From Pelagophyceae sp. CCMP2097 (taxonomy: Eukaryota; Sar; Pelagophyceae), in NCBI GenBank assembly GCA_026770575.1, contig MU657167.1, positions 315,649 through 379,648 on the forward strand: DNA of 64,000 nucleotides, given 5' to 3'. A program made the translations under genes and the position numbers. Below the pieces are notes generated by a model. That model was not told the origin of the DNA and did not search any database. It worked only from the letters and a program-made list of their open reading frames with translations. Below, in pieces: positions 1 to 64,000 of this stretch (position 1 is its first letter; every line of letters begins with the position of its first letter).

Positions 1-5
1 CAAAT

Positions 6-363
6 GGCCACGACGATCATAGGACCCCCGTAGCGCCGATCGAAAAAAATCCAACGGACGATCCAACTGAAACAAACTGCATTACAGTCTTACTGCATTG
101 GGAACGACTTCGTCTACTCGCTTTTTATTACTCGTTTTCTTACTCGTAAAATGGGAAAGAGGCGCTACTCGTTTTTTTTACGAGTTGGAGGGTGCTAAAT
201 ATGCGCCCAAGGGGAAAAGGGGGAGAAAAAAAAACGAATCTCGGCGGAAGCAAGCGCGCAGGCCACCCAGTGCAACCCAAAAGGCCACGAGGATCATAGG
301 ACCCCCGTAAGCGCACTCGAAAAAATCCAACGGACGAGCCAACTGAAACAAACTGCATTACAG
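6..363. repeat. Direct repeat, two copies of about 81 bp (6-87 and 283-363)
   Basis: Both copies begin GGCCACGA(C/G)GATCATAGG and end CAAACTGCATTACAG, with only a few differences between them. The 195 bp in between holds several TACTCG motifs and short T-runs. No terminal inverted repeats were seen. The pair looks like a local duplication or the ends of a degraded element next to MYND/Sel1 gene remnants. No gene was found in 1-456. Confidence 0.75.
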
Positions 364-456
364 AGCAATTGTAATTCAGTAAGGCGCCCGGATCCCGAGG
401 ACCCTTGATCAGCGATAAAAGGGATGCGTCCGCCGACGCACTGTCGCGCGCGGCAC

Positions 457-655
457 TACGCTCCAAGGGGCAAGCACTGCGCGCTCTGCAAGTCGCGGCA
501 CAACTGCTCCAAGGCGTGCCAGGTCGTCGACTGGAAGCGGCGCACGGCGATGCACGCTCCATCTCGCTCGGCGGCTGCCACGCGTACGGCGACGGCGCGC
601 CGCGCGACTTCGACGAGGCGCTGCGCCTCTCTGACTCACACGAGGTCCTCCTAAA
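457..655 (+). pseudogene. Fragment of a MYND-finger/Sel1-repeat gene
   Basis: One plus-strand frame reads through a MYND zinc-finger core (GKHCALCKSRHNCSKACQ, then VVDW) near 466-540. A different frame then reads a Sel1-type repeat (LGGCHAYGDGAPRDFDEALR) near 565-635. The first half of the finger and the region between finger and repeats are missing, and the frame changes between the two parts. It closely resembles the minus-strand gene at 838-1906, which has GKHCTKCKSRHYCSKACQ. The simplest reading is an inverted, truncated, decayed paralogue. An assembly error could explain the frame change but not the missing domains. Confidence 0.6.
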
Positions 656-837
656 GCCCTGCCTACGAAGCGAGGTCCCTTCTTCGAAGCCAGGCCCCTT
701 CTTTGAAAGAGCTTGATTCTTCTCCTGAGCCCAACTGCTGCGGCACCTTTATGGGCGCACTGCGAGGATGGGGGCAGTCGAGTCCGCTCGAATGAGTGCG
801 TTGCATCGACCATTCGGCGAGGGGTCGGAATCGACGC

Positions 838-1906
838 TCATGTCGGTTGACCGGAGCGCGTCGCCGCGAGGTGCGCCGCGAAGCGTGCGGCCTGCGCCAC
901 AGCGCCGACGTGCCCCATGGCCGCCGCGCGCTCGAAGAGGTGCGTCGCCTTCTGGTGATCCCGCGGCACGCCTTGGCCCGCTGCATGACACGCGCCGAGG
1001 TTGAAGAGTGCGCCGGAAAAAAACCGCGCCGCGGCGAGCCGGAACCACTTGACGGCTTCTTCTGTCGACTGCGCCACGCCTATGCCCTCGCGTTCATGTT
1101 GCCGAGATTGTATTGACCTTCATGAAATCCCTGCTCGGCTGCGCGCCGGTACCACTGCACGGCGGTCTTGTAGTTGATCTTGACGCCGTTTCCAAGACGA
1201 TAACACTCTCCCAGGTGCGCCTGACCTCGAGCATTGCATTGCGCCGCCGCGCGCTCGTACAGCTGGAACGCCCGCTTCAAGCTCTTCTTGAGACCCAGGT
1301 CACCATTGCGGTACGTGTGTCCGAGCTTGCGCCTCGGCGTCACGAGGGGAAGTTCCCCTCGTCCGCGTGCTTCTGCAGCCGGCGCAACAACTCGGCATTT
1401 GAATTGTGGGCTGGCGCTCGGCAGAACGGGCAGCGATCGTCGTACTGCCGGCACTTGTTGAAGCATTCCGTGCAAGCCTTCTTCCAGCAGCAACAATATA
1501 ATGCTAGCTGGTCAACTTCGATCGGAAGCAGATCGAGGCAGATGGCACAAGTGCCGCGCCAGTCCGGCGTGTCGACGTTTGGCGCGGTGGCCTTGACCAC
1601 CGTCTTTTCCGTCGGAACAGCCGGTAAGCGCGCCACCGCCTTGGCACCGTCCGCCGGCGCGACGTCCTCGACGATGACCGGCTCCTCCTTGGGCTTCTTT
1701 TCCGGCATGAGTTCGTCGTGGAGCTGGTCTTGGAACTCGGCGGCCAGCTGCCTGCACTGCGCCTTGTGCCCGTGCTCGTACCAGTCGACGAGCTGGCACG
1801 CCTTGCTGCAGTAGTGCCGCGATTTGCACTTGGTGCAGTGCTTGCCGCCCGGCCCGTCGCATATACAGCACGGTTTGGGCACGGCGCCCGGTGGCGGCGT
1901 GTCCAT
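838..1906 (-). pseudogene. MYND-RING-Sel1 repeat protein, frame-disrupted
   Basis: Starting at 1906 the minus strand encodes a MYND zinc finger (CCICDGPGGKHCTKCKSRHY and following Cys/His ligands), then a RING-like finger (CAICLDLLP, CCCWKKACTEC, CPFCRAP), then at least three Sel1 (TPR-like) repeats such as LGHTYRNG, LGECYRLGNG and LGACHAAGQG. The family usually works as a scaffold or E3-like protein. The reading frame breaks in at least three places. Near 1340 one extra base precedes GACGCCGAGGCGCAA (DAEAQ) and one follows it, just before LGHTYRNG. Near 1085 one base is missing before EGIGVAQSTEEA. None of these breaks has splice sites. It is therefore either a young pseudogene or a real gene with base-calling indels. 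Reads or transcripts would settle which. Confidence 0.7.
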
Positions 1907-2365
1907 CGTGCCGTGGCAGTCCGTCAAGTGCTGGTCGCTCAGCGCGTTCAAGGTCCAGGTGCTCGCTCGAAGGTACCTTTCAAAGACGAGTCCTTGATTC
2001 GGCAGAGCAGCCGTGTTTGGGAAGACGAAGGACCGACCGGGGTGCTCCTCCCGAATGCCCCGCCGGCAGCAAAGCCTCGAAGCGCCCACGTCGCCGGTGC
2101 CGCTCCGGATCCTGCAGATCTACAATTGTTCCGTGGAACAAGTTGCAGGATGCGGTACCGCGGGTTCCGGCGTTTGGCGAGTCTGGAGGCTCTGGACTCT
2201 GGAGCTTGGCCCGGGCGCGCGGGCGGGCCCGCGCCGCGGTGGTCCTTGGTCACGGAAGGCCCACGGAGGCCCCTCTGTAAGTCCCCTCGAGGGGCCGGCT
2301 GAGCCTGGCTTCGAGGCTGGGCTCGTTCGGTGTTGCTTTTCATTAGATGGCTCCCGGCGTGGGCC
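1907..2365. other. Intergenic stretch, no gene seen
   Basis: This lies upstream of the MYND gene and downstream of the VWA8-like gene. Open frames here are short and show no recognisable motif. A short imperfect dyad, ACAATTGTTCCGTGGAAC, sits near 2121. Confidence 0.5.
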
Positions 2366-5300
2366 TCAATGCGTTTGCGCGAGGTTTGCCTGAAACAGTT
2401 CCTTGAACGCGGTGACGAGGTGCGCCGCGTCGTGGCAGTGGAAGCCGAGACCCGCCGGCAACTTCGCCGCCACGGCCTCTGGCGCGGCGCCGGGCGAAAC
2501 GAAGAGCGCGTACGCGCGCACGCTCGCGTTCGCGGAGAGCGCGTTGCCGAGGGCCTCGGCGGAGACGTCGTAGGCGGCAAAGTCGGCGTCGCTGAGGACG
2601 AAGACGAAGCGCTCGTCGGCGTTGCCGGCGGCGGCGTCGGCAATGGCGCGCTGCGTCGCCTCGAGCGTGTGGTCGCCGGACCGGCACTTGCGCGCGTGGT
2701 CCGTCATCGTTGTGAGGAGCTCGAGGCGTTCTGCGCGGCCGCGCGGCGGCTTGCCCCAGTCGACGAGCGGGACGCACGCGCTGGCGCCGGAGTGGCCCAC
2801 GATTGAGTAGTCGAAGCGGTCCTCGAAGCCTGCAAACGCCTCGAATACGAGGACCACGCAGTGCAGCAGCCGCGTGAGGCGGCGGTCGAGCTTGTTGCAG
2901 GCGTACATGGATCCGGAGATGTCGACTACGAAGCGCACGCGCGTCGGTGCGCGCGTTAAAGCGCCCGGCGGGCCGCGCGCGCCGTCGGCGGGGCTGACGC
3001 GGCGCTTGTAGACGTTGGTGGCCCCGGCGAGGCCGTCGACGAGCATCGCGTCGTCAAGCTCGCCGTGCGGCTGCAGCCGGCGCCAGGTGCGCTCCGTCGC
3101 GCGCGCCGAGGACCCGGCGAGCACCGCGCGCAGCGCGGCCACGTCGTGCGCCACGGGCTCTAAGAGCCTGTCGTAGTGCGCGCGCTCCGCCGCCGTCATG
3201 CGCTCCTGATGCATCTCCAGCCGCCGCGCGTCCTCCACCACGTCGGCGAATGCGCCCCGGCCCGTGGGTGCCGACCCCGTCGCCGGCACCGACCGACCGA
3301 CGGCCGCCCCGCGGCGCTCGACCGCCGTCGCTTTGGCGTTGGTCCCCGACGTTGTGTTCGAGCTGGTCTGCGGCGACGCGTCTACGTCGGCGGGCGTCTG
3401 CCGGAGCACGTTGCGGAGCGTTTCGAGGAGGTGCGCGTCGTGCGCCTCGAACGCAAAGACGTCTTTGAACGCGGCTTCGACGCCGTCGTGTGGAAACGCC
3501 TCGAGGTGCTCGCAGACCTTGACGAGCTCGCGGCTGGAGAAGGGGTACGCGACTCGCGCGGCGTCGTGGAGGCCTCTCAAGTTCTTGAAGACTTTTGCCA
3601 GGCGCGCGGCCGTGCGCGCGGGGAGGCCCGGCGCGGCGCCGCGCGCCATGTCGGCCTCGGAGCATTCGTCGACGTTGCGCACGGCGCTGCACGCAAAGAC
3701 GTCGCCGCATGCGGCATAAAAGTCGTTGCCCGCGAATGGGAAGCCCGGTCGGTTCGCCAGAACGACGATACGAAAGTCGGCGTGCATGACCAGCGAGCCA
3801 GCCGGCGCCGTCGCCCCGTGCCGCGCGGAAACGAGGCGGCGGCCGTCGGCGAGCGCCAGGTCGCCGTCGTCGACGAGAGCCTTGAGCACGCAGACGACTT
3901 CTCGCGGCGCCTTGTCCGCCTCGTCGATCACGAGGACGTGGCCCCGCAGCGCCGCTTTCACCAAAGGCGCGTCCTGCCAGACGACGTCGCCGCGGTGCAG
4001 CGTCCGGGAGACGGTTAAAGACTCTATAGTAGTGTCGCGGTGCAGCTGGATGTAGTGCCTTTCTCTCTGCAGCAGCTCGAGGAAGCGGTCAAGGACCTTG
4101 TTCTTGCCGACGCCCTGGTTCCCGACGAGGAGGAGGTGGTCGCCGTTGCCCCAGTCGGCGAGCATGCCTCGGAGGAGTCTGAGGTGCGAGGCGACGTCCA
4201 CGAAATAGCCCCGCGGCACCAGCTCCGCGTCCGGCCGCTCCGACACACGACGCACGTGCTCCACGTCGCCGATGCGCACCGAGTGGTCCCACGTCCCATA
4301 ATCGCCGTCGATGGGCTCTTCGCCGACGAGCGTCCGGTTCACGGAGACGGCGGGCGTTTCGCCGTCGCGTTCCAAGGCGTCGCGGCGCATCCTTTTCATT
4401 CCGCGGTCGCCGAGGGCGTCTCGCAGGATGCGCCGGGCGATGCGGCGCTTCGGGCCGGGAAGGAAGTCCTGATGGGCGGCGAAGACGTTTTCCACTCCAC
4501 TCCCGAGGCCTCGCTTCCAGAGCCGCATGTGGTCGGCGATGCGCCTTAGAGTCCGCGGCGTCAGCGCCATGGGCGCCAGCGACCGCTCCGTAAGACCGCA
4601 CTGACGCATCGCCTCGGCGTACTTTATCAAACCTACACGCAAGCTCGACCGCCGTCCGGATTAAAGGCCAAGACGCCAGTTTGACTGACTGCGCTCCTCG
4701 TGCGCGGCGAGGCGGAACGTCTTTTCGCCGGCGGCGTCGAGGAACGACATCTTGACGAGCGAGACGACTTCCGTCGAGGAGAGTTGCCTGACAACCTCGT
4801 AGTGCATCAGGCCCAGCACGTCGCCGTCGAGCCACGGGTTGGACGCATTCGGCGGATTCGCCGTCGCGAGGATGCGAAACGCGGAGTGGACGCGCAGGGC
4901 TGGCCGCGCGTCGGCCGCGTCGAGCCGCGCGGCCAGCCGAGTGCCGTCGGGCAGGTCGAGGTCGCGGTCCGAAAAGAGGCGGCCGAGCGCGGCGGCGAGG
5001 ACGCCCGGCGGCAGCCGGTCGATGCCGTCGAGGACGGCGAGCCCCCCCGCCAGCGCCGCATCGACGAGGGCCGAATGTGCCCATGCGGTGCCGCCGCCCG
5101 AGGAGACGCGCCGCGCCAATAGGTCGCGAACAGTCATGTCCCCGTGGCACGTCACCGTGCACGTCGTGTAGCCTAGGCGCAGCCACCGTGGTCGCATGCC
5201 GCTGCGAAGGCCGCCCCCCTCGGGAAGCCTCCTCGAAGCTTCAAGGGTCGCACCGAGCAGCTCGGCGAACTCGCGCACGAGGGTCGTCTTGCCGACGCCC

Positions 5301-8300
5301 TTGCCGCCGACGACGCAGACGTCGCGGCCGACGCAGTGGTCCTGGACCATGCGCGCGAGGACGCAGCGCTGCGTCCCGCTCAGCGCTGGCCGGCCGCGCA
5401 GAGGCGCCGGCCGCGCGTCGCCGCTTGCGCAGAGCGCGGAAACGTCGGCGTCGCCGTCGCCGCTCCGGAAAACGACGGACCGCCGCCGAGACCCTAAGGA
5501 AGCGTCGGTGACGATGGGTGCGTCGCGGCGACCAAAGACGCTTCTTCGACGGACACTCTTCGACGGAATAATCAACCCTCACGCCTCACGGACGCTTCTT
5601 CTGAAAAGGCCCCCTCTCGAAGAGTGCGCACCGTCGGCGGCGTCCGGGGCGAGGTGCACCGCTTCGATCGTGTACGTCGCAGCGCCGAGTTGCCGCGGCG
5701 TCGTCGGCGTCGTCGGCGTCGCCCCGAGGGGCATCCCGTCCGCGTCGAAGCTATCGTCGTCTTCGTCCGAGTCGCTCTCCTCGTCGCTCCCGCGAGGGGC
5801 GTCGAGTCCCTGCTGCATCACGCCGGAGCGGTCGATGGGCCGGCCGTCGGCGTCGATGTCCTCGTCCTCGCTGTCGGTCGAATCCTCCGACGAGACCGAG
5901 TCCGAGTCGGAGCCGCGCCCCGAGTCCTCGTTCGGCGCGGGCGCATCAGATGAAGCGCTGCCGCTGCCGCGGGCGCCGGCCTCCTCCTCCTCCGGTCGTG
6001 CGTCGTCGACGGACGACACCAAAGTGCTGCCGTGCGCAAGGGCTTCTTCTTCTCGGAGCGTCGGCGTCTTCGCAAAGGCGACTGCGCAGGCGTCTTCGAT
6101 CGCGGCGTCGCCGGCGATACCGTGCGCGCGCAGGAGGTCGTTGAGCTCAGCTTCTGCGACTGCATCGCCGCGGACGCCGCGGAGCAGGTCAAAGGGAAAG
6201 CTGCGCCGGAGCGCGTCGAGGGGCGCGAGCCTTTCAAAGGCGGCGAGGAGCCGCGCCGACGCCGAAACGGCGCCGTGCGGCGGCCAGGGCCGCGCGGCGA
6301 CGGTGGCCTGTCTGAGCAGCTGGTCTTTCCCCCACTGCGGGAGTTCCCGCGCCGTCCCGTCGAGCGCAAACAGCCCGCGCGGCCGCGTCGGCTCCCAGGC
6401 CCGCCGGAGGTTGTGCACGAAGCGCGCGACGCGCAGCGCAGAAGCCTCGGCGTCGCCACAATCCGGCAGGCACGCCGTCGCCGCGGACGCCCGGAACGTC
6501 GCGTCGACGGCGGCTTCGAGCTCGTCGATGCTCGGCGGCGGGAGCGCGTAGAAGCAGAATCTGGACCGCAAAGGCGGGTCCATGGCGCGGCCGGCGTGCT
6601 TCGGTATCGCGACGCCGATTGCGATCACGAGGAACTGCGGCGACACCCGTCGAACCTTGGAGTCGGCGCCCAGGAGGCCGCCGTCTACGAGCGCATCGAA
6701 GCGCTGGTCAGAGACGAGGCCGCCGCCGTCCTCCAAAGGCATCTCGCGGTTCTCGAGGAGGTCGTTGAGGAGAGGCAGGACGTTGCGCTCGCAGCGGTGC
6801 ATGCCCTCTACGATCAGCACACGCCCGTGGACGGCGGCGCGCACGGGCGCCGCGTCGTGCCATACTAAAGTGCCGCCTATAAGCTCGCGCCGCTGCCGCA
6901 GGTCGGCCTCGGTCGTATCTCGGCTCAGGATTATAACCTCTGCCTCGCGGCCGATGAGCGCGCAAAACTCGAGTGCCAACCTGCGCGGCTCCGGCGAGCC
7001 CTCGTCGCCGACGAGGCACATGTCCTGGTGCAGCTGTCGCTTGAGCAGCATCCAGCGCAGCGCTGCCGCTCGCCGCTTCGGGACGGCGGCGCCCCACGCC
7101 CGTAAAGGCGACCCGAGCAACGCCGGCGTCGCATTCGACTGGCCAGGCCGCTTCGCTTTGACTGCAATAGTCTGCGCGCCGCGCTGCTTGAAGCTGACGA
7201 CGTTGCCCTCGACGGAGACGTCGGCCCCTCCGTCTTCGTCGGCGAAGACGGCGTCGCCGGGGAGGTCCTTGCGGTTCAGCTCGTCGCGGAGCGCCAGCGC
7301 CAGCGGCGCCGAGGAAGCGTCCAAAGCGAAGACGTTGCGCAGCGCGAACGCGACGCCGTCCTGCGGGAAGCGCTGCAGGTGTCGCACGACCTTAACTAGC
7401 TCGCGGCTCGAGTACGGGTACGTGAGCCGTGTGCGGGCGCCGTGCTGCGGCGCCGTGGCGAGGGTCCGGAGGTGGGAAAAGGCGAGGCTGAGCTTGCGGA
7501 GGATTTGGTCGTCAACGTCTGGGGCGTGGGCGCGGAGGAGTTGGATCTCGGAAACACAGTCGACGTCGTCAAATACGACCGTTGAGAACGCGTCACCGCA
7601 GACGGCATGCAAGTCGTGCCCGTCAAAGGGCGCGCCGGCGCGGTTCGCGAGGACGATCATGCGGAAGCCGGGATGTATGACCACGTCCCTCGTTTCAGAG
7701 CATCTCTCGCAGGGTTCCGCCGAGGCGTCGCGTCTCCGCCGGCCCTCGCATTTTGAGCAGCGCAATACGCGGCGGCCGTCCGCGAGCGTGAGGTCGCCAT
7801 CTTCAAGGAGGGCCTTGAGGACGCAGACGACCTCCGGCGGCGCCTTGTCCGCCTCGTCGACGAGGAGGAGACTCCCTTTTTTTAACGCTCGGACCAACGT
7901 CGAGTCCGTCGCCGTGAGCACTCCTTGTTGCACCAGCGGCGCCCACGTCAAAGTCCCAATCGTCGTGTCGCGGTGCAGCTGGACGTACTCGCGGTCCGCG
8001 CCCAAGAGATGAACGATGTGGTCCGCGACCTTGTTCTTCCCGACGCCTTGGTTCCCGACGAAGAGCACGTGCCGCCCCAGCGAGAGCTCCAGCAACGCGT
8101 CGCGCACGTACCACTTGTGCGCCTCAATGCCCACAAAGTCCCGCGAGGAAGCGACGCGCCGCTCTGCCGGGACGACGGTTGCCCCACCCGCAGAGCGGCT
8201 CCGCAAGTGCGCCTCGGACCGCGTCGGAATGCGCACGTCGCCGACGATGAGGTCGGCGTCGTCGTAGCGCGGCGTCGGCGCGCGCTGGCCCGCTCTCAAA

Positions 8301-11300
8301 GCGAACTTTGAGCGTCGGTCCTTTGTGCGTCGGCACGCGACGTCCGCCAAGCGCCGGACCACTTCCCGAGCCGACGCCGGCTCGAGGAAGTGCGTGTGCA
8401 CGCCGATGACGCGGTCCAGCGCGCCCTCGAAGTCGCCCGACGCCGCTGCGGCGGTGGCCACGCGGACGAGCTGCCTCGGTGAGAGGACGCACCGCGCGAC
8501 GGCCGCCGCCGCCGCGTCCGCGCCCGTCGCCGCGCGGCACGTCGATACGTGGTCGCGTAGCGACGCGTTGAAGCCGACGAGCGCGTCGGCGACGGTTGCA
8601 GCGCAGGCGGCGGCGCCGCAGGCGCGGAGCACGACGGAGCGGTCGTCGGCCGACGCGAAGGGCTGCAGCGCCTCGAAGCGGAACCTGCGCGGGCGAGACG
8701 TCGGACATGTGTGCGCGCGGCGACGGCCCCGACTCGCTCGCGGGGTGGTGGTGGTTTTAACGAGAGGTGAGGACACAAGTCAACAAGGGGCCCTGAGAAG
8801 GGACCTTCTGACAAGGGACCTTCTGAGAAGGGCCCCTTAAAGGGACGCGGGGCAAGACAGCGGCGTGAGCGAGGCGTCGAGCCAGGTCGCGTGGTCGCCC
8901 TGCTGGGCCACCGTGGCGACTGCGATGATGCGGAACGCCGGGTGGACGCGGCGGACTCTGTACCGCGCCTCGAGCTTCTCCACTGTCGTCCCCAAGTCCG
9001 CGGCGAGGCGGTCGCAGTGCTGCGCGCTCAGCAGCCGCGACCCGTCCTATAAACGGCGCTGCGGCAACGCCAAGAACGCGGGGGACGACGCAAGGGGGGA
9101 GACGACGCACCGGCAGGTCGAGCTCGCGCCGGAGCACGAGGCGCGCCAGCGTCGACGACAGCAGCGCCGGCGCGAGGCGGTCGATGCCGTCGAGCACGGC
9201 GAGCTCGCCTGCCGTCCGCGCGTCGGGAATTTGGGCCGGGCGACGAGGACGCGTCTCTCGAGGCGACTGACCTTTGACGGCTGCGTCCACGAGCGCAGAG
9301 TCGCACCAGATCGTGTTCCCCGCCTCGTCGGTCACGTGCCGCTGCAGCAGCTCGCGCGCGGTCAGGTCCGCGTGGCACAGCGTCGTCCGCACGCTGTACC
9401 GCAGCGCGGAAGCGAAGCTACAATCGGCGCATCTTCGCAGGGATGCTTGTAACTATGACGATACCCACACGCCTGGGGCTGCTGCAAGGCCCGCTGGGTC
9501 GTACGCTGCATCCCGGCAAGGACGCTGCGGGGTACGCTCGGACGACGCGCGTCTTGCCGGCCCCGCGGTCGCCGACGACGCAGACGTCGTGCCCAGCGCA
9601 GTGGTCATGCAGCATCCTCGACAGCGTGGCGCGCTGCTTCGCCGTCAGGTCGGCGTCGGCGTAGTGTTCGTGAGGCACCTCTTGACCGCACGACGCCTCC
9701 ACAGCGACGGCGCCTTCCGGCGGACCAAAGGTCAACTCCAGCCCGGGGCTGCTGCCCGCGGGCCACGACGCTGAAACAAAGTCGTACGTCGGCGCCTCGA
9801 CAAGGCTGCTGCGGTGGTCGGGACCGGCAGCGAAGTGATGCTCGACGCCCGTGGGCCCGCCGCAGAGATTGGTGGACCCGCCGCAGAGACTGTCCACCAA
9901 TTGGTCGACGAGGCGAATCTTCGGCCCGGCGCACATGAGCTGGTACGGGTACGCCCGCGCCTGGCGGGACCATCAATCGCGCGCAGCACAGGGCTTGGAT
10001 CGACTCGGAGGAGGGTTGTCCGACGGCGGCCGAGGGGGGTCGTCCGACGGCGGCGGGCTCACCAGCGCGTCGCGAAAGGCGATGCCTTGAAAGAGCGCGT
10101 TGAGCTTGAAGATCGACTCGACGACGCTCGGGACGCACACTGGCGGGCCTTGGATGGCCGCGACGGCGACTGATAACCTGCGAGTTGGAGCGGTCGTCCG
10201 CTAGTACCAGTCGTCGTATTCGAGTACCAGTCGTCGTATGCAGTGGCAAAACGCACTGCAAGACGAGCGTCTCTACCGTTTCATCTTCGCTCGCGGGACC
10301 GGCCGCGTCCTCGCGGTGCGTCGCCGGCGGGCCCGAGAGGTCGTACGCGCTCAGCCGCGACCGCAGCGGCGGGTCGAGGATTTGGCCGCGCGTCCCGAGC
10401 ACGATGACGATAAAGGCCTCGGAGGCGCGGCGCCTAGCGCGCGTCGATCACCAGCGCGCGGTCGACGAAGGACGTTTTCGACGACTGCTGGAACGGAGGG
10501 CGCGAGTGACCCCACTGCGGACGCCGGGGCTTTGCAGCCTGCGTCGCGGCTCCGCGCCGCGCGCCGTCGCGGCCTGGTCGGCCTCGAGGGCGTCGAAGCG
10601 CTCCGGGGAGACGATGAGGGAGCCGTCGTCGAGCTCCATTTCGCGGTTCTCCATGAGGTTATTCAGCATCGGCAAAACGTTGCGCTCCGCGTGCTCCAGG
10701 CCGTCCAGCACCAAGACGCGGCCCTGCAGCGCCGCACGGACAGGCGGCTGGTCCACCCAGAGCACGTCTAAGTCACAAGAAGGTGCGCAACGAGGGGTCC
10801 GTCCGAGAAGGGGCCTTCACAGTTTCCCTTCAAAGTTTCCGAGAATGCCAGTGGCCCTTCAAAGTTGCCCAAGAATGGACGCACCACCCTGGACGATTTC
10901 GCGCCTTTGCCTGAGGTCGGACTCGGCCGTGTCGCGCGTCACGTTGACCCACTCGACCTCTCGGCCCAGGAGGAAGAAGAGCTCGGCGAGGATGGCAGGG
11001 GCCCGCGACCTAGTCGCCGCCTCGGACGCCAAAGTGCGGCGCTTGAACGCACCCCGGTTCCGTGGCGATGTACATGTCGTGGCGGAGCGTCATCTTCTGC
11101 ATCGCCCAGCGCATGAGCTCGATGGCCTCGGACCGCGCGGCGTCCCGGCCGCCGGCCCGAGGTGCGTCGAAGAAGGGGACGCGCGTCGGGTCGCGCGGCT
11201 TGGCGCAGCGCGCCAGGCTCACGTCTCGTACGATCACCGCCGCCGCCGTCGAAACGACGTCGTCGGACGGGACGCCCGCGGGGGGCTCGACGGCGGCGCG

Positions 11301-11333
11301 CCTCTGCTTCTTCAGCGCCGCGTTGTGCGCCAT
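2366..11333 (-). CDS. VWA8-type AAA+ ATPase with duplicated AAA block (six modules) and C-terminal VWA domain
   Basis: Read on the minus strand, modules appear in VWA8 order twice. Block A: AAA1 (RDTAESDLRQRREI about 10930; HAERNVLPMLNNLMENREM about 10660; DPPLRSR about 10350), AAA2 (Walker A GDRGAGKT about 9570; AVLDGID about 9195) and AAA3 (GNQGVGKNK about 8040; VDEADKAP about 7850). Block B: AAA1' (LSRDTTEADLRQRREL about 6920; DPPLRSRF about 6570), AAA2' (GGKGVGKT about 5310; AVLDGID about 5035) and AAA3' (GNQGVGKNK about 4105; IDEADKAP about 3925). The GELDDAMLVDGL motif follows, then a VWA domain with MIDAS DISGS (about 2930). One uninterrupted frame (8776-5579) runs from AAA3 into AAA1', so the blocks are fused. 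Introns include 10768-10884, 5494-5631 (GTGCGC..TTAG) and about 4629-4690. VWA8 of animals is a mitochondrial ATPase with three AAA modules. Here the linker before VWA is only about 150 residues. The start at 11333 is uncertain. Confidence 0.85.
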
Positions 11334-11409
11334 CGCCGCGTTCGTCGTGGCGCTGACCCACTGCGTCCCCTGGATGAACCGCTGAATGTTGCGCGGCTCC
11401 TCGTCGTCC

Positions 11410-13016
11410 GTCGAGTCGTCCATCGAGTCGTCCGAGTCATCGAGTTTATCTCGACGGTGCCGCGCCTGGCGCGGGCCGCTTAGGAAGACTCTTTTGACAG
11501 AATCGTTGTGGGCACCGCGGCGGGACGCCTCCCACGGGAGACTCACGTCTTCGTCGATCTTTTCGCGGAGCTGTTTGAGGTATGGGGCCACTTCGGCGCA
11601 GCCTGTAAATGGCGCGTCCGCTTCCGAGCCTGCCACTCTGCGAGGCACGCACCGACGAGCCTCGGGCTTCGCGTGACGACGGCCGCGAGCGCCGAAAGCG
11701 CCTGTCAATCGTCGCTCGGTGCCAAACAAGACCTCGTAGATCCACCTGGGCGGAGGTCTCACCTCGCGGCCTTGGCGGCTCGTCTCGGTGCATTTGTCGA
11801 GGCGCTGCACGCAGGCGAGCATCTTGGTCTTGTCCACGTCCACGTCGACGGCCTCGACGAGCGTCGCCGACAGCGTCAGCCAGCCTGAGCGACGCGGGTG
11901 TACGTCGGATCTTCGACGAAACGAATCCCGCGGGCCCCTTTTCCCGTGGGCCCCTTTTCCCGCGGGCCCCTTTTTCCGTGGGCCACGCACCGCGGAGCGG
12001 GGCCGCGACCCTGCCGCGCGTGACGACCTTGTCTAGGCCTTTATGCGCCGCCTTGGCCCAGGGATCGCCCGGCGTCGGCTGGTCCGCGACGACCTATGAG
12101 GCTCGGTGCGCTTCGGACCCGAGAGCGCGTGCGACTCACGATGCGTGCCGTCTCGAGGATCCGGACGTGCCGGCCCTGGTCGACGATGCCGACGACGGGC
12201 GAGAACACCTAGTCGCGGATCGCGTGGCGGACGGACGGCGCGCCCCTTTGCCGAGGCAGTTCGTCGATCGGGGGCGGACCTCGCGCGTCTGGCGGATGCG
12301 GGCGCCGAGGAGTCCAACGACCTTGTACGGCCTGCCGCGCGCGCCGTCGTCGCAGAAAAGCTCGATTGTCGTTCGGCCGTCCTCGATTGTCGTTCGGCCG
12401 TCCGCGGCGCCGTCGCGGTGGTACGCGGTGACGCCGTCCTTCGTGCCGAAAAAGTAGCCTTCGTGGTATCCGGCAAAGGCGTCCGACGCAACCACTTCCG
12501 GCCGCGCTGCGGCCGGGACGTCGTCTTCTTCCGGCGTGAGACAAGGTTCGTCCACCGCTCCGCCGTCCGCCGCCCGTCCGCCGCCGCCGTCCGAGTCGCG
12601 CGCCGCCAACGCCTCCTATCGGAGACGGTTGGAGGCTTTGAGGCCTTTCTTCGAAGCGTCGATGGCGACGGTCCGAGGCGACTGACCGTCGGGCCGTCGA
12701 CGGCGGGTTCGGGGGCGTCCTTCGGGTAGAGGTCAATGTTCTTCATCGAGAGCCAGCCTAGAGACGGAAGTCCTATTCGTAAAACGCTCGGCAGCAGGAG
12801 ATGCGGGCACTCGCCGCGCACGGGGTCGGTGATCTCGACGCGGGTGCCGGCGACGCGCACCGCCGTCACCGCGGTGCGGAAGGGCAGCTCCGCGACGACG
12901 GGCGAGGCCAGCGCGCCGGCCGCGCGCACGATGGCGCCGCGCGGCGTCTTCACGAAGCACCGCGTCGCGACGACGTCGCTCGCCGCCGCAGCGGGCTCTC
13001 CGGCACAACCTGCCAT
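11410..13016 (-). CDS. Protein with two SH3-like segments; possibly the N-terminal part of the VWA8-like gene
   Basis: From the Met at 13016, the exon reads CFVKTPRGAIV...DPVR|GWLSMKN, an SH3-like segment. It crosses a GC-AG intron (12758-12814). A later exon carries GYHEGYFFGTKDGVTAYHRD and a duplicated DGRTTIE. Further exons read VVGIVDQGRHVRILETARI, then VVADQPTPGDPWAKAA after a GTGAGT..ATAG intron, then RVAAPLR|GWLTLSATL across a GTGCGT..CTCAG intron (11885-11990). The two GW(L)(S/T) endings suggest repeated SH3-like folds. The same strand continues through YLKQLREKIDEDV and an acidic DDSDDSMDDSTDDEE stretch into the AAA1 region of the next gene without an obvious new start. The two may therefore be one gene. 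Function is not recognised, and exon edges are approximate. Confidence 0.45.
11933..11985. repeat. Tandem repeat, three units of about 17 bp, inside an intron
   Basis: Three units of GGGCCCCTTTTCCCGT type lie within the inferred intron 11885-11990. Similar AAGGGGCC/GGCCCCTT motifs also occur in the introns around 8785-8840, 10795-10830 and 5590-5630. Confidence 0.6.
12361..12402. repeat. In-frame 21-bp tandem duplication
   Basis: CTCGATTGTCGTTCGGCCGTC occurs twice back to back. On the minus strand it encodes a repeated DGRTTIE heptapeptide in the SH3-like protein, so the reading frame is kept. Confidence 0.8.
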
Positions 13017-13283
13017 TCGCCCCTCGCCAGCGGCCGCGGTCGGCTCGAGCGGTACGGGCCTTCGCGCCCGGGGCGAGGACCCGCCCCTGAAGCCGAAGCG
13101 CGCCGTCGGCACGCGTCGCGGGCGTGGAGGCCGCCGTCGAACAAGGGGGCTGGTCGAACCGGCTTTTCGAACGGATTTTTGGCGATCGGAACAAAACGGC
13201 CTCGCCTCGCGCTTCAAGCCGCGCCCTAGCCCCGCCTTCCGACAGTCGCTCAGCGACGATCGAGTCGAATGAGGCGATGCTTT

Positions 13284-13321
13284 AAAATAGAGTCGCTCCC
13301 GTCCAATAGAGTCGCTCCCGT
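13284..13321. repeat. Short tandem duplication, about 19 bp x 2
   Basis: AATAGAGTCGCTCCCGTCC is repeated directly between the stop of the AlkB-TRM9 gene (13353) and the start of the SH3-like gene (13016). It is non-coding in both models. Confidence 0.7.
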
Positions 13322-13352
13322 CCTGACGCGTTAGCTTGGAACCAGGTGACGA

Positions 13353-15721
13353 CTAGAGCTTGGTGACGATCACCGCCCAGTTGCCCTGGTCGTAGTACGT
13401 CTTGCGTATTCGGACGCCGTCCAGCTGCGCGACCTGCGCGGGAACGTCGGAGGCTGCGTTTACGGAAGAGCGACGCACGATGGCCTCGAGCTCGCCCTCG
13501 GCGTAAACGTGGCAGAACCGCTGGAGCACGAGCGCCCGCCTACGCCACGGCGTCCCGGCGCGCGGCGGGTGCGAAGACGCACTTTGCGGTGTCGACGACG
13601 GCGTGCGACGGCGCCTCGAGCGACGCTTCGTCATAATACTCACCTGTTTTATCAGTCGGTCCGGCGTCTTGTTCGGCGCTCTCGCATTAGAGCCGCGACC
13701 TTTACCGTGCGTCCGGAAGTGGAAGGGGACGAGGACGTCGGGCGTCTCGAAGCGGTGGCCGGACCGCGATTCGAACTCTCGCTGCTCCAACGCCCACGCG
13801 TAGAACAGCGCCTCGCCGCCCGGCCGCAGCACGCGCACGCACTCGGAAACCGTCCGCAGCCGCCGCTCCGGCGTCGAGATGTGGTGCAGCACCTGCGGCC
13901 GTCGACCGTCGACGCGCTTCCGCCGCGATAGGGCCTCGTCGCCGGCGGCCGCACCGCGATGCAGAGCGCTGCGTCGAGGGAGTTGGACCGGATCGGCAGC
14001 GTCAGCGCGTCGGCGCCGAAGGCGTCGCACGCCATGTCGCGCGTCTCGCGGTGCGCGATCTCGACGAGCTTTAGCGAAATGTCACAGGCGACGCAAAAAG
14101 AGCCTACGTCCGCCGTCGACGCGGGACGCCGGCCTTGTTCGATGCCCTTACCGGCTTCGAAGCAGGCGCCCGCGTTCTTGCCGTTGCCGCAGCCGATGTC
14201 GCCGACGAGCGCGCCCGGTTCGCTGCAGACCTCGCGCACAAAGTCCTACGCAGCAGCGCTCTGGGGCCGCCTCGTGTCCGAGGCTCCCAGGCCCCGCGCG
14301 GCATCGACGAATCTTACGGCGACGCGCGGCCAGGCCTTGTACCGCGTGCCGTGCCACTGCTCCGCCACGCAGTCGTAGACCTGCGTCCCGCGGTCGCCGG
14401 GCGCGGGGGGGCGCGCAAGCTCCTTCCCAGAGAAGAGGCACTTGCCTTACGGACGTGCTCGACTTCGACGGCCGGCGGCGCCCACTTGGACGCCGACGCG
14501 GCCGCGCCGCCGTCCGTCTGATACGGCGTCGACCGTTGCGAGCGTTTCGCGGCCTCTTGCTCCTCCTCGGAGGCGGCCGGCGGCTGCGGCGCGTCGCGCA
14601 TCTTTGCGGCTTTCTTCAGCACGCGCTTCGCTTCTTTGGCCTGCTCCTTGGCCTGCCGTTTTTGCTCACCCTTTGACACCTTTTGCTCTAAAAGCGCCGC
14701 GTCGGCCGCCGCGAACTGCAGCTTTGTCGCCTCGGAGAGGCGGCGGAACGTCAGCGAGACGCGCCGCGCCGTCACCGGCGGGATCTCGTGCAACCTAATT
14801 GCCATTGATCCCCCGTCCGCGGGAGCAAGGTCTTGACGCACCACTCGTCTGCCGCATCGCTGTCGACGCGCAGCGCGGACCCCACCGCGAGCCTAGTGCA
14901 TTTTTCGCCGCGTCCGCCGAGCCCGGCGGTCGTACCAGATCGCCTTGTCGGCATTGTCCTGGCGCGTGAAGACGACGCGCTGCTCCGAGACGAGCGAGAC
15001 GGAGACGAAGGGCCGCGCGAACTTTGCGTTGTCGACGTGCGCCGGTAACCACTGCCTGTAATACGAGGTCGCTCGACGACGCGGCACCGAGGCCCGCCAG
15101 CCGGCGATTCATACGAGGCCGCTCGACGACGAAGCACTGACGCCCGCCAGCCGGCGAGGATCCGCACCCTTGCTCGAAAAGGTTAATGCAGCACGAGTCG
15201 AACGCTTCGGCCTCGTTGATCCTGCGACGACGCCGATGAGGCGGCTGCTCGTCGGCGTCGCATCGGACGGACGCCGCGCCGAGGTTGAGTACACTCCGCG
15301 GCGGACGAGCGCGCGCACGACGTCGGCGAGCGCCGGCGGCATCGGCTCGGTGAGTGTCTATAGCGCGGCCGTCCACGCGCGCAAACCGCGTCGCAAAAGG
15401 ACGTACGTTCTCCACGCGGTTCAGGTTTGTGTAGGCTCCAAACTGGAGCATGATGCGGCTCTGCTGCCGAAGGGCGTGCGTCGGGTGCACCGGCGTGTAC
15501 GTGCACCCGGCCAGCTCGCCGCGCGCGCCCTGTTCCGCCAGCAGGCCCGCGAGGGCCGCGAGGGCGTCGCACTCGCTCGGGCTCAGCACGTTTGGGAAAA
15601 GCTCGAGCCCAGGGACCGCAAAGGTCCTGCGCCGGCGCCGCCTCTTCGCGAGGATGGACCAGCCGACGAGGAACAGCCCCGTCGCCGCCGCCGCCGCGAG
15701 CGCCACCGGGGAGGGCGACAT
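13353..15721 (-). CDS. AlkB-like 2OG dioxygenase fused to TRM9-type tRNA methyltransferase (ALKBH8-like)
   Basis: The N-terminus MSPSPVALAAAAATGLFLVG is followed by KRRRRRR and looks like a membrane anchor. Next comes an AlkB domain: LFPNVLSPSECDAL, INEAEAFDSCCINLFEQG, the iron-binding HVD of WLPAHVDNAKFARPF, and HEIPPVTARRVSLTFRRL with the distal His and Arg. A Lys-rich linker leads to a TRM9-like methyltransferase: VYDCVAEQWHGTRYKAWPRVA, SAM loop GDIGCGNGK, LHHISTPERR, VLRPGG and the family ending YYDQGNW. Many short introns were placed by motif continuity, among them 15056-15167 (GTGCGG..TACAG), GTGCGTC..TTAG near 14806-14850, GTCCGT..GCAG near 14390-14450 and GTAAGA..GTAG near 14250-14320. 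ALKBH8 makes wobble-uridine modifications (mcm5U/mchm5U) in tRNA. No RRM is visible, and the AlkB part resembles ALKBH5/ALKBH9 more than ALKBH8. Confidence 0.85.
15061..15160. repeat. 50-bp tandem duplication inside an AlkB-TRM9 intron
   Basis: Two adjacent 50-bp units start ATACGAGG(T/C)CGCTCGACG and share CCCGCCAGCCGGCGA near their ends. Both lie inside the intron inferred at 15056-15167, so nearly the whole intron is this duplication. Confidence 0.85.
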
Positions 15722-16005
15722 GGACCTTGCGCCCCACAGTGATTTGCTTTCCGAGTCGCCCAAAATGATATTCGCGATTTCGCCGAAACTTTTGACGACA
15801 CCACGTCCACCGGAACGGCACCGCAGTTGGGGCGCCGAGTCGGCTCGGCCGTGCTCTCCGAGTCGGCGGCGCGGCGGCGCGGTCGTGGTCTTCACAGATC
15901 TAATTTAATGACAACATTATAGGACGGTTGCGCTCTCGAGAGGAGCCGAGCTCCCTCGCCGGCGCGCTTCGTCGGCCGGCGGCGGCGCCGGCGCGGCGCC
16001 GGCGG

Positions 16006-16920
16006 CTACCAGAGGCGCTTCGAGCCGCTGAGGTGGGCTATGGAGCCGCGGACGCCCTCGACGGCGATGGCGACGCGCTCCCTCGCCGTCTGCGCGTACA
16101 GCAGGGCGGGCCGGATCTCCAGCGCCACGCCGAGGCCCGGCAGAGGGTTGATCAGCGCGCCGACCCAGAAGGCGCGATCCGAGGCCCGCTTCGGGAACTT
16201 GCCGAGGTGCCCACGGACGAGTTCGATGTGGTTCGGCACTCGTTCGTGGCCGCCCTCCACCACGAGCCGCTCCCACGTGTCCACCATCGCGGCCAAGACC
16301 TACATCAAACCATCCCGCGGGCCCTCGGCCGGTGGACGCACGGTCGCGTCGTTGGCCGCGGCGGCCTCTTCCTCGGCGTCGTAGTTGGGCGCGAACGTGA
16401 TCTCCCGCGCGAAGAAGCCGCCCTGCTGCTTCGAAGCGGGCTTCTCCTCGTCGACGCTGAATATGCGGCCGCCGCGGACGTCGACGAATAGGGAACCGTC
16501 TTTATCCGTGACGCTGAGGACCACGGCCTCGACGCCGACCGCCGACGCCTTACCCGAGAGGCGGTCGATTCCGACCATGCCAAAGGCACCGCAGGCCTCT
16601 CCCTCGCTGTACTGCTCCTCGCCGGCCTCCTCGACTGCGCGGCAGGCGCACAGAGCCAGCATCTCGCGCAGCGCGTCGTCGGCCGACGAAAACGTCAGGC
16701 GCTGGCCCGGCAGCATCGAGTCTAGGACGACGATGGGCAGCGCGGTCTGCCGCGACCGCAGCTCGTCGACGCGCTCCTGGAGCTCGGGGAAGAAGCCGTC
16801 GCCGCCGGCGCCGCCGCTGCCGGCCGCAGCGAGCGGCGCGCGCCTCGAGCGGTTGGCGCCGCGCCGGGGACCCGTCAAGGCGTGCGCCGCCGCGAGGAAC
16901 AGCGCTGAAGACCACCGCAT
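16006..16920 (-). CDS. LON substrate-binding-domain protein
   Basis: The predicted protein starts MRWSSALFLAAAHALTG, a signal-like hydrophobic start. The mature part has a Lon N-terminal-type core: LPIVVLDSMLPGQRLTFSSA, an acidic middle with AFGMVGIDR, and a helical C-terminus with VGALINPLPGLGVALEIRPA. No ATPase or protease domain follows, so it is a stand-alone LON domain as in plant and cyanobacterial LON-like proteins, possibly targeted to the plastid or secretory pathway. An in-frame TAG at 16300 is explained by a 42-base intron (16300-16341, GTGCGTCCAC..GATGTAG) that keeps the frame and joins AAANDAT to VLAAMVDTWERL. About 290 residues after splicing. Confidence 0.75.
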
Positions 16921-17055
16921 AGCCGGCTCGCGTCGATTTTCGGGACTCAGTCGGACAATCTTGACGACTTCGCCGAAAAGTCACCTGTTCAGGAATGTTC
17001 GAATTCAGCGACACTCCGACATCACTCTGCAGAGAGGCGACGGCGCGCGGCGGTC

Positions 17056-17253
17056 ATGAAGTGGCCGTGGCAGCAGCGGCGGGACGAGCCGTTTGAGGAC
17101 TGCTTGGAGTGCCGCGTTATTGGCACTGTCACATGTTACGGCGTCTCCGCATACACCCTCGTCCAACGCCACGCGCAGCCGGCGCACAAGACGTTCCTCG
17201 CGGGGTTCTCCGCCGTCTGGTTCGTCATCGGCACGGCACGTCTGCTCTTGTAA
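17056..17253 (+). CDS. Small two-helix membrane protein, DMAC1/TMEM261 (DUF4536)-like
   Basis: This 65-residue protein reads FEDCLECRVIGTVTCYGVSA, then a basic loop, then KTFLAGFSAVWFVIGTARLL. The Cys-x-x-Cys at the start of the first helix followed by two short membrane helices is the pattern of the DUF4536 family. Human DMAC1 acts in assembly of the distal membrane arm of complex I. The protein is too short to be sure. It is divergent from the LON-domain gene, with about 135 bp between the two starts. No intron is needed. Confidence 0.55.
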   Translation: MKWPWQQRRDEPFEDCLECRVIGTVTCYGVSAYTLVQRHAQPAHKTFLAGFSAVWFVIGTARLLL

Positions 17254-17750
17254 TTTTATGGCGCGCAATCGACGCGCGGCGTCGGCATCGTCCCGGGCGG
17301 GGCACGCGGCCAGGTTTTTGCAGCGCCGCCACCGCGCCGCCACCGCCGGCTCCGCGGTGCGCCTCGGGTTCCTCATACCGCACGTCGGCGCGCTCGCGCG
17401 AGGCGATCGACGCGCATCGGACCGAGGCGACCATCCACACGTGCGACACCGGCGACCTCCGAGCCACAGGCCTCCTCCGGCCTCCCTGTCGACAAGCCCT
17501 GTCGCACCTCGAGGAGGCGATCGCGCGGGCCGGAGCGAAACGAGGACGGCAGCGAGGCGATAAAGCGGCCGCGAGGCGCAAAAGCGGCCGCGAGGCGCGT
17601 AATCAAAGTTGTGAAATCATCGGGCTCGGCGGTCGTAGCGGGGGCGATGAGTTCCAAAACGTGTTGCTTATCGTGAAGGCACAGTGTCCGGTCGAGTCTC
17701 CCCGAGCGCCGCATAGCGGCGTCGACGCCGGCGTCTGCGCCTCGGAGCGT
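17254..17750. other. Intergenic stretch, no gene seen
   Basis: This lies between the DMAC1-like gene and the ankyrin gene 3' end. It contains a short repeated GCGGCCGCGAGGCGC (about 17567-17598). Open frames show only low-complexity Arg/Ala-rich peptides. Confidence 0.5.
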
Positions 17751-19722
17751 TCAGCGCGGCCCCTGCGGCGCGGCGCGCGCTTGCGTGGCGCGCCCGCCGC
17801 GCGCGCGCGCGCCCGGCTTTTTCCGCGGCGCGGCGCGCGCTCCTGCCGTGGCGCCGGCGTCTCTCAGGCTCTGCGCGCACGCTTCGCGTAGGTCGCGCCC
17901 CGCGCAGGCGTCGGTGGGCGTGTGCACGAGGCAGACGTCGAGGGGCGTGTGGCCGCGCTCGTCGCGCGCGTCCAACGCGCAGCCCGCGCGGAGCAGCATC
18001 TCGGCGAGCGCCGCGTCGCCGGCGCGCGCCGCCAGATGCAGCGCAGTCTGCCCGTAACCTACGGTGGGGGTATGGCTGAGTCACTCGTATGACGGCCAGG
18101 CCCCTGGCGTGGCCTCGTGCTACAGAGCCGCCCTTGCAATGGGGATGTGGCTTTCCCGGCTTTGCCGACGCGGGCCTCTTTGCGGTTCGCGGCGTCGATG
18201 CCGGCGCAGCGCCGCCGCGCGCCGGCGTCGCCGGGGCGCCCGCCAACGTTCCCACCGGGACGCCCGCCAACGTTCCCGCTGGGGTGCCCACCGACGTTCC
18301 CGCTGGGGTGCCCTCTAACGTGCCCAGCAACGTGCCCAGCAATGTGCCCAGCAACGTTCCCGCCGCCGCCGCCGCCGCGGTCCTCAGATAGGTGTCCTCG
18401 GATAGGTGTCCTCGGATAGGTGTCCTCGGATAGGTGTCTCAGCAGTGCTTCCAGGACGTGGGGCCTTCGGCCGACGATTGCGGCGTGGAGCGCGGAGAAT
18501 CCCTCCTTGTCTGCCCTCTTGGCGAGGATTGTTGAAAAAGGCTCGCCCGGCGCTAAAGCGCGCTCGTATCGCGCCACTCGTTCGACGCATGGGGCATGGC
18601 CGTGCACCGCCGCCGCGTTTAAAGCAGACTCGTGCCTGTGGTTCGCCAGCGCCAGCGTCGCCGCGCCGCAATTGAGCAGCAGCAGCTCGACGCAGCGCGC
18701 CGACCCGGCCTCGCACGCGCGGACGAGCGGCGTCGCGCCCGAGCCGTCGCGCGCCTCCACGTCCCCGCCGCGGCGCAGCAGAAAGTCGACGCGTTCAGCG
18801 TCGTCCAGCGTCGCCGCCACGTGCAGCGCCGTCTGCTTGCGCGCGTCTGCGGCCTCGAGGGCCGCGGCCACGTCGCCGCCGGCGAATGCGCCCGCGAGCG
18901 CTTCGACGGGCGTCTCGTTAAAGTCGTAGAAGCGCACGCGCCTCAGGTGCGCCACGCCGGCGACGTGGTCGAAGACGCACGCGCGGCACGCCGCCGCCAT
19001 TGCCTAGCGAGCGACGTCGGGGATGCCACGGTATTTTGAAAGAAACGCACCGTCGTCTCGAGGACCAGAGGCCGGAGCGCAAGAGGCGCGGCCGGGGCGT
19101 CGACGTCCGCCGGCGGCCCCGCTCCCAGGGCGGCGGCCGGCATGCCGGCAGGCGGCGGCGCCTCGGCGGGCGCGAGGTCGCAGCCGCCGAGGAAGAGCTT
19201 CTGGAGGTTCGGCAGCCTCAAAACGCCGTGGACGAGCGCCTCCTGGATCGTCGAGTTGGTCAGGCCGAGGATGCAGAGGTTGCGCAGGGTCGGCGCTGAA
19301 AGCTTGGGCGCCGCGTCGCCGAAGTGCGCCACGCGGAGGCGCAACTCGGCGAGGTTGAGCAGGCCTGGCTCCAGACAGGCCCCGAGGCGGAACGACTTGG
19401 AGACGACGAGCGCGACGAGCTTCGGCGCCAGCGTCTCGAGCTGCGCGACGTCGGCCTCCGTCGCGTTGGTGCGGTGCAGGCGCAAACGCTCCAGCGACGG
19501 GGCGGACCTTAGAGCCGCTGAGAGGTACAAAGCCCAGTCGGCGCGGCGGCCGTCGAGCGTGAGGTCCAAGCGCGCGAGGCGCAGCTCGGAACGCCACCGC
19601 TTGCAGACGGTGCCGAAGTCGGCGACGTCACGCGGCCTTTGGACAGCGAGGACTGCCACCGACCGCACCAGCTCCGGTACGAGCTCGGCCCACGCCGCCA
19701 AAGGCGCCACGCTCTGCGCCAT
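17751..19722 (-). CDS. F-box / leucine-rich repeat / ankyrin-repeat protein
   Basis: From Met 19722, an F-box-like helix set (LVPELVRSVAVLAVQRPRDV, then CKRWRSELR) is followed by leucine-rich segments such as LRNLCILGLTNSTIQEAL and LPNLQKLFLGGCDL. A GTGCGT..CTAG intron at 19004-19050 joins VLETT to AMAAACRACVF. Ankyrin repeats follow: KQTALHVAATLDDAERVDFL, GATPLVRACEAGSARCVELL, HESALNAAAVHGHAPCVERV and GFSALHAAIVGRRPHVLEAL. After a second intron ending CACCGTAG (18060) come GQTALHLAA, MLLRAGCALDARDERGHTPL and a basic tail. It is probably a substrate adaptor of an SCF ubiquitin ligase. Two separate genes, with the ankyrin one starting at 19000, remain possible because an ATG sits at the join. 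Confidence 0.65.
18235..18437. repeat. Minisatellites inside the ankyrin gene (24/12-bp and 14-bp periods)
   Basis: Between 18235 and 18360, 24-bp units such as CGCCCGCCAACGTTCCCGCT give way to 12-bp TGCCCAGCAACG units. Between 18384 and 18437 a 14-bp unit ATAGGTGTCCTCGG occurs four times. The tract interrupts the ankyrin series and reads as HLSEDTYPRTPIRG and Gly/His-rich sequence, so it is probably intronic. No GT donor was found ahead of the 14-bp units. Confidence 0.75.
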
Positions 19723-20043
19723 GGGCGCGGGCTGCCCGGCGGCCTGCGGTGCCGAGCGTCGCAGGGAGGTGCCGAGCGTCGCAGGGAGAGCGCTCGAGCG
19801 TTTGCAAGTCAGAAGCTCGCCGCGTTGTCGCCGAAACGCACTCGCGCGGGACTTGCACCACGCGGCGCATCCACCGGTCCCAACTTGGTGCCGAGTCCCT
19901 CGCACGTCAAGGCGGCGCTTTCGAGAGTCCGGTCGACTGGGCAGCCTCGTCAAGAAAGGCGCCTCGCGGCTTTTTCTATGTGTAAAGGCGCTCGGGGGGA
20001 AAGCGGTGCGGCCGGCGGCCGAGGAGCCGCGGTGCGGCTCGGC

Positions 20044-21095
20044 CTATTCCTTCTTCTTGGCGCCCTTGGACTTGCGCGCGACGGAGTCGCCCTCGATGGC
20101 GGCCTGCGCGCGACCGCGTGACGGCGAGGCACTCGGCTAGAAAAGGCGCGGGTGCGCACGGGCGGCGTGACTTCGGGTTCGGCGTCGCCGGCGCCGAGCA
20201 TGTCGGCGAGCGGATTGGCGGCGGCCTTGAACCTAGGCGTTTCGGCGCGTTTCGGATCGGCTCACGCGGCGGCGCGTCTTCCTCGGCTCACGGGCGCGCG
20301 AGCTTGCCGACAGCGTCGCGGCCGAAGACATAGAGTTGGACGAGGGGCTCGTCGGAGATGTTGACCGGCGTCATGACGGACTGCAGCAGGAGCGGCATCG
20401 GCGACCCCCACTTGTAATGGATGCCGCACACCTGCGCAGAGCGTTTCGCGGGCCGGCGCGCCGCGGGGATAAGCGCCGCGGGGGCCGCGGCACAGGGACG
20501 CGGCGCCATGCGATGGCGGCCTAGTTTGCAAGCATCACACGTCGTCCGCAGAGACAAGCGTTGATCGTTCAAAAGATGGGCCGTCGGCACGCACCTGGAA
20601 CGCCGTCTGTCGGATCTTCGAGATGGCCTACGCAACAGAGCGTATATTTTCGTCGACTGCGCGCCTGTGATGCGCGGCGGAACAGGGATGTCATCAAAAG
20701 AAAAGAGGTGGCGCGAAAAAATACAAGCGGGCGGCGACGCACCTGCTCCTTGTCGTAGGCCGCGACGGTCAGGACGCGCCTGCGCGGCGGAGGCGCGTCG
20801 CGGCGCCGGCGGCTCGCTTGCGCGGGGTCCCCCGGCGCAGGGCGGGTGCTCACGTCTTGGACTCGCCACCGGGCTGTTTGTCGACGACAGTGATTTCCTT
20901 CGTGTCGTTGGCCTTGCCGGCCTGGAGGTAGCACCAGAACATGGCGCCGAGCATGGCCGCCGTCGCGACGCCGTAGGCGACACGCAGATAGACGACGTAC
21001 GCCGTCAGGTCGAGCTTGAGGCAGCGGATGCCGATCATAAACGCCGGCATGACCATCATCTTCAGGTTCATCTCGGGCTGCGCAGCGGCGGCCAT
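20044..21095 (-). CDS. SND3/PHO88 family ER membrane protein
   Basis: The start at 21095 gives MAAAAQPEMNLKMMVMPAFM, a Pho88-like beginning. A helix follows (VVYLRVAYGVATAAMLGAMF). Later exons read VLTVAAYDKEQV (about 20745-20785), HYKWGSPMPLLLQSVMTPVN, PLVQLYVFGRDAVGKLARP and, across a GTGAGC..CCTAG intron, FKAAANPLADMLG. The last exon (AAIEGDSVARKSKGAKKKE) stops at 20044. The order matches yeast Pho88/Snd3, a component of the SND route for inserting proteins into the ER membrane. There are at least four introns, and exons are short. The divergent neighbour MIC10 starts 184 bp away, so the two may share a promoter region. Confidence 0.8.
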
Positions 21096-21279
21096 GGTGA
21101 TGCAGAGGCCTGCGTCGGCGGGCCTGAAGCGAGCTGAACGTACGAACGACGCGGTGGCTTTCGGCGAGACGAGCCGTTCCGAACGGACCGCGGTCTCTGC
21201 AAAAAAGATGGCGCAGGCGCGTGTACGCGGGCGGGGGCGGGCATACGTCGGACGGCATACGTAGGACTCCAAGGCGCGC

Positions 21280-21623
21280 GTGCCGTCGGAGCTCGTGCTC
21301 TCTGACAAGTGGGATTCGCTGATTGAGCGCATGGTCATCTCGGCGGGCCTGGGCCTCGGCTTCGGCCTCGCCGCGTCACTCGTCCTCGCGCGCGGCTCCT
21401 CGTTCGCCGCGGCGCCCCGGCGGCGCGCCCCGCGCGCCGACGCCGCCGCTCCGCACGACCATGGCGACGTAGGCTCCGCATGGCAATGGCCACGTTTGGG
21501 ATGGGCATCGGCGTCGGAAGCGCTTACGAACGCGCGCCCGCCGCGTCCGCGCCGGCGGCACCGCCGCGAAAGACGATAGACCGCCGCGAATTAGGATCAT
21601 CCGCCGACTTCAAGCAGCGCTAG
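21280..21623 (+). CDS. MIC10: MIC10 homologue, MICOS cristae-junction subunit
   Basis: The first exon encodes SDKWDSLIERMVISAGLGLG and FGLAASLVLARGSS. An intron at 21402-21472 (GTTCGC..CGTAG) joins in frame to LRMAMATFGMGIGVGSAYER, and the protein stops at 21623. The two membrane helices, each with a Gly-x-Gly-x-Gly-like motif, and the opening KWD are hallmarks of Mic10. The protein bends the inner mitochondrial membrane at cristae junctions by oligomerising through those glycines. Reading straight through without splicing gives an unrelated Arg-rich tail. Confidence 0.8.
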
Positions 21624-22661
21624 AGGCCGCGGCCGCTGCCATAGACGCGCGCGGCTGCGCGGCGCGCGCGGCTGGCGCGCCTCGCTCGAAGCCCCGCGCC
21701 AAGACGGCGCACCGCGGTGCTTTGAGGGTCCACGAACCGCCTCGGGACTCGCGCGGACTGGAAGTCCCCGCGAGCGAAGACATTAAATACCATCATCTGA
21801 ACCGCCGGGACCAGCAAGCTTCCTTCCGGTCGGCGTGGAGCGGAGCTCGACTGAAAGGGCGGGACAGGCGCTGCCGTCCAGGGATGCCTTCGACGAGGCA
21901 TGTAATTACGCCCCCTGCCGTATTGGATCTCATCTGGGATCCCACGGTCCCCACGGCTTGGCTGGATCCCACGATCGAACATCCCGCGCGGCGACTCAGG
22001 CATGGATTGCGCGCCTCGAAGCCGCGTCCACGCCGACGTGCACAGCGCCGTCGTCGGCGCCGCCGGCCGCAGCGCGCACGAGGCGTGCCACGGCGCGCGA
22101 GGCGCGTTTGGCGTGCCGCGGGCCGACGCGCGCGACTCGACGGCCGCCGACGGGGCGCGTCAAAGGAGCGCAAGCGGCGCTTCGACGCGCACCTCGCCTA
22201 CGTGCGGCGCGCCGCCGCCGACGCGCCGCTCGCCTGGGTCGCCGTCGCCGACGTCGACTGCCGCTGCTGCCCACGGCGGACGCGACGCCGGCGACCGCCC
22301 TGCCTCGGTAGCGACGAGCCCGCTGGAACCCTCGGAACGGCGCACCCGCTCGAATCGTGTAGGCTGCGGGGATCCGTGAAAGGCCGCGGTGATCCGTGAA
22401 TGGCCGCTTGCGGCGGCCGGCGCGCGGGCGCGACGGCGCGCGGCGGTCGCACTCTCCACGCGGTCCACCAAAGGCCGCGGCGTGCCAGCTCCAAGCTGCG
22501 GCTCGAGTCAGCGAAAGCTTCCAACTCGCCGAAAAAGCTTCGCCTCGCCGGAGCCCGAACGTCGGGACGGTCGAACGTCCGACCCTTACAGGGCCGGTCG
22601 ACGCTTCGCCGGCGTCCCAGCTTCGCGCGCCCCGCCGCACGGGCCGCGGTTTGTAAATACC
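21624..22661. other. Long intergenic stretch before the DEAH helicase
   Basis: About 1 kb holds no intact gene. A possible glycosyltransferase remnant lies at 22000-22312 (separate entry). The in-frame codons just upstream of the helicase start are Arg/Ala-rich and look untranslated. Confidence 0.5.
22000..22312 (+). pseudogene. Possible decayed glycosyltransferase fragment
   Basis: One frame reads KERKRRFDAHLAYVRRAAAD, then APLAWVAVADVD. Where a DxD-type glycosyltransferase (GT92/GT2-like) would continue as DVDEF, the frame breaks, and LPLLPTADATPATALPR resumes in the next frame before a TAG. No splice sites fit. The match rests on a short motif only. Confidence 0.3.
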
Positions 22662-25600
22662 ATGTGGCGCGGCGCCGTGTCGGTGCTGCGCGGCGGCGTC
22701 GGCGGCGGCGTCGGCCTCGCGCGGCGCTCCGTGCCGCGCTTCGCGCTGGCTTCATCGCGGCAGATGGCGGCGGGCAAGAGCGGTAAGATTCTGCAAAAGT
22801 CGAAGAAGACTAAACCCATAAAGGTCTCGCCTCGGTCGAAGCAGTTCATCGACGGCCCGCTGACGGACCGCCAGCTGCTGTCTTGGCACACGACCACCGT
22901 CTTCAACAACTTTTGCCGCACGCACAACGTCCAATTCGTGGCCGACTATACTTCGCTGGGCACGCCGAAGAAGACGAAGCACGGGTGCCGTATCCACCTC
23001 CCGCTGCCTTTGCTCATCCAGGAGAAGATCGGGTACCGGCGCCTGGTTCGGCGCGGCGAGGTGAAGGCGAAGAAGGTGGACGCGTTCCGCGAGGCGGCCA
23101 AGGAGTGTTTGCTGGCGCTGCAGGCCGAGGCGGGAGTCGACCTCCACGCCCTGCTGCAGCCGCCGCCGAAGCGCACTCTGTCAGAGTCGGAGCTCTACAC
23201 TTTAGCGGAAGATAAGTTCGACCAGTCGAACCTCCCAGAGGTGCTCCGGCAGGGCATGGACCAGAACATTCCTGCCATGCTGCTGCAGTGCGCCTTGCTC
23301 TTGGAGAAGATGCCGAAGTTCGAGCGGCACCCGCCCGTGCTCTCCAAGACGGGCGGCCTGATTATCCAGTGCAACGCAAAGTTCCAAGCGTTGGACCAGG
23401 CTGCGACTCTGATTCAGGCGAGAGGGTTCGAGCATGCAGACGACACGTACGAAAAGCTCGAGCTCGAGCTCCTCAAAGAGGTCTCCAAGCGCCTCTCCAA
23501 GCAGACCCAGCCCGCGCTTTTAGCAGAGTGCAACCGCATCGGCCGCAAGATTTACGGTTCGAATGTTTCGGCGGTCGCCACAAAGTCGCATGCCGAACTT
23601 ATTGTCCGGCCGTCGACGATCATAGACTTGAGCCTCCCCGCGCAAAGGGCCTTTGCGGACTTGCACGCCCTCCTCTCGAGGAAGCTGGACCAGCTGGCCG
23701 CGGCGGGGAGGCGCGCCGTGCAGAGGTTCGACGTGAACGCCTCGGACCATTTACGCCGAAGGCGAGCCGTGGAGACGCAGCTGCCAATCGTCGCGCTTAG
23801 AGACGCTCTCCTCAACGAGCTCGCCCGGTCTGGTTCAAGAGTCGCTTTAGTGGAAGGCGGCACAGGGTCGGGCAAGACGACTCAGGTACCTCAGTTCCTC
23901 CTCGACGCGCCCGACGACGCCGGCCCGCCGCGCAGAATCATCGTCGCGCAGCCGCGCAGAATCGCCGCCATCGCCTCGGCGAACCGAGTCGCCTTTGAAA
24001 GAGGCGAGGCCTTGGGCGATTCCGTCGGCTACGCAGTGCATCTGGACCGCGTGGCCCCCACGGCGCGCGACACAGTCGAGTTCGTCACCGCGGGCATCCT
24101 GCTGAGGCGCCTCATGAATACTTTTGGCGCCGACTCGCGTTTAGATGGGATCACGCACATTATCGTCGACGAGGCGCACGAGCGAGATGCCCAAATCGAT
24201 TTGCTCCTCGCCCAACTCCGGCGCATCCACCGCCGCGCGCGCGGCCTCCCGACGGGCCGCGCCGCCGAGGCCGCCGAGGAGGCCGGCGCCGAGCGGCCCT
24301 CTGAGACGTTTCGCGTCGACGCGGTGGCCGGCGCGACCGCTGCGCCGCACATGATTGTCATGTCCGCAACCCTAGAATCCGACTCTTTGCAGCGCTACTT
24401 TGAGCTCGAGGACGCGGCCCTCTTCCGCGTGCCCGCCGCGACGAACTTTGCCGTGAAGACGCACTGGCTGGAAGACCTGCCGAGACTGTTCCCAAGAACG
24501 GACGCTTTAGCAAGGGCGGTCGATTTCGTCGTCATGCGCGAGTCCAAAGAGGCAGAGGCCGTCGGCGTCTTCAACTTGGAGAACAAGACGATTGACGCCA
24601 TCACCCAGGTGGCCGCCGACACGGTCAACGCTCTACTGGCCGAGGCGCGCAACGAGCCGCGCGGGTCGTCGCGCGGCGCTATCCTCTGCTTTTTGCCCGG
24701 CTGGGCCGAAATCGAAATGGTGGCCAACAAGGTCTTCCGCAACAATTCCGCAGCCGACGTGGCCGTGCACAAGCTGCACTCTTCCGTGAGCTTGCCGCAA
24801 CAAAGAGCGGCGCTGCAGCGCGCGCCGTCTGGCAAGACCAAGGTCGTCCTGGCCACGTCCATCGCGGAGACGTCTTTGACTTTTGACGACGCGACGGTGG
24901 TCATCGACGCCGGCCTCTCGCGCGTCATGCGCTACTCGACAGCGTCGCAAATCTCCGCTTTAGTGACGGAGCCCATCTGCCGGTCTTCCGCGCGGCAGCG
25001 CCTCGGCCGCGTCGGCCGCGTCGCGCCGGGCACGTGCTATCGCCTGTATACGGAGGCGCACCACGGCGCGCGCATGCGCGAGCACGTCGAGCCGGAGATT
25101 CAAAGGTCAAATTTGGAGTCCATGCTCCTTGACGCCAAAGCTTTGGTCCCGCCCGGCGAGTCCGCCGAGGACCTCCTCGCCGAGACGCTCGACCCGCCGC
25201 CTCTGCAAGCCATCCAGGCCGCGAGGCAGAGGCTCTACGACCTCGGGGCCTTTGCCGACGCGACGTCGTGGCTCCGCGCCGCGCCCGGCGGCAGCGCCGC
25301 CGTCGCTGCCGCCGCGGCGGGCGGCAGTTCGGAGGTGCTGACGGACCTCGGCGCCATCCTCTCGCGCCTGCCGCTGGACCCGTGCTTGGGGCGCGCCGTG
25401 GTCCTTGGGCTTTGCTTGGGCGAGCCGGACGCGGCGTCCTCGCTGGCGGCCATTTTGACGGTGCCGCGCGCCATCGAGCGTTTGGCCGAGGCGGCGCACT
25501 TCCGGCCGCACGAGGAGCAGCCCAACTCGGACGTGGCCGTGGCCCTGGGCGTGTTTGAGGACATCGAGGCGCATCCGCGCAAGAACTGGACGAGCGACCT

Positions 25601-26849
25601 AACGCGAATCGCGAACGAAGTCCGCAAGCTCAAAAACGACATCGACACGCGCGTGCGAAACGAGATCCGCGCCTCGAAGCGCGACGTCTTGCTCGGCTTG
25701 CAGGCCAAGCTGCCGGAGAAGGTGGTCGTCAAGCCTCCCGAGAGGTTGGCGAGCACCAAGGTCGGCGACGGCTACACTTACCGCAACAAGGCCGACCAGG
25801 CGGCGGCCGTGGCGCAGCTCAAATTGGAGCAGGACATCGCCGGCCGCAACCTCCTCTTTGGACGGCCCGAGCCGAAGCCCACGGAGGAGGACGACGACTC
25901 TGAACAAGGGGAGGAAGAGTCGGAAGAGGACTCGGATTCGTCCGAGGCGGACTTCGAGCCGCAGAACTACTCTGCGGATGATGACGAGCCGGAGCTGGCT
26001 TCGACCAAAGCGCCGGAGCCGGAGTTCGTCTTTGATGCTCGGCAGCACCGCGCGGCGGTGGTAGCAGCGGTCACGTGCGCGGCCATGTCGTCTCACGTCG
26101 CGTTTTCGCGGGGGTCGGTCCGTGCGCGGTCCACGATCATGACGCGGAGCGTGAACCAGGTGCGGATCGACAATCGAAGCAAGAACTTTAACTTCCTGGC
26201 CGCAAGCGCCGCGGGGTCGTGGCTCGTCTACGCGGAGATGGTCGAATCCAGCCGCGCAGAGGGCGCGCCCATGCTGCGGCACACGAGCAGAATCACGCCT
26301 TTACAATTAGTCTTGTTCGGCGGCGACCACTTCATCCCCGTCTCGCAGTCTCTAAAGGCCTCAGTCCTCGACTCGTGGATCGTGGTACGGTCGTTCACAA
26401 AGGACGCCTTGCCCGCGCTGACGGCCGTCGAGGAGACGCGCAACGCGCTGGGCATGTTGCTGGAGCAGACGGCCGCGCCCACGGACGATTCGTTGCCGAC
26501 GTCGGCGCGCGAGTTCCTGGCCACGCTCAAGGCGACGCTGCAGATGGACTCGAGGCATTTGGAAAAGGTGATTTCGCATTCCGGCGAGGACAAGCGCGAG
26601 ACGGGCGACTTTAAGACTGTGATGACCAAATTGAATTTCAACAGCTCGATGCACAAGGACGACAAAGGGTCGTATGAAGTCACTTTGTCAAAGGACTCGC
26701 CGCGCCTCCACTACAAGGGCAAGGACAACTGGGACCCCACGACCGGCGACGCGCGCCAAAAGGCGAACCAGCCAAGGGAGAAGCTGGTCAACGCGCCGCC
26801 GCAATCGCGCATGCAGCAACCAAGTCGAGACTTCTCAAACTGGGACTAA
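22662..26849 (+). CDS. DEAH-box RNA helicase (DHX30/DHX36/DHX57 group)
   Basis: A single open exon of 1,395 codons. The N-terminus (MWRGAVSVLRGGVGGGVGLA, then RR) resembles a mitochondrial presequence. Residues about 70-145 resemble a dsRNA-binding fold (FNNFCRTHNVQFVADYTSLG). Helicase motifs: I GGTGSGKTTQVPQ (about 397), II DEAH in IIVDEAHERDAQ (about 502), III SAT in VMSATLE (about 567) and VI QRLGRVGR (about 780). A helicase-associated domain and an OB-fold region (VYAEMVESS, PLQLVLFGG, about 1190-1230) follow. An acidic insert (EEDDDSEQGEEESEEDSDSS) lies near 1080. Members unwind structured RNA and remodel RNPs. The start at 22662 is preferred because upstream codons look non-coding. It converges with the HAD gene, 71 bp apart. 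Confidence 0.9.
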   Translation: MWRGAVSVLRGGVGGGVGLARRSVPRFALASSRQMAAGKSGKILQKSKKTKPIKVSPRSKQFIDGPLTDRQLLSWHTTTVFNNFCRTHNVQFVADYTSLGTPKKTKHGCRIHLPLPLLIQEKIGYRRLVRRGEVKAKKVDAFREAAKECLLALQAEAGVDLHALLQPPPKRTLSESELYTLAEDKFDQSNLPEVLRQGMDQNIPAMLLQCALLLEKMPKFERHPPVLSKTGGLIIQCNAKFQALDQAATLIQARGFEHADDTYEKLELELLKEVSKRLSKQTQPALLAECNRIGRKIYGSNVSAVATKSHAELIVRPSTIIDLSLPAQRAFADLHALLSRKLDQLAAAGRRAVQRFDVNASDHLRRRRAVETQLPIVALRDALLNELARSGSRVALVEGGTGSGKTTQVPQFLLDAPDDAGPPRRIIVAQPRRIAAIASANRVAFERGEALGDSVGYAVHLDRVAPTARDTVEFVTAGILLRRLMNTFGADSRLDGITHIIVDEAHERDAQIDLLLAQLRRIHRRARGLPTGRAAEAAEEAGAERPSETFRVDAVAGATAAPHMIVMSATLESDSLQRYFELEDAALFRVPAATNFAVKTHWLEDLPRLFPRTDALARAVDFVVMRESKEAEAVGVFNLENKTIDAITQVAADTVNALLAEARNEPRGSSRGAILCFLPGWAEIEMVANKVFRNNSAADVAVHKLHSSVSLPQQRAALQRAPSGKTKVVLATSIAETSLTFDDATVVIDAGLSRVMRYSTASQISALVTEPICRSSARQRLGRVGRVAPGTCYRLYTEAHHGARMREHVEPEIQRSNLESMLLDAKALVPPGESAEDLLAETLDPPPLQAIQAARQRLYDLGAFADATSWLRAAPGGSAAVAAAAAGGSSEVLTDLGAILSRLPLDPCLGRAVVLGLCLGEPDAASSLAAILTVPRAIERLAEAAHFRPHEEQPNSDVAVALGVFEDIEAHPRKNWTSDLTRIANEVRKLKNDIDTRVRNEIRASKRDVLLGLQAKLPEKVVVKPPERLASTKVGDGYTYRNKADQAAAVAQLKLEQDIAGRNLLFGRPEPKPTEEDDDSEQGEEESEEDSDSSEADFEPQNYSADDDEPELASTKAPEPEFVFDARQHRAAVVAAVTCAAMSSHVAFSRGSVRARSTIMTRSVNQVRIDNRSKNFNFLAASAAGSWLVYAEMVESSRAEGAPMLRHTSRITPLQLVLFGGDHFIPVSQSLKASVLDSWIVVRSFTKDALPALTAVEETRNALGMLLEQTAAPTDDSLPTSAREFLATLKATLQMDSRHLEKVISHSGEDKRETGDFKTVMTKLNFNSSMHKDDKGSYEVTLSKDSPRLHYKGKDNWDPTTGDARQKANQPREKLVNAPPQSRMQQPSRDFSNWD

Positions 26850-26920
26850 CAGTACGAGGAACCATATTTCTTAGAATACATGGTCGGGGGTGTCGACGCC
26901 GCGCCGAGGCGTCCAAAGTG

Positions 26921-27764
26921 TCAAGAGATTTCGGTACACGACGCTAAGCGTCGGACCGATTCGTTCGGAGAGGCAAAGGGTCGGACCGATTCGTCCCGCG
27001 GCGAGCGTGCCGGAGGCGGCGGGCTCGGCGGCGCGGCGGCGCCGACGAGCAAGGCGGCGCCGGGCGGCGCGGCGTCTGCGGGGGCGTCGGCGGGGATTTG
27101 CCGAATCTCGTCGGGGCGATGCGATTTGCCGAATTCGGCGGGGACGAGCGACGCGATTTGCCGAATCTCGTCCGTGCTCAAACCCTGGCCGCTGACCTGA
27201 AACGTGCGGCAGGTGCCGCGGCTCCGCGCCTCGGCGAGGTGCCGGGCGGAATCGTCGACGAAGAGGAGCTCGTCTGGCTCGAGATTCAGGTCGCGCATGA
27301 GCGACGCGATGAGTTCGGCCTTGACAAACTTGGCGCGTCTCAGCGCGGCCGAGTCCTGGCCGTAGACGCGGTGCGCGTCGAAGAAGGCGCCGAGGCCCAC
27401 GGTCTCGAGCTGCGGCACGATTGCGCGCTTGAAGCCGATGGAGACGATGTAGACCGCGACGCCGCACCGCCGCAGCAAAGCCAGCATCTGCTGCAGCGCG
27501 GCGACGCGCGACACGCCGCCAAAGTTCGCCACCACCTCGTCCGCCGTCATCGCCTAGTTTTGAAGCGTCGAGGGGCCGAAACGGCCTCGGGGACGGCCAG
27601 GACGCTGGTTGTTGGAATACGTCGAGGAGGAAGGGTTTGTCGGCGATGGCCCACTGCCCGAAGCGCTCGAGGAACTTTGGCGTCGACAGCGTCGAGTCGA
27701 AGTCGAAGACGACGCAGCGCAGCCTAGGCGAAACCGACGTCGGCGCCGGCCGCGCGGATGGCAT
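26921..27764 (-). CDS. HAD-superfamily phosphatase-like protein
   Basis: HAD motif I is DFDSTLS (nucleophile and acid aspartates) near residue 20, in CVVFDFDSTLSTPKFLERFG. A 67-base intron (27554-27620, GTATTC..CTAG) joins FLLD to AMTADEVVANFGG. Then come motif II-like IVSIG, a lysine in AKFVKAEL and motif IV in LLFVDDSARHLAEA. The fold fits a small-molecule or protein phosphatase of unknown substrate. The C-terminal 70 residues are low complexity and include a duplicated DEIRQI from imperfect DNA repeats at 27100-27180, so the true end may be earlier or spliced. Confidence 0.7.
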
Positions 27765-28660
27765 CGCCGCCTCTCAAGCCTCTTTTCGCAGTTTGCAACG
27801 ACGCGCGGTGCCGCACCTTCGAGTGCCGTCGTGCTTGTTTTCGGCGCGCTCGATGCGGCGGTGCTGCCGCGGCGGCGAGAGGGGTTCGGACTTTGAATCC
27901 GAGTCGTACGATGTAAGCGTAACGTCGACGAAGAGGTTGCTCGACGACGGCGGCCGTTTACGCAGCATGGAAGATTGCATCATACCCGGCGCCGTCGATG
28001 GTGCCGCGCGGCGTTACGAGGCGCTGAAGGCGCGTAGAAACCTTCGCTGCGACGAGAGTCTCCGTTGCAATGTTCGTTTCCCCGCAATTTCTGCAGTTTC
28101 CGGAAGAATTTAAATTCAGAGTCACTGGTGAGTAAATTTTCAAAAAGGATGGGTATTTCGTCACTACAATTGTTTCTATTTACTGACTAGGAATTCCTAT
28201 GATAGCAAGCAGCGCGGGGCATTCGCAAAAGGAAATGGAGGAAGGGGAAATTCGAGGGCGGCAGCGGCGGGCGGGCGTCAGGTCACCACCAAGCAGCCTC
28301 AGCCGCCTAGCCGCGGCCGACGAAGGTACAATTGTAAGCCATAGCATCATACCCGGTATTTACCGTCCCGGGAAAGACAGCGAGGTGACCATGCGCGCAA
28401 AGACGGAAGAGCGAATGCGACATCCGTGTTGATGGAGGCTCGCGTCGTTGCCCGTTCTAAAAGTGTAGAGCTTTGCCTCGCATTCGGCTTCCGGGAGACT
28501 GTCGGTCACAGCGCCAGAGATTACATAACAGCGCCAGAGATTACAGAGCACAGACATGTGGTACAAGGACACGCGCGGTGGAGTCGCGCGTGTTTGTTGG
28601 GGGGTAAGAAACCATTTGATCCAAGAGGACTTGTTGGGGGTGAGCTCGTCCAGCGCACGC
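27765..28660. other. Long gene-free stretch
   Basis: No protein with recognisable motifs was found on either strand. It contains a 20-bp tandem duplication around AGCGCCAGAGATTACA (28511-28546) and GCATCATACCCGG at two sites (27976 and 28344). Part of it should be 3' UTR of the selenoprotein K gene. Confidence 0.5.
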
Positions 28661-28720
28661 GTTTCATCCACAGCGAACCGGCATACGTCGTATGGTCGTT
28701 TCTCGCTGCAGAGTCATAGA
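28661..28720 (-). promoter_or_regulatory. SECIS element (type II) of the selenoprotein K mRNA
   Basis: On the minus strand, ATGA (28717-28714) opens a 10-bp helix: UCUGCAGCGA pairs fully (two wobble pairs) with UCGCUGUGGA, followed directly by UGA (28666-28664), completing the SECIS quartet. The apical loop starts GAAAC with the conserved AA, and holds a perfect 5-bp mini-stem CAUAC-GAC-GUAUG, as in type II elements. It lies about 50 bases downstream of the stop codon, in the expected 3' UTR. Confidence 0.88.
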
Positions 28721-28768
28721 GTCGAATAGAGGTGATGCGTGCGCGGGAGCGAGCTCGGTCGAGGTGCC

Positions 28769-29265
28769 TTAGCCTCAGCAGGAGGCGGCGCCGGTGATGG
28801 TGCCGGTCGTGTCCTTGAGCGAACGGACGTTGGACTTTTGCGCCCCCGGGGCGCGGCGCCGCGACTGTGTTGGGAAAGTGTTGTTGGGCGTCCGAGGAGG
28901 CTGCTCGAATGGGGGGCTTTTCGCTCGAGTCTCCTCGGGCCAGGACGCGGACGGCGTGCGGCTCCGCGCGGCGGCGCGACGATCGTGTACAGAAGTATCC
29001 TGTTTTGCGTCGGTGAGGCGCATGCGGGGCGCCGTTCCGCATCGCCCCGGGGTCGCCTGTCGCCACCGGGGCGGCGGAAATTTTGTCAAGGGACGGACCA
29101 GACGATGTTCAGCGGGAAGAGCGCGGCGTCGACGAGGCCGTAGAAAACGTTGGCCAGCATACCGGCGAGCCCCGCGCGCGGCGCCGATGCGGGTCGCACG
29201 GACCAGCGGAGGTCCTTGAGCGAGCGCTCCTCGAGGACCGAACCGTCGCCGTTAATGTACACCAT
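28769..29265 (-). CDS. SELENOK: Selenoprotein K, UGA-encoded selenocysteine at the penultimate position
   Basis: Met 29265 starts MVYINGDGSVLEERSLKDL, the SelK opening, followed by one membrane helix (LANVFYGLVDAALFPLNIVW). One intron is needed, probably from a GTCCGT donor at about 29097 with an acceptor no later than about 28870. The last exon then reads RRAPGAQKSNVRSLKDTTGT, ITGAASC, UGA (28777-28775), Gly, and TAA (28771-28769). The Cys-Sec-Gly-stop ending is typical of algal SelK, and a SECIS follows in the 3' UTR. SelK is an ER membrane protein of the ERAD/palmitoylation machinery with a Gly/Arg-rich cytosolic tail. A standard gene caller would stop at the UGA. The intron edges are the least certain part. 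Confidence 0.82.
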
Positions 29266-29625
29266 TCTGCCGAGCGAAGACTCTCGTCGATGCTTTGCCG
29301 GGCGTGAAACGGACGGCTGCTCTTGCAGCGCCCCTGGCCGAGCCCGGGCGACGAGTCGCACTTGCGAGACTCGTTCGAGAGACTGTCTAGACGGCCTCGA
29401 GTTTCGTCGAACAGGCCCCGCGGCCGTGGATTTTACCCGAAAACGAAATCCTCGTTTCAGCGAAGTCCAGACATCGACGGCGCCGCCGCCCGCGCCCCCT
29501 CGGCGTTCTCCAGGTGCTGAGACGTGGACGAGCCTCTTAGGGTCGTGATTCGACACCGACGTCTGGGCACAAACAGACAAACAAGGAAGACGGACGATGT
29601 CCGGCGGCGCGGGGCGGGGGGGCGG
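29266..29625. other. Upstream region of selenoprotein K
   Basis: This is the promoter/5' UTR side of selenoprotein K, bounded by the stop of the large unknown gene at 29626. The selenoprotein frame stays open upstream of 29265 but without recognisable sequence. Confidence 0.5.
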
Positions 29626-32600
29626 CTACTTGCCGCGGCGCTGCTTGGCCTTCTCAGCGGCCTCGGTTTCGAGCTTTGCGAAGATGTCCTCCGAGGCGCC
29701 GCGCAAGTCGTCTGCATCGACGTCGTTTTCGATCTCCAGAAACTGCGAAACATGGTCAGCCTCGCCCGAAGCAGCATCGCCGTCGCGGATCACGAGCTGC
29801 TCCAGCATGACGTCAAACTGCAGTTTCAGCTCGGAAACGCTCAAAGACGCGCTCTGCATGGCCAAAGCGTGCTGCTCGTCGGCGGACCAGACGAGGGCGA
29901 ATTTGCAGCACGTGCCGCACTCTTCGACGAGGAAGTCCAAAGCCGCGCGCCGCATCGACACGGTGACGACGGCGAGGACCTTGCCGGGCGCGCGGCCGTG
30001 CTGTGACGCGACGCACGTGAGCGCGCGCGTCGACCGGTAGACGCGCGTGCACAGCCGCAGCGCGTCTTCGTCGACCTCTGCGGCGAGAGCGCGGGGCGCG
30101 GCGAGCATGTGGGCGTCGACGAAGTCGGCCAAAACGCGTGTGTCGACGAGGTCGCGCGGCGCCGAGAGCCGATCCACAGAGGCGCACCGGACCAGCGCTT
30201 GAGAGCGGTCCAGCAGTTCGTCGACGCCGCGCTCGTCTGCGCAATCGCCGGCCGCGGGAAACGCGCCGACGCAATGGCAAAAGACCCAGGCCCGCGCTTT
30301 TGAGCGCGTGACGAAGCCCCGCTCGACGAGTGGGCGCGCGCGGCGGAGCGCCGGCGAGGCCCCGCGCTGCCACGCGTGCCAGCGGGCGGCGCCCTCCAAA
30401 GGCGCCGTCGGCTCGCCGCTCTGAGCAAGGAAGCTTTCGATGGCGCCTTCGCCCGTGCTCAAGGCAGCCCGTCGGCGGAGCGTCTGGACCAGGAGCGCGA
30501 ATTGCGGCGACAGCGCCGGCTCGGAGAGCAGCGCCGCGTCGCGGCCGTCGGCGTCGGCGGCGGCCGGGCGTGCGACGAGGCGCACGGTACCGAGGAGGAG
30601 CCTTACCGTCTCGTTCCAGGCAAGCGCCGTTTCTTCGTCGATTTTGGCGTCGCCGGCGGCGACGCGCTCTTCACCGGCGAGGATTGCGGCGTGCCTTGCT
30701 GGGTGCGGCCGCGAGAATCGGAGGACGTCTGTGATGTGCAGGCGCAGCGTTTTGGACGCCGCCGCCGAAGCGTCGTAGACTTCCAAATCGAATGCGTCGT
30801 CGTGCAGCACGCCGTCGACGGCGCCGACGCCCGTGCCCGCGCGGTTCAAGCCCCCAGAAACGCGCAGCACGGCAAACGAGACGAGCCGTTCGGCTGTCTT
30901 GGTGACGCCGCCAGTCATGTACACACCCCGCCCCCCAAGAGGCCGCAACGGCCGCTTGCGCCGTCCCAGGCGAGCCGCCGCCGACGCGTCCATCAAAGCG
31001 CCGCCGGACGTGGCCGTGCGGCCCGCGGTTATCACCGCGAGGCGCGACTGCGCGTTGTGGCCGCCGCGGCCGCGGCCGAGCGCGCCAAAGGGCGGCTCCG
31101 CGGCGGCCCCGACGGGCGGGCGCTCGCGGCGCCGCGTCTGCGTCTCCGGCGCCAGGTCGCACGTCTTGGATCCGGCGCGGAGGGCGTCGTACTCGAGGCG
31201 CAGCGCCCGCCGCGGCGGCTGCGGCCGCGAAACGTACGGCGGCCGCGGCGCCGCCGCCGTCCGCGGCGCGCCGCCGACAAAGGCCTCTTCAAGGCGCAGC
31301 GCCGCATCGGACGCGGCGCGGTCGCGGCCGCGCTCGAGCGACAGCAGCTTTCGCGCGAGTTGAAGCAGCGCTTGCTTGGCCGCGGCTGGTTCCAGGCCCG
31401 CGGCCGGCGCGAGGCCGGCAGCGGCGCACTCTCTCAAAAGCTCGTTGTAGCTGAAGCGCACGCGCCACTCGTTGCTCGTGTCGAGTTCGGTGACGAACAG
31501 GACGCAGCTGCGCGCCGCCTCGTCGGAGAACGAAAACGCCTCTAGGAAGCGGACGGCGACGCGCTCGCCGGAGACGTTTGCAACAAAGCCCGCGGCGAGG
31601 CCGCGGAAGCGCCGCGGCCGAGCCTTCCAAGCCGCCTCCTTGCGGTCGCGGCGGTCTTTCTCCGCTTGCAGCCTCGGGCCGCGTGCCGCGAGGCGCTCGT
31701 CGAGGGCCGTCCGCCGTGGGAGAGATGAGATGCGCAGCGAGATCTCGGTCCGCGTCGTGTACGACCCTTGCCAGTCCTCTGGGCTATCTGGTGGCTTTGG
31801 AAAACCGAGTTCGACGTCGTTGGGCGGCGTCGCAAACGGCTCGAGGTCCGAGGTAGTCGTGCGGCGGACGCGGTAGGCTGCGGCCTCGCGGAACGGCGGC
31901 CCGGCACAGGCGCCTTCGGGCGGCGCCGCGGGCCACCAGCACTCGATTTTAGCGTAGTCCAAGTACAGCAGCGGCAAGAGCTCGCCGACGCACTGCCGCT
32001 TGCGGCCCGGCCGCATGTTGGCCGAGAAGCCCGCGGCGTACGCGTCGCCGTCTTGAGAGGTGTCGTCCGAGTGGTCGTTTTTGGCGGCGTTTTTGGCGCC
32101 GTCGTCGTCGTCGTCGTCGGATGCGGCGGTGCCGTCGACCAAGAGTCTTTTCGCGCGGCGCTGCGCCTTGAGCGCGTCGCAGATGTCCTTGACGTTTGCC
32201 ATGGGGACGACGAGCTCAGCATCTACGGCTAACTCGGCGACGTAGGCGCGGAAGAGGAGGCCGCGCTTCAGTAAGACGTCGTCATCAGCCGTTTCGACGA
32301 ACATACGCCCGTGGAAGCCGACGCCGAAGACGGCCAGCACCGCATACGAACGCGAAACGGCGCGCGTCGTCCGCGCGAGGAAGTGGCACTGCTTCATCGC
32401 CTCGAACCCGGCGCCGAGCGCGTCGAATTTGCGGTCTGGCGCGCCGAACGGGCCGCGGTGCGACGAAAAGAGGTCGCGGCCGTAGCTGCCGAGCGCGACG
32501 CGGCGCCGCGGCGGCCGCCAAAAGCCCGTGAGCGCGCGCAGCTCCGCGAGGCCGTCCTTGTCGCGGCACCGCACAGGTTCAGCGACGAGCTTGTGCGCGT

Positions 32601-33822
32601 GTTGCAGCAGCGGCATGACCCTCTGCGCCTCGCGCCGCGGCGCGAGATCTAGCGGCAGCAGCGGGACGCCGCGGTGGCGTCGCATCGGCCGCGCTTCGGC
32701 CGCGGCGACGAACACGACGAGCACGTCGTCCTCCGCGGCGCCGAGGCGGCCGGCGCCGTCGAGGCGCCGCAAGCGGCGCGCCACGAAGCCCGCCGTCGCC
32801 AGCTCGGGCGCCGTCTTGGAAAAGGCGGCCTCTGGCGCCGCGCGCCGTGTCCGGAGGTGCGCCGGGAGCTCGTAGGCCTTTTGCGCGTCGGGCTTGGCGA
32901 GGAGCGTGCATATGCGGCGCTGCTGCCATACCTCTCCGAGGGCGTCGCCGGGCGCCGCGCCGAGCATCGCCTCGAGCCACGCCTCCGCATCACTCGCTTT
33001 TGTTTCGCTCGCTTTGCGCCCGGCGCCGTCGACGGCGGCGAATTGCGCGGCGTCGCGCGTGGAGGGGTGCGGCGCCGACTCGGACGCGGCGAGGCGCGGC
33101 GCTGACTCGGACGCGGCGAGGCTGCGCCGGCCCGTCGCCGAGAGCGCGCCGCCGACGGTCCGCGGCCCCGAGGCGTCCGAGCGCCGCGGACTCGGCGGTG
33201 CCCGCTTTAGCGGCGCCGTCAGCCTCCGCGCCGGTCTCGGCAGCGCCTGCTCGAGCGCCGTCAGCTCTGCGGCCGCCCGGTCGTCGACGTCGAAAGTGGC
33301 GCGGTCCGACGGCCGTCGCTCCGCGTCGTCCGACGATACCGACGACGCGCCGGACCCGCGGCTGCCGGCGAGCAGCCGCGGATCGGCCGTCCGCGCGCGG
33401 CCCGGCGGCCGGCGGCCGGCGGCCGGCGGGCCGGCTTCCGGCGACGATCCCGGCCGCCCGTCGGGGCCGCCCTCCAGCGCCGCCGTCGACTCGCCCGTCC
33501 TTGCGGCGCCCTCGGAGGAGCCGCCTTGCGCCAGAGTGCGCGACATGAGCAGTTCGTGCACCGTGTCTGGGCCGAAGGAGACGGTGTGCTTGAGAGGTAG
33601 CGTGCCCGCGCGCGGCCGACTGGAGGCGTGGCCGGCCGCGTCCGTGGGCACGCCTGCGTCGGTCGTCGGGGTCCGCGCTGTACGCGGCTCTGTCCACGGC
33701 GGCTCACGCAGCGTGCTGCGGGCGCGCGCGACGGTGTCGCGGAGCTGCGCCGCCTTGTGCGGACCACGCCGCTTCTCGCGCCATTGCTGCGCGGCGCAGA
33801 TCAACGAGGCGCCGGCCTCCAT
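29626..33822 (-). CDS. Large unrecognised protein (1,398 residues, single exon)
   Basis: A long open frame with strong coding character. The first 280 residues are low complexity, Ala/Arg/Ser/Pro-rich. Folded-looking parts follow: PLLPLDLAPRREAQRVMPLL, ALGSYGRDLFSSHRGPFG, SYAVLAVFGVGFHGRMFVET, LLPLLYLDYAKIECWWP and YTTRTEISLRISSLPRR. An acidic insert (ASDDDDDDG) lies in the middle, and the end EKAKQRRGK is a basic coiled-coil-like helix (AKLETEAAEKAKQ). No signal peptide or membrane helix is seen, and I recognise no catalytic motif. The start at 33822 is the first Met of the frame. It may be a lineage-specific structural or ciliary protein, but nothing in the sequence proves that. Confidence 0.6.
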   Translation of the reverse strand: MEAGASLICAAQQWREKRRGPHKAAQLRDTVARARSTLREPPWTEPRTARTPTTDAGVPTDAAGHASSRPRAGTLPLKHTVSFGPDTVHELLMSRTLAQGGSSEGAARTGESTAALEGGPDGRPGSSPEAGPPAAGRRPPGRARTADPRLLAGSRGSGASSVSSDDAERRPSDRATFDVDDRAAAELTALEQALPRPARRLTAPLKRAPPSPRRSDASGPRTVGGALSATGRRSLAASESAPRLAASESAPHPSTRDAAQFAAVDGAGRKASETKASDAEAWLEAMLGAAPGDALGEVWQQRRICTLLAKPDAQKAYELPAHLRTRRAAPEAAFSKTAPELATAGFVARRLRRLDGAGRLGAAEDDVLVVFVAAAEARPMRRHRGVPLLPLDLAPRREAQRVMPLLQHAHKLVAEPVRCRDKDGLAELRALTGFWRPPRRRVALGSYGRDLFSSHRGPFGAPDRKFDALGAGFEAMKQCHFLARTTRAVSRSYAVLAVFGVGFHGRMFVETADDDVLLKRGLLFRAYVAELAVDAELVVPMANVKDICDALKAQRRAKRLLVDGTAASDDDDDDGAKNAAKNDHSDDTSQDGDAYAAGFSANMRPGRKRQCVGELLPLLYLDYAKIECWWPAAPPEGACAGPPFREAAAYRVRRTTTSDLEPFATPPNDVELGFPKPPDSPEDWQGSYTTRTEISLRISSLPRRTALDERLAARGPRLQAEKDRRDRKEAAWKARPRRFRGLAAGFVANVSGERVAVRFLEAFSFSDEAARSCVLFVTELDTSNEWRVRFSYNELLRECAAAGLAPAAGLEPAAAKQALLQLARKLLSLERGRDRAASDAALRLEEAFVGGAPRTAAAPRPPYVSRPQPPRRALRLEYDALRAGSKTCDLAPETQTRRRERPPVGAAAEPPFGALGRGRGGHNAQSRLAVITAGRTATSGGALMDASAAARLGRRKRPLRPLGGRGVYMTGGVTKTAERLVSFAVLRVSGGLNRAGTGVGAVDGVLHDDAFDLEVYDASAAASKTLRLHITDVLRFSRPHPARHAAILAGEERVAAGDAKIDEETALAWNETVRLLLGTVRLVARPAAADADGRDAALLSEPALSPQFALLVQTLRRRAALSTGEGAIESFLAQSGEPTAPLEGAARWHAWQRGASPALRRARPLVERGFVTRSKARAWVFCHCVGAFPAAGDCADERGVDELLDRSQALVRCASVDRLSAPRDLVDTRVLADFVDAHMLAAPRALAAEVDEDALRLCTRVYRSTRALTCVASQHGRAPGKVLAVVTVSMRRAALDFLVEECGTCCKFALVWSADEQHALAMQSASLSVSELKLQFDVMLEQLVIRDGDAASGEADHVSQFLEIENDVDADDLRGASEDIFAKLETEAAEKAKQRRGK

Positions 33823-34211
33823 GACCTACGACATGCGGCCCACCTCTAGGCGCCGGGCCGCGCCGAAGACGCGGTTCAGCTCGAGCTCGACTCGCAGCGC
33901 TGGGTTGGATCGTTTCTAATCCTTGTAATTCACCGGCCGCGCGCCGCAGCTGCGCGCCGCCGCTCCGCGCAAGCGAAGGCTCCTCCTGTACTCGTGACCA
34001 CCCCCGAGCCCGCCGGGCCGAGTGCGGGGCCGCGACGAAAGATGTGCAGCTTCGTGGACCCGACCGGCCGATGCGTGCGTGCGTGTTGTCGCGGTGGTCA
34101 TCGTGTGTACAGTATCGTATCGGTCTCGGTTCAATCTCGCGGGGACGCGCGTGCAGCGCGGCGTCCCCGTGCGGGTGGCATCATCTCTCGTTGCGGGCGC
34201 GCGCCGGGTCC
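33823..34211. other. Intergenic stretch, no gene seen
   Basis: This 390-bp promoter side of the large unknown gene also holds the 3' end of the next minus-strand gene. Nothing distinctive was seen. Confidence 0.45.
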
Positions 34212-35255
34212 TCAGAGGAAGCCGACGACGCGCGCGAAGACGCGTGCCGGCGCGCCGCTGTACACAAACGCGTAGAGCCGCGCGGCATTTTGCTGTCGCG
34301 TCACCGCGGGGTCCGCGTGCTCCTGCGGCGACGCGCGTTCGAGATCCACGAGCGCGCGGAGGACGACGTGCGGGTAGTTGGGGCGCCGGAGCGAGCCCGG
34401 CGGCGGCAGCGCGGCGACGTCGATGGTCTGGTACATGGTCAGCAGCGCCTCGACGTATTGCTCTCGGGCGTATTCTTCCGCGTCCGTCCACTGTTTGTCG
34501 AGCGTGTCCAACGGGACGAAGAAGACTTCGTCCTTGCCGTCGTCCCCGAGGCCCGTCATCGGCCGCTCGAACACGGAGCCATCGGCGCGCGCCGACTTTT
34601 CCATGACATCAAGAAACGGCCCTTCGTAATCCCGGAGCCCCGACCAGGCGACGCAGCGCTTGCCGTGGATGCGGCCGTGCTCGTCGGGCTCGAAGTTTTC
34701 CATGTAGCTGGCGGTGCGCTCGCAACCAAACCCCGTGCCGCCGGTCGTGAGGGTCGCAAACGTCGGAAGCAGGACCGGCAGCGAGCGGGCACCGCGCGGG
34801 TGGGCGCGGGCGAGCACCGCCGCCTCGATGACGTCTCTGCCGCACGTGAGGACGAGTGTCTTCGCAATGTCGCCCTCTGTGCCGCGCGCAAGGAAGAGCA
34901 CGGCTTCCTCGTCGTAGAGCAGCATCGTGGCCAAGCACGAGCCGACGCCGACGCTGGAGAGCTTGCTGGCGACCTTTTCGACGTCGACGTCGTCGCCGAC
35001 GAGCGTCCGGAGCATGATGCGCTCCCCCGTGGCACGGTCGCTAAAGAGCGCGGTCACGAGGCCGTCGGGGAGGTCGCCGTCATCGCGGAGCTCGCGGAGC
35101 CGGAAGCAGAGGCCGTAGCGGTCCCCGCCGCTCTTGTAGTCCGCCAGGATCGCCGCCGCCGACCACGGCCGGCCAATCGGTGAAGCGTCCTCGTCCACCA
35201 AAGTCGTCACGTCGGAGCTCTGATCGTCCTCGTCGGTGATGCGCAGGGCCTCCAT
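34212..35255 (-). CDS. Unrecognised acidic protein (about 347 residues)
   Basis: From Met 35255 the protein reads MEALRITDEDDQSSDVTTLV, then GDRYGLCFRLRELRDDGDLP, SVGVGSCLATMLLYDEEAVL, CERTASYMENFEPDEHGRIH, GKRCVAWSGLRDYEGPFLDV and VFFVPLDTLDKQWTDAEEYA. Amino-acid use is balanced and the frame is long, so it is very likely coding. I do not recognise the family. The same frame is open upstream to 35417, but that part is less coding-like (KFSDVTGMTRTRRSGSRLEI), so the internal start is preferred. No membrane segment is seen. A single exon suffices. Confidence 0.6.
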   Translation of the reverse strand: MEALRITDEDDQSSDVTTLVDEDASPIGRPWSAAAILADYKSGGDRYGLCFRLRELRDDGDLPDGLVTALFSDRATGERIMLRTLVGDDVDVEKVASKLSSVGVGSCLATMLLYDEEAVLFLARGTEGDIAKTLVLTCGRDVIEAAVLARAHPRGARSLPVLLPTFATLTTGGTGFGCERTASYMENFEPDEHGRIHGKRCVAWSGLRDYEGPFLDVMEKSARADGSVFERPMTGLGDDGKDEVFFVPLDTLDKQWTDAEEYAREQYVEALLTMYQTIDVAALPPPGSLRRPNYPHVVLRALVDLERASPQEHADPAVTRQQNAARLYAFVYSGAPARVFARVVGFL

Positions 35256-35789
35256 CGACCCGAAGCGCGCGCCGCGGAACGAAGCTTCTATTTCGAGACG
35301 AGATCCTGATCTTCGAGTACGCGTCATGCCAGTGACGTCAGAGAACTTTCTAAAAGGTGTCAAAGATTTGCCAGTTTTGAATTGCAGGGTACGTCCGTTG
35401 ATTTTGCAGTTGCCCAACGGCGCATGGCGATCGGGTTTCCTCGGAGCGTTCAGAAATCGGTCTCATAGAGGTCCAGCCTGACCGCATTCTCAATGGGAAC
35501 CCGGCCCGCGCAGGAGAGTGTCATACCACTGCCGGGCGGACTCACGGATAGTTCGAAATAGTTCTCAGAATCGAAGAAGCATCTAGGAACATTCGGGTGA
35601 GGTGAGACTTGCTGCTTTTGGGTTCCCATTGAGTTATTATTTGGACAAGTTTCGGAAAACACCTGCCTTCCGCTTGTATTCGGACCGTGAAGTGCACTCC
35701 GTCAACGAAAGGTGCCGTCGCCCCGCCCAGTCGTCGGCTAGAGCGCGGCACGCGTGGGCACTCCGCGGGCGGCTCGGCGCCTCGAGGCC
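35256..35789. other. Divergent intergenic region
   Basis: This lies between two divergently transcribed genes (starts 35255 minus and 35790 plus) and is less GC-rich than the genes. It contains the 14-bp inverted repeat listed separately. Confidence 0.5.
35489..35634. repeat. Perfect 14-bp inverted repeat with 118-bp spacer
   Basis: CTCAATGGGAACCC at 35489-35502 is matched by GGGTTCCCATTGAG at 35621-35634. The repeat lies between divergent genes. No target-site duplication was found just outside the arms. Confidence 0.75.
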
Positions 35790-37580
35790 ATGTCCCCCGC
35801 GGCGTCGTCCGAGGGCTCGCGCGCGGCGTCGGAGAGCCCGCCGGCGTCGGAGAGCATGTCGGCCTCGGCGGCCAAGGCCGAGTCCCGCCGGCGCATGGGG
35901 CTGCCGTGGTCCAAGTCAAAGAAATCGGCGGCGGTCGGCGGCGCCCCGCAAGAAGGGGCGCCGGACGCGCTTCAAGCGCCGACCAAGTCACCGACGAAGC
36001 AGAAGCACGGCATGCAGTTCCCAAACCTGTCCTGGCCGAAGCTCCCCACGGAGCTTGGCGAAAATGCTCGGAGCAGCAAGTCGCCGCCGCCCCCGGCGCC
36101 GCCGGCGCCGGCCGCGCCGGCCGCGCCGGAAACGGCGCTGGACAAGCACGTGGCGCGCGCCGTGCGCTTGGTGTGCGGCAAAGTCTTCAAGTCGGACAAG
36201 GTCTCGGACGACGTGTTGGTCGTCGTGCAGAAGCAGGGCCCTAAGAAATTGGGCGCCTGGCTCTTTGCGGCGGTCTTCACGGTCGCGTGCCTGCTCTCCA
36301 TCCTCTTCTCGGCGGTGAAGATGACCCTGGGCCTCGCGTTCTACGTCGTTTCGTGCCTGGTCTCGCCCGCGTGGTACTTGCGCGCTTTTTTTACGGTGTT
36401 TCGCGTTTTGCGGCCTGTGGTGCCGCCGGCCTTTGTAGTTTTTAACGCGTGGCATTTCCGCGACCTCATCATCTCCGCCGTGCGCGAGGAGCTGCGCAAG
36501 CGCACGGGCGTCCAGGTCACCGCGTTCCGAATCGAGGCGCCGAGGTGGAACGAGCTGCGCGTGTACAACTTTGGCGTGCGCAACGCAGACACGAAAGAGG
36601 GCGACGGCCTCCTCTCGCTCGGCGAACTCCGCGTCCACGTCGCCTACGAGTCCAAGACGAAGCAGGTCCACGTCAAGCTGACGTTGGAAGACTTGTGCAT
36701 CAACTTTTTGACGTACAACCGCAGTTTTTCAGACACGAACCTCTCGCGACTCGTCCGCAAGCTCTTTGGCGAGGCGGCGGAAGCGGCAGAGGCCCAGGCG
36801 GACGCCGAGCTCAAGGCGGACAAGGCCGAGGCCGAGGCGCCGGCGGCCGCGGGCAAGGAGGGCAAGGAGAAGGAGAAGGCCGCCGCGGAGAAGGAGAAGC
36901 AGAAGGAAAAGTGGTGGCTATTGACGTGCGACGTGACCAACCTGCGCGTCAACGTCAAAGGGACGCACGCGCAGCTGGGCACGCAGCAGCTCGTCCCGCC
37001 GCTGTCCATCTCGTCGACGACGGTGAGCCCGAAGCTCCTCGCCAAGCCCGGCGGCTTGCTGCTCTGGCTCAACCAGCTGGTCATCCGCGCCGTGGCTTCT
37101 TCGGGCATCGACGCTGTCGTCGGGTCCGTGGCCTTTGCCGGCCAAGCGGGCATGGCGGTGACGAACCTCGCCTTTGACAACGTGAACCGCGTCGCCGCAA
37201 AGGCCGGGCCGCTGTCGCACGGCATTATCGGCGCCACGGACGGCGCACGGTCGACGATCAAGGGCGCCATCGACGGCAGCGACGCCATCCTCGGCGGCGT
37301 CGGCACGGGGAGCAAAGCCTTTGTCGACGGCTTCTCCTCGGGCAACCCCGTCACCGCCGCAAAAGGCACCAAAAAGTGCATCGCTTCAATCTGCGGAGGC
37401 CTTTTTACGGGGATCAAGCTCATCACCTTCGGCGTCGGCGGCTGCGTCTCCGGCTGCACCATCGGGCTCCTCAACACGTTCACCTGCGGCAAGGCATGCC
37501 CGCGCAAGCCCGAAGAGGCCCCGGACGACGCGCCACCGGCCGACGCGCCGCCCACCGAGGCGCCGCCGCCGCCGCCGTGA
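35790..37580 (+). CDS. Membrane-anchored protein with AsmA/VPS13-N-like region
   Basis: This is a single exon of about 596 residues. An Ala/Ser-rich N-terminus is followed by a long hydrophobic hairpin (WLFAAVFTVACLLSILFSAV, LGLAFYVVSCLVSPAWYLRA). Next comes a beta-rich stretch: VTAFRIEAPRWNELRVYNFG, LGELRVHVAYESKTKQVHVK, LTLEDLCINFLTYNR. This resembles the N-terminal region of bridge-like lipid-transfer (VPS13/AsmA) proteins. A Lys/Glu-rich coiled coil (KEGKEKEKAAAEKEKQKEK) follows, then a second beta segment (LTCDVTNLRVNVKG). The last 150 residues are Gly/Ala/Cys-rich (CGGLFTGIKLITFGVGGCVS). A role in lipid handling at membranes is an inference from this weak resemblance. Confidence 0.6.
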   Translation: MSPAASSEGSRAASESPPASESMSASAAKAESRRRMGLPWSKSKKSAAVGGAPQEGAPDALQAPTKSPTKQKHGMQFPNLSWPKLPTELGENARSSKSPPPPAPPAPAAPAAPETALDKHVARAVRLVCGKVFKSDKVSDDVLVVVQKQGPKKLGAWLFAAVFTVACLLSILFSAVKMTLGLAFYVVSCLVSPAWYLRAFFTVFRVLRPVVPPAFVVFNAWHFRDLIISAVREELRKRTGVQVTAFRIEAPRWNELRVYNFGVRNADTKEGDGLLSLGELRVHVAYESKTKQVHVKLTLEDLCINFLTYNRSFSDTNLSRLVRKLFGEAAEAAEAQADAELKADKAEAEAPAAAGKEGKEKEKAAAEKEKQKEKWWLLTCDVTNLRVNVKGTHAQLGTQQLVPPLSISSTTVSPKLLAKPGGLLLWLNQLVIRAVASSGIDAVVGSVAFAGQAGMAVTNLAFDNVNRVAAKAGPLSHGIIGATDGARSTIKGAIDGSDAILGGVGTGSKAFVDGFSSGNPVTAAKGTKKCIASICGGLFTGIKLITFGVGGCVSGCTIGLLNTFTCGKACPRKPEEAPDDAPPADAPPTEAPPPPP

Positions 37581-37713
37581 CCACATTTCACAACACATTT
37601 CAGAACCCGACGACCTTTCAAACTTGACGACCTAATACAACTCGACGACCTTTCTCTCGTCGCCGGACTCCGGGCCTTACTCGCGCCGGGGCCTCGTCGC
37701 AGACGGGTCGGTT

Positions 37714-38946
37714 TTACTTTTTCTGGAAAGCGGCGAGCCTGGCCTGCATCGCGGCGAGCTTGGCGGCCTTCCGGGCGGCCTCGGCCACAGCTGCCTCGTC
37801 CACTTCTTCCACGTCGTCTTCGCCGTCGTCGGCCGCGGGGTCGAAGTTTGCGTCCGTATAGGGCAGCGCAACGAGCGTGCCCGGCCCGCGCGCCGACGTG
37901 ATTGTGGCGCCCACCACGTCCGTTGCGCGGCCCACGAAGACGAGCGCGCGCAGGCCTAGCGCGGCATAGGCGCCCGACGATCATCCGGGAGGCGACGCAC
38001 CGTCCGAGGATACGCTCGTGAGCGCGCCGGCGCGTTTCCCGTCGACAAAGATGTCGTCGCCGGGCCGCGCGCCAGCCTCCGCAAACGCGACGCCGCGGAG
38101 GCGCAGACGCGGCCCGGCTTTCGACTTGCGGACTTTTGTCAACGGCTCGGCGCCGAGGTAGCAGCCCTTGGCCGAATCGCAGCACCAGGCGAGCCTGTGA
38201 CTTCTTTGTCGGACGCTTGTCGGACGGCGCGTCTCCGCACCCGGCCTCGAGCGGCGTCTTGGGCGAATCGCCGCAAAAGTCGGTCCCGGCGAGCGGCCGG
38301 CCCGCTCGTATCCGCGCGTCGTCCCACGTCGGTGCGTCGGCGTCGAGGAGCGCCCGCAGGTCGGCGCCGACGTCGGCGGCGTTGACGACGAGCCGTAGGC
38401 CACTGCCGCGGAGCGTCGTGCCGCCGACGAGCACGGCGCCGTCGACGCCGTCGACGCCGCCGAGGCTCTCAACGCCGTCGACGCCGAGCAGCCCGCGTAC
38501 TTTCGCTGACAGGTCCACCGTCGCGCCCAGCAGCTCGACGGCGTCGCCCGGCGCCAGGAGGAGGTCGAGGACGAGGTCGGCCGTGAGCGCCACGGTGACG
38601 CGCTCGTTGACAAGCCTCTTGAGCAGCTCGCGCTGGACCGCGTCGCCGTCGGTGCACCTGCGTCGCCGGCGTGGGCCCGCGCGCGAGGCGAGGGGCCGAC
38701 TGACAGCACACAAAGGCCGCGGTCGGCGTCACCGAGGTGGACGACGGTGAGGATGTCTGTGATGCAGCCCTTGTAGTCGAGCAGCGCCGCGTCGACGGCC
38801 GCGAGGGGCCGCGAGTTCGCCGAGAGGAGCGCGTCGAGGAAGGGCGCGGCGTCCGAACCGCGCACGTGGATCGACCGCAAAGGCGTCCTGCGCACCTCGA
38901 GCGCCCGGACTGACGCCAGCCACAACACGCCGCAGAGCAGACGCAT
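37714..38946 (-). CDS. YgfZ/GcvT-like folate-binding protein (IBA57/CAF17 family)
   Basis: A signal-like start, MRLLCGVLWLASVRALEV, precedes LRSIHVRGSDAAPFLDALLS and ALLDYKGCITDILTVVHLGD. Three introns were placed by motif continuity. GTCAGT..CGCAG (about 38657-38704) joins GLCVL to CTDGDAVQREL. GTGCGG..ACAG (about 38195-38250) joins PLEAG to LAWCCDSAKGCYLGAEP. GTGCGT..CTAG (about 37950-38010) joins SVSSDG to LRALVFVGRATD. RIRAGRPLAGTDFCGDSP and the KGC(Y/F)xG(A/Q)E signature are diagnostic of YgfZ. The family supports Fe-S cluster assembly or repair using a folate. The hydrophobic start suggests plastid or secretory targeting. The tail is acidic and Ala-rich. Confidence 0.82.
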
Positions 38947-39112
38947 CGCGCTCCGAAAGGCAGAGGCGCAAAGAGCACAAGGGAAGCCGGGACCGATGAG
39001 CACGGCGCGCCGCGCGGCGATCCGCGGCCGAGTTGGGTACTCGCTAAACTTTGGGCGATCGGTTATGTGTCTCACTACAAACTTGATTGAACGCGCGTCG
39101 AGGAACCTGGTT

Positions 39113-39519
39113 CAAGGCAGAACGACAGCTATGCATAGGCGGGATCGATATTTGCCGGGATTTTTGCCGAAACGATAATCGGCGATATTTCATCGACATT
39201 TGCCGGGATTACCGGGAAAATCGTCGTTATTTGCTAGACTCAACACAATCTGACGCTCGCAAATACCATGTTTTTCGTCATTTCGCAATTTAATATCTCA
39301 ATAAAGGCATATTTAAGATTTAATTAAATCTTATTTACGTTTGCTTTAACATATTTCTCAATAAAGATTTTATAAAATCTTAATTTTGCCTTTATTGAGA
39401 TATTTAAGTGTAAAAAAGTCGATAATCGTCGATTCCCAGTCGATATTTGCCGGGATTCCTGTCGATAGTATCGACCGATATTTGCCGGAAAAGCCATCCA
39501 TAGGCGTCGTTCTGCCTTG
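39113..39519. mobile_element. hAT-like MITE, 407 bp, with TIRs and 8-bp target-site duplication
   Basis: The ends are inverted: CAAGGCAGAACGAC at 39113-39126 and GTCGTTCTGCCTTG at 39506-39519, with imperfect pairing continuing for about 12 bases (GCTATGCATAGG against CCATCCATAGGC). ACCTGGTT occurs directly outside both ends (39105-39112 and 39520-39527). An 8-bp duplication and CA..TG termini fit the hAT superfamily. Inside, a subterminal motif CGATATTTGCCGGGAT recurs at about 39146, 39194, 39441 and 39476. The AT-rich centre holds TCTCAATAAAGGCA / TGCCTTTATTGAGA (39296 and 39387). No transposase frame is present, so the element is non-autonomous. The exact target duplication implies a recent insertion. 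Confidence 0.88.
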
Positions 39520-39527
39520 ACCTGGTT

Positions 39528-39829
39528 CCCCTACTACACTCACCATCGCGACCCCAGCAGCAGCCCCGGAGCGCGTTGTCGGAGCCAAGCTGTGCTTATA
39601 TTTGGATGTCGTGGCTCTCTGAGATGACGATGATGGTTCGAGTGGGCGGGGCGCGCACGGCCGGAGAGGGCGCGCGCGTCCACTCGACGCGCTGCGGGCC
39701 TCCCGGGTGCTGCGATGATTGGGGGCACGCGAGGATGATCATGATTCGGCCGCGGCCGCCGCGGATCGCAGTCCGGTCGCTTTGCGGGGGGGCGGGCCCC
39801 GGCGGCGGCGGGGCGGGGCGTCGCTCGGC
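39528..39829. other. 3' flank of the acyl-CoA synthetase gene
   Basis: About 300 bp between the MITE and the stop codon at 39830. It is GC-rich, and no gene was seen. Confidence 0.45.
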
Positions 39830-42459
39830 CTAGTTCTTGATGCCCTGGGCCTTGAGGGCGTCGAAGACGCCGTTTGCGCCGTAGGCGGCGAGGATCTGCT
39901 TGCGCTGGAGCTTGTTGGACGCGGTGAGCATGCCGTTTTCCGGCGTCCAGGGGTCGTCGAAGAGGGGCGGCGAGTTCGTCGGCGAGCCCGTGCCCGGCAG
40001 CAGCACGACGCCGAGGAGGAGCTCGTTGGCGCCGAGCTTGCCCGCCTTGCCCGCGGCGTCGAGCGAGGCGAGCACCTCCTTGACCGCCTCTGGCGCCTTG
40101 CACAGCGCGGGGAACGTCTCGTAGGCCACGCCGTTGGCGGACGCCCAGGCGGTGAGCTTCTTCTCGTCGACGCAGACGAAGGCCACCGGCTTGTCCATGT
40201 CGCCGTCGCCGTAGCACAAAATGCCGCCGTTGACGCCGGAGATGTACGAGCTCGTGGCGTAGACAGACTCCATCGACTCGATGGCGATGTACTCGCCGCC
40301 CTTGGTCTTGATCAAGTTCTTGACGCGGTCCACGATCTTGAGCTGGCCGTCGGGGCGCCAGATGCCCACGTCGCCCGACGCGAACCACCCGCCCTCGAGG
40401 AAGACCTCCGCCGTCTTCTCCGGCTGCTTGTAGTAGCCCTTGGCCACCGTCGGCCCGCGGATGTGGATCTCGCCGCGGCCGCAGCAGGGCTGGCCGAGGT
40501 GCATTGTATCCGTCGAGAGGTACTTTTTGCCTTCAGAGTCGGTGATGTCGCACGAGACGAGCCTGGTCTCCGCCGAGATGATGGGCGACCCGGCCACGCC
40601 GTCAAAGTTGCCATTGTCGGGGATCTGGATCGTGGCAGACGCCGTCGTTTCCGTCAGCGCGTAGCCCTGGACGCAGGGGCAGACAAAGGCGGTGCGCACA
40701 AACGTCTGCACCTCGCTCGAGATGGGCCCGCCGCCGGAGATGGTGCACCGCAGGTTGCCGCCGAGACCCGCCGCGAACTTGGAGAAGACGAGCTTGTTGA
40801 AGAGCGGCGTGTCGCGGTGCTGCCGCAGCGCCACCGCGCGCGCGACGAACGCAATGTTGAAGACCATTTGGGCCACGGGCGACGCGTGCGAGAGCGTGTC
40901 CTCGAACCCCTTTTTCAAAATGTCCCAAATCTTCGGCACCCCGGCCATGTACGCCGGCCGGAACTCCTGGATGGCGCCCGGCGGATACGGATAGCCTGCC
41001 TTTGCGTGGACGACGCCGTCGGGCTGCTCGCGGCACGCGCCGCTCGACGACAGTGTGCGCGGGTCCGCGTAGCCGAGCTTGCCGCCGCGGCCGAGGATGG
41101 TCAACTCGGCGCAGAACTCGAGGATGTGCGCCAGCGGCAGGTAGGCGAGGTAGCACGCGCCGACGTCGTCGGCCGTCATGGTGCCGAGCACGGAGCCGAT
41201 CCCCCCCACCGTCGAGCAGATGCACTGGTGGTCCAGCACCACGCCCTTGGGCTTGCCCGTCGAGCCCGACGTGTACATGACCACCGCCGTCGTCGACGCG
41301 TCGGCCCCGGGCGCGGCCTTGCGCGCGTCGCCGAGCGCGCCACCGAGCGCGATGGCGTCCTCAAAGCCGAGGAGCTTGAGCGACGTCGCGAACATGCCGC
41401 CGCCCGAGATCTGCGGCGGCGCGCCGGCGGCGACGGCGGGCTCGACGTTGAGGTCGGTGTAGATGATGGTCGCGAGCGAGGGGCACTGCGCACGGAGGCC
41501 GCCAACCTTGTCCACGGAGCGGCGGTTCGTCAGCACGACGCGCACGCCGGACTCGTTGATCGCCTCGCCGACGGAGGCGATGCCCAGCGTCGCGTACGAC
41601 GTCGCGATGGCCAAAGAGTAGGCCATGGCGCCCAAAGCCGCCGTGAGCCACTCCGCACTAGTGTCCTCGTAGATCAAAAGCACGTGCGACGCCTTGGCGT
41701 TCTCCAGCGAGATGCCCTTGGGCATCGACTCCATGCCGATCTTGTCAGACACCAGCGCCGCGCCGAACCTGCAAGCGGCGTCGGTACACGGGACGCGCGG
41801 CCGGGGGCGCGGCGCGGCTCACGAGAGGGCGCGCGTGCGGAGCTCGCCGTAGGTGATCCACGTCGTCTCGCCGAACTTTTTGAGCGGGAAGCGCGCGCCT
41901 TCGGGCTTGTGCTCGCCGAGGAACGTGCGCGTGCCCATCACCTGCTCGTCCTTGTACTTTTCGCAAATGTAGTCCAGGAGCACGGCCACGTTCGAAATTT
42001 CCTGGCCCGGCACCGCCGTCATGCACAGGCCGCCTGCGAGGGCCGCGGTCAAAAGGCCGCGCGCGGGCGGCGGCCACGCGCGAAACGGCACGCCTCCTCG
42101 AGGCGCGCGCCGCCGGCCCCGGGTTGTGAAAACGCACCAACGGCGGCCTTGCTGCGGCGCGTGGCCGTGGCGGTCTCGACGGAGTACGGACCCTTGCAGT
42201 AAAAGCCGAGCGTCTTGACCCAGCCAAAGAGGATGAACCAGAGCAAAAAGTCGAGCCTGCGCGGGGCGGCGGTCGCCGGGCGCGCGGGCGCGCGGGGCGG
42301 GGCCGCGCCGCCGGGCAAAATGCCCCCGCCCCCGCCGTCCCGGAGGAATTAAGGGTCGCACGTCCATAGGAGCCACGCGAGCGGGTTGAGCAGCAGCGCC
42401 CACGACGGCGTCGCCGTCGCCTTGAACGGCTTGGGCGCCGGGGCAGCCTTCTTCGGCAT
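39830..42459 (-). CDS. Long-chain acyl-CoA synthetase
   Basis: The adenylate-forming signature YTSGSTGKPKGVVLDHQ lies near 41265, GYALTETTASA near 40670, and the hinge/C-terminal motif GWFASGDVGIWRPDGQLKIV, then DRVKNLIKTKGGEYIAIESM, near 40390-40270. The first exon (42459) reads MPKKAAPAPKPFKATATPSW. An intron at 42257-42361 (GTGCGA..GCAG) leads to a membrane segment LDFLLWFILFGWVKTLGFYC. A third exon holds DYICEKYKDEQVMGTRTFLG and TTWITYGELRTRALS. A GTGAGC..GCAG intron joins it to FGAALVSDKIGMESMPKGIS. The enzyme activates fatty acids to acyl-CoA with ATP, probably at a membrane because of the N-terminal helix. The FadE-type dehydrogenase at 46.7 kb could use its products, but they are not an operon. 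Confidence 0.9.
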
Positions 42460-42987
42460 CAGCGGTTTCTACGGGCGCGGCGCCTCGGGCGCCGAAAATC
42501 AAAAGGGACGGCGCCGAATTTCGCTTTTCCCCATCCACTGGGGCTTCTCCGGAATTGGACGACGCGGCTCGCCGCTCGTTCGTCCGACATGAGTGGTCGC
42601 TCCTCGTCCGACGCCTCGACCTCGGTATCACGCGGCTGCCGCGGTCGGTACCTTGAAGTCGAAATGCTTTTGCCGGCCTGCCGAGCGACCCACAAGTGCC
42701 GGAATCGCCAAAACCCGATACTCACAGGTTTTCTTTTTCGAGGCTCGGACGGTGGACCCTTCGCGCTGGGGGGGCCTTCGTCGAGAGGCTCGCGGCAGTC
42801 TCAGAAACCACTCGTAAAGGGTTTACCGTGTATATTTCTTATTTTGCCCCCAAAATGCTCGAGAAATATTAGAATTTACCCCGAGTTTTCCTTAAAATTT
42901 TAACGAATCCTAGGAATTTCCATCAATTGTAGCTTGAGTTCAGCTCAACTTTTAGCGTATAATTTAAAATTTAGTTTCAGTACCCTA
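42460..42987. other. Intergenic region
   Basis: The promoter side of the acyl-CoA synthetase is GC-rich. The half next to the FkbH gene (about 42830-42980) is AT-rich, with TTAAAATTTTAA-like stretches, and is likely 3' flank. No gene was seen. Confidence 0.5.
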
Positions 42988-45900
42988 TTACGTCACCGGC
43001 CCGGACGCCTGAACGACGGCTTTCGCGGTGGCGACGGTGGCCCTGCGGCTAAAGTGCGTGTGCTCCTGGACGTCTCCGGTCCGGAGGAAGATCGTCCGGT
43101 CGACGAATACGAGGCCCGGCGCCGCAAGCGCTTGGACCGCGGCGTTGATCTCGGCGACGTGGGCCGCGAGCCTGGCGCAGAGGCCCGGCGGGAACTTTGC
43201 GAGGACGGCGCGCCACGGGGCCGCGGAAACGTCGGCGTCCCAGAGATTTGCAGGCAGCGCGAGGAGGAGGAGCGTCGTTGTGGCCGGCAGCGCCGCGCGC
43301 GCGGCGCGAATCTCGCAAACGACGTCCGCCGCCGTCGGCATGCGTGCAGAGTCGAAGTCGACGGGGACGGGCCCTTGGCGCCGCCAGAGCGCCGCCCAGT
43401 CGGCGGCGAGGCCGGGCTCGTATTTCGCCGCGCCGCGGTGCGCGAGCTCCACGGGCACGCAAAGGCCGCCGGCCGAGGCGCGCGGCCACAAAGTGTCGAG
43501 CTCGAGGTCGTGGACCACGACGTCGTACTCGCCGGCGAGCGCGCGGCGCAGCGAGTCGAAGCCCAGATCGTCGGACCCCGCCACCCGAGGCGCGCCCGCG
43601 CCCTCGTCGCCAGCGCCCTCGTCGTCGTCGTCGTCGTCGTCGTCGGAGCTCTGGCCATCCGCAGCGGCTCGCGAAGCCTCGTGGGCCGCCGCCGACGCCG
43701 CAACCGCCGACGCCTCGGCGGCCGCCGCGGCTGCGACCGCCGCCGCTTCGGCCGCGTCGACGTCGGCTGCTGCGGCGGCCCAGACGCCGAGGCTCGTAAA
43801 GCGGAGGCCGTCGTATTTCCGCGGCGAGCAGACGACGCGCCAGCCGCGGTGCTCGAGGAAGGGCGCGAGCGAGAGCGCCGCGCACCAGCCGCGCGCGAGC
43901 ACGGCGACGCGCCGGTCCACGGCGGGCGGCGGCCCGCCTATGTCTGGCTCTTCGTGGACGGCGACGCGGATGAACGACGCGTCTGCGGCGAGCAGGCGCG
44001 CCGTCCCCGGGAGCGGCGCTATCCGCGCGCCCTGCAGGCCGTCGAGCTTCTTGAAGAGCCACTGCGTCACCGCCTCTGCGACGAGCATGCCCGCGCAGCG
44101 GCAGGAGAATGTGAGGTGGCGGATTTTCCACTCGCCGCGCCGCAGGCGCACGGCGACGATGCCGACGACGCCGTAGTCGCCGAACGCGTCGGCCGCGCGC
44201 ACCTTCCACAAGAGCCGGTCCGCCCGCGCCGCGCCTTCCAGGCAGGGCCCGAACGCGGCGAGGAGGTGCCAAGCCGCGGTGAGCCGCTTTCGAGTGAAGT
44301 TCAGGCGGTTCGCGCGGTTCAGGAGGTCGAGCAAGCGGTCCGCGTCGGGTTCGTCGCCGCGGCGCACCGGGACCACCTCGACGCGGACGCCGCTCCGCCG
44401 CAAAAACGAGTCCTCGTCCTCGCCGGCGAGGCGCGCCCCGCGCTTCCGCTCCAGGACCCGGTACTGCTCGAGGCGCGGCGACGTCACTTCCGCTCCAGGA
44501 GCGGCCGGGTCGGGCGCGCCACCCCACTGGCCCCACGCTTCGAGATGTCTCTGCGCGACTTCCGGTCCGACGGCGCCGCCCATGCCCGGGTTGTGCTCGA
44601 GAACGTCGGCGCGGTTCGAAGCCGCGTCATCGACGAAGACCGCGTCGGCCGCCTGCGCGCAGAGTGCGGACGGAGCGCCACGCCCCCCCTCGCCGAGAGC
44701 AGTCCCCGACTCGCCGAGAGCGACATGTCCGAAAGGATGCGCCGGACGGCGCGACCCTTGCTCTCGAAGGCCGGCCTGGCGAGGAACTCCGCGAAGACGA
44801 AGAGGTCTCGGATGCCGAGCTCCTCGAGGAGGCGCCCCGCGGCGGCTGCGGGCGCTCTGGAGACGATTGACGAGACGACGCCGCGCCTCGCGAGCGTGCG
44901 GACCAGCTCGACGAGGTCGAGGCGCGGCCGCAGCGCTGCGCAGACGTCGTCGTCGTCGTCCTCCAAAGTGCCGTCCCAGAGCGTGCCGTCGAGGTCCCAG
45001 ATAACGACCTTTGGTTGCCTTTTTGGTTGACGGAACGAGACGACGTCGACTATTCGGAGGCAGGGCTCGTAAGACTCAGAGACATCTCGATCCGTCGCCC
45101 AGACGACGAGCGACGTCCGCGCGCCATGCGTCACGCGCGTGACGCGGTGCCGGTCGCGGCGCGCGTCAAACACGATGGCGCTCCGCAGCGACCCTCCCGC
45201 AGCGTCCGCCGCCTCGACGGCCAGGCGGCCCGCGCCCTCGTCGGAAAACTCGAGCGAACCGCCGTCGTAGTCGCCTTTCTCAGAGAGCAGGACGACGAGG
45301 CCCGTGCGCTTGTAGCTCGTGGCTTCAAACGTCTCGTCGCAGTGCCAGTGTTCGAAGTGGTCGCCGGCGGCGTAGCGGCAGCACTGCGGCCGCGTCATGA
45401 ACTTTGCATTCGCATCGTGCCGCAGCAGCGCGCGGGACAGCGCCGCGTACGTTTCGGGCGCGTCTTCGAGTTCGACGACGGCGATGCGCACGCGCCGCAT
45501 CGTGCCAGACGCTTCGGCCTCGCCGCGCAAGAGGTTCATCGCGACGACCTCCGCCGCAGGCACCTCGACGGTGACCAAGCGCCGCGAAAACCGCGGGCTC
45601 GACCACGCCTCTGGGACGCTCCCGGGTTTTAGCGCCGCGGCCTCGGCCTCCCGCAAGACCACGAGCCCGGCTTCTCGCGCCTCGACGCGGAACCCGTCGA
45701 GGCCGAAGCACCGGCCCGCCTCCGCGGCGGCGGGGAACGCGCACACGGTCAGGTCCGGCCGGACGGCGAAGCACTCGCGGACTGCGCAATCCGCACCGCC
45801 GCCGTCGAGCACGACGACGAACAGCCTCGGCGCGCGCAGCAGGTCGACGTCCCCCGGCCGCCAGTCGTACGCGTCGCGGACCGCTTCGTCCGAGTCGTCG

Positions 45901-46346
45901 CCGTCGTCCGAGTCGTCGCCGTCGTCCGAGTCGTCGCCGCCGCCCGAGTCGCCGCCGTCCACTTCCGGGCCCGGCGGCCCGCGGCCGCGCGCGACCGCGA
46001 GCAGCCGCGGCAGCTCCTGGAGCGCGAGGCGCCGCACGGCGCACGCGCGCGGCGGCAGCGCGTCCGCCGCCGTTTGCAGCGCCTCGAGGCGTTGGCGCGC
46101 CGTGGCTGTGGCGACGTACGCGCACGCGCCGCGCGCTAGCGCCGGACAGACGTCGCCGCCGCCGACGACGACGACGACACCGCCGTCGGCCGCTGCGACG
46201 GCCAGGTACCGCGCGACGGCCGCGAGCCTCTCGGCCGCAGAAACGGCGGTGCCCGCCGCAGCGTCGCCGCCGCGCCGCCGTTTCGGCGGCGGCCTCCGCT
46301 CCACCTCGACGTCGTCGTCCGAGTCGAGGCGCGGCGCGGCCTGCAT
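42988..46346 (-). CDS. 2OG-Fe(II) oxygenase fused to an FkbH-type HAD/acyltransferase-like protein
   Basis: From Met 46346, the first 230 residues contain an acidic repeat (GDDSDDGDDSDDGDDSDE). A prolyl-4-hydroxylase-like 2OG domain follows: CCRYAAGDHFEHWHCDETF with the HxD iron ligands, YDGGSLEFSDEGAG, and the distal His/Arg in RDRHRVTRVTHGARTSLVVW. A HAD domain of FkbH type follows: VVIWDLDGTLWDGTLEDDDD. A 58-base intron (44653-44710) leads to AADAVFVDDAASNRADVLEH and then YRVLERKRGARLAGEDEDSF and DLLNRANRLNFTRKRLTA. The C-terminal acyltransferase-like piece has DAFGDYGVVGIVAVRL and LTFSCRCAGMLVAEAV. A final part ending EHTHFS may be SGNH-like. Bacterial FkbH proteins load glyceryl groups from 1,3-bisphosphoglycerate onto carriers. 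The partner and substrate here are unknown. Confidence 0.75.
45885..45960. repeat. 15-bp tandem repeats encoding an acidic DDSDDG tract
   Basis: GTCCGAGTCGTCGCC-type 15-mers repeat about four times and encode DDSDDGDDSDDGDDSD on the minus strand. The tract lies inside the oxygenase/FkbH protein and looks like a flexible acidic linker that can expand by slippage. Confidence 0.75.
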
Positions 46347-46671
46347 GGGCACCCGCCCGCGGTGGCGGTGGGCCTCCGCGAGACGCTCCGGCCGTGCCCG
46401 CGGTTCGATGCGGGGCCTCGTGACCCTCGGTCGACGTCCGAGCGCGCGCGCGACGCGCGTATCGCTAAAATATACCTTGCACTTTGGGCTCATCGAAACT
46501 TCCGGAAGTCGCGATAGATGCGACGCCAAGAGCCTTACTGAACTCCGCCTACTGGCAGTTAAAGACGATGTGTCTTCGTCGAACTTTCTTCTACTTGAAC
46601 TTGAATCCATGAATTTGTTCTGGCAAGTTCCCGAAATATTGTGGCGTTCCGAGAGGTTCCAAATCTAGAAC
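46347..46671. other. Divergent promoter region
   Basis: This 325-bp region separates the starts of the FkbH fusion (minus) and the FadE-type gene (plus). Its right half is AT-richer than the genes. No gene or clear motif was seen. Confidence 0.5.
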
Positions 46672-49174
46672 ATGTCGCTTTCTCGCATGCGCCCCGCGGC
46701 GCGGTGCGTGCGCACGCAGACGTCGGCGCGCCGCGTCCGCCGCAGTCGACGCACCAACTTTTGACGGCTCGGCCGCGCGTTTCGAGATTTTTCGAGACGT
46801 CTGCGGGGAGGGGCGGCGTCGCCGACTCGCCGCCCTCGAACCGCCGGCCTTCAAAGGCCCGCCGCGCGGCCCGAATCGCCGGATGTAGGTTTGTCACGGG
46901 CGCGGCGTACCGCCTGGCCAAGCGCGTCATGCCGCGCATCTCGCCCACCGAGGCGGCGGCGTTGGAGGCAGGCACGGTGGGCTTCGACCGCGACCTCTTC
47001 TGCGGCTCGCCTTCGCTCAACAAGCTCGAGGCCAAGTACGCGCTGCCCCAGCTCCGCGCCGACGAGCGAGCGTTCCTCGACGGCCCGTGCGAAAAGCTCT
47101 GCGCCATGATCGACCAGTACGCCGTCACCGAGGCGCGCGACCTGCCGCAGCACGTCTGGGACTACATGCGCTCGGAAAAGTTCTTCGGCATGATCATCCC
47201 GAAAGCGTACGGCGGCCTCGGCTTTACCGCGCACGGCCATTCGCAAGTCGTGACCAAGATCGCCACGCGCAGCGTCGACGCTGCTGTGACGGTCATGGTC
47301 CCCAACTCGTTGGGCCCCGGCGAGTTGCTCATGCGCTACGGCACGCAGGATCAGCGCGACGCGTACCGTGCGTACCCCGCGCGCCGCTCGGATCCCGAGG
47401 CGCCGCGCCTCCCTGACCGCGGCCCGCCCACTTAGTGCCGGCGCTCGCGGACGGCCGCCTCATCCCGTGCTTTGGCCTGACGGGCCCGCCGTCTGGGTCG
47501 GACGCGGCGGCGATGCGCGACGGCGGCGACGTCGTGGTGGAGAACGGCGTGCTCGGCATCCGCGCCACGTTCAAGAAGCGCTACATCACGCTCGCGCCCG
47601 TGGCGGGCCTCGTCGGCCTCGCCATCCGCGTCAACGACCCGGCGGGGCTCCTCGGCGGCACGGGCGCCGCGGGCATCACGGTGGCGCTGCTCGAGCGCGG
47701 CCACGCCGGCCTCCGCGTCGGCGACCGCCACGACCCGCTCGTCGCGAGCTTCATGAACGGCACCGTCGAGGGCGATGACGTGTTCATCCCCGTGGAGAGC
47801 GTTATCGGCGGCCAGGCGCAGGTGGGCCGCGGCTGGAACATGCTTATGGACTGCCTCACCGAGGGCCGTGGTATCTCGCTGCCGGCGCTCAGCGTGGCGG
47901 CGGGCAAGTCGGTGACGGCGTCGGTGGGCGCGTATTCGCGCGTGCGCGAGCAGTTCAAGGTGCCGCTGGCCGAGCTCGAGGGCGTGCAGGAGCACCTGGC
48001 GCGCGTCGGCGCCAACTCTTTAATCATGCTCAGCGGCCAGATGCTGACCAACGCCATGCTCAACGCGCACGAGCAGCCGCCCGTAATCACTGCGATTCTG
48101 AAGCAGCAGACGACGGAGCGCATGCGCCAGGTCGTCAACGACGGCATGGACGTCCTCGGCGGCGCGGGCATCTGCCGCGGCAACGCCAACTTTATGGCCG
48201 CGCCCTACATGATGGTGCCCATTGCGATTACGGTCGAGGGCGCCAACACGCTGACGCGCACGCTCATCCAGTACGGCCAGGGCCTGACGCGGTCGCACCC
48301 GCACCTCTTGGACGTCATCAAGACGATTCAGCACGGCGACCAGCAGGCCGAGTTCGTGCGGCACGTGGCATCGCTCGTCGGCCACGGCGCGCGCAACGCG
48401 GCCGCGTCGCTCTGGCGGTCCGCCTTTCGCGCGCGGCGCTTCGCCGACGAGTCGGGGTCGGTGCGCAAGACGGTCGACTTCCACTCCTCGCAACTCGACC
48501 GCCTTTCCGCCGCCTTTGCGCTCTGCGCCGACGTCTCGTTGCTCATGGGCGGCAAGATCAAGTTCGCCGAGATGCTCAGCGGCCGCTACGCCGACGTGAT
48601 GTCTAACCTCTATTTGGGCTACGCCACGCTCTGGTTCGCATCCAAGCATGCCAACGTCGAGGGCCTCGATGTCCTCGTCGAGTACACGATGCAAAAGGTC
48701 GAGGCGGACATTGAAATCGCGTTCCGCGGCATCTTTGCCAACTTCCCCGTGCCCGGCTGCGGCGCGCTCATGTCCGCGCTGGCCTTCCCGCTGTCGGCGC
48801 GCGCGTACGCGCAGCCCTCGGACGCGCTGGCGCGCAAGGTTTCGACGCTCGTCTCGACGGACTCTGCCGTGCGCGCGCTACTGGCCGAGGACATGTTCGT
48901 GCCCAAGGACGCGACGGAGCGCGTGGCGCTCCTCGAGCGCGCGCTGCCGCTCGTAATGCGCGCCAACGTTGTGCGCGCCGCGCTCCGCAAGGAGAAGCGC
49001 GCGCCGACGGCGGCCGAGGACGCGCTCATTTCCGAGGCGGAAAAGCTCCGCGAGGAGATCATCCAAGTCGACGCGTTTGCGCGGATCGGAGACGAGCGGC
49101 AGCAGACCGACGGCTGGACCGCCGGCGATCGCCCCGCCTTTGACAAGGAGGAGCCGCGGCGCGCCGTCGCCTAG
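46672..49174 (+). CDS. FadE-type acyl-CoA dehydrogenase (with DUF1974 C-terminal region)
   Basis: The sequence follows bacterial FadE throughout: MPRISPTEAAALEAGTVGFD, FFGMIIPKAYGGLGFTAHGH, VTVMVPNSLGPGELLMRYGT, LIPCFGLTGPPSGSDAAAMR, GNANFMAAPYMMVPIAITVE, GANTLTRTLIQYGQG, and the FadE-specific C-terminal half (LNRLSA-like DRLSAAFALCADVSLLMGGK). Two introns fit. 46704-46888 (GTGCGT..GTAG) joins MSLSRMRPAAR, a short basic presequence, to FVTGAAYRLAKRV. 47368-47435 (GTGCGT..TTAG) joins DAY to LPALADGRLIPCF. It catalyses the first step of fatty-acid beta-oxidation with FAD, here probably in mitochondria. FadE-type enzymes are about 800 residues. This one fits at about 750. Confidence 0.88.
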
Positions 49175-49461
49175 TCCCGGGACCCGCAGCGGATTTCAAT
49201 GTACCCCATCTTCTTCAGATGCAAATAGGATATAGCACTGCGACGACGCCCTTTTGGCCCGCAATCAACAACACTTAATGAAGCCGCATTGTGTCAACAG
49301 CCCCAGCAGACCAGGGGGTCGTCGGATTTCCGATTACTCTCTTGTCACGACCTCAAGCCCTCAGAGCTGTCGCCAAAAGACCTAACTTCGGCGATCGCGA
49401 AAATTGATCTCGAGTCCGAGTCGCGGCTGGGAGCGGTGCGCGAGGCGCGACCCTTTGCGGC

Positions 49462-50370
49462 ATGTCGGAGCTCGAACAAGTCGTCGCCGCGGACGCCGCC
49501 GACGCGGGCGCGCCGGCGCCGGCGGCTGCCGCGAAGTGCAGCGTGCTGCTCGTCGCCGAGGCGCTGCCCTGCGGCCCGCGGACGCTCAAGGCGTCGCTGC
49601 CCGCCGGGAAGCGCTGCACGGCGGCGACGCTCCTTGGTCTCTTTGCGAGCAAGTTCGATCTCGACGCGTCCCAACTCGGCCTCTGCCTCAACGGCGGCGA
49701 ACCGCTCACCGGCGGCGACCGCGTCCACTTCGACGACGAACTCACCGTCGCGACGGTCGTCGCGCGGCCCGCAGCCGCGGCGGCGCCCGTCGCAGAGGCG
49801 GCCGTCACCGCGGCAGCGGCGCCCGCAGCCGCGGATGGGCCCCCTGCAGCCGCAGAGGCGCCCGCCGTCGCCACAATGCTCGCGGCGCACGCGTGCGTCG
49901 CCGTCTACGGTGGCACTGACGCGGCGCGCGCGGCGACGTTTGACGTTTCGCGCTACCTGCGCTACGCGCTTCTGGACGCGCGCGGCGAGGGCCTGCAGCG
50001 GACGTTTTCGCTCGACGTCGACGCGGCCGACGCGCAGACGGCCGAGCTCGCCGACGAGACGACGGCGGCGCTGTCGCGCGTCGTCGCCGCCCTAGAACCC
50101 GGCGACCGCGTCGAGCTCGAGTGGGTCCAGGTCTCGCTGCCTTCAAAGGCGGGGCCGCCGCGCGTCGTCCGGCAGACGCAAAAGCTGAGCAAACTCTCTG
50201 CAACGGAAGAGGCCGCGCTCGCACAGCGGCACCCGTCGCCGCAGATCATGATGGCGAAAAACCTCCCGCAGAGCCTTTCGGCCTACCCGCAGAGCATCGC
50301 ATCCTGCGGCCACAGCCACGGCCACGGCCACTGCGACCACGACCACGGCCTCATCCACGGCTCGGCGTAA
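49462..50370 (+). CDS. Unrecognised protein with histidine-rich C-terminal tail
   Basis: 302 residues, single exon. Residues 25-95 could be a ubiquitin-like or similar small beta fold (CSVLLVAEALPCGPRTLKAS, LGLFASKFDLDASQLGLCLN, RVHFDDELTVATVV). An Ala/Pro-rich linker leads to a second domain (AHACVAVYGGTDAARAATFD, LEPGDRVELEWVQVSLPSKA). The end is ASCGHSHGHGHCDHDHGLIH, an eight-histidine, two-cysteine tail that should bind zinc, nickel or copper. His tails of this kind occur in metallochaperones, but no chaperone domain is recognised. It converges with HPRT, with 184 bp between the stops. Confidence 0.65.
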   Translation: MSELEQVVAADAADAGAPAPAAAAKCSVLLVAEALPCGPRTLKASLPAGKRCTAATLLGLFASKFDLDASQLGLCLNGGEPLTGGDRVHFDDELTVATVVARPAAAAAPVAEAAVTAAAAPAAADGPPAAAEAPAVATMLAAHACVAVYGGTDAARAATFDVSRYLRYALLDARGEGLQRTFSLDVDAADAQTAELADETTAALSRVVAALEPGDRVELEWVQVSLPSKAGPPRVVRQTQKLSKLSATEEAALAQRHPSPQIMMAKNLPQSLSAYPQSIASCGHSHGHGHCDHDHGLIHGSA

Positions 50371-50554
50371 AAGTGCTTTCGCTCAGAGGCAGCGCCCCGC
50401 ACGATGCTGGACTGCAGCACCTCGCTCGGATGCGAGGGGTGTGCATCAATTTGATTATGAGGGCTGCGGGGTTTGCGGCGGTGCGGGTCATTTGATTATG
50501 AGGGCTGCGGCCCCGGAGATTCGCGGTGTTTCCGCCGCGCACGCGCGCCGCCGC

Positions 50555-51464
50555 TCAGTCGAAGGCGTAGAGTTCGCGCTTGACGACGCCGACGAACGGA
50601 AGCGACCGGTACTTCCCACCCCAGTCCATGCCGTACCCGACCACAAACTCGTCCGGGCAGACGGCGCCGACGTAGTCGGGCCGCACGTCGACGGCGCGCC
50701 GCGAGACCTTGTCCAGGAGCACGCACGTCCGCACCGACTTGGCGTTGCGCTGGCCCAGCAGCTAAGCAGGCAAGAGTCCGGCGCAGCCCCGCGGATCGCA
50801 ACGCGCAGACGTGGGCCGCGACTCCGCGGTTCGCAACCCGTCGGCCGCACACGCGTGGCCGCGACCCCCGCGTGTACGGACCTCGCGGAGCGAGGCGAGC
50901 GTGCGGCCCGAGTCGCACATTTCGTCGACGATGAGCACGTGCTTGCCGGCCATGGAGTTCGAGGCGTCCTTTGTGATCTAAGGCGGCGGCGTCCCCGCGG
51001 CGCAGGGCGGGCCTCTCGTGCGGACGCGCCTTGACGTTGCCCGACGAGACGGTGCCGAGCCCATACGACGAGGCGCAGATGAAGTCGACGTTGTGGGGCA
51101 CGGAGAGCTCTCTGCATAAGTCGGCGAGGAAGATGAATGCGCCGTCCATCAATCCGACGACTACCAATTCGTCATCCGGGCCGTAGTCGCGCGAGATCTG
51201 CGCCGCCAGCGAGGCGACGATGCGCTGCAGCACCTCGGCCGTGAAGAGGGGCTCCGGCTCGAGCACGTCGCGCGCCCACGCCGCCGTCGCCGAGTTGCGC
51301 CGCGCGGCGGCTTCGAGGGCCGCGATTCGCTTCTCCAAAGCTTCGCCCGCGCGCCCGGCGTCGGCCTTCGCCGAACCTTCGCACGACGCCGGCGCCGCGT
51401 ACGACCCCAGCGCCACCGCCGCCGTCGAGCGCAGCGCGAGGCGCAAGATCGCGCGCGAAGCCAT
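50555..51464 (-). CDS. Hypoxanthine-guanine phosphoribosyltransferase with N-terminal extension
   Basis: The N-terminal 50 residues ([20 protein letters not shown]..) look like an organelle-targeting peptide. The enzyme part has [34 protein letters not shown], the PRPP loop [18 protein letters not shown], and the C-terminal [33 protein letters not shown]. Two introns were placed. 50978-51029 has a GC donor (AAG|GCGCGT..TTAG). 50762-50881 (GTCCGT..TTAG) joins ASLRE to [13 protein letters not shown]. The enzyme salvages hypoxanthine and guanine using PRPP. Organelle targeting would be unusual for HPRT. It is divergent from FOXRED1, with 213 bp between the starts. Confidence 0.85.
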
Positions 51465-51677
51465 GTTCGCAAGTGACTCGGATTCGGAAAGGGAACACTG
51501 ACTTCGGTAGATCTACTAGGAATTCCTACTACTCTGTACAATTATTGTATGCTTTCCGGCATTCCTCGGAATTGGCCTCGCACTTGGAGTTCCTATCACT
51601 GTTATCAGCCCACGACCCACGCGAGCTCCCGCCGCGGCACCGGTGCACCCACGGCCGGTGCGCGCCTGCCAGGGCCC

Positions 51678-53117
51678 ATGCGCGGTATGCTGCGCGGCGG
51701 CGGGCGGCCCGCCGGGTATGGACCCGCGCTTGGCGCGCGTTTGGCGCGGCCGCTCTCGACGGCGACGTGCGACGTTGTAATCGTCGGGGGTGGCGTGATC
51801 GGCACGTCGGTGGCGCTGCACCTCGCTCTCCGGGACCCGAACATGCGCATCAAGGTGCTTGAGCGCGACAGCACTTATACAAATGCCTCGGCGCCGCGGT
51901 CGGCGGGCGGCATCCGGCAGCAGTTTTCCCTGCGGCAAAACGTCCAACTGAGCATGTACGGCGCCGAATTCCTCCAGCGCGGCCTCGCCGACCTGCTCCC
52001 GGCGGGCGCCGACGTCCGCAAGCGCTTGAACTTTGTCGAGGCCGGATACCTGACGCTCGCGCGCTTCGGCGACCAGGCGACTAAGTTGAAAGCGTGCCAC
52101 GAGACGCAGGTCTCCGCGGGAGCCGACTGGATCACTTTCATGGACCGCGACGCGCTCCGCCAGCGCTTCCCCTGGCTCGACGTCGGCGACGAACACATCG
52201 CCTGCGGCGCCTTTGGCGAAAGAAACGAGGGCTATTTCGACCCCTGGGCCCTGCTGGAGCTCTCGCGCGACGCCGCCAGAGCCGTGGGCCGCAACGTCGA
52301 GTTTGTCCGCGACACGGGCGCCACGGGCCTCGTCTTGGACCGCTGCAGACTCGTCGGCGTGAAAGTGGCCGGGCGAGGGCGCGCGGACGACGGCGACGCC
52401 GTCCACGCCGCAGTCGTCGTCAACGCCGCCGGCGCGCACTCGGCTGCGCTCCTCGCCGGCGCGGTGGGCGACGAAATCGCGGAACTGCCCATTTCTCCGC
52501 GGAAGCGCTGCATTTTCGCAGTCTCGTGCCCGCCGCCCGCGCCAAACGACCGCTTCCCGAGGCCGCCGCCGAACGCGCCGCTCACCATCGCCCCAAGCGG
52601 CGCGTACTTCCGAGGCGACTTGCGCGACGGGCGCTTCCTCTGCGGCGTCTCGCCGGTGCGTCCCCTCGATGAAGAGGCCTCTTTGCGCCGTCTCGAGAAA
52701 GGGGCCGCTGGCGCGTTTCCCGACGCTTGCGCTTAGCCCGAAGACGCGGACCCGGACGTGACGGACCTGGCGGACCTCGAGGACGTGGACCACAGTCTCT
52801 TCGAGTCTTCCATCTGGCCGGCGCTGGCCGAGGTGGCGCCAGCGCTCGAGTCGCTGCGCGTCGAGGCCTCGTGGGCCGGCCTCTACGAGTACAACACGCT
52901 GGACCAGAACGGCGTCGTCGGGTGGCACCCCTCGTTCGACGGCGGGCTCATGCTCGCGACGGGCTTCTCCGGTCATGGCCTCCAGCACGCGCCGGGCGTC
53001 GGCCGCGCCGTCGCCGAGCTCGTCGTCGACGGCACCTTCCAGACCATCGACCTCGCGCCCTTTTCCTTCGACAGAGTTGCGAAGAACATGCCCTTTAAGG
53101 AACAAGGCATCTACTGA
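51678..53117 (+). CDS. FOXRED1: FOXRED1-like FAD-dependent oxidoreductase
   Basis: A presequence-like start (MRGMLRGGGRPAGYGPALGA, then RLARPLS) precedes the dinucleotide-binding motif VVIVGGGVIGTSVALHLAL. SAPRSAGGIRQQFSLRQNVQ, ERNEGYFDPWALLELSRDAA and VVVNAAGAHSAALLAG follow, and the C-terminal WAGLYEYNTLDQNGVVGWHP and LATGFSGHGLQHAPGVGRAV, then FQTIDLAPF, are typical of FOXRED1 (DAO family). One intron (52656-52736, 81 bases, GTGCGT..CTTAG) is removed in phase, joining FLCGVSP to PEDADPDVTDL, for a 453-residue product. FOXRED1 is an assembly factor for mitochondrial complex I. It converges with the BTB-Kelch gene, 51 bp apart. Confidence 0.9.
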
Positions 53118-53168
53118 ATCCAGACGACGCCCCGCGGCCACGTGGCCACACTTCAGGGGGCACCGCAC

Positions 53169-54878
53169 TTAGAGGCTTCGGGCGTGGTCCGTGTCGGTTT
53201 CGGGGCGCGCCTGCTTCCTTTGCCGGCGGAGGCGCTTCGCCAGCCACGAGACGGCCGCGGCGCCCTTCCACGACGCGTCCGCGTCGTCGGCCGCGCGGGC
53301 GCGGAGGTTGTAGAGGAGCGTGTCCTCGCCGTCGCGGTGCGGGCGCCGCACGGTGAGGAGCTCCGTCGTCGTGGCGCACTGCGCGCGCGCGTCGTCGTCG
53401 GCCCAGTAAGACAGTGCGTCTGCGCCCCAAGAGGTGCGCCGCCCGTCGCCGCCGACGACGAGCGCGCGGGCGCGGGCGCCGCCGCCGGCGCTGCCGACGG
53501 GGAGGACGACGGCGCCGTTGCGCGGCCGCGCGAGCGTCGGGCCGGGCTCGAAGCGCATCGTCTCTGCTCGCAGCAGCTCCGTCGACGCGGTGCGTTTGCC
53601 GCCGGCGCGGCCGCCGACGACGAGGACGTCGCCGCCGGCGAGCGTGATCGCCGCGGCGCCGGACCGCGGCTCGGCGAGGTCCGGCCCGCGGCGCCAGTCT
53701 TCGGCGCCGACGTCGAAAATCCACGTCGCCTTTGTGTCGCTTTTGCCGTCGCTGCCGCCGGCGACGAGCACGCAGCCGTGCCGCCGCAGCACGACGGCGA
53801 CGTGGCCGCGGCGCGGCTCCGGCAGCGGCGGCCCCGGCGACCATGACAAGGTGTCGACGTCGAGCCACGCCGTCGTCGCCAGCGTGCGGTCGCGACTCGG
53901 CGCCGTAGAGTCGTAGCCGCCGATGACGAGGATGCGCCGCCGCAGCGACCCGTCCGCCACGGGATGGTCGACGACGACGGCGGCAAAGTCTTGGCGCGGC
54001 CGCGGGAGGCTCGGCCCCGCGGCCCACCTCCGCGCCTCAAAGTCCAGGACCTCCGTCGTCGCCGTCGACGCGCCGCTTTCGCGGCCGCCAAAGACGAAGA
54101 TGCAGCCGCCCTTTGGGCCGTGCGCGGAGCCGTCCTCTCGGCCGTGCGGCCAGTGCAGAGACGCGCCGCCGTCGCGTGACCGCAGCATGCGCGGGCCCGG
54201 CCGCGTCTGCAGCGTGCGCGTGTCGAGCCAGACCGTCTCGCGCGCCGCGCGGCCGCCGACGAGGAGGGCCCAGTGCGTGTGCGCGAGCGCGACGGCCGTC
54301 GGCCCGCGGCCGGCGACGTTGGGCCCCGGCCGAAAGTCGGCGTAGTCCAGCGCCTCGAAGACGTGGGCCGTGAGACCGTAGTAGTCGAGGTCGCAGACGA
54401 GGCGCGCCGTCTCCGCGTCTGGCAGTATGCGCAGTGCCTCGCGCAGCGCAACCGCGTCTCCCGTCTGCAGAAAATTCAGGACGACATGGAAATGCGTGCC
54501 GTCTCGGCCGTGCAGCGAAACGGACCCGTCGGCGTCCGCCCGCAAGAGGCCCGCGTGGCGGCCGAACATGGCGCCGAGCATGGAATCCTCGAAGCGCGTC
54601 AGAGACTGCGCAGAAGTTTCGAAGCGCATCCCACCGACCAAGAGCACGACCGGGGCCTCGCCGCCGCCGCCGCGGGCCGCGCGCGAAATCCGGTGCGTGC
54701 CCCCCGGGCTGTCAAAGCCCTCTGCGCCCGCGTCCTCGCGGTCCTGCGCGCCGTCAAAGGCCAGCGGGCAGTGAGGCGGGCAGTCCGCCAACGGCGGCCG
54801 CCGCTCCTCGCCCCGCTTGCTCGGAGACACCCGGATCTGCCTGGGCGCCCGGGTCTGCCGCGCGCCGAGGGACGGCAT
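53169..54878 (-). CDS. KCTD-type BTB and Kelch-repeat protein
   Basis: From Met 54878, a disordered 75-residue start is followed by a T1/KCTD-like BTB domain: VLLVGGMRFETSAQSLTRFE, SMLGAMFGRHAG, DGTHFHVVLNFLQTGD. Kelch repeats follow with paired glycines and conserved Trp: WALLVGGRAARETVWLDTRT, CIFVFGGRESGAS, ILVIGGYDS, VLVAGGSDGKSD, VLVVGGRAGGK and ALVVGGDG, giving six blades. The C-terminus is basic (KRLRRQRKQARPETD). Such proteins commonly serve as substrate adaptors of Cullin-3 ubiquitin ligases. No intron is needed. Confidence 0.82.
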   Translation of the reverse strand: MPSLGARQTRAPRQIRVSPSKRGEERRPPLADCPPHCPLAFDGAQDREDAGAEGFDSPGGTHRISRAARGGGGEAPVVLLVGGMRFETSAQSLTRFEDSMLGAMFGRHAGLLRADADGSVSLHGRDGTHFHVVLNFLQTGDAVALREALRILPDAETARLVCDLDYYGLTAHVFEALDYADFRPGPNVAGRGPTAVALAHTHWALLVGGRAARETVWLDTRTLQTRPGPRMLRSRDGGASLHWPHGREDGSAHGPKGGCIFVFGGRESGASTATTEVLDFEARRWAAGPSLPRPRQDFAAVVVDHPVADGSLRRRILVIGGYDSTAPSRDRTLATTAWLDVDTLSWSPGPPLPEPRRGHVAVVLRRHGCVLVAGGSDGKSDTKATWIFDVGAEDWRRGPDLAEPRSGAAAITLAGGDVLVVGGRAGGKRTASTELLRAETMRFEPGPTLARPRNGAVVLPVGSAGGGARARALVVGGDGRRTSWGADALSYWADDDARAQCATTTELLTVRRPHRDGEDTLLYNLRARAADDADASWKGAAAVSWLAKRLRRQRKQARPETDTDHARSL

Positions 54879-55480
54879 GAGCAGGCGCGTCGCCTGCGGG
54901 GGGGGGGGCGCATCACGGAGGGACCGAGGAACCTGGAGAGATCTTCGCGTCGGGAAACACGGGGCCTCGGGAGACGCTGGGCCTCGCCATGCCAACTCGA
55001 CGACGCGCCACACGCCGACGATGCGGATGCGTCGCCGTATACCTGACCGGGCCCTCAGAGCGCGGGATCCACGGCAATGGAATTCCTAGAGAACAACTTT
55101 AAAGAAAGTGACATCTTGATTTTTTTGCCAGGGGTACCACCAGTGTACTTAAATACTACCAGAGTACAACTACCACTGGTCGGCTGATAGACGTCCGTTG
55201 AGGCGGATTTCAATCTAAATCCGAGGATTTGAGAACTATTTGGAATGCTCCAAATTTTGTTTTCTTTAAAAGTTGTTCAGGCCCCGAAGGGGACCGCACC
55301 GTTTGATCAACGTCAGTTTACGGTCAGGGCCCTTCGGGTCCTTTGATTGAAGGATTACTTGGGGCAATTATGTCTGTCTGTCTGTTTGTTTGTTTGTCCG
55401 TCTGTCCGTCGCCGGGTCCATCCGTGAAGTTCCGTCTACTTTGGGCGGCGCGCGGTCCGTCGGCTCACGGGTGAAAGGAC
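54879..55480. other. Intergenic region between divergent BTB-Kelch and OTU genes
   Basis: GC content drops at 55080-55280. A short dyad, ACCAGTG...CACTGGT, lies around 55139-55181, and GGCCCCGAAGGGG / GGGCCCTTCGGGTCC imperfect dyads lie near 55280 and 55330. A TGTC/TGTT tract sits just before the OTU gene. Confidence 0.5.
55371..55410. repeat. (TGTC/TGTT)n microsatellite
   Basis: Ten tetranucleotide units (TGTCTGTCTGTCTGTTTGTT...) lie about 70 bp upstream of the OTU start codon, probably in the 5' UTR or promoter. Confidence 0.9.
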
Positions 55481-56162
55481 ATGCAGGCGATCCTAGACGA
55501 CGCCGATCGCGCGCTCGACGAGGAGCCCTCGCCAGAGCGCGCGCGGCTGGTCGCGCGCCTGGTGGACTATAGCCTCGTGGAGCACGCCATCGAGCCGGAC
55601 GGCAATTGCCAATTTCGCGCGCTGGCCCATCGCCTCTTCGGCAACCAGGAACTCCATCCCGTCGTCCGCGCCGCCGTCGTCAAGCAACTCCGCGCCGCCT
55701 CGGACGCCTATTGCGGCTTTGTGCACGAGGACTACGAGGCGTACGCGTGCAGGATNNNNNNNNNNNNNNNNNNNNNNNNNNNNNNNNNNNNNNNNNNNNN
55801 NNNNNNNNNNNNNNNNNNNNNNNNNNNNNNNNNNNNNNNNNNNNNNNNNNNNNNNNNNNNNNNNNNNNNNNNNNNNNNNNNNNNNNNNNNNNNNNNNNNN
55901 NNNNNNNNNNNNNNNNNNNNNNNNNNNNNNNNNNNNNNNNNNNNNNNNNNNNNNNNNNNNNNNNNNNNNNNNNNNNNNNNNNNNNNNNNNNNNNNNNNNN
56001 NNNNNNNNNNNNNNNNNNNNNNNNNNNNNNNNNNNNNNNNNNNNNNNNNNNNNNNNNNNNNNNNNNNNNNNNNNNNNNNNNNNNNNNNNNNNNNNNNNNN
56101 NNNNNGGCCCAGGCGGCGATTCCGACGAGCAGGCAGGGCCTGATGCCATTGATTTAACGTAA
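55481..56162 (+). CDS. OTU-domain cysteine protease, interrupted by an assembly gap
   Basis: The N-terminal part reads VEHAIEPDGNCQFRALAHRL, with the OTU catalytic Asp and Cys in DGNC, then FGNQELHPVVRAAVVKQLR and YCGFVHEDYEAYACR. This is the first half of a deubiquitinase of the OTUD3/OTUD6-like plant type. The catalytic His half lies in the run of N (55756-56105). After the gap a frame ending GGDSDEQAGPDAIDLT stops at TAA 56160-56162 and could be the acidic tail. The frame across the gap cannot be verified, since the gap length may be nominal. Confidence 0.75.
55756..56105. other. Assembly gap, 350 N
   Basis: A continuous run of N inside the OTU gene. The true size may differ. Confidence 1.
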
Positions 56163-56491
56163 TTGTTTAACCCCCGTCTTGAACTCTGTGAATAAATCCT
56201 TCGGGGCCTCCGTGTGCCTCCGGCGCGCTCTTGTAATAGGAAATCGACAAGAAAACTGGAAAGTTCAAATGTCATCGAGGACGAGCCAGAACCCGAAATC
56301 CTTTACGACGTTGACCGGAACGATTATGGTCTACACTCCCACAGGCGCGTCGTCGTCGATCCCCAGAGGGACGAGGGTCCCCGTCACCATGTTTGCTTTT
56401 TGGGTCGTTGGTCGTCATATCCTTGTTCAGTGCACGGACTGGAGTCTTCGGTCCCAAAGGGGGTTCCTTGCCGTTGCCGCTGCAGCGCCGT
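56163..56491. other. 3' flanks between convergent genes, no gene seen
   Basis: This lies between the OTU gene end and the stop of the minus-strand unknown gene. Open frames are short and unrecognised. Confidence 0.45.
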
Positions 56492-57162
56492 TCAGCGCCT
56501 CGCCGTGCCTTGCTTCGCGGGCTTGGCCGTTTGCCGCTTCCGCTTGGCCGGCTGCGGCTTGGCCGCTTCTGCAGCGCCGCAGCCGTCGGCTTCCTCGAGG
56601 CCGCCGCCGACGACGGTCCCGTGCATCATTTCAATGTGGTCCATGACCCGCCTAGATGGCGCGCGCCGTACCGCGCGGGGCCGTCGCGACGAGCGCCCGA
56701 AAACGACGGCGGGGTCGGACCTCGTCGTCGCGTGCTCGGACGAGATGCACTCAATGTTTGCCGAGTCTCTACCGACGGCGACGACGAACAGCGTGTTGCC
56801 GGCGACGATGTTCGCCTCGTAGACGCTGCCGCGCACGTCGAGGAAGAAGGCGTCGCCCTCGCCGAACTCGACGCGGCCTCGCAGAGGGCGGCGTCGCCGA
56901 GGGAGAACCGTATTCGGAGCGCCCCGTTCCCGGGCACGCGCCACCGGGCGTGGGCGGCAAAGAAATTACCGATGGCGCCCTGTGTCTCGGCGCAGCCGGC
57001 GGCGCCGTCGACTTCGACGAAGATCGTGCTCCGCGACTCCGCCGCCGCGCGCTTGCCGAGGACCAGCGGCAGGCTCCGCTGCAAAGGCGCCTTGGCCCGG
57101 CGGGCCGGGACCGCAGCGGGCGCGGCCGCGACGCCGGCCGGTCGCGCCTCGAGCACCAGCAT
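56492..57162 (-). CDS. Unrecognised protein, one likely frameshift
   Basis: From Met 57162 one frame reads LQRSLPLVLGKRAAAESRST, IFVEVDGAAGCAETQGAIGN, FFAAHARWRVPGNGALRIRF, SLGDAALCEAA. A neighbouring frame continues VEFGEGDAFFLDVRGSVYEA, NIVAGNTLFVVAVGRDSANI, ECISSEHATTRSDPAVVFG. There is no room for an intron at the switch (about 56876). A single missing base between GAGGCCGC and GTCGAG would restore the frame. An intron ending ATCTAG (about 56656) probably precedes VMDHIEMMHGTVVGGGLEEA. The C-terminus is basic (KPQPAKRKRQTAKPAKQG). I do not recognise the family. Confidence 0.5.
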
Positions 57163-57534
57163 CGGTCTCGCGTGGAAGGATCTTTGGATATATTTTTTTA
57201 TAAAAGAAGGGGGAGGACATAACACTTTTTTAAATGAGGGAGGACATCGCACGAACCTTGCTATGCATAAGAACACCCGCGCGTGCGCCGTCTCGAGCTT
57301 AACGAACCCACTCTATAGATGATTGCCCTCAACCAGGAGGATGGCGTTCGCCACTCGCGGTGACCGTCCTGCTGGCTCATCCGATGTGCTCCCGGTCAAG
57401 TCTCGATACTCTGCGCTTTGCTGTGCTCCGCTCCCGTCCCTTCAGATCGGAGGCGCGTTTCGAACGCAGCCCGGCAGGGTCCCTCGAGTAGGAGGCCTCT
57501 TTGTTTAACGTGGCTCCTTTTCGTCGGGGGCGCG
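57163..57534. other. Intergenic stretch, no gene seen
   Basis: This lies between the unknown gene start and the GatA stop. It includes a short AT-rich run around 57184-57240. No supported gene. Confidence 0.45.
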
Positions 57535-59190
57535 TCAGCGCCGGCCGAGCGCGTCGGGCGTGAGCAATTCGTGGAGGCGCCCCGCGCGCAGGAGCGTGCA
57601 CTCGTCGTTTGCGACGAGCTGGACGCCGATGGGCAGCCCCTGCGAGCATCGCGCCGCCGGCAAAGACAGGGCCGCGTGGCCGGAGAGCGAGGCGAAGCAC
57701 GTGAACTCATCGTCCCTATACGCCGCCGGCAGCGACGGCACCACCGCGCGGACGAGCTCCGACGCGGCGCGCAGCACCGGGTCCGCCCAGGCATCCGGCG
57801 CGTCAAAGTCGCCGAGTAGACGCGCCGTCGTCGGCGCCACGGGCGAGACGAGGACGTCAACCTTTTGGAACACGGCCCGGAGCTCGTTCGCCACGTCCTC
57901 GCGGACGCGCACGGCGCGCGCGTAGAGGTGCTCGGCGTGGCGCGCGCCGAGCATCGTCGAGCCGAGCGCGAGGCGCCGCTTCACCTCGGCGCCGAGGCCA
58001 CTCGAGTGTACAAAGTATGGCTCGTCGGCACCGGCGGCGCCAAAGGCGAGGAGCTCCTGGTGGGCCTGGTGCGCCTCGGGCGAGACGGCGGCGTATCTTG
58101 CGAGGTTGGTAAAGGCCTCGCAGGCGGCGACGACGTAGTACGCGACGCAGGCCTCGTGCAGACTCGCCAGGTCGATCCTCTCCAGCGGCGTGCCGCTCGC
58201 GCGCGCGAGGCGGTCCGCCGCGTCGGCGGCGGCGTCGGCGACGGCGCCGTCGGCGACTGCCCCCGCCTCGCGCGAGAGGAGGCCGAACCGCAGCGGCGCG
58301 CCGCCGCCCTCGAGCGCCGCGGCTGAGACGGCCACGGCGTAGTCCGGCGCGGGCCCGCGCGCCGCCGTGGTGAGGTCGCCGGCGTCGCCGCCGGCGATTA
58401 TTTGGAGGACCGTCGCGGCGTCGAGGACCGAGTTGGTCAGGGGCCCCACTGTGTCCGTCGACGAGCAGTACGCGAGGAGGCCGCGGCGCGAGACGGTGCC
58501 GTAGCGCGGCTTGAGGCCGACGACGCCGCACCAGCTCGCGGGCTGGCGCACGCTGCCGCCCGTGTCAGAGCCCAGCGCCACGGCGACGCAGCCCGATGCC
58601 ACCGCCGCCGCCGACCCCGACGACGACCCGCCCGGCGACCGCAACGAGTCCCACGGGTTCAGCGTCGGGCCAAACGCAGACGCCTCGCCCGTCGAGCCCA
58701 TGCCAAACTCGTCCATGTTCGTCTTGCCGACGACGACGGCGCCCGCTTTGACCAGCCGGGCCACGGCCTCGGCCTCGACAGGCGCGACGAAGCGGCGCGC
58801 GTCGGCCGCGCCGGCGCCGAGGACGCGCGACGCCGCCGTCGTCTCGCGGTAGCACAAGTTGTCCTTGACGGCCACGGGCAGGCGGCCGCGGAATGGGGTA
58901 TCGCCGTCGGCGTCGAGGCGCTTTGCCTGGTCGAGGAGCTCGGTCTCGTCAAAGGTCCGAACAAACGCGTTCAGCCGCGCAGTCTCGCGCATGCGCGCCA
59001 GCGCTGACGTCACGTTCGACTCGGCCCCGGTCTGCAGCAGCTGCGAGATCGTCCGCCGGCCCAGCGCCTCCATCTCGGGCGCCGGAAAGAGGGCAGCGCG
59101 TTTCGGCGACTTTAGCGATCGAACTGGGGTCCGTGTCTCGCCCGTCTGCTGACGTCTTGCGCTGCTCCGCGTCCGCGTCGGAGTGACCAT
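57535..59190 (-). CDS. gatA: Glutamyl-tRNA(Gln) amidotransferase subunit A
   Basis: The amidase signature is clear: VAVKDNLCYRETTAASRVLG (catalytic Lys), GKTNMDEFGMGSTGEASAFG, SPGGSSSGSAAAVASGCVAV (cis-Ser), LGSDTGGSVRQPASWCGVVG (nucleophile Ser), LKPRYGTVSRRGLLAYCSST. GatA releases ammonia from glutamine for conversion of Glu-tRNA(Gln) to Gln-tRNA(Gln), in organelles of eukaryotes. The first Met (59190) gives a basic N-terminal extension suitable for targeting. Met 59073 (MEALGRRTISQLLQ) is the alternative. Single exon. It is head-to-head with the pseudouridine synthase: the two ATGs overlap in CATG at 59188-59191. Confidence 0.9.
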   Translation of the reverse strand: MVTPTRTRSSARRQQTGETRTPVRSLKSPKRAALFPAPEMEALGRRTISQLLQTGAESNVTSALARMRETARLNAFVRTFDETELLDQAKRLDADGDTPFRGRLPVAVKDNLCYRETTAASRVLGAGAADARRFVAPVEAEAVARLVKAGAVVVGKTNMDEFGMGSTGEASAFGPTLNPWDSLRSPGGSSSGSAAAVASGCVAVALGSDTGGSVRQPASWCGVVGLKPRYGTVSRRGLLAYCSSTDTVGPLTNSVLDAATVLQIIAGGDAGDLTTAARGPAPDYAVAVSAAALEGGGAPLRFGLLSREAGAVADGAVADAAADAADRLARASGTPLERIDLASLHEACVAYYVVAACEAFTNLARYAAVSPEAHQAHQELLAFGAAGADEPYFVHSSGLGAEVKRRLALGSTMLGARHAEHLYARAVRVREDVANELRAVFQKVDVLVSPVAPTTARLLGDFDAPDAWADPVLRAASELVRAVVPSLPAAYRDDEFTCFASLSGHAALSLPAARCSQGLPIGVQLVANDECTLLRAGRLHELLTPDALGRR

Positions 59191-60046
59191 GCGGGCGTCA
59201 GCGCTGCTGTGGTGCTCTTTAAAAGCCGCCGGCGCGCTCAGTTCCGGCGCGGCGCACGCGCTCGGCGCCGCCGCGGCGCCCGCGGCGCCGCGTTTAGCGG
59301 CAAATCATGGCCCGCATTCGCACTTTCGCATCAGTAAGCCCGGCGGATTCCTGAGCCAGCTCGTGTGCGCGAAGCGCAAGCCGCGGCAGCGGCTGCTCGG
59401 CGAACTTTTTGACTTTCCTGCGGGGACGATGGCTGTGGGGCGGCTGGACGAGATGAGCGAGGGGCTGCTTCTGCTCACAACTGACGGTCAAGTCTCGTAC
59501 CGCGTCACGACCGGCGGCTTTTTCGAAAAGGAGTATTGGGTCCAGGTCCAGGGTGTCGTCTCCGCCGAGGCGCTGGAAAAGTTGCAAAAAGGCCTGGCTT
59601 TAACTGCAGATGGCGAGAAGTTCACCACAAAGCCGTGCACAGCATCTCTGCTGCAGGTAGCGCCGGACTTTGGGCCGCGCGCGCGCGCGCGCGTCCAGGA
59701 CACGCGCAAGCTTTTGGACGGCACGTTTTTAACAATCCCGACGACGTGGCTCTCGGTAGTCCTCCGAGAGGGCAAGAACAGGTGCGCGGCCCCGTCTTCT
59801 TCGTGGCCTTATTCCTCGTCGCGTCGACGCGGCGTCCGTTGCCTCCTGACGCGTGGCCTTAGGCAAGTGCGGAAGATGACGGCGGCGGTTGGGCACCCAA
59901 CGCTGCGGTTGGTGCGCGTCCGCATCGGCCACGTCACGCTCGACGGCCTCGAGCAGGGCGACGTCGAGCAGCTGCCGCAGTGGCAGGTCGACCCCTTTCT
60001 CCTCGTCGGCGACGTCGTGGATCGCGCCGAGGCGGCAGAGCCGTGA
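59189..60046 (+). CDS. RsuA/RluE-family pseudouridine synthase
   Basis: After an N-terminal targeting-like stretch (MRASALLWCSLKAAGALSSG), the enzyme reads ISKPGGFLSQLVCAKRKPRQ, then FPAGTMAVGRLDEMSEGLLL with the catalytic Asp of GRLD, LTTDG, FFEKEYWVQVQG, and the family ending WLSVVLREGKNR|QVRKMTAAVGHPTLRLVRVR. An 81-base intron (59782-59862, GTGCGC..CCTTAG) interrupts KNR-QVRK. It is a multiple of three without a stop, so translation through it adds 27 wrong residues. The S4 domain is missing, as in RluE. The protein isomerises uridine to pseudouridine in rRNA, probably organellar. Confidence 0.85.
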   Translation: MRASALLWCSLKAAGALSSGAAHALGAAAAPAAPRLAANHGPHSHFRISKPGGFLSQLVCAKRKPRQRLLGELFDFPAGTMAVGRLDEMSEGLLLLTTDGQVSYRVTTGGFFEKEYWVQVQGVVSAEALEKLQKGLALTADGEKFTTKPCTASLLQVAPDFGPRARARVQDTRKLLDGTFLTIPTTWLSVVLREGKNRCAAPSSSWPYSSSRRRGVRCLLTRGLRQVRKMTAAVGHPTLRLVRVRIGHVTLDGLEQGDVEQLPQWQVDPFLLVGDVVDRAEAAEP

Positions 60047-60644
60047 AAGGGCAACTTATTCCTGCTGCAGCAGGCCCCAACTCATCCCGACGACGCGGCG
60101 GCGTGACGCAGTCGGCATCGACGGCGCGGTTCAGAGCTCTTCGCAGCGGCGTCGCGGCATCGACGCCAAGGGCGGCCCGGCGTCGGAACCGCGGCGTCGC
60201 TGCGGGGCCGCAGGCGACGTCCTCACGGCAGGACCGTGCTCACAAGGCGCCCGGCGGCCCGGCGGAGCGACCTCTGGTTCTCGAGGCGCGGGCCTTGCTG
60301 GTCGGGGCGTTGGGGAACGCCGACGTCACTTTTGCGGTTGCGCCGACCAGCTGCCACGCACATCGAGCTTCCGCGCCGCCCAGAGACCCTAGGCTCTTCT
60401 TCCGCCTGAGGCCCTTGATAACCGTTTTGGAATACGACGACGACGCCGCCGATTCCGCATCCCGCGCTCTCTGGAGCCGTGGCGTGCGCCCCTCGACGTC
60501 GAGCGCGAGGTTCCGTCTCGTGGCCACGCCGGGGTCCAAGGCCTGCAAGGCTCCCTGGCCCCTCCAGGCGTCCCGTGCGCGGTGTACCGTCCGCGTCGTT
60601 TGGGGTTGCCCCCGCGGCGGCCGCGTCGCCTCGCCGGTCCCCGG
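60047..60644. other. Intergenic stretch, no supported gene
   Basis: This lies between convergent stops of the pseudouridine synthase and the methyltransferase. A minus-strand frame (60548-60240) reads SYSKTVIKGLRRKKSLGSLG but has no recognisable domain. Confidence 0.4.
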
Positions 60645-61718
60645 TCACGGCGCTCCGTTAGTCAGCCCGGGCCGCGGGCGGAGGAGGAAGACTCGGACGA
60701 AGGCGCGCTTGCGGCCGTCGGCGTCGTCGCGCACCATGCCCTGGGCGGCCATGGACTCGGAGAGGCGCATCTGGTGCGCGCCGGCCTCGAATACGTTGGC
60801 GACTGCGGAAGCGGCGTCGAAAAAAGATAGGACGTCGGCGTCCTTCGCGTTGCCATGGAGCGCAAACGCCACGATGGCCACGCCGCTTTCGCTTAAAAGG
60901 TCGAGGATGGACTGCAGCAGCGCGGAGTGCGCAATCGGGTTGTAGACGCAGTCGCAGGCCACGACGACGTCGAAGCGGCCGAGCGCCAAAGTCGGGGCGC
61001 CCCACGCGAGGCGCCGCACGGCGACGGACGCGCCGCGCCGCGCGCGCGGCGCCGCGAGCGCGCGCCGCGCGTTGGCGGCGAGGCAGCACAGCGATGCCGG
61101 CGTCGGCGCGTCCGTGAGCACCACGCTGGCGCCGCGGCGGAAAAACGCGAGGCCTAGGTTTCCCGAAACGTCGACGCGCGGCGAGGCCGACGCGGGCGCA
61201 CCTGGCAGACCGAGGCCGGCGCCGAGCTCGACGACTCGCTTCCCGGCCAGGCCGTGCGCGGCGCCGGCCGGCGGAGCGCCGGCGGCCCAGAAGTCGTCGC
61301 CTCTGAGCACGCTCGCCGCGACGTAGTCCGCAGCGCTCCAGACGACGTCGCCGTGGCCGCTGGCGCCGCAGCTCGTGCGGTAGTGGATCACGTCGCGGCC
61401 GTCGCCCGGCGACGCCCAGCGGCGCCAGCGGCTCAATTGGAAGAGCGACGCGAAGCGCCGCGCGTCGGCCACGGCCTCGGCCTCGTCGGCGCCATCGGCC
61501 TCGTCGGCGCCGGCGGCCGCGCTGTTTTCGCCGCCGTCGACGGCCACGGCGGCGCCTTGCCGCACGCCGTCCGAGTCCGAGTCCGAGTCCGAGTTTCCCC
61601 AGAGCGCGCCGACGCCGTCGACGTCGTCGAAGCGCGCCTCGGCCTCCTCGATGCGCCGAGCGGCGTCGGCGAACCAGGCGTAGTCGTCGGGGCCGAGGAG
61701 CGATGCAAACGACGCCAT
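60645..61718 (-). CDS. METTL21-type (Methyltransf_16) protein methyltransferase
   Basis: An N-terminal acidic region (ALWGNSDSDSDSDG) precedes DVVWSAADYVAASVL, then SAM motif I KRVVELGAGLGLPG. A 48-base intron (61154-61201, GTGCGC..CTAG), in phase and stop-free, joins this to LAFFRRGASVVLTDAPTPAS. The post-motif DVVVACDCVYNPIAHSALLQ carries the DxxY-type signature of lysine methyltransferases such as METTL21 or eEF2KMT. VAIVAFALHGN closes the fold. The target protein cannot be told from the sequence. The short Ser/Asp repeat near residue 43 comes from a GAGTCC-type microsatellite. Confidence 0.8.
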   Translation of the reverse strand: MASFASLLGPDDYAWFADAARRIEEAEARFDDVDGVGALWGNSDSDSDSDGVRQGAAVAVDGGENSAAAGADEADGADEAEAVADARRFASLFQLSRWRRWASPGDGRDVIHYRTSCGASGHGDVVWSAADYVAASVLRGDDFWAAGAPPAGAAHGLAGKRVVELGAGLGLPGAPASASPRVDVSGNLGLAFFRRGASVVLTDAPTPASLCCLAANARRALAAPRARRGASVAVRRLAWGAPTLALGRFDVVVACDCVYNPIAHSALLQSILDLLSESGVAIVAFALHGNAKDADVLSFFDAASAVANVFEAGAHQMRLSESMAAQGMVRDDADGRKRAFVRVFLLRPRPGLTNGAP

Positions 61719-62028
61719 CGGAGAGATGTATGCGCCCGCGCCGCCGCGGGCCTGCGGAGACGCCGCGGGGGGCTCCGGTGGGCCGAGTAGGCAACCGGCG
61801 GGCTGAACCTCGCGCCCAAGTGCGAGTCACACGCGCACCTTGTGGGAGGAGCTCTCGGCGGCGTGCAGCAAGTATATCGCCGAAATTCGGCGGCTCGACG
61901 AAAAAAATCCAATTAATTCGCGGGTAATGTTCGTCGTCGCGGCCTCGAGCAGGCGCGTCTCCACGGCCAAGACGCTCCCGGAAACTCGGAGTAAATTGAA
62001 ATTATCGCCGAATCTTCGATATTTTGGC
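61719..62028. other. Intergenic region between methyltransferase start and U6 terminator
   Basis: About 310 bp with AT-rich parts (61870-62020). No gene seen. Confidence 0.45.
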
Positions 62029-62034
62029 AAAAAA
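62029..62034 (-). terminator. Pol III terminator of U6
   Basis: Six consecutive T on the minus strand directly follow the U6 RNA end (GAATCGATAC then TTTTTT). Confidence 0.85.
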
Positions 62035-62142
62035 GTATCGATTCCTTTCTCGATTTGTGCGTGTCATCCTTGCGCAGGGGCCATGCTAATCTTCTCTGTA
62101 TCGTTCCGATATTAATTGGTGCTCACTCTTTCGAGATGAGTC
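62035..62142 (-). ncRNA. RNU6: U6 spliceosomal snRNA
   Basis: The minus strand contains the U6 core: GGAACGATACAGAGAAGATT (ACAGAGA box) then AGCATGGCCCCTGCGCAAGG (AGC triad) and ATGACACGCA. The 5' end folds as CTCA-T-CTC-GAAA-GAG-TGAG, a 7-bp stem with a bulged U and GAAA loop, in place of the usual 5' stem-loop. About 108 nt. U6 forms the catalytic centre of the spliceosome, consistent with the many introns in this window. Ends are set by the T-run and by the distance to the TATA box. Confidence 0.95.
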
Positions 62143-62162
62143 CAATTCTGAAGGCAACAAAG

Positions 62163-62176
62163 TTGTATATAAACCC
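62163..62176 (-). promoter_or_regulatory. TATA box of the U6 gene
   Basis: GGGTTTATATACAA on the minus strand lies about 21-34 bases upstream of the inferred U6 start, the usual position for a Pol III type 3 TATA element. Confidence 0.75.
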
Positions 62177-63323
62177 TAATTCGCTACTTTTTCCCCTTGG
62201 GCAGCGTCCACGTCGACTCGAGCTCCTGCAGCCGCCGTCGCTCCCGGCACGCCGCTCGAATCGTCCGGATCGCCCGCACCGTAGCACGCGATGTTTGGGT
62301 GGCGAGCAAAGTTTCACGCAATTTCATCGAACGAACGCCTCCCGAGAAGGGGTCATCGATAGGGTCCATCGGGCGTCGCGTCGGGGTGGCATGGAGTCGC
62401 CGGGTGGCTCCGCGGCGGCGGCGGCGGCTTCGCCGTCTGCCCAGCGCGACGCAGGGAATGCGCCCGTGGGTCTTGAGGCTACAGAAGCGCCAGGTTCAGG
62501 GGCTAGACCCGCGCCAGGGAAAAGGCCCGATATAGCGAAGTCGCGAGCGGCAACAGCGGCTGAGGCTATAGCCGGGCAAGGGCAGGGTCGACAAAGGGTC
62601 CGGGTCCGACCCGGTCCAGTGCAAGACCTGAGGTAGGGTCCGGGTCCGGGTCCGGCCGAGGCCGTGGACCCACGGCCGGGTCCGGGGTCCGGGTCCGGCC
62701 TCGCCCACGCGGGTCCGGGTCCTCCTCTAGGGCTTGTCGAAGTCCCGGACCCGGACCCGCGGACCCGCGGACCCTTTGTCGACCCTGTGCCCCGCCCCTC
62801 CGCCTTTGCCGCGGTCGTGCCAGTGACTCGTGCGAGCAGCACTCGAGGCGGCCGCATCCGCGGGGGCCTGATGCGACGCCGAGAGGCAGCAATCGGCCGA
62901 TGGAAACCAAACAGAACGAGGGTCCACGGTCCCGGGCTTTGCAGCTCTCCGCGACCAAGAGTACCGTCGCCTCTCGAGCCCGGGTGCCCAAGGTGGGCTG
63001 GGAACATATATACAACGACGCTGCATTATGGGGGAGAAAGGAGTGAACGGTCCCTCCCGCCTCCGACCCTCGGCGCATCGAAGGGAGTCCGAGGACGAAG
63101 AAGAACGGGTGGGGCACGTTATCGTAGGCGCGGAAGAACGGGGTCAGGTGGGCTTCGAATCGCCGCGACGCGCGCGCCACGACGGACCCGTGTGCGGCAC
63201 GCGCGGCGGCGTCGGCGCCGCTCGCGCGCTGCGGCCGTCGCGCGCGATGCTGCGCCTCGCAGCGCCCTGGCAGCAACCGGAGCCGCCGCGGGTCCCGAGG
63301 ATGAGGAAGAACGGGTAGACACG
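62177..63323. other. Repeat-rich gene-poor stretch
   Basis: This contains the GGGTCC-rich inverted repeat listed separately. A minus-strand frame 62369-62184 ends RAIRTIRAACRERRRLQELE and might be the tail of an exon, but nothing supports a full gene. Otherwise nothing recognisable. Confidence 0.4.
62584..62786. repeat. GGGTCC-rich repeat with 19-bp perfect inverted arms
   Basis: AGGGTCGACAAAGGGTCCG at 62584-62602 is exactly inverted at 62768-62786. The 165 bp between is built of GGGTCC/GGACCC hexamers in both orientations, so the whole can fold into a long hairpin. No coding frame and no clear target-site duplication. Confidence 0.75.
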
Positions 63324-64000
63324 TCAGCGTCGGCGAAAGAACGACGTGCGCAGGAGCTCCGCCTTGACTTTGAGCACGGCCGTCTGCAGCTTGCCGAGCC
63401 TCTTGTTCCATTTCGTGCCGGTCACGACCCACAGGAACTTTGCAAACGCCATGCGGATCGGGTAGCCGGCGCCGACGGCAAACTTGACGAGGAAGTCGCT
63501 GACATCACGCACAAAGTCGCCCACGCGGCTACAGCCCCGAGTGAAGCGGATGATCTGGCTCGTGACGACGCCGTGCCGGCACGTGCGCGAGAGCCACGAC
63601 TCCAGGTATGAAACGTCCGGTAGTCCTTGAAGAACAGCGCGCTCCTGCCGACGCGTCGCTTGTCGAAGAGGCAGAACGCCAACCGTCGAGCCCTGGCGTC
63701 CTTCCAGACGGTAAAGTCGAGATAGTTGACCAAATGGCCAGACACGTCGAGGTCCACCAGCTTAATCGGCAGCTTGACGCCACCAAAGGAGCGAGGATAA
63801 TAGCCGTCCGTGTCGTCGTCGAAGTAGCGCCACGAAGCCGAGTCGAGGCCGTCGAACGCGACGTCGAAACGATCGTCGACCAGCCGCGTCGAGCACGCGA
63901 CCGAGATGATCCTCGACCTAAGAACTTTGCGACGCGGGCCGACGGCATCGTGGTAGCGTTGCACCAGCCACAGCAGGAACTTGAACTCGAGCGAGAAGAG
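63324..64000 (-). pseudogene. Reverse-transcriptase fragment of a retroelement (runs off the right edge)
   Basis: The minus strand encodes the C-terminal part of an RT: PIKLVDLDVSGHLVNYLDFT, RRLAFCLFDKR, then in another frame LPDVSYLESWLSRTCRHGVV and TSQIIRFTRGCSRVGDFVRD, and FLVKFAVGAGYPIRMAFAKF. The succession FLD-like strand, LYDKR-like motif, SQ(I/L)IR(F/Y)xRxCS, and GYP is that of RT domains found in many algal and animal retroelements. The catalytic (Y/F)xDD would lie beyond 64000. A single-base shift near 63630 breaks the frame, so this copy is probably dead or has a base-calling error. Confidence 0.6.

Follow-up and report, generated by a model that had tools for sequence, protein, structure and literature searches.

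Gene Structure and Domain Order at the Locus

The window, i.e., the whole stretch of 64,000 nucleotides from Pelagophyceae sp. CCMP2097 that was analyzed, carries on its minus strand from about 13016 to 2366 a gene which, according to exon joining and the orthologues P0001, P0002 and P0003, should encode an N-terminal region, two successive blocks of three AAA modules (AAA1-AAA2-AAA3-AAA1'-AAA2'-AAA3') and a VWA domain. Joining the exons from 11450 to 2366, guided by matches of block 1 with block 2 and with the genome's other, three-module VWA8, gave 12 putative GT...AG introns, nine in block 1 and three in block 2, and a protein of 2,671 residues with zero internal stops. The block 1 model contains the unusual donors GTACCC (9535) and GTCTTG (8858), and a 33-nt intron within its AAA1 (10434-10466, minus strand) is doubtful. 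The initial annotation had placed the start of the gene at 11333; it has to be moved to near 13016, as the frames upstream of 11450 extend as far as a Met at 13016 and can be matched to the N-terminal parts of P0002 and P0003. In this SH3_3-like N-terminal region (11451-13016, minus strand) exons could be placed at 13016-12815 and 12757-12687, the part from 12615 to 11451 is partly resolved, and one upstream intron begins with GC. The SH3_3-like N-terminus of the six-module proteins scored below the Pfam cut-off in both P0002 (E 0.0012) and P0003 (E 0.00019), and Pfam showed no such region in the three-module protein of this genome or in P0124. The neighbors, both on the minus strand, are a methyltransferase domain (Methyltransf_11, 13652-14245) upstream and a zf-MYND match just under the cut-off (1340-2119) downstream.

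Pfam AAA_5 matched the minus strand six times (10592-10762, 9135-9416, 7610-8071, 6557-7024, 4826-5173 and 3722-4138). For the assignment of modules we used profiles of AAA1, AAA2, AAA3 and VWA (M1, M2, M3 and VWA), which were built from 16 three-module VWA8s with the protein of the window left out. All features described in the following lie on the minus strand. Block 1 consists of AAA1 (10343-11135; M1, 172 bits), which has no Walker A motif and contains the arginine finger DPPLRSR at 10355-10375, AAA2 (8585-9651; M2, 212 bits) with GAGKT at 9550-9564, and AAA3 (7259-8143; M3, 312 bits) with GVGKN at 8033-8047 and DEADKAP at 7838-7858. In the joined protein sequence a joint of 60 residues (7079-7258) leads to block 2 with AAA1' (6551-7078; M1, 217 bits), again without Walker A and with DPPLRSR at 6560-6580, AAA2' (4712-5380; M2, 191 bits) with GVGKT at 5285-5299, and AAA3' (3389-4225; M3, 371 bits) with GVGKN at 4100-4114 and DEADKAP at 3905-3925. 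Between AAA1' and AAA2' lies an acidic insert with the approximate limits 5723-6070, and in the window as well as in P0001 and P0002 this insert contains a repeated (E/D)SLDADGxP-like motif, with many copies in P0002. A spacer of 144 residues (2957-3388) is followed by the VWA domain (2402-2956; VWA profile, 207 bits; Pfam VWA_2 below cut-off) with the MIDAS motif DISGSM at 2906-2923.

The spliced protein thus reads M1-M2-M3-M1-M2-M3 plus VWA with the VWA8 profiles. This agrees with the initial annotation, which had described the series AAA1-AAA2-AAA3 as occurring twice in the same order and on the same strand, with a MIDAS-bearing VWA domain behind the second block. The motif positions also bear out the repetition of the Walker states: there is no GK[STN] in either AAA1 (degenerate), GAGKT or GVGKT in the AAA2 pair, and GNQGVGKN in both AAA3. 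The short distance between the last AAA3 and the VWA domain was likewise seen correctly, but it is not a special property of this protein, as the long region is absent in 33 of the 226 proteins profiled; in the three-module VWA8 of the same genome about 200 residues separate AAA3 and VWA.

A single exon of 3,053 nt (5632-8684) extends from block 1 AAA2/AAA3 to block 2 AAA1 and the acidic insert. It belongs to a minus-strand frame from 8779 to 5579 with 1,066 open codons, which contains block 1 AAA3 together with block 2 AAA1, so that the uninterrupted frame from the first AAA3 into the second AAA1 is indeed present. However, in this GC-rich window 44-53% of 60-codon windows are open in the other two minus frames, and the open frame in itself is weak evidence for one chain. 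The argument for a six-module chain therefore rests on the orthologues.

Assignment to the VWA8 Family

With 172-371 bits all six modules are of VWA8 type. The highest values on the VWA8 profiles were 36.4 bits for the midasin open reading frame and 9.7 bits for the dynein open reading frame of the same genome, and these midasin-like and dynein-like frames, called from sequence, are located on C287 and C473. A search of the genome (66.2 Mb, 638 contigs; 14 candidates scored) with the three-module protein of locus C50 returned only two loci: C50 itself, where one open frame of 1,400 codons encodes three AAA modules and a VWA domain, and the window. As far as sequence can tell, the gene of the window is a VWA8 paralogue in a genome that also keeps a three-module VWA8. 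An identity as midasin was rejected in view of the low scores and the separate midasin gene on C287. The six-module protein of Chrysophaeum (P0002) bears the name 'Midasin' in UniRef, yet it is a VWA8 by profiles.

The protein shows the order AAA1-3, a C-terminal MIDAS VWA and, in both blocks, DPPLRSR, GNQGVGKN and DEADKAP, as is typical of VWA8. A single copy of the AAA1-3 block is a further trait of the family, and because the block is present twice here we regard the protein as a VWA8 variant rather than as a plain member. The Gly-rich motif GGNxWAGGTGGxxTAGLGG in front of the VWA domain, which 203 of 226 VWA8-type proteins contain, is absent from the protein of the window (region 2957-3388), P0001 and P0002. 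By pattern it is also absent from 20 other proteins, some of which, including P0003, end early or differ, and the motif is for this reason not strictly defining for VWA8. Modules of the midasin type were not found; six AAA+ modules and a MIDAS in one chain are present, and by its module profiles the protein shares with midasin a likeness of architecture only. One report calls Midasin/Rea1 the yeast orthologue of VWA8 (PMC10743472). Such a one-to-one relation is not supported by our profiles, since this genome has both.

Published statements on the modules of VWA8 differ. Human VWA8 is credited with six putative AAA+ domains and a hexameric ring (PMC11764017, citing Niwa et al., 2018), and elsewhere VWA8 is given three dynein-related AAA domains (PMC8517341) or two AAA+ domains (PMC10743472). 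The three AAA modules which the initial annotation had assumed for animal VWA8 agree with Pfam and with our profiles. The idea that the long region between AAA3 and VWA in animal VWA8 holds further AAA modules was considered and rejected. Pfam at E<=10 gave three AAA_5 stretches each for P0116 and P0024 (for P0024, 25 of 28 families are among the matches listed). A 487-residue piece of P0116 had no sequence match in the PDB. Among the titles and abstracts of the open-licence PMC papers listed, at most 20 per search, we found no report of a VWA8 with a doubled AAA block.

Orthologues of the Six-Module Protein

The top matches of the homologue search were P0001, P0002 and P0003. P0002 (Chrysophaeum taylorii CTAYLR_008983, 2,446 aa) has the order M1-M2-M3-M1-M2-M3-VWA, with one match each of M3 and M1 split in two, P0001 (Aureococcus anophagefferens, 2,227 aa) the order M2-M3-M1-M2-M3-VWA without the AAA1 of block 1, and P0003 (1,944 aa) the order M1-M2-M3-M1, its frame being lost after AAA1'. 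As P0003 and P0001 are 97-99% identical in their common modules, we count them as one lineage. All three gene models cross the joint between AAA3 and AAA1', and P0002 and P0001 are located on contigs of 90 kb and 3.78 Mb. Chrysophaeum and Aureococcus are pelagophytes, and both are among the nearest named relatives of both VWA8 genes of this genome. To judge from these gene models, the six-module VWA8 variant is real and conserved. In residues 721-901 of P0002 the AAA3 of block 1 is shortened to two weak M3 pieces (59 and 26 bits) with GVGKN and DEADKAP kept, which may reflect either an error of the gene model or decay of one site.

Altogether 318 proteins were examined, i.e., 316 from three homologue searches (the best 120 of 873, 201 and 1,191 matches), the protein of the window and that of C50. 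Within these best-120 sets, beyond which further doubled cases may exist, the repeated block occurs only in the protein of the window, P0001, P0002 and P0003, and 313 of the 318 have neither a repeated block nor a joined AAA3 piece. In P0046, a eukprot transcript, residues 1-64 form a diverged VWA8 AAA3 lid directly before a VWA8 N-terminus and AAA1. This lid shares 52% identity with the one that the same protein has at 986-1041, and the isoform P0113 has another N-terminus; by its sequence P0046 is possibly a second, independent fusion of AAA3 and AAA1.

Origin of the Doubled Block

The relation of the two blocks was analyzed in a tree of concatenated modules (46 rows, 669 columns, LG+F+R4). 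A single node connects block 1 (UFBoot 85) and block 2 (93) with all other sequences (93), and the blocks are sister groups within the VWA8 sample, provided that the root lies among the other VWA8s. The window, Aureococcus and Chrysophaeum are present in both block groups, and the doubling is consequently older than their split. In the AU test (43 rows) a separate duplication in each species was rejected (p 0.0018), and a position of the six-module type inside the three-module type of the pelagophytes reached p 0.031 by AU and 0.072 by SH. One shared doubling event is well supported.

The chain could also stem from two VWA8 paralogues that had diverged before they fused, instead of from duplication of its own block. 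The two blocks of the window are only 45-47% identical, and trees that place block 2 or block 1 beside an eight-row VWA8 group containing three named dinoflagellates were not rejected (AU p 0.0725 and 0.0726), but the best tree joins the blocks (AU p 0.971; UFBoot 93), and we consider a fusion unlikely. Self-duplication is favored by the tree comparison, although not proven.

The dinoflagellate VWA8s are found in two groups of the tree. Effrenium and Symbiodinium (P0126, P0127) group with the three-module type of the pelagophytes, and Symbiodinium natans, Durusdinium and Symbiodinium CCMP2592 (P0005, P0009, P0014) adjoin the six-module type. This split may go back to two old paralogues or to gene transfer.

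ATP Sites and a Possible One-Chain Ring

Column statistics of up to 222 other VWA8s revealed a distinct pattern of motifs. At the position of the Walker A lysine AAA1 mostly has R (0.84) and rarely K (0.02; 216 proteins), and both arginines of LDPPLRSR are conserved at 1.00 of 219. In AAA2 the Walker A lysine (220 proteins) and the D of Walker B are both at 1.00, the residue behind this D is G in 0.97, and at its finger places there is no arginine among the common residues. In AAA3 the GKN, the DE and the sensor-1 N are all at 1.00; around the finger place of this module arginine reaches 0.27 in a single column and is conserved in none. Across the VWA8 family, AAA3 is by its motifs the complete ATP site and AAA1 the module with the only conserved arginine finger. 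Of 313 other proteins, 311 contain the pattern DPxLRSR a single time and two lack it. The pattern search showed a finger motif in both blocks of the window and of P0002 (DPSLRSR in block 2), in block 1 of P0003 and in P0225, and none in the P0001 model or in the part of P0003 behind its loss of frame. In dynein, module n depends on module n+1 to complete its site. The midasin of this genome showed, in a pattern search with modules numbered by order, Walker A in modules 1-5 and finger motifs in modules 2-6. From the n/n+1 rule together with the motif pattern of the family, the site of AAA3 in VWA8 would be expected to need a following AAA1 for its completion.

In a three-module VWA8 this AAA1 would be that of a second chain, resulting in a 2 x 3 ring. 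In the protein of the window AAA3 would meet AAA1' in cis and AAA3' would close on AAA1, so that through the doubling an active site formed between molecules would have become one formed within a molecule, and each ring would be left with one VWA domain instead of two. The likely working unit would be a single chain folded as a six-module ring, in which the VWA domain would serve for docking or substrate binding. Another report suggests a VWA 'finger' in the pore of the MoxR ring and extends this to VWA8 by prediction (PMC9976466). We assume that the doubling probably turned a two-chain ring into such a one-chain ring.

Structure prediction gave a confident model of the three-module block, calculated for the three-module paralogue, as half of a dynein or midasin ring. 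The model of the AAA3-AAA1' junction, based on an alignment of six rows, was poor (pLDDT 61, pTM 0.43), and its two-module matches to Mdn1 or dynein had 14-19 A rmsd. The 1,066-residue frame of the window matched 37 PDB sequences, and no chain in this set is named VWA8. The initial annotation had suggested that a midasin-like one-chain ring evolved by duplication. What stands of this are the VWA8 modules, their doubling in frame, the sister blocks and the joint crossed in P0001-P0003, whereas the closed ring, with a junction model of pTM 0.43, and the self-duplication, with a fusion of two paralogues at an AU p of 0.07, are putative.

The six-module chain might accordingly not close a ring of its own, but form an open arc or assemble further as two chains. 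The junction model is of low confidence, the adjacency in the ring is inferred, and midasin and dynein show what is possible and not what happens in this protein. On the other hand, the number and order of the modules fit one ring, and both AAA3 sites would find an AAA1 finger in the same chain, which makes an arc or a larger assembly rather improbable in our view. Two adjacent genes, a three-module VWA8 without VWA domain and from near 7050 a complete three-module VWA8, are still less probable. P0225, an older Aureococcus model marked as partial, starts inside AAA1', a Met is present at residue 1203 of the joined protein, and stretches of 60 open codons, as in the joint, are common enough in this DNA; but the joint contains no Met and the one at residue 1203, the first after AAA3, lies within AAA1', which would thus be truncated, and P0001, P0002 and P0003 run across the joint. 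An assembly artefact, a risk named in the initial annotation, or a misread midasin can practically be dismissed despite the UniRef name of the Chrysophaeum orthologue, since the gene models of Chrysophaeum and Aureococcus show the same order in other assemblies, the blocks differ too much to be copies of one stretch, and the true midasin of this genome stays at <=36 bits.

For the preferred one-chain ring, it seems an evenly balanced question whether it represents an independent further origin of a six-module AAA+ ring besides dynein and midasin, in which an ancestor of these algae tied the halves of a two-chain VWA8 together. In a study with native profiles, mouse VWA8 migrated with a peak near 200 kDa, about one chain, and CLPX with a peak at 80 kDa (PMC10743472). 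The 200-kDa peak does not favor a stable two-chain VWA8 ring and slightly lowers our estimate for such a tethered origin. CLPX is normally a hexamer, and its position at 80 kDa in the same profiles weakens this argument.

With module counts of two, three and six in the literature, the assembly of VWA8 is unsettled. The six-module version and the finger pattern of the family lead to a testable prediction, namely two chains with ATP sites at the AAA3/AAA1 contacts. If this is true, the gene would be a naturally tethered dimer from which the build of ordinary VWA8, also that of humans, could be read. It further provides a young case of the way in which one-chain AAA+ rings may come about, with the two states side by side in a single genome.

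Comparison With Known Systems

The closest counterpart is the three-module VWA8 (KIAA0564, P7BP2), including the C50 protein of this genome, which has the same modules, order, motif states and C-terminal MIDAS VWA, but contains the modules once and in most matches also has a long AAA3-VWA region. Midasin (Mdn1, Rea1) likewise combines six AAA+ modules in one chain with a C-terminal MIDAS domain, and the half ring modeled for the three-module paralogue matches Mdn1 6or5; midasin differs in its midasin-type modules with five Walker A and five finger motifs. The dynein heavy chain also has six AAA+ modules in one chain, and the VWA8 half ring superposes on its AAA1-3, whereas it has no VWA and the dynein frame of this genome reaches <=9.7 bits on the VWA8 profiles. 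In the MoxR/VWA pairs (NorQ-NorD, CbbQ-CbbO) an AAA+ ring works with a VWA partner as well, and single modules of our models match NorQ and CbbQ structures, but in these pairs the ring is formed from separate identical chains and the VWA resides on another protein.
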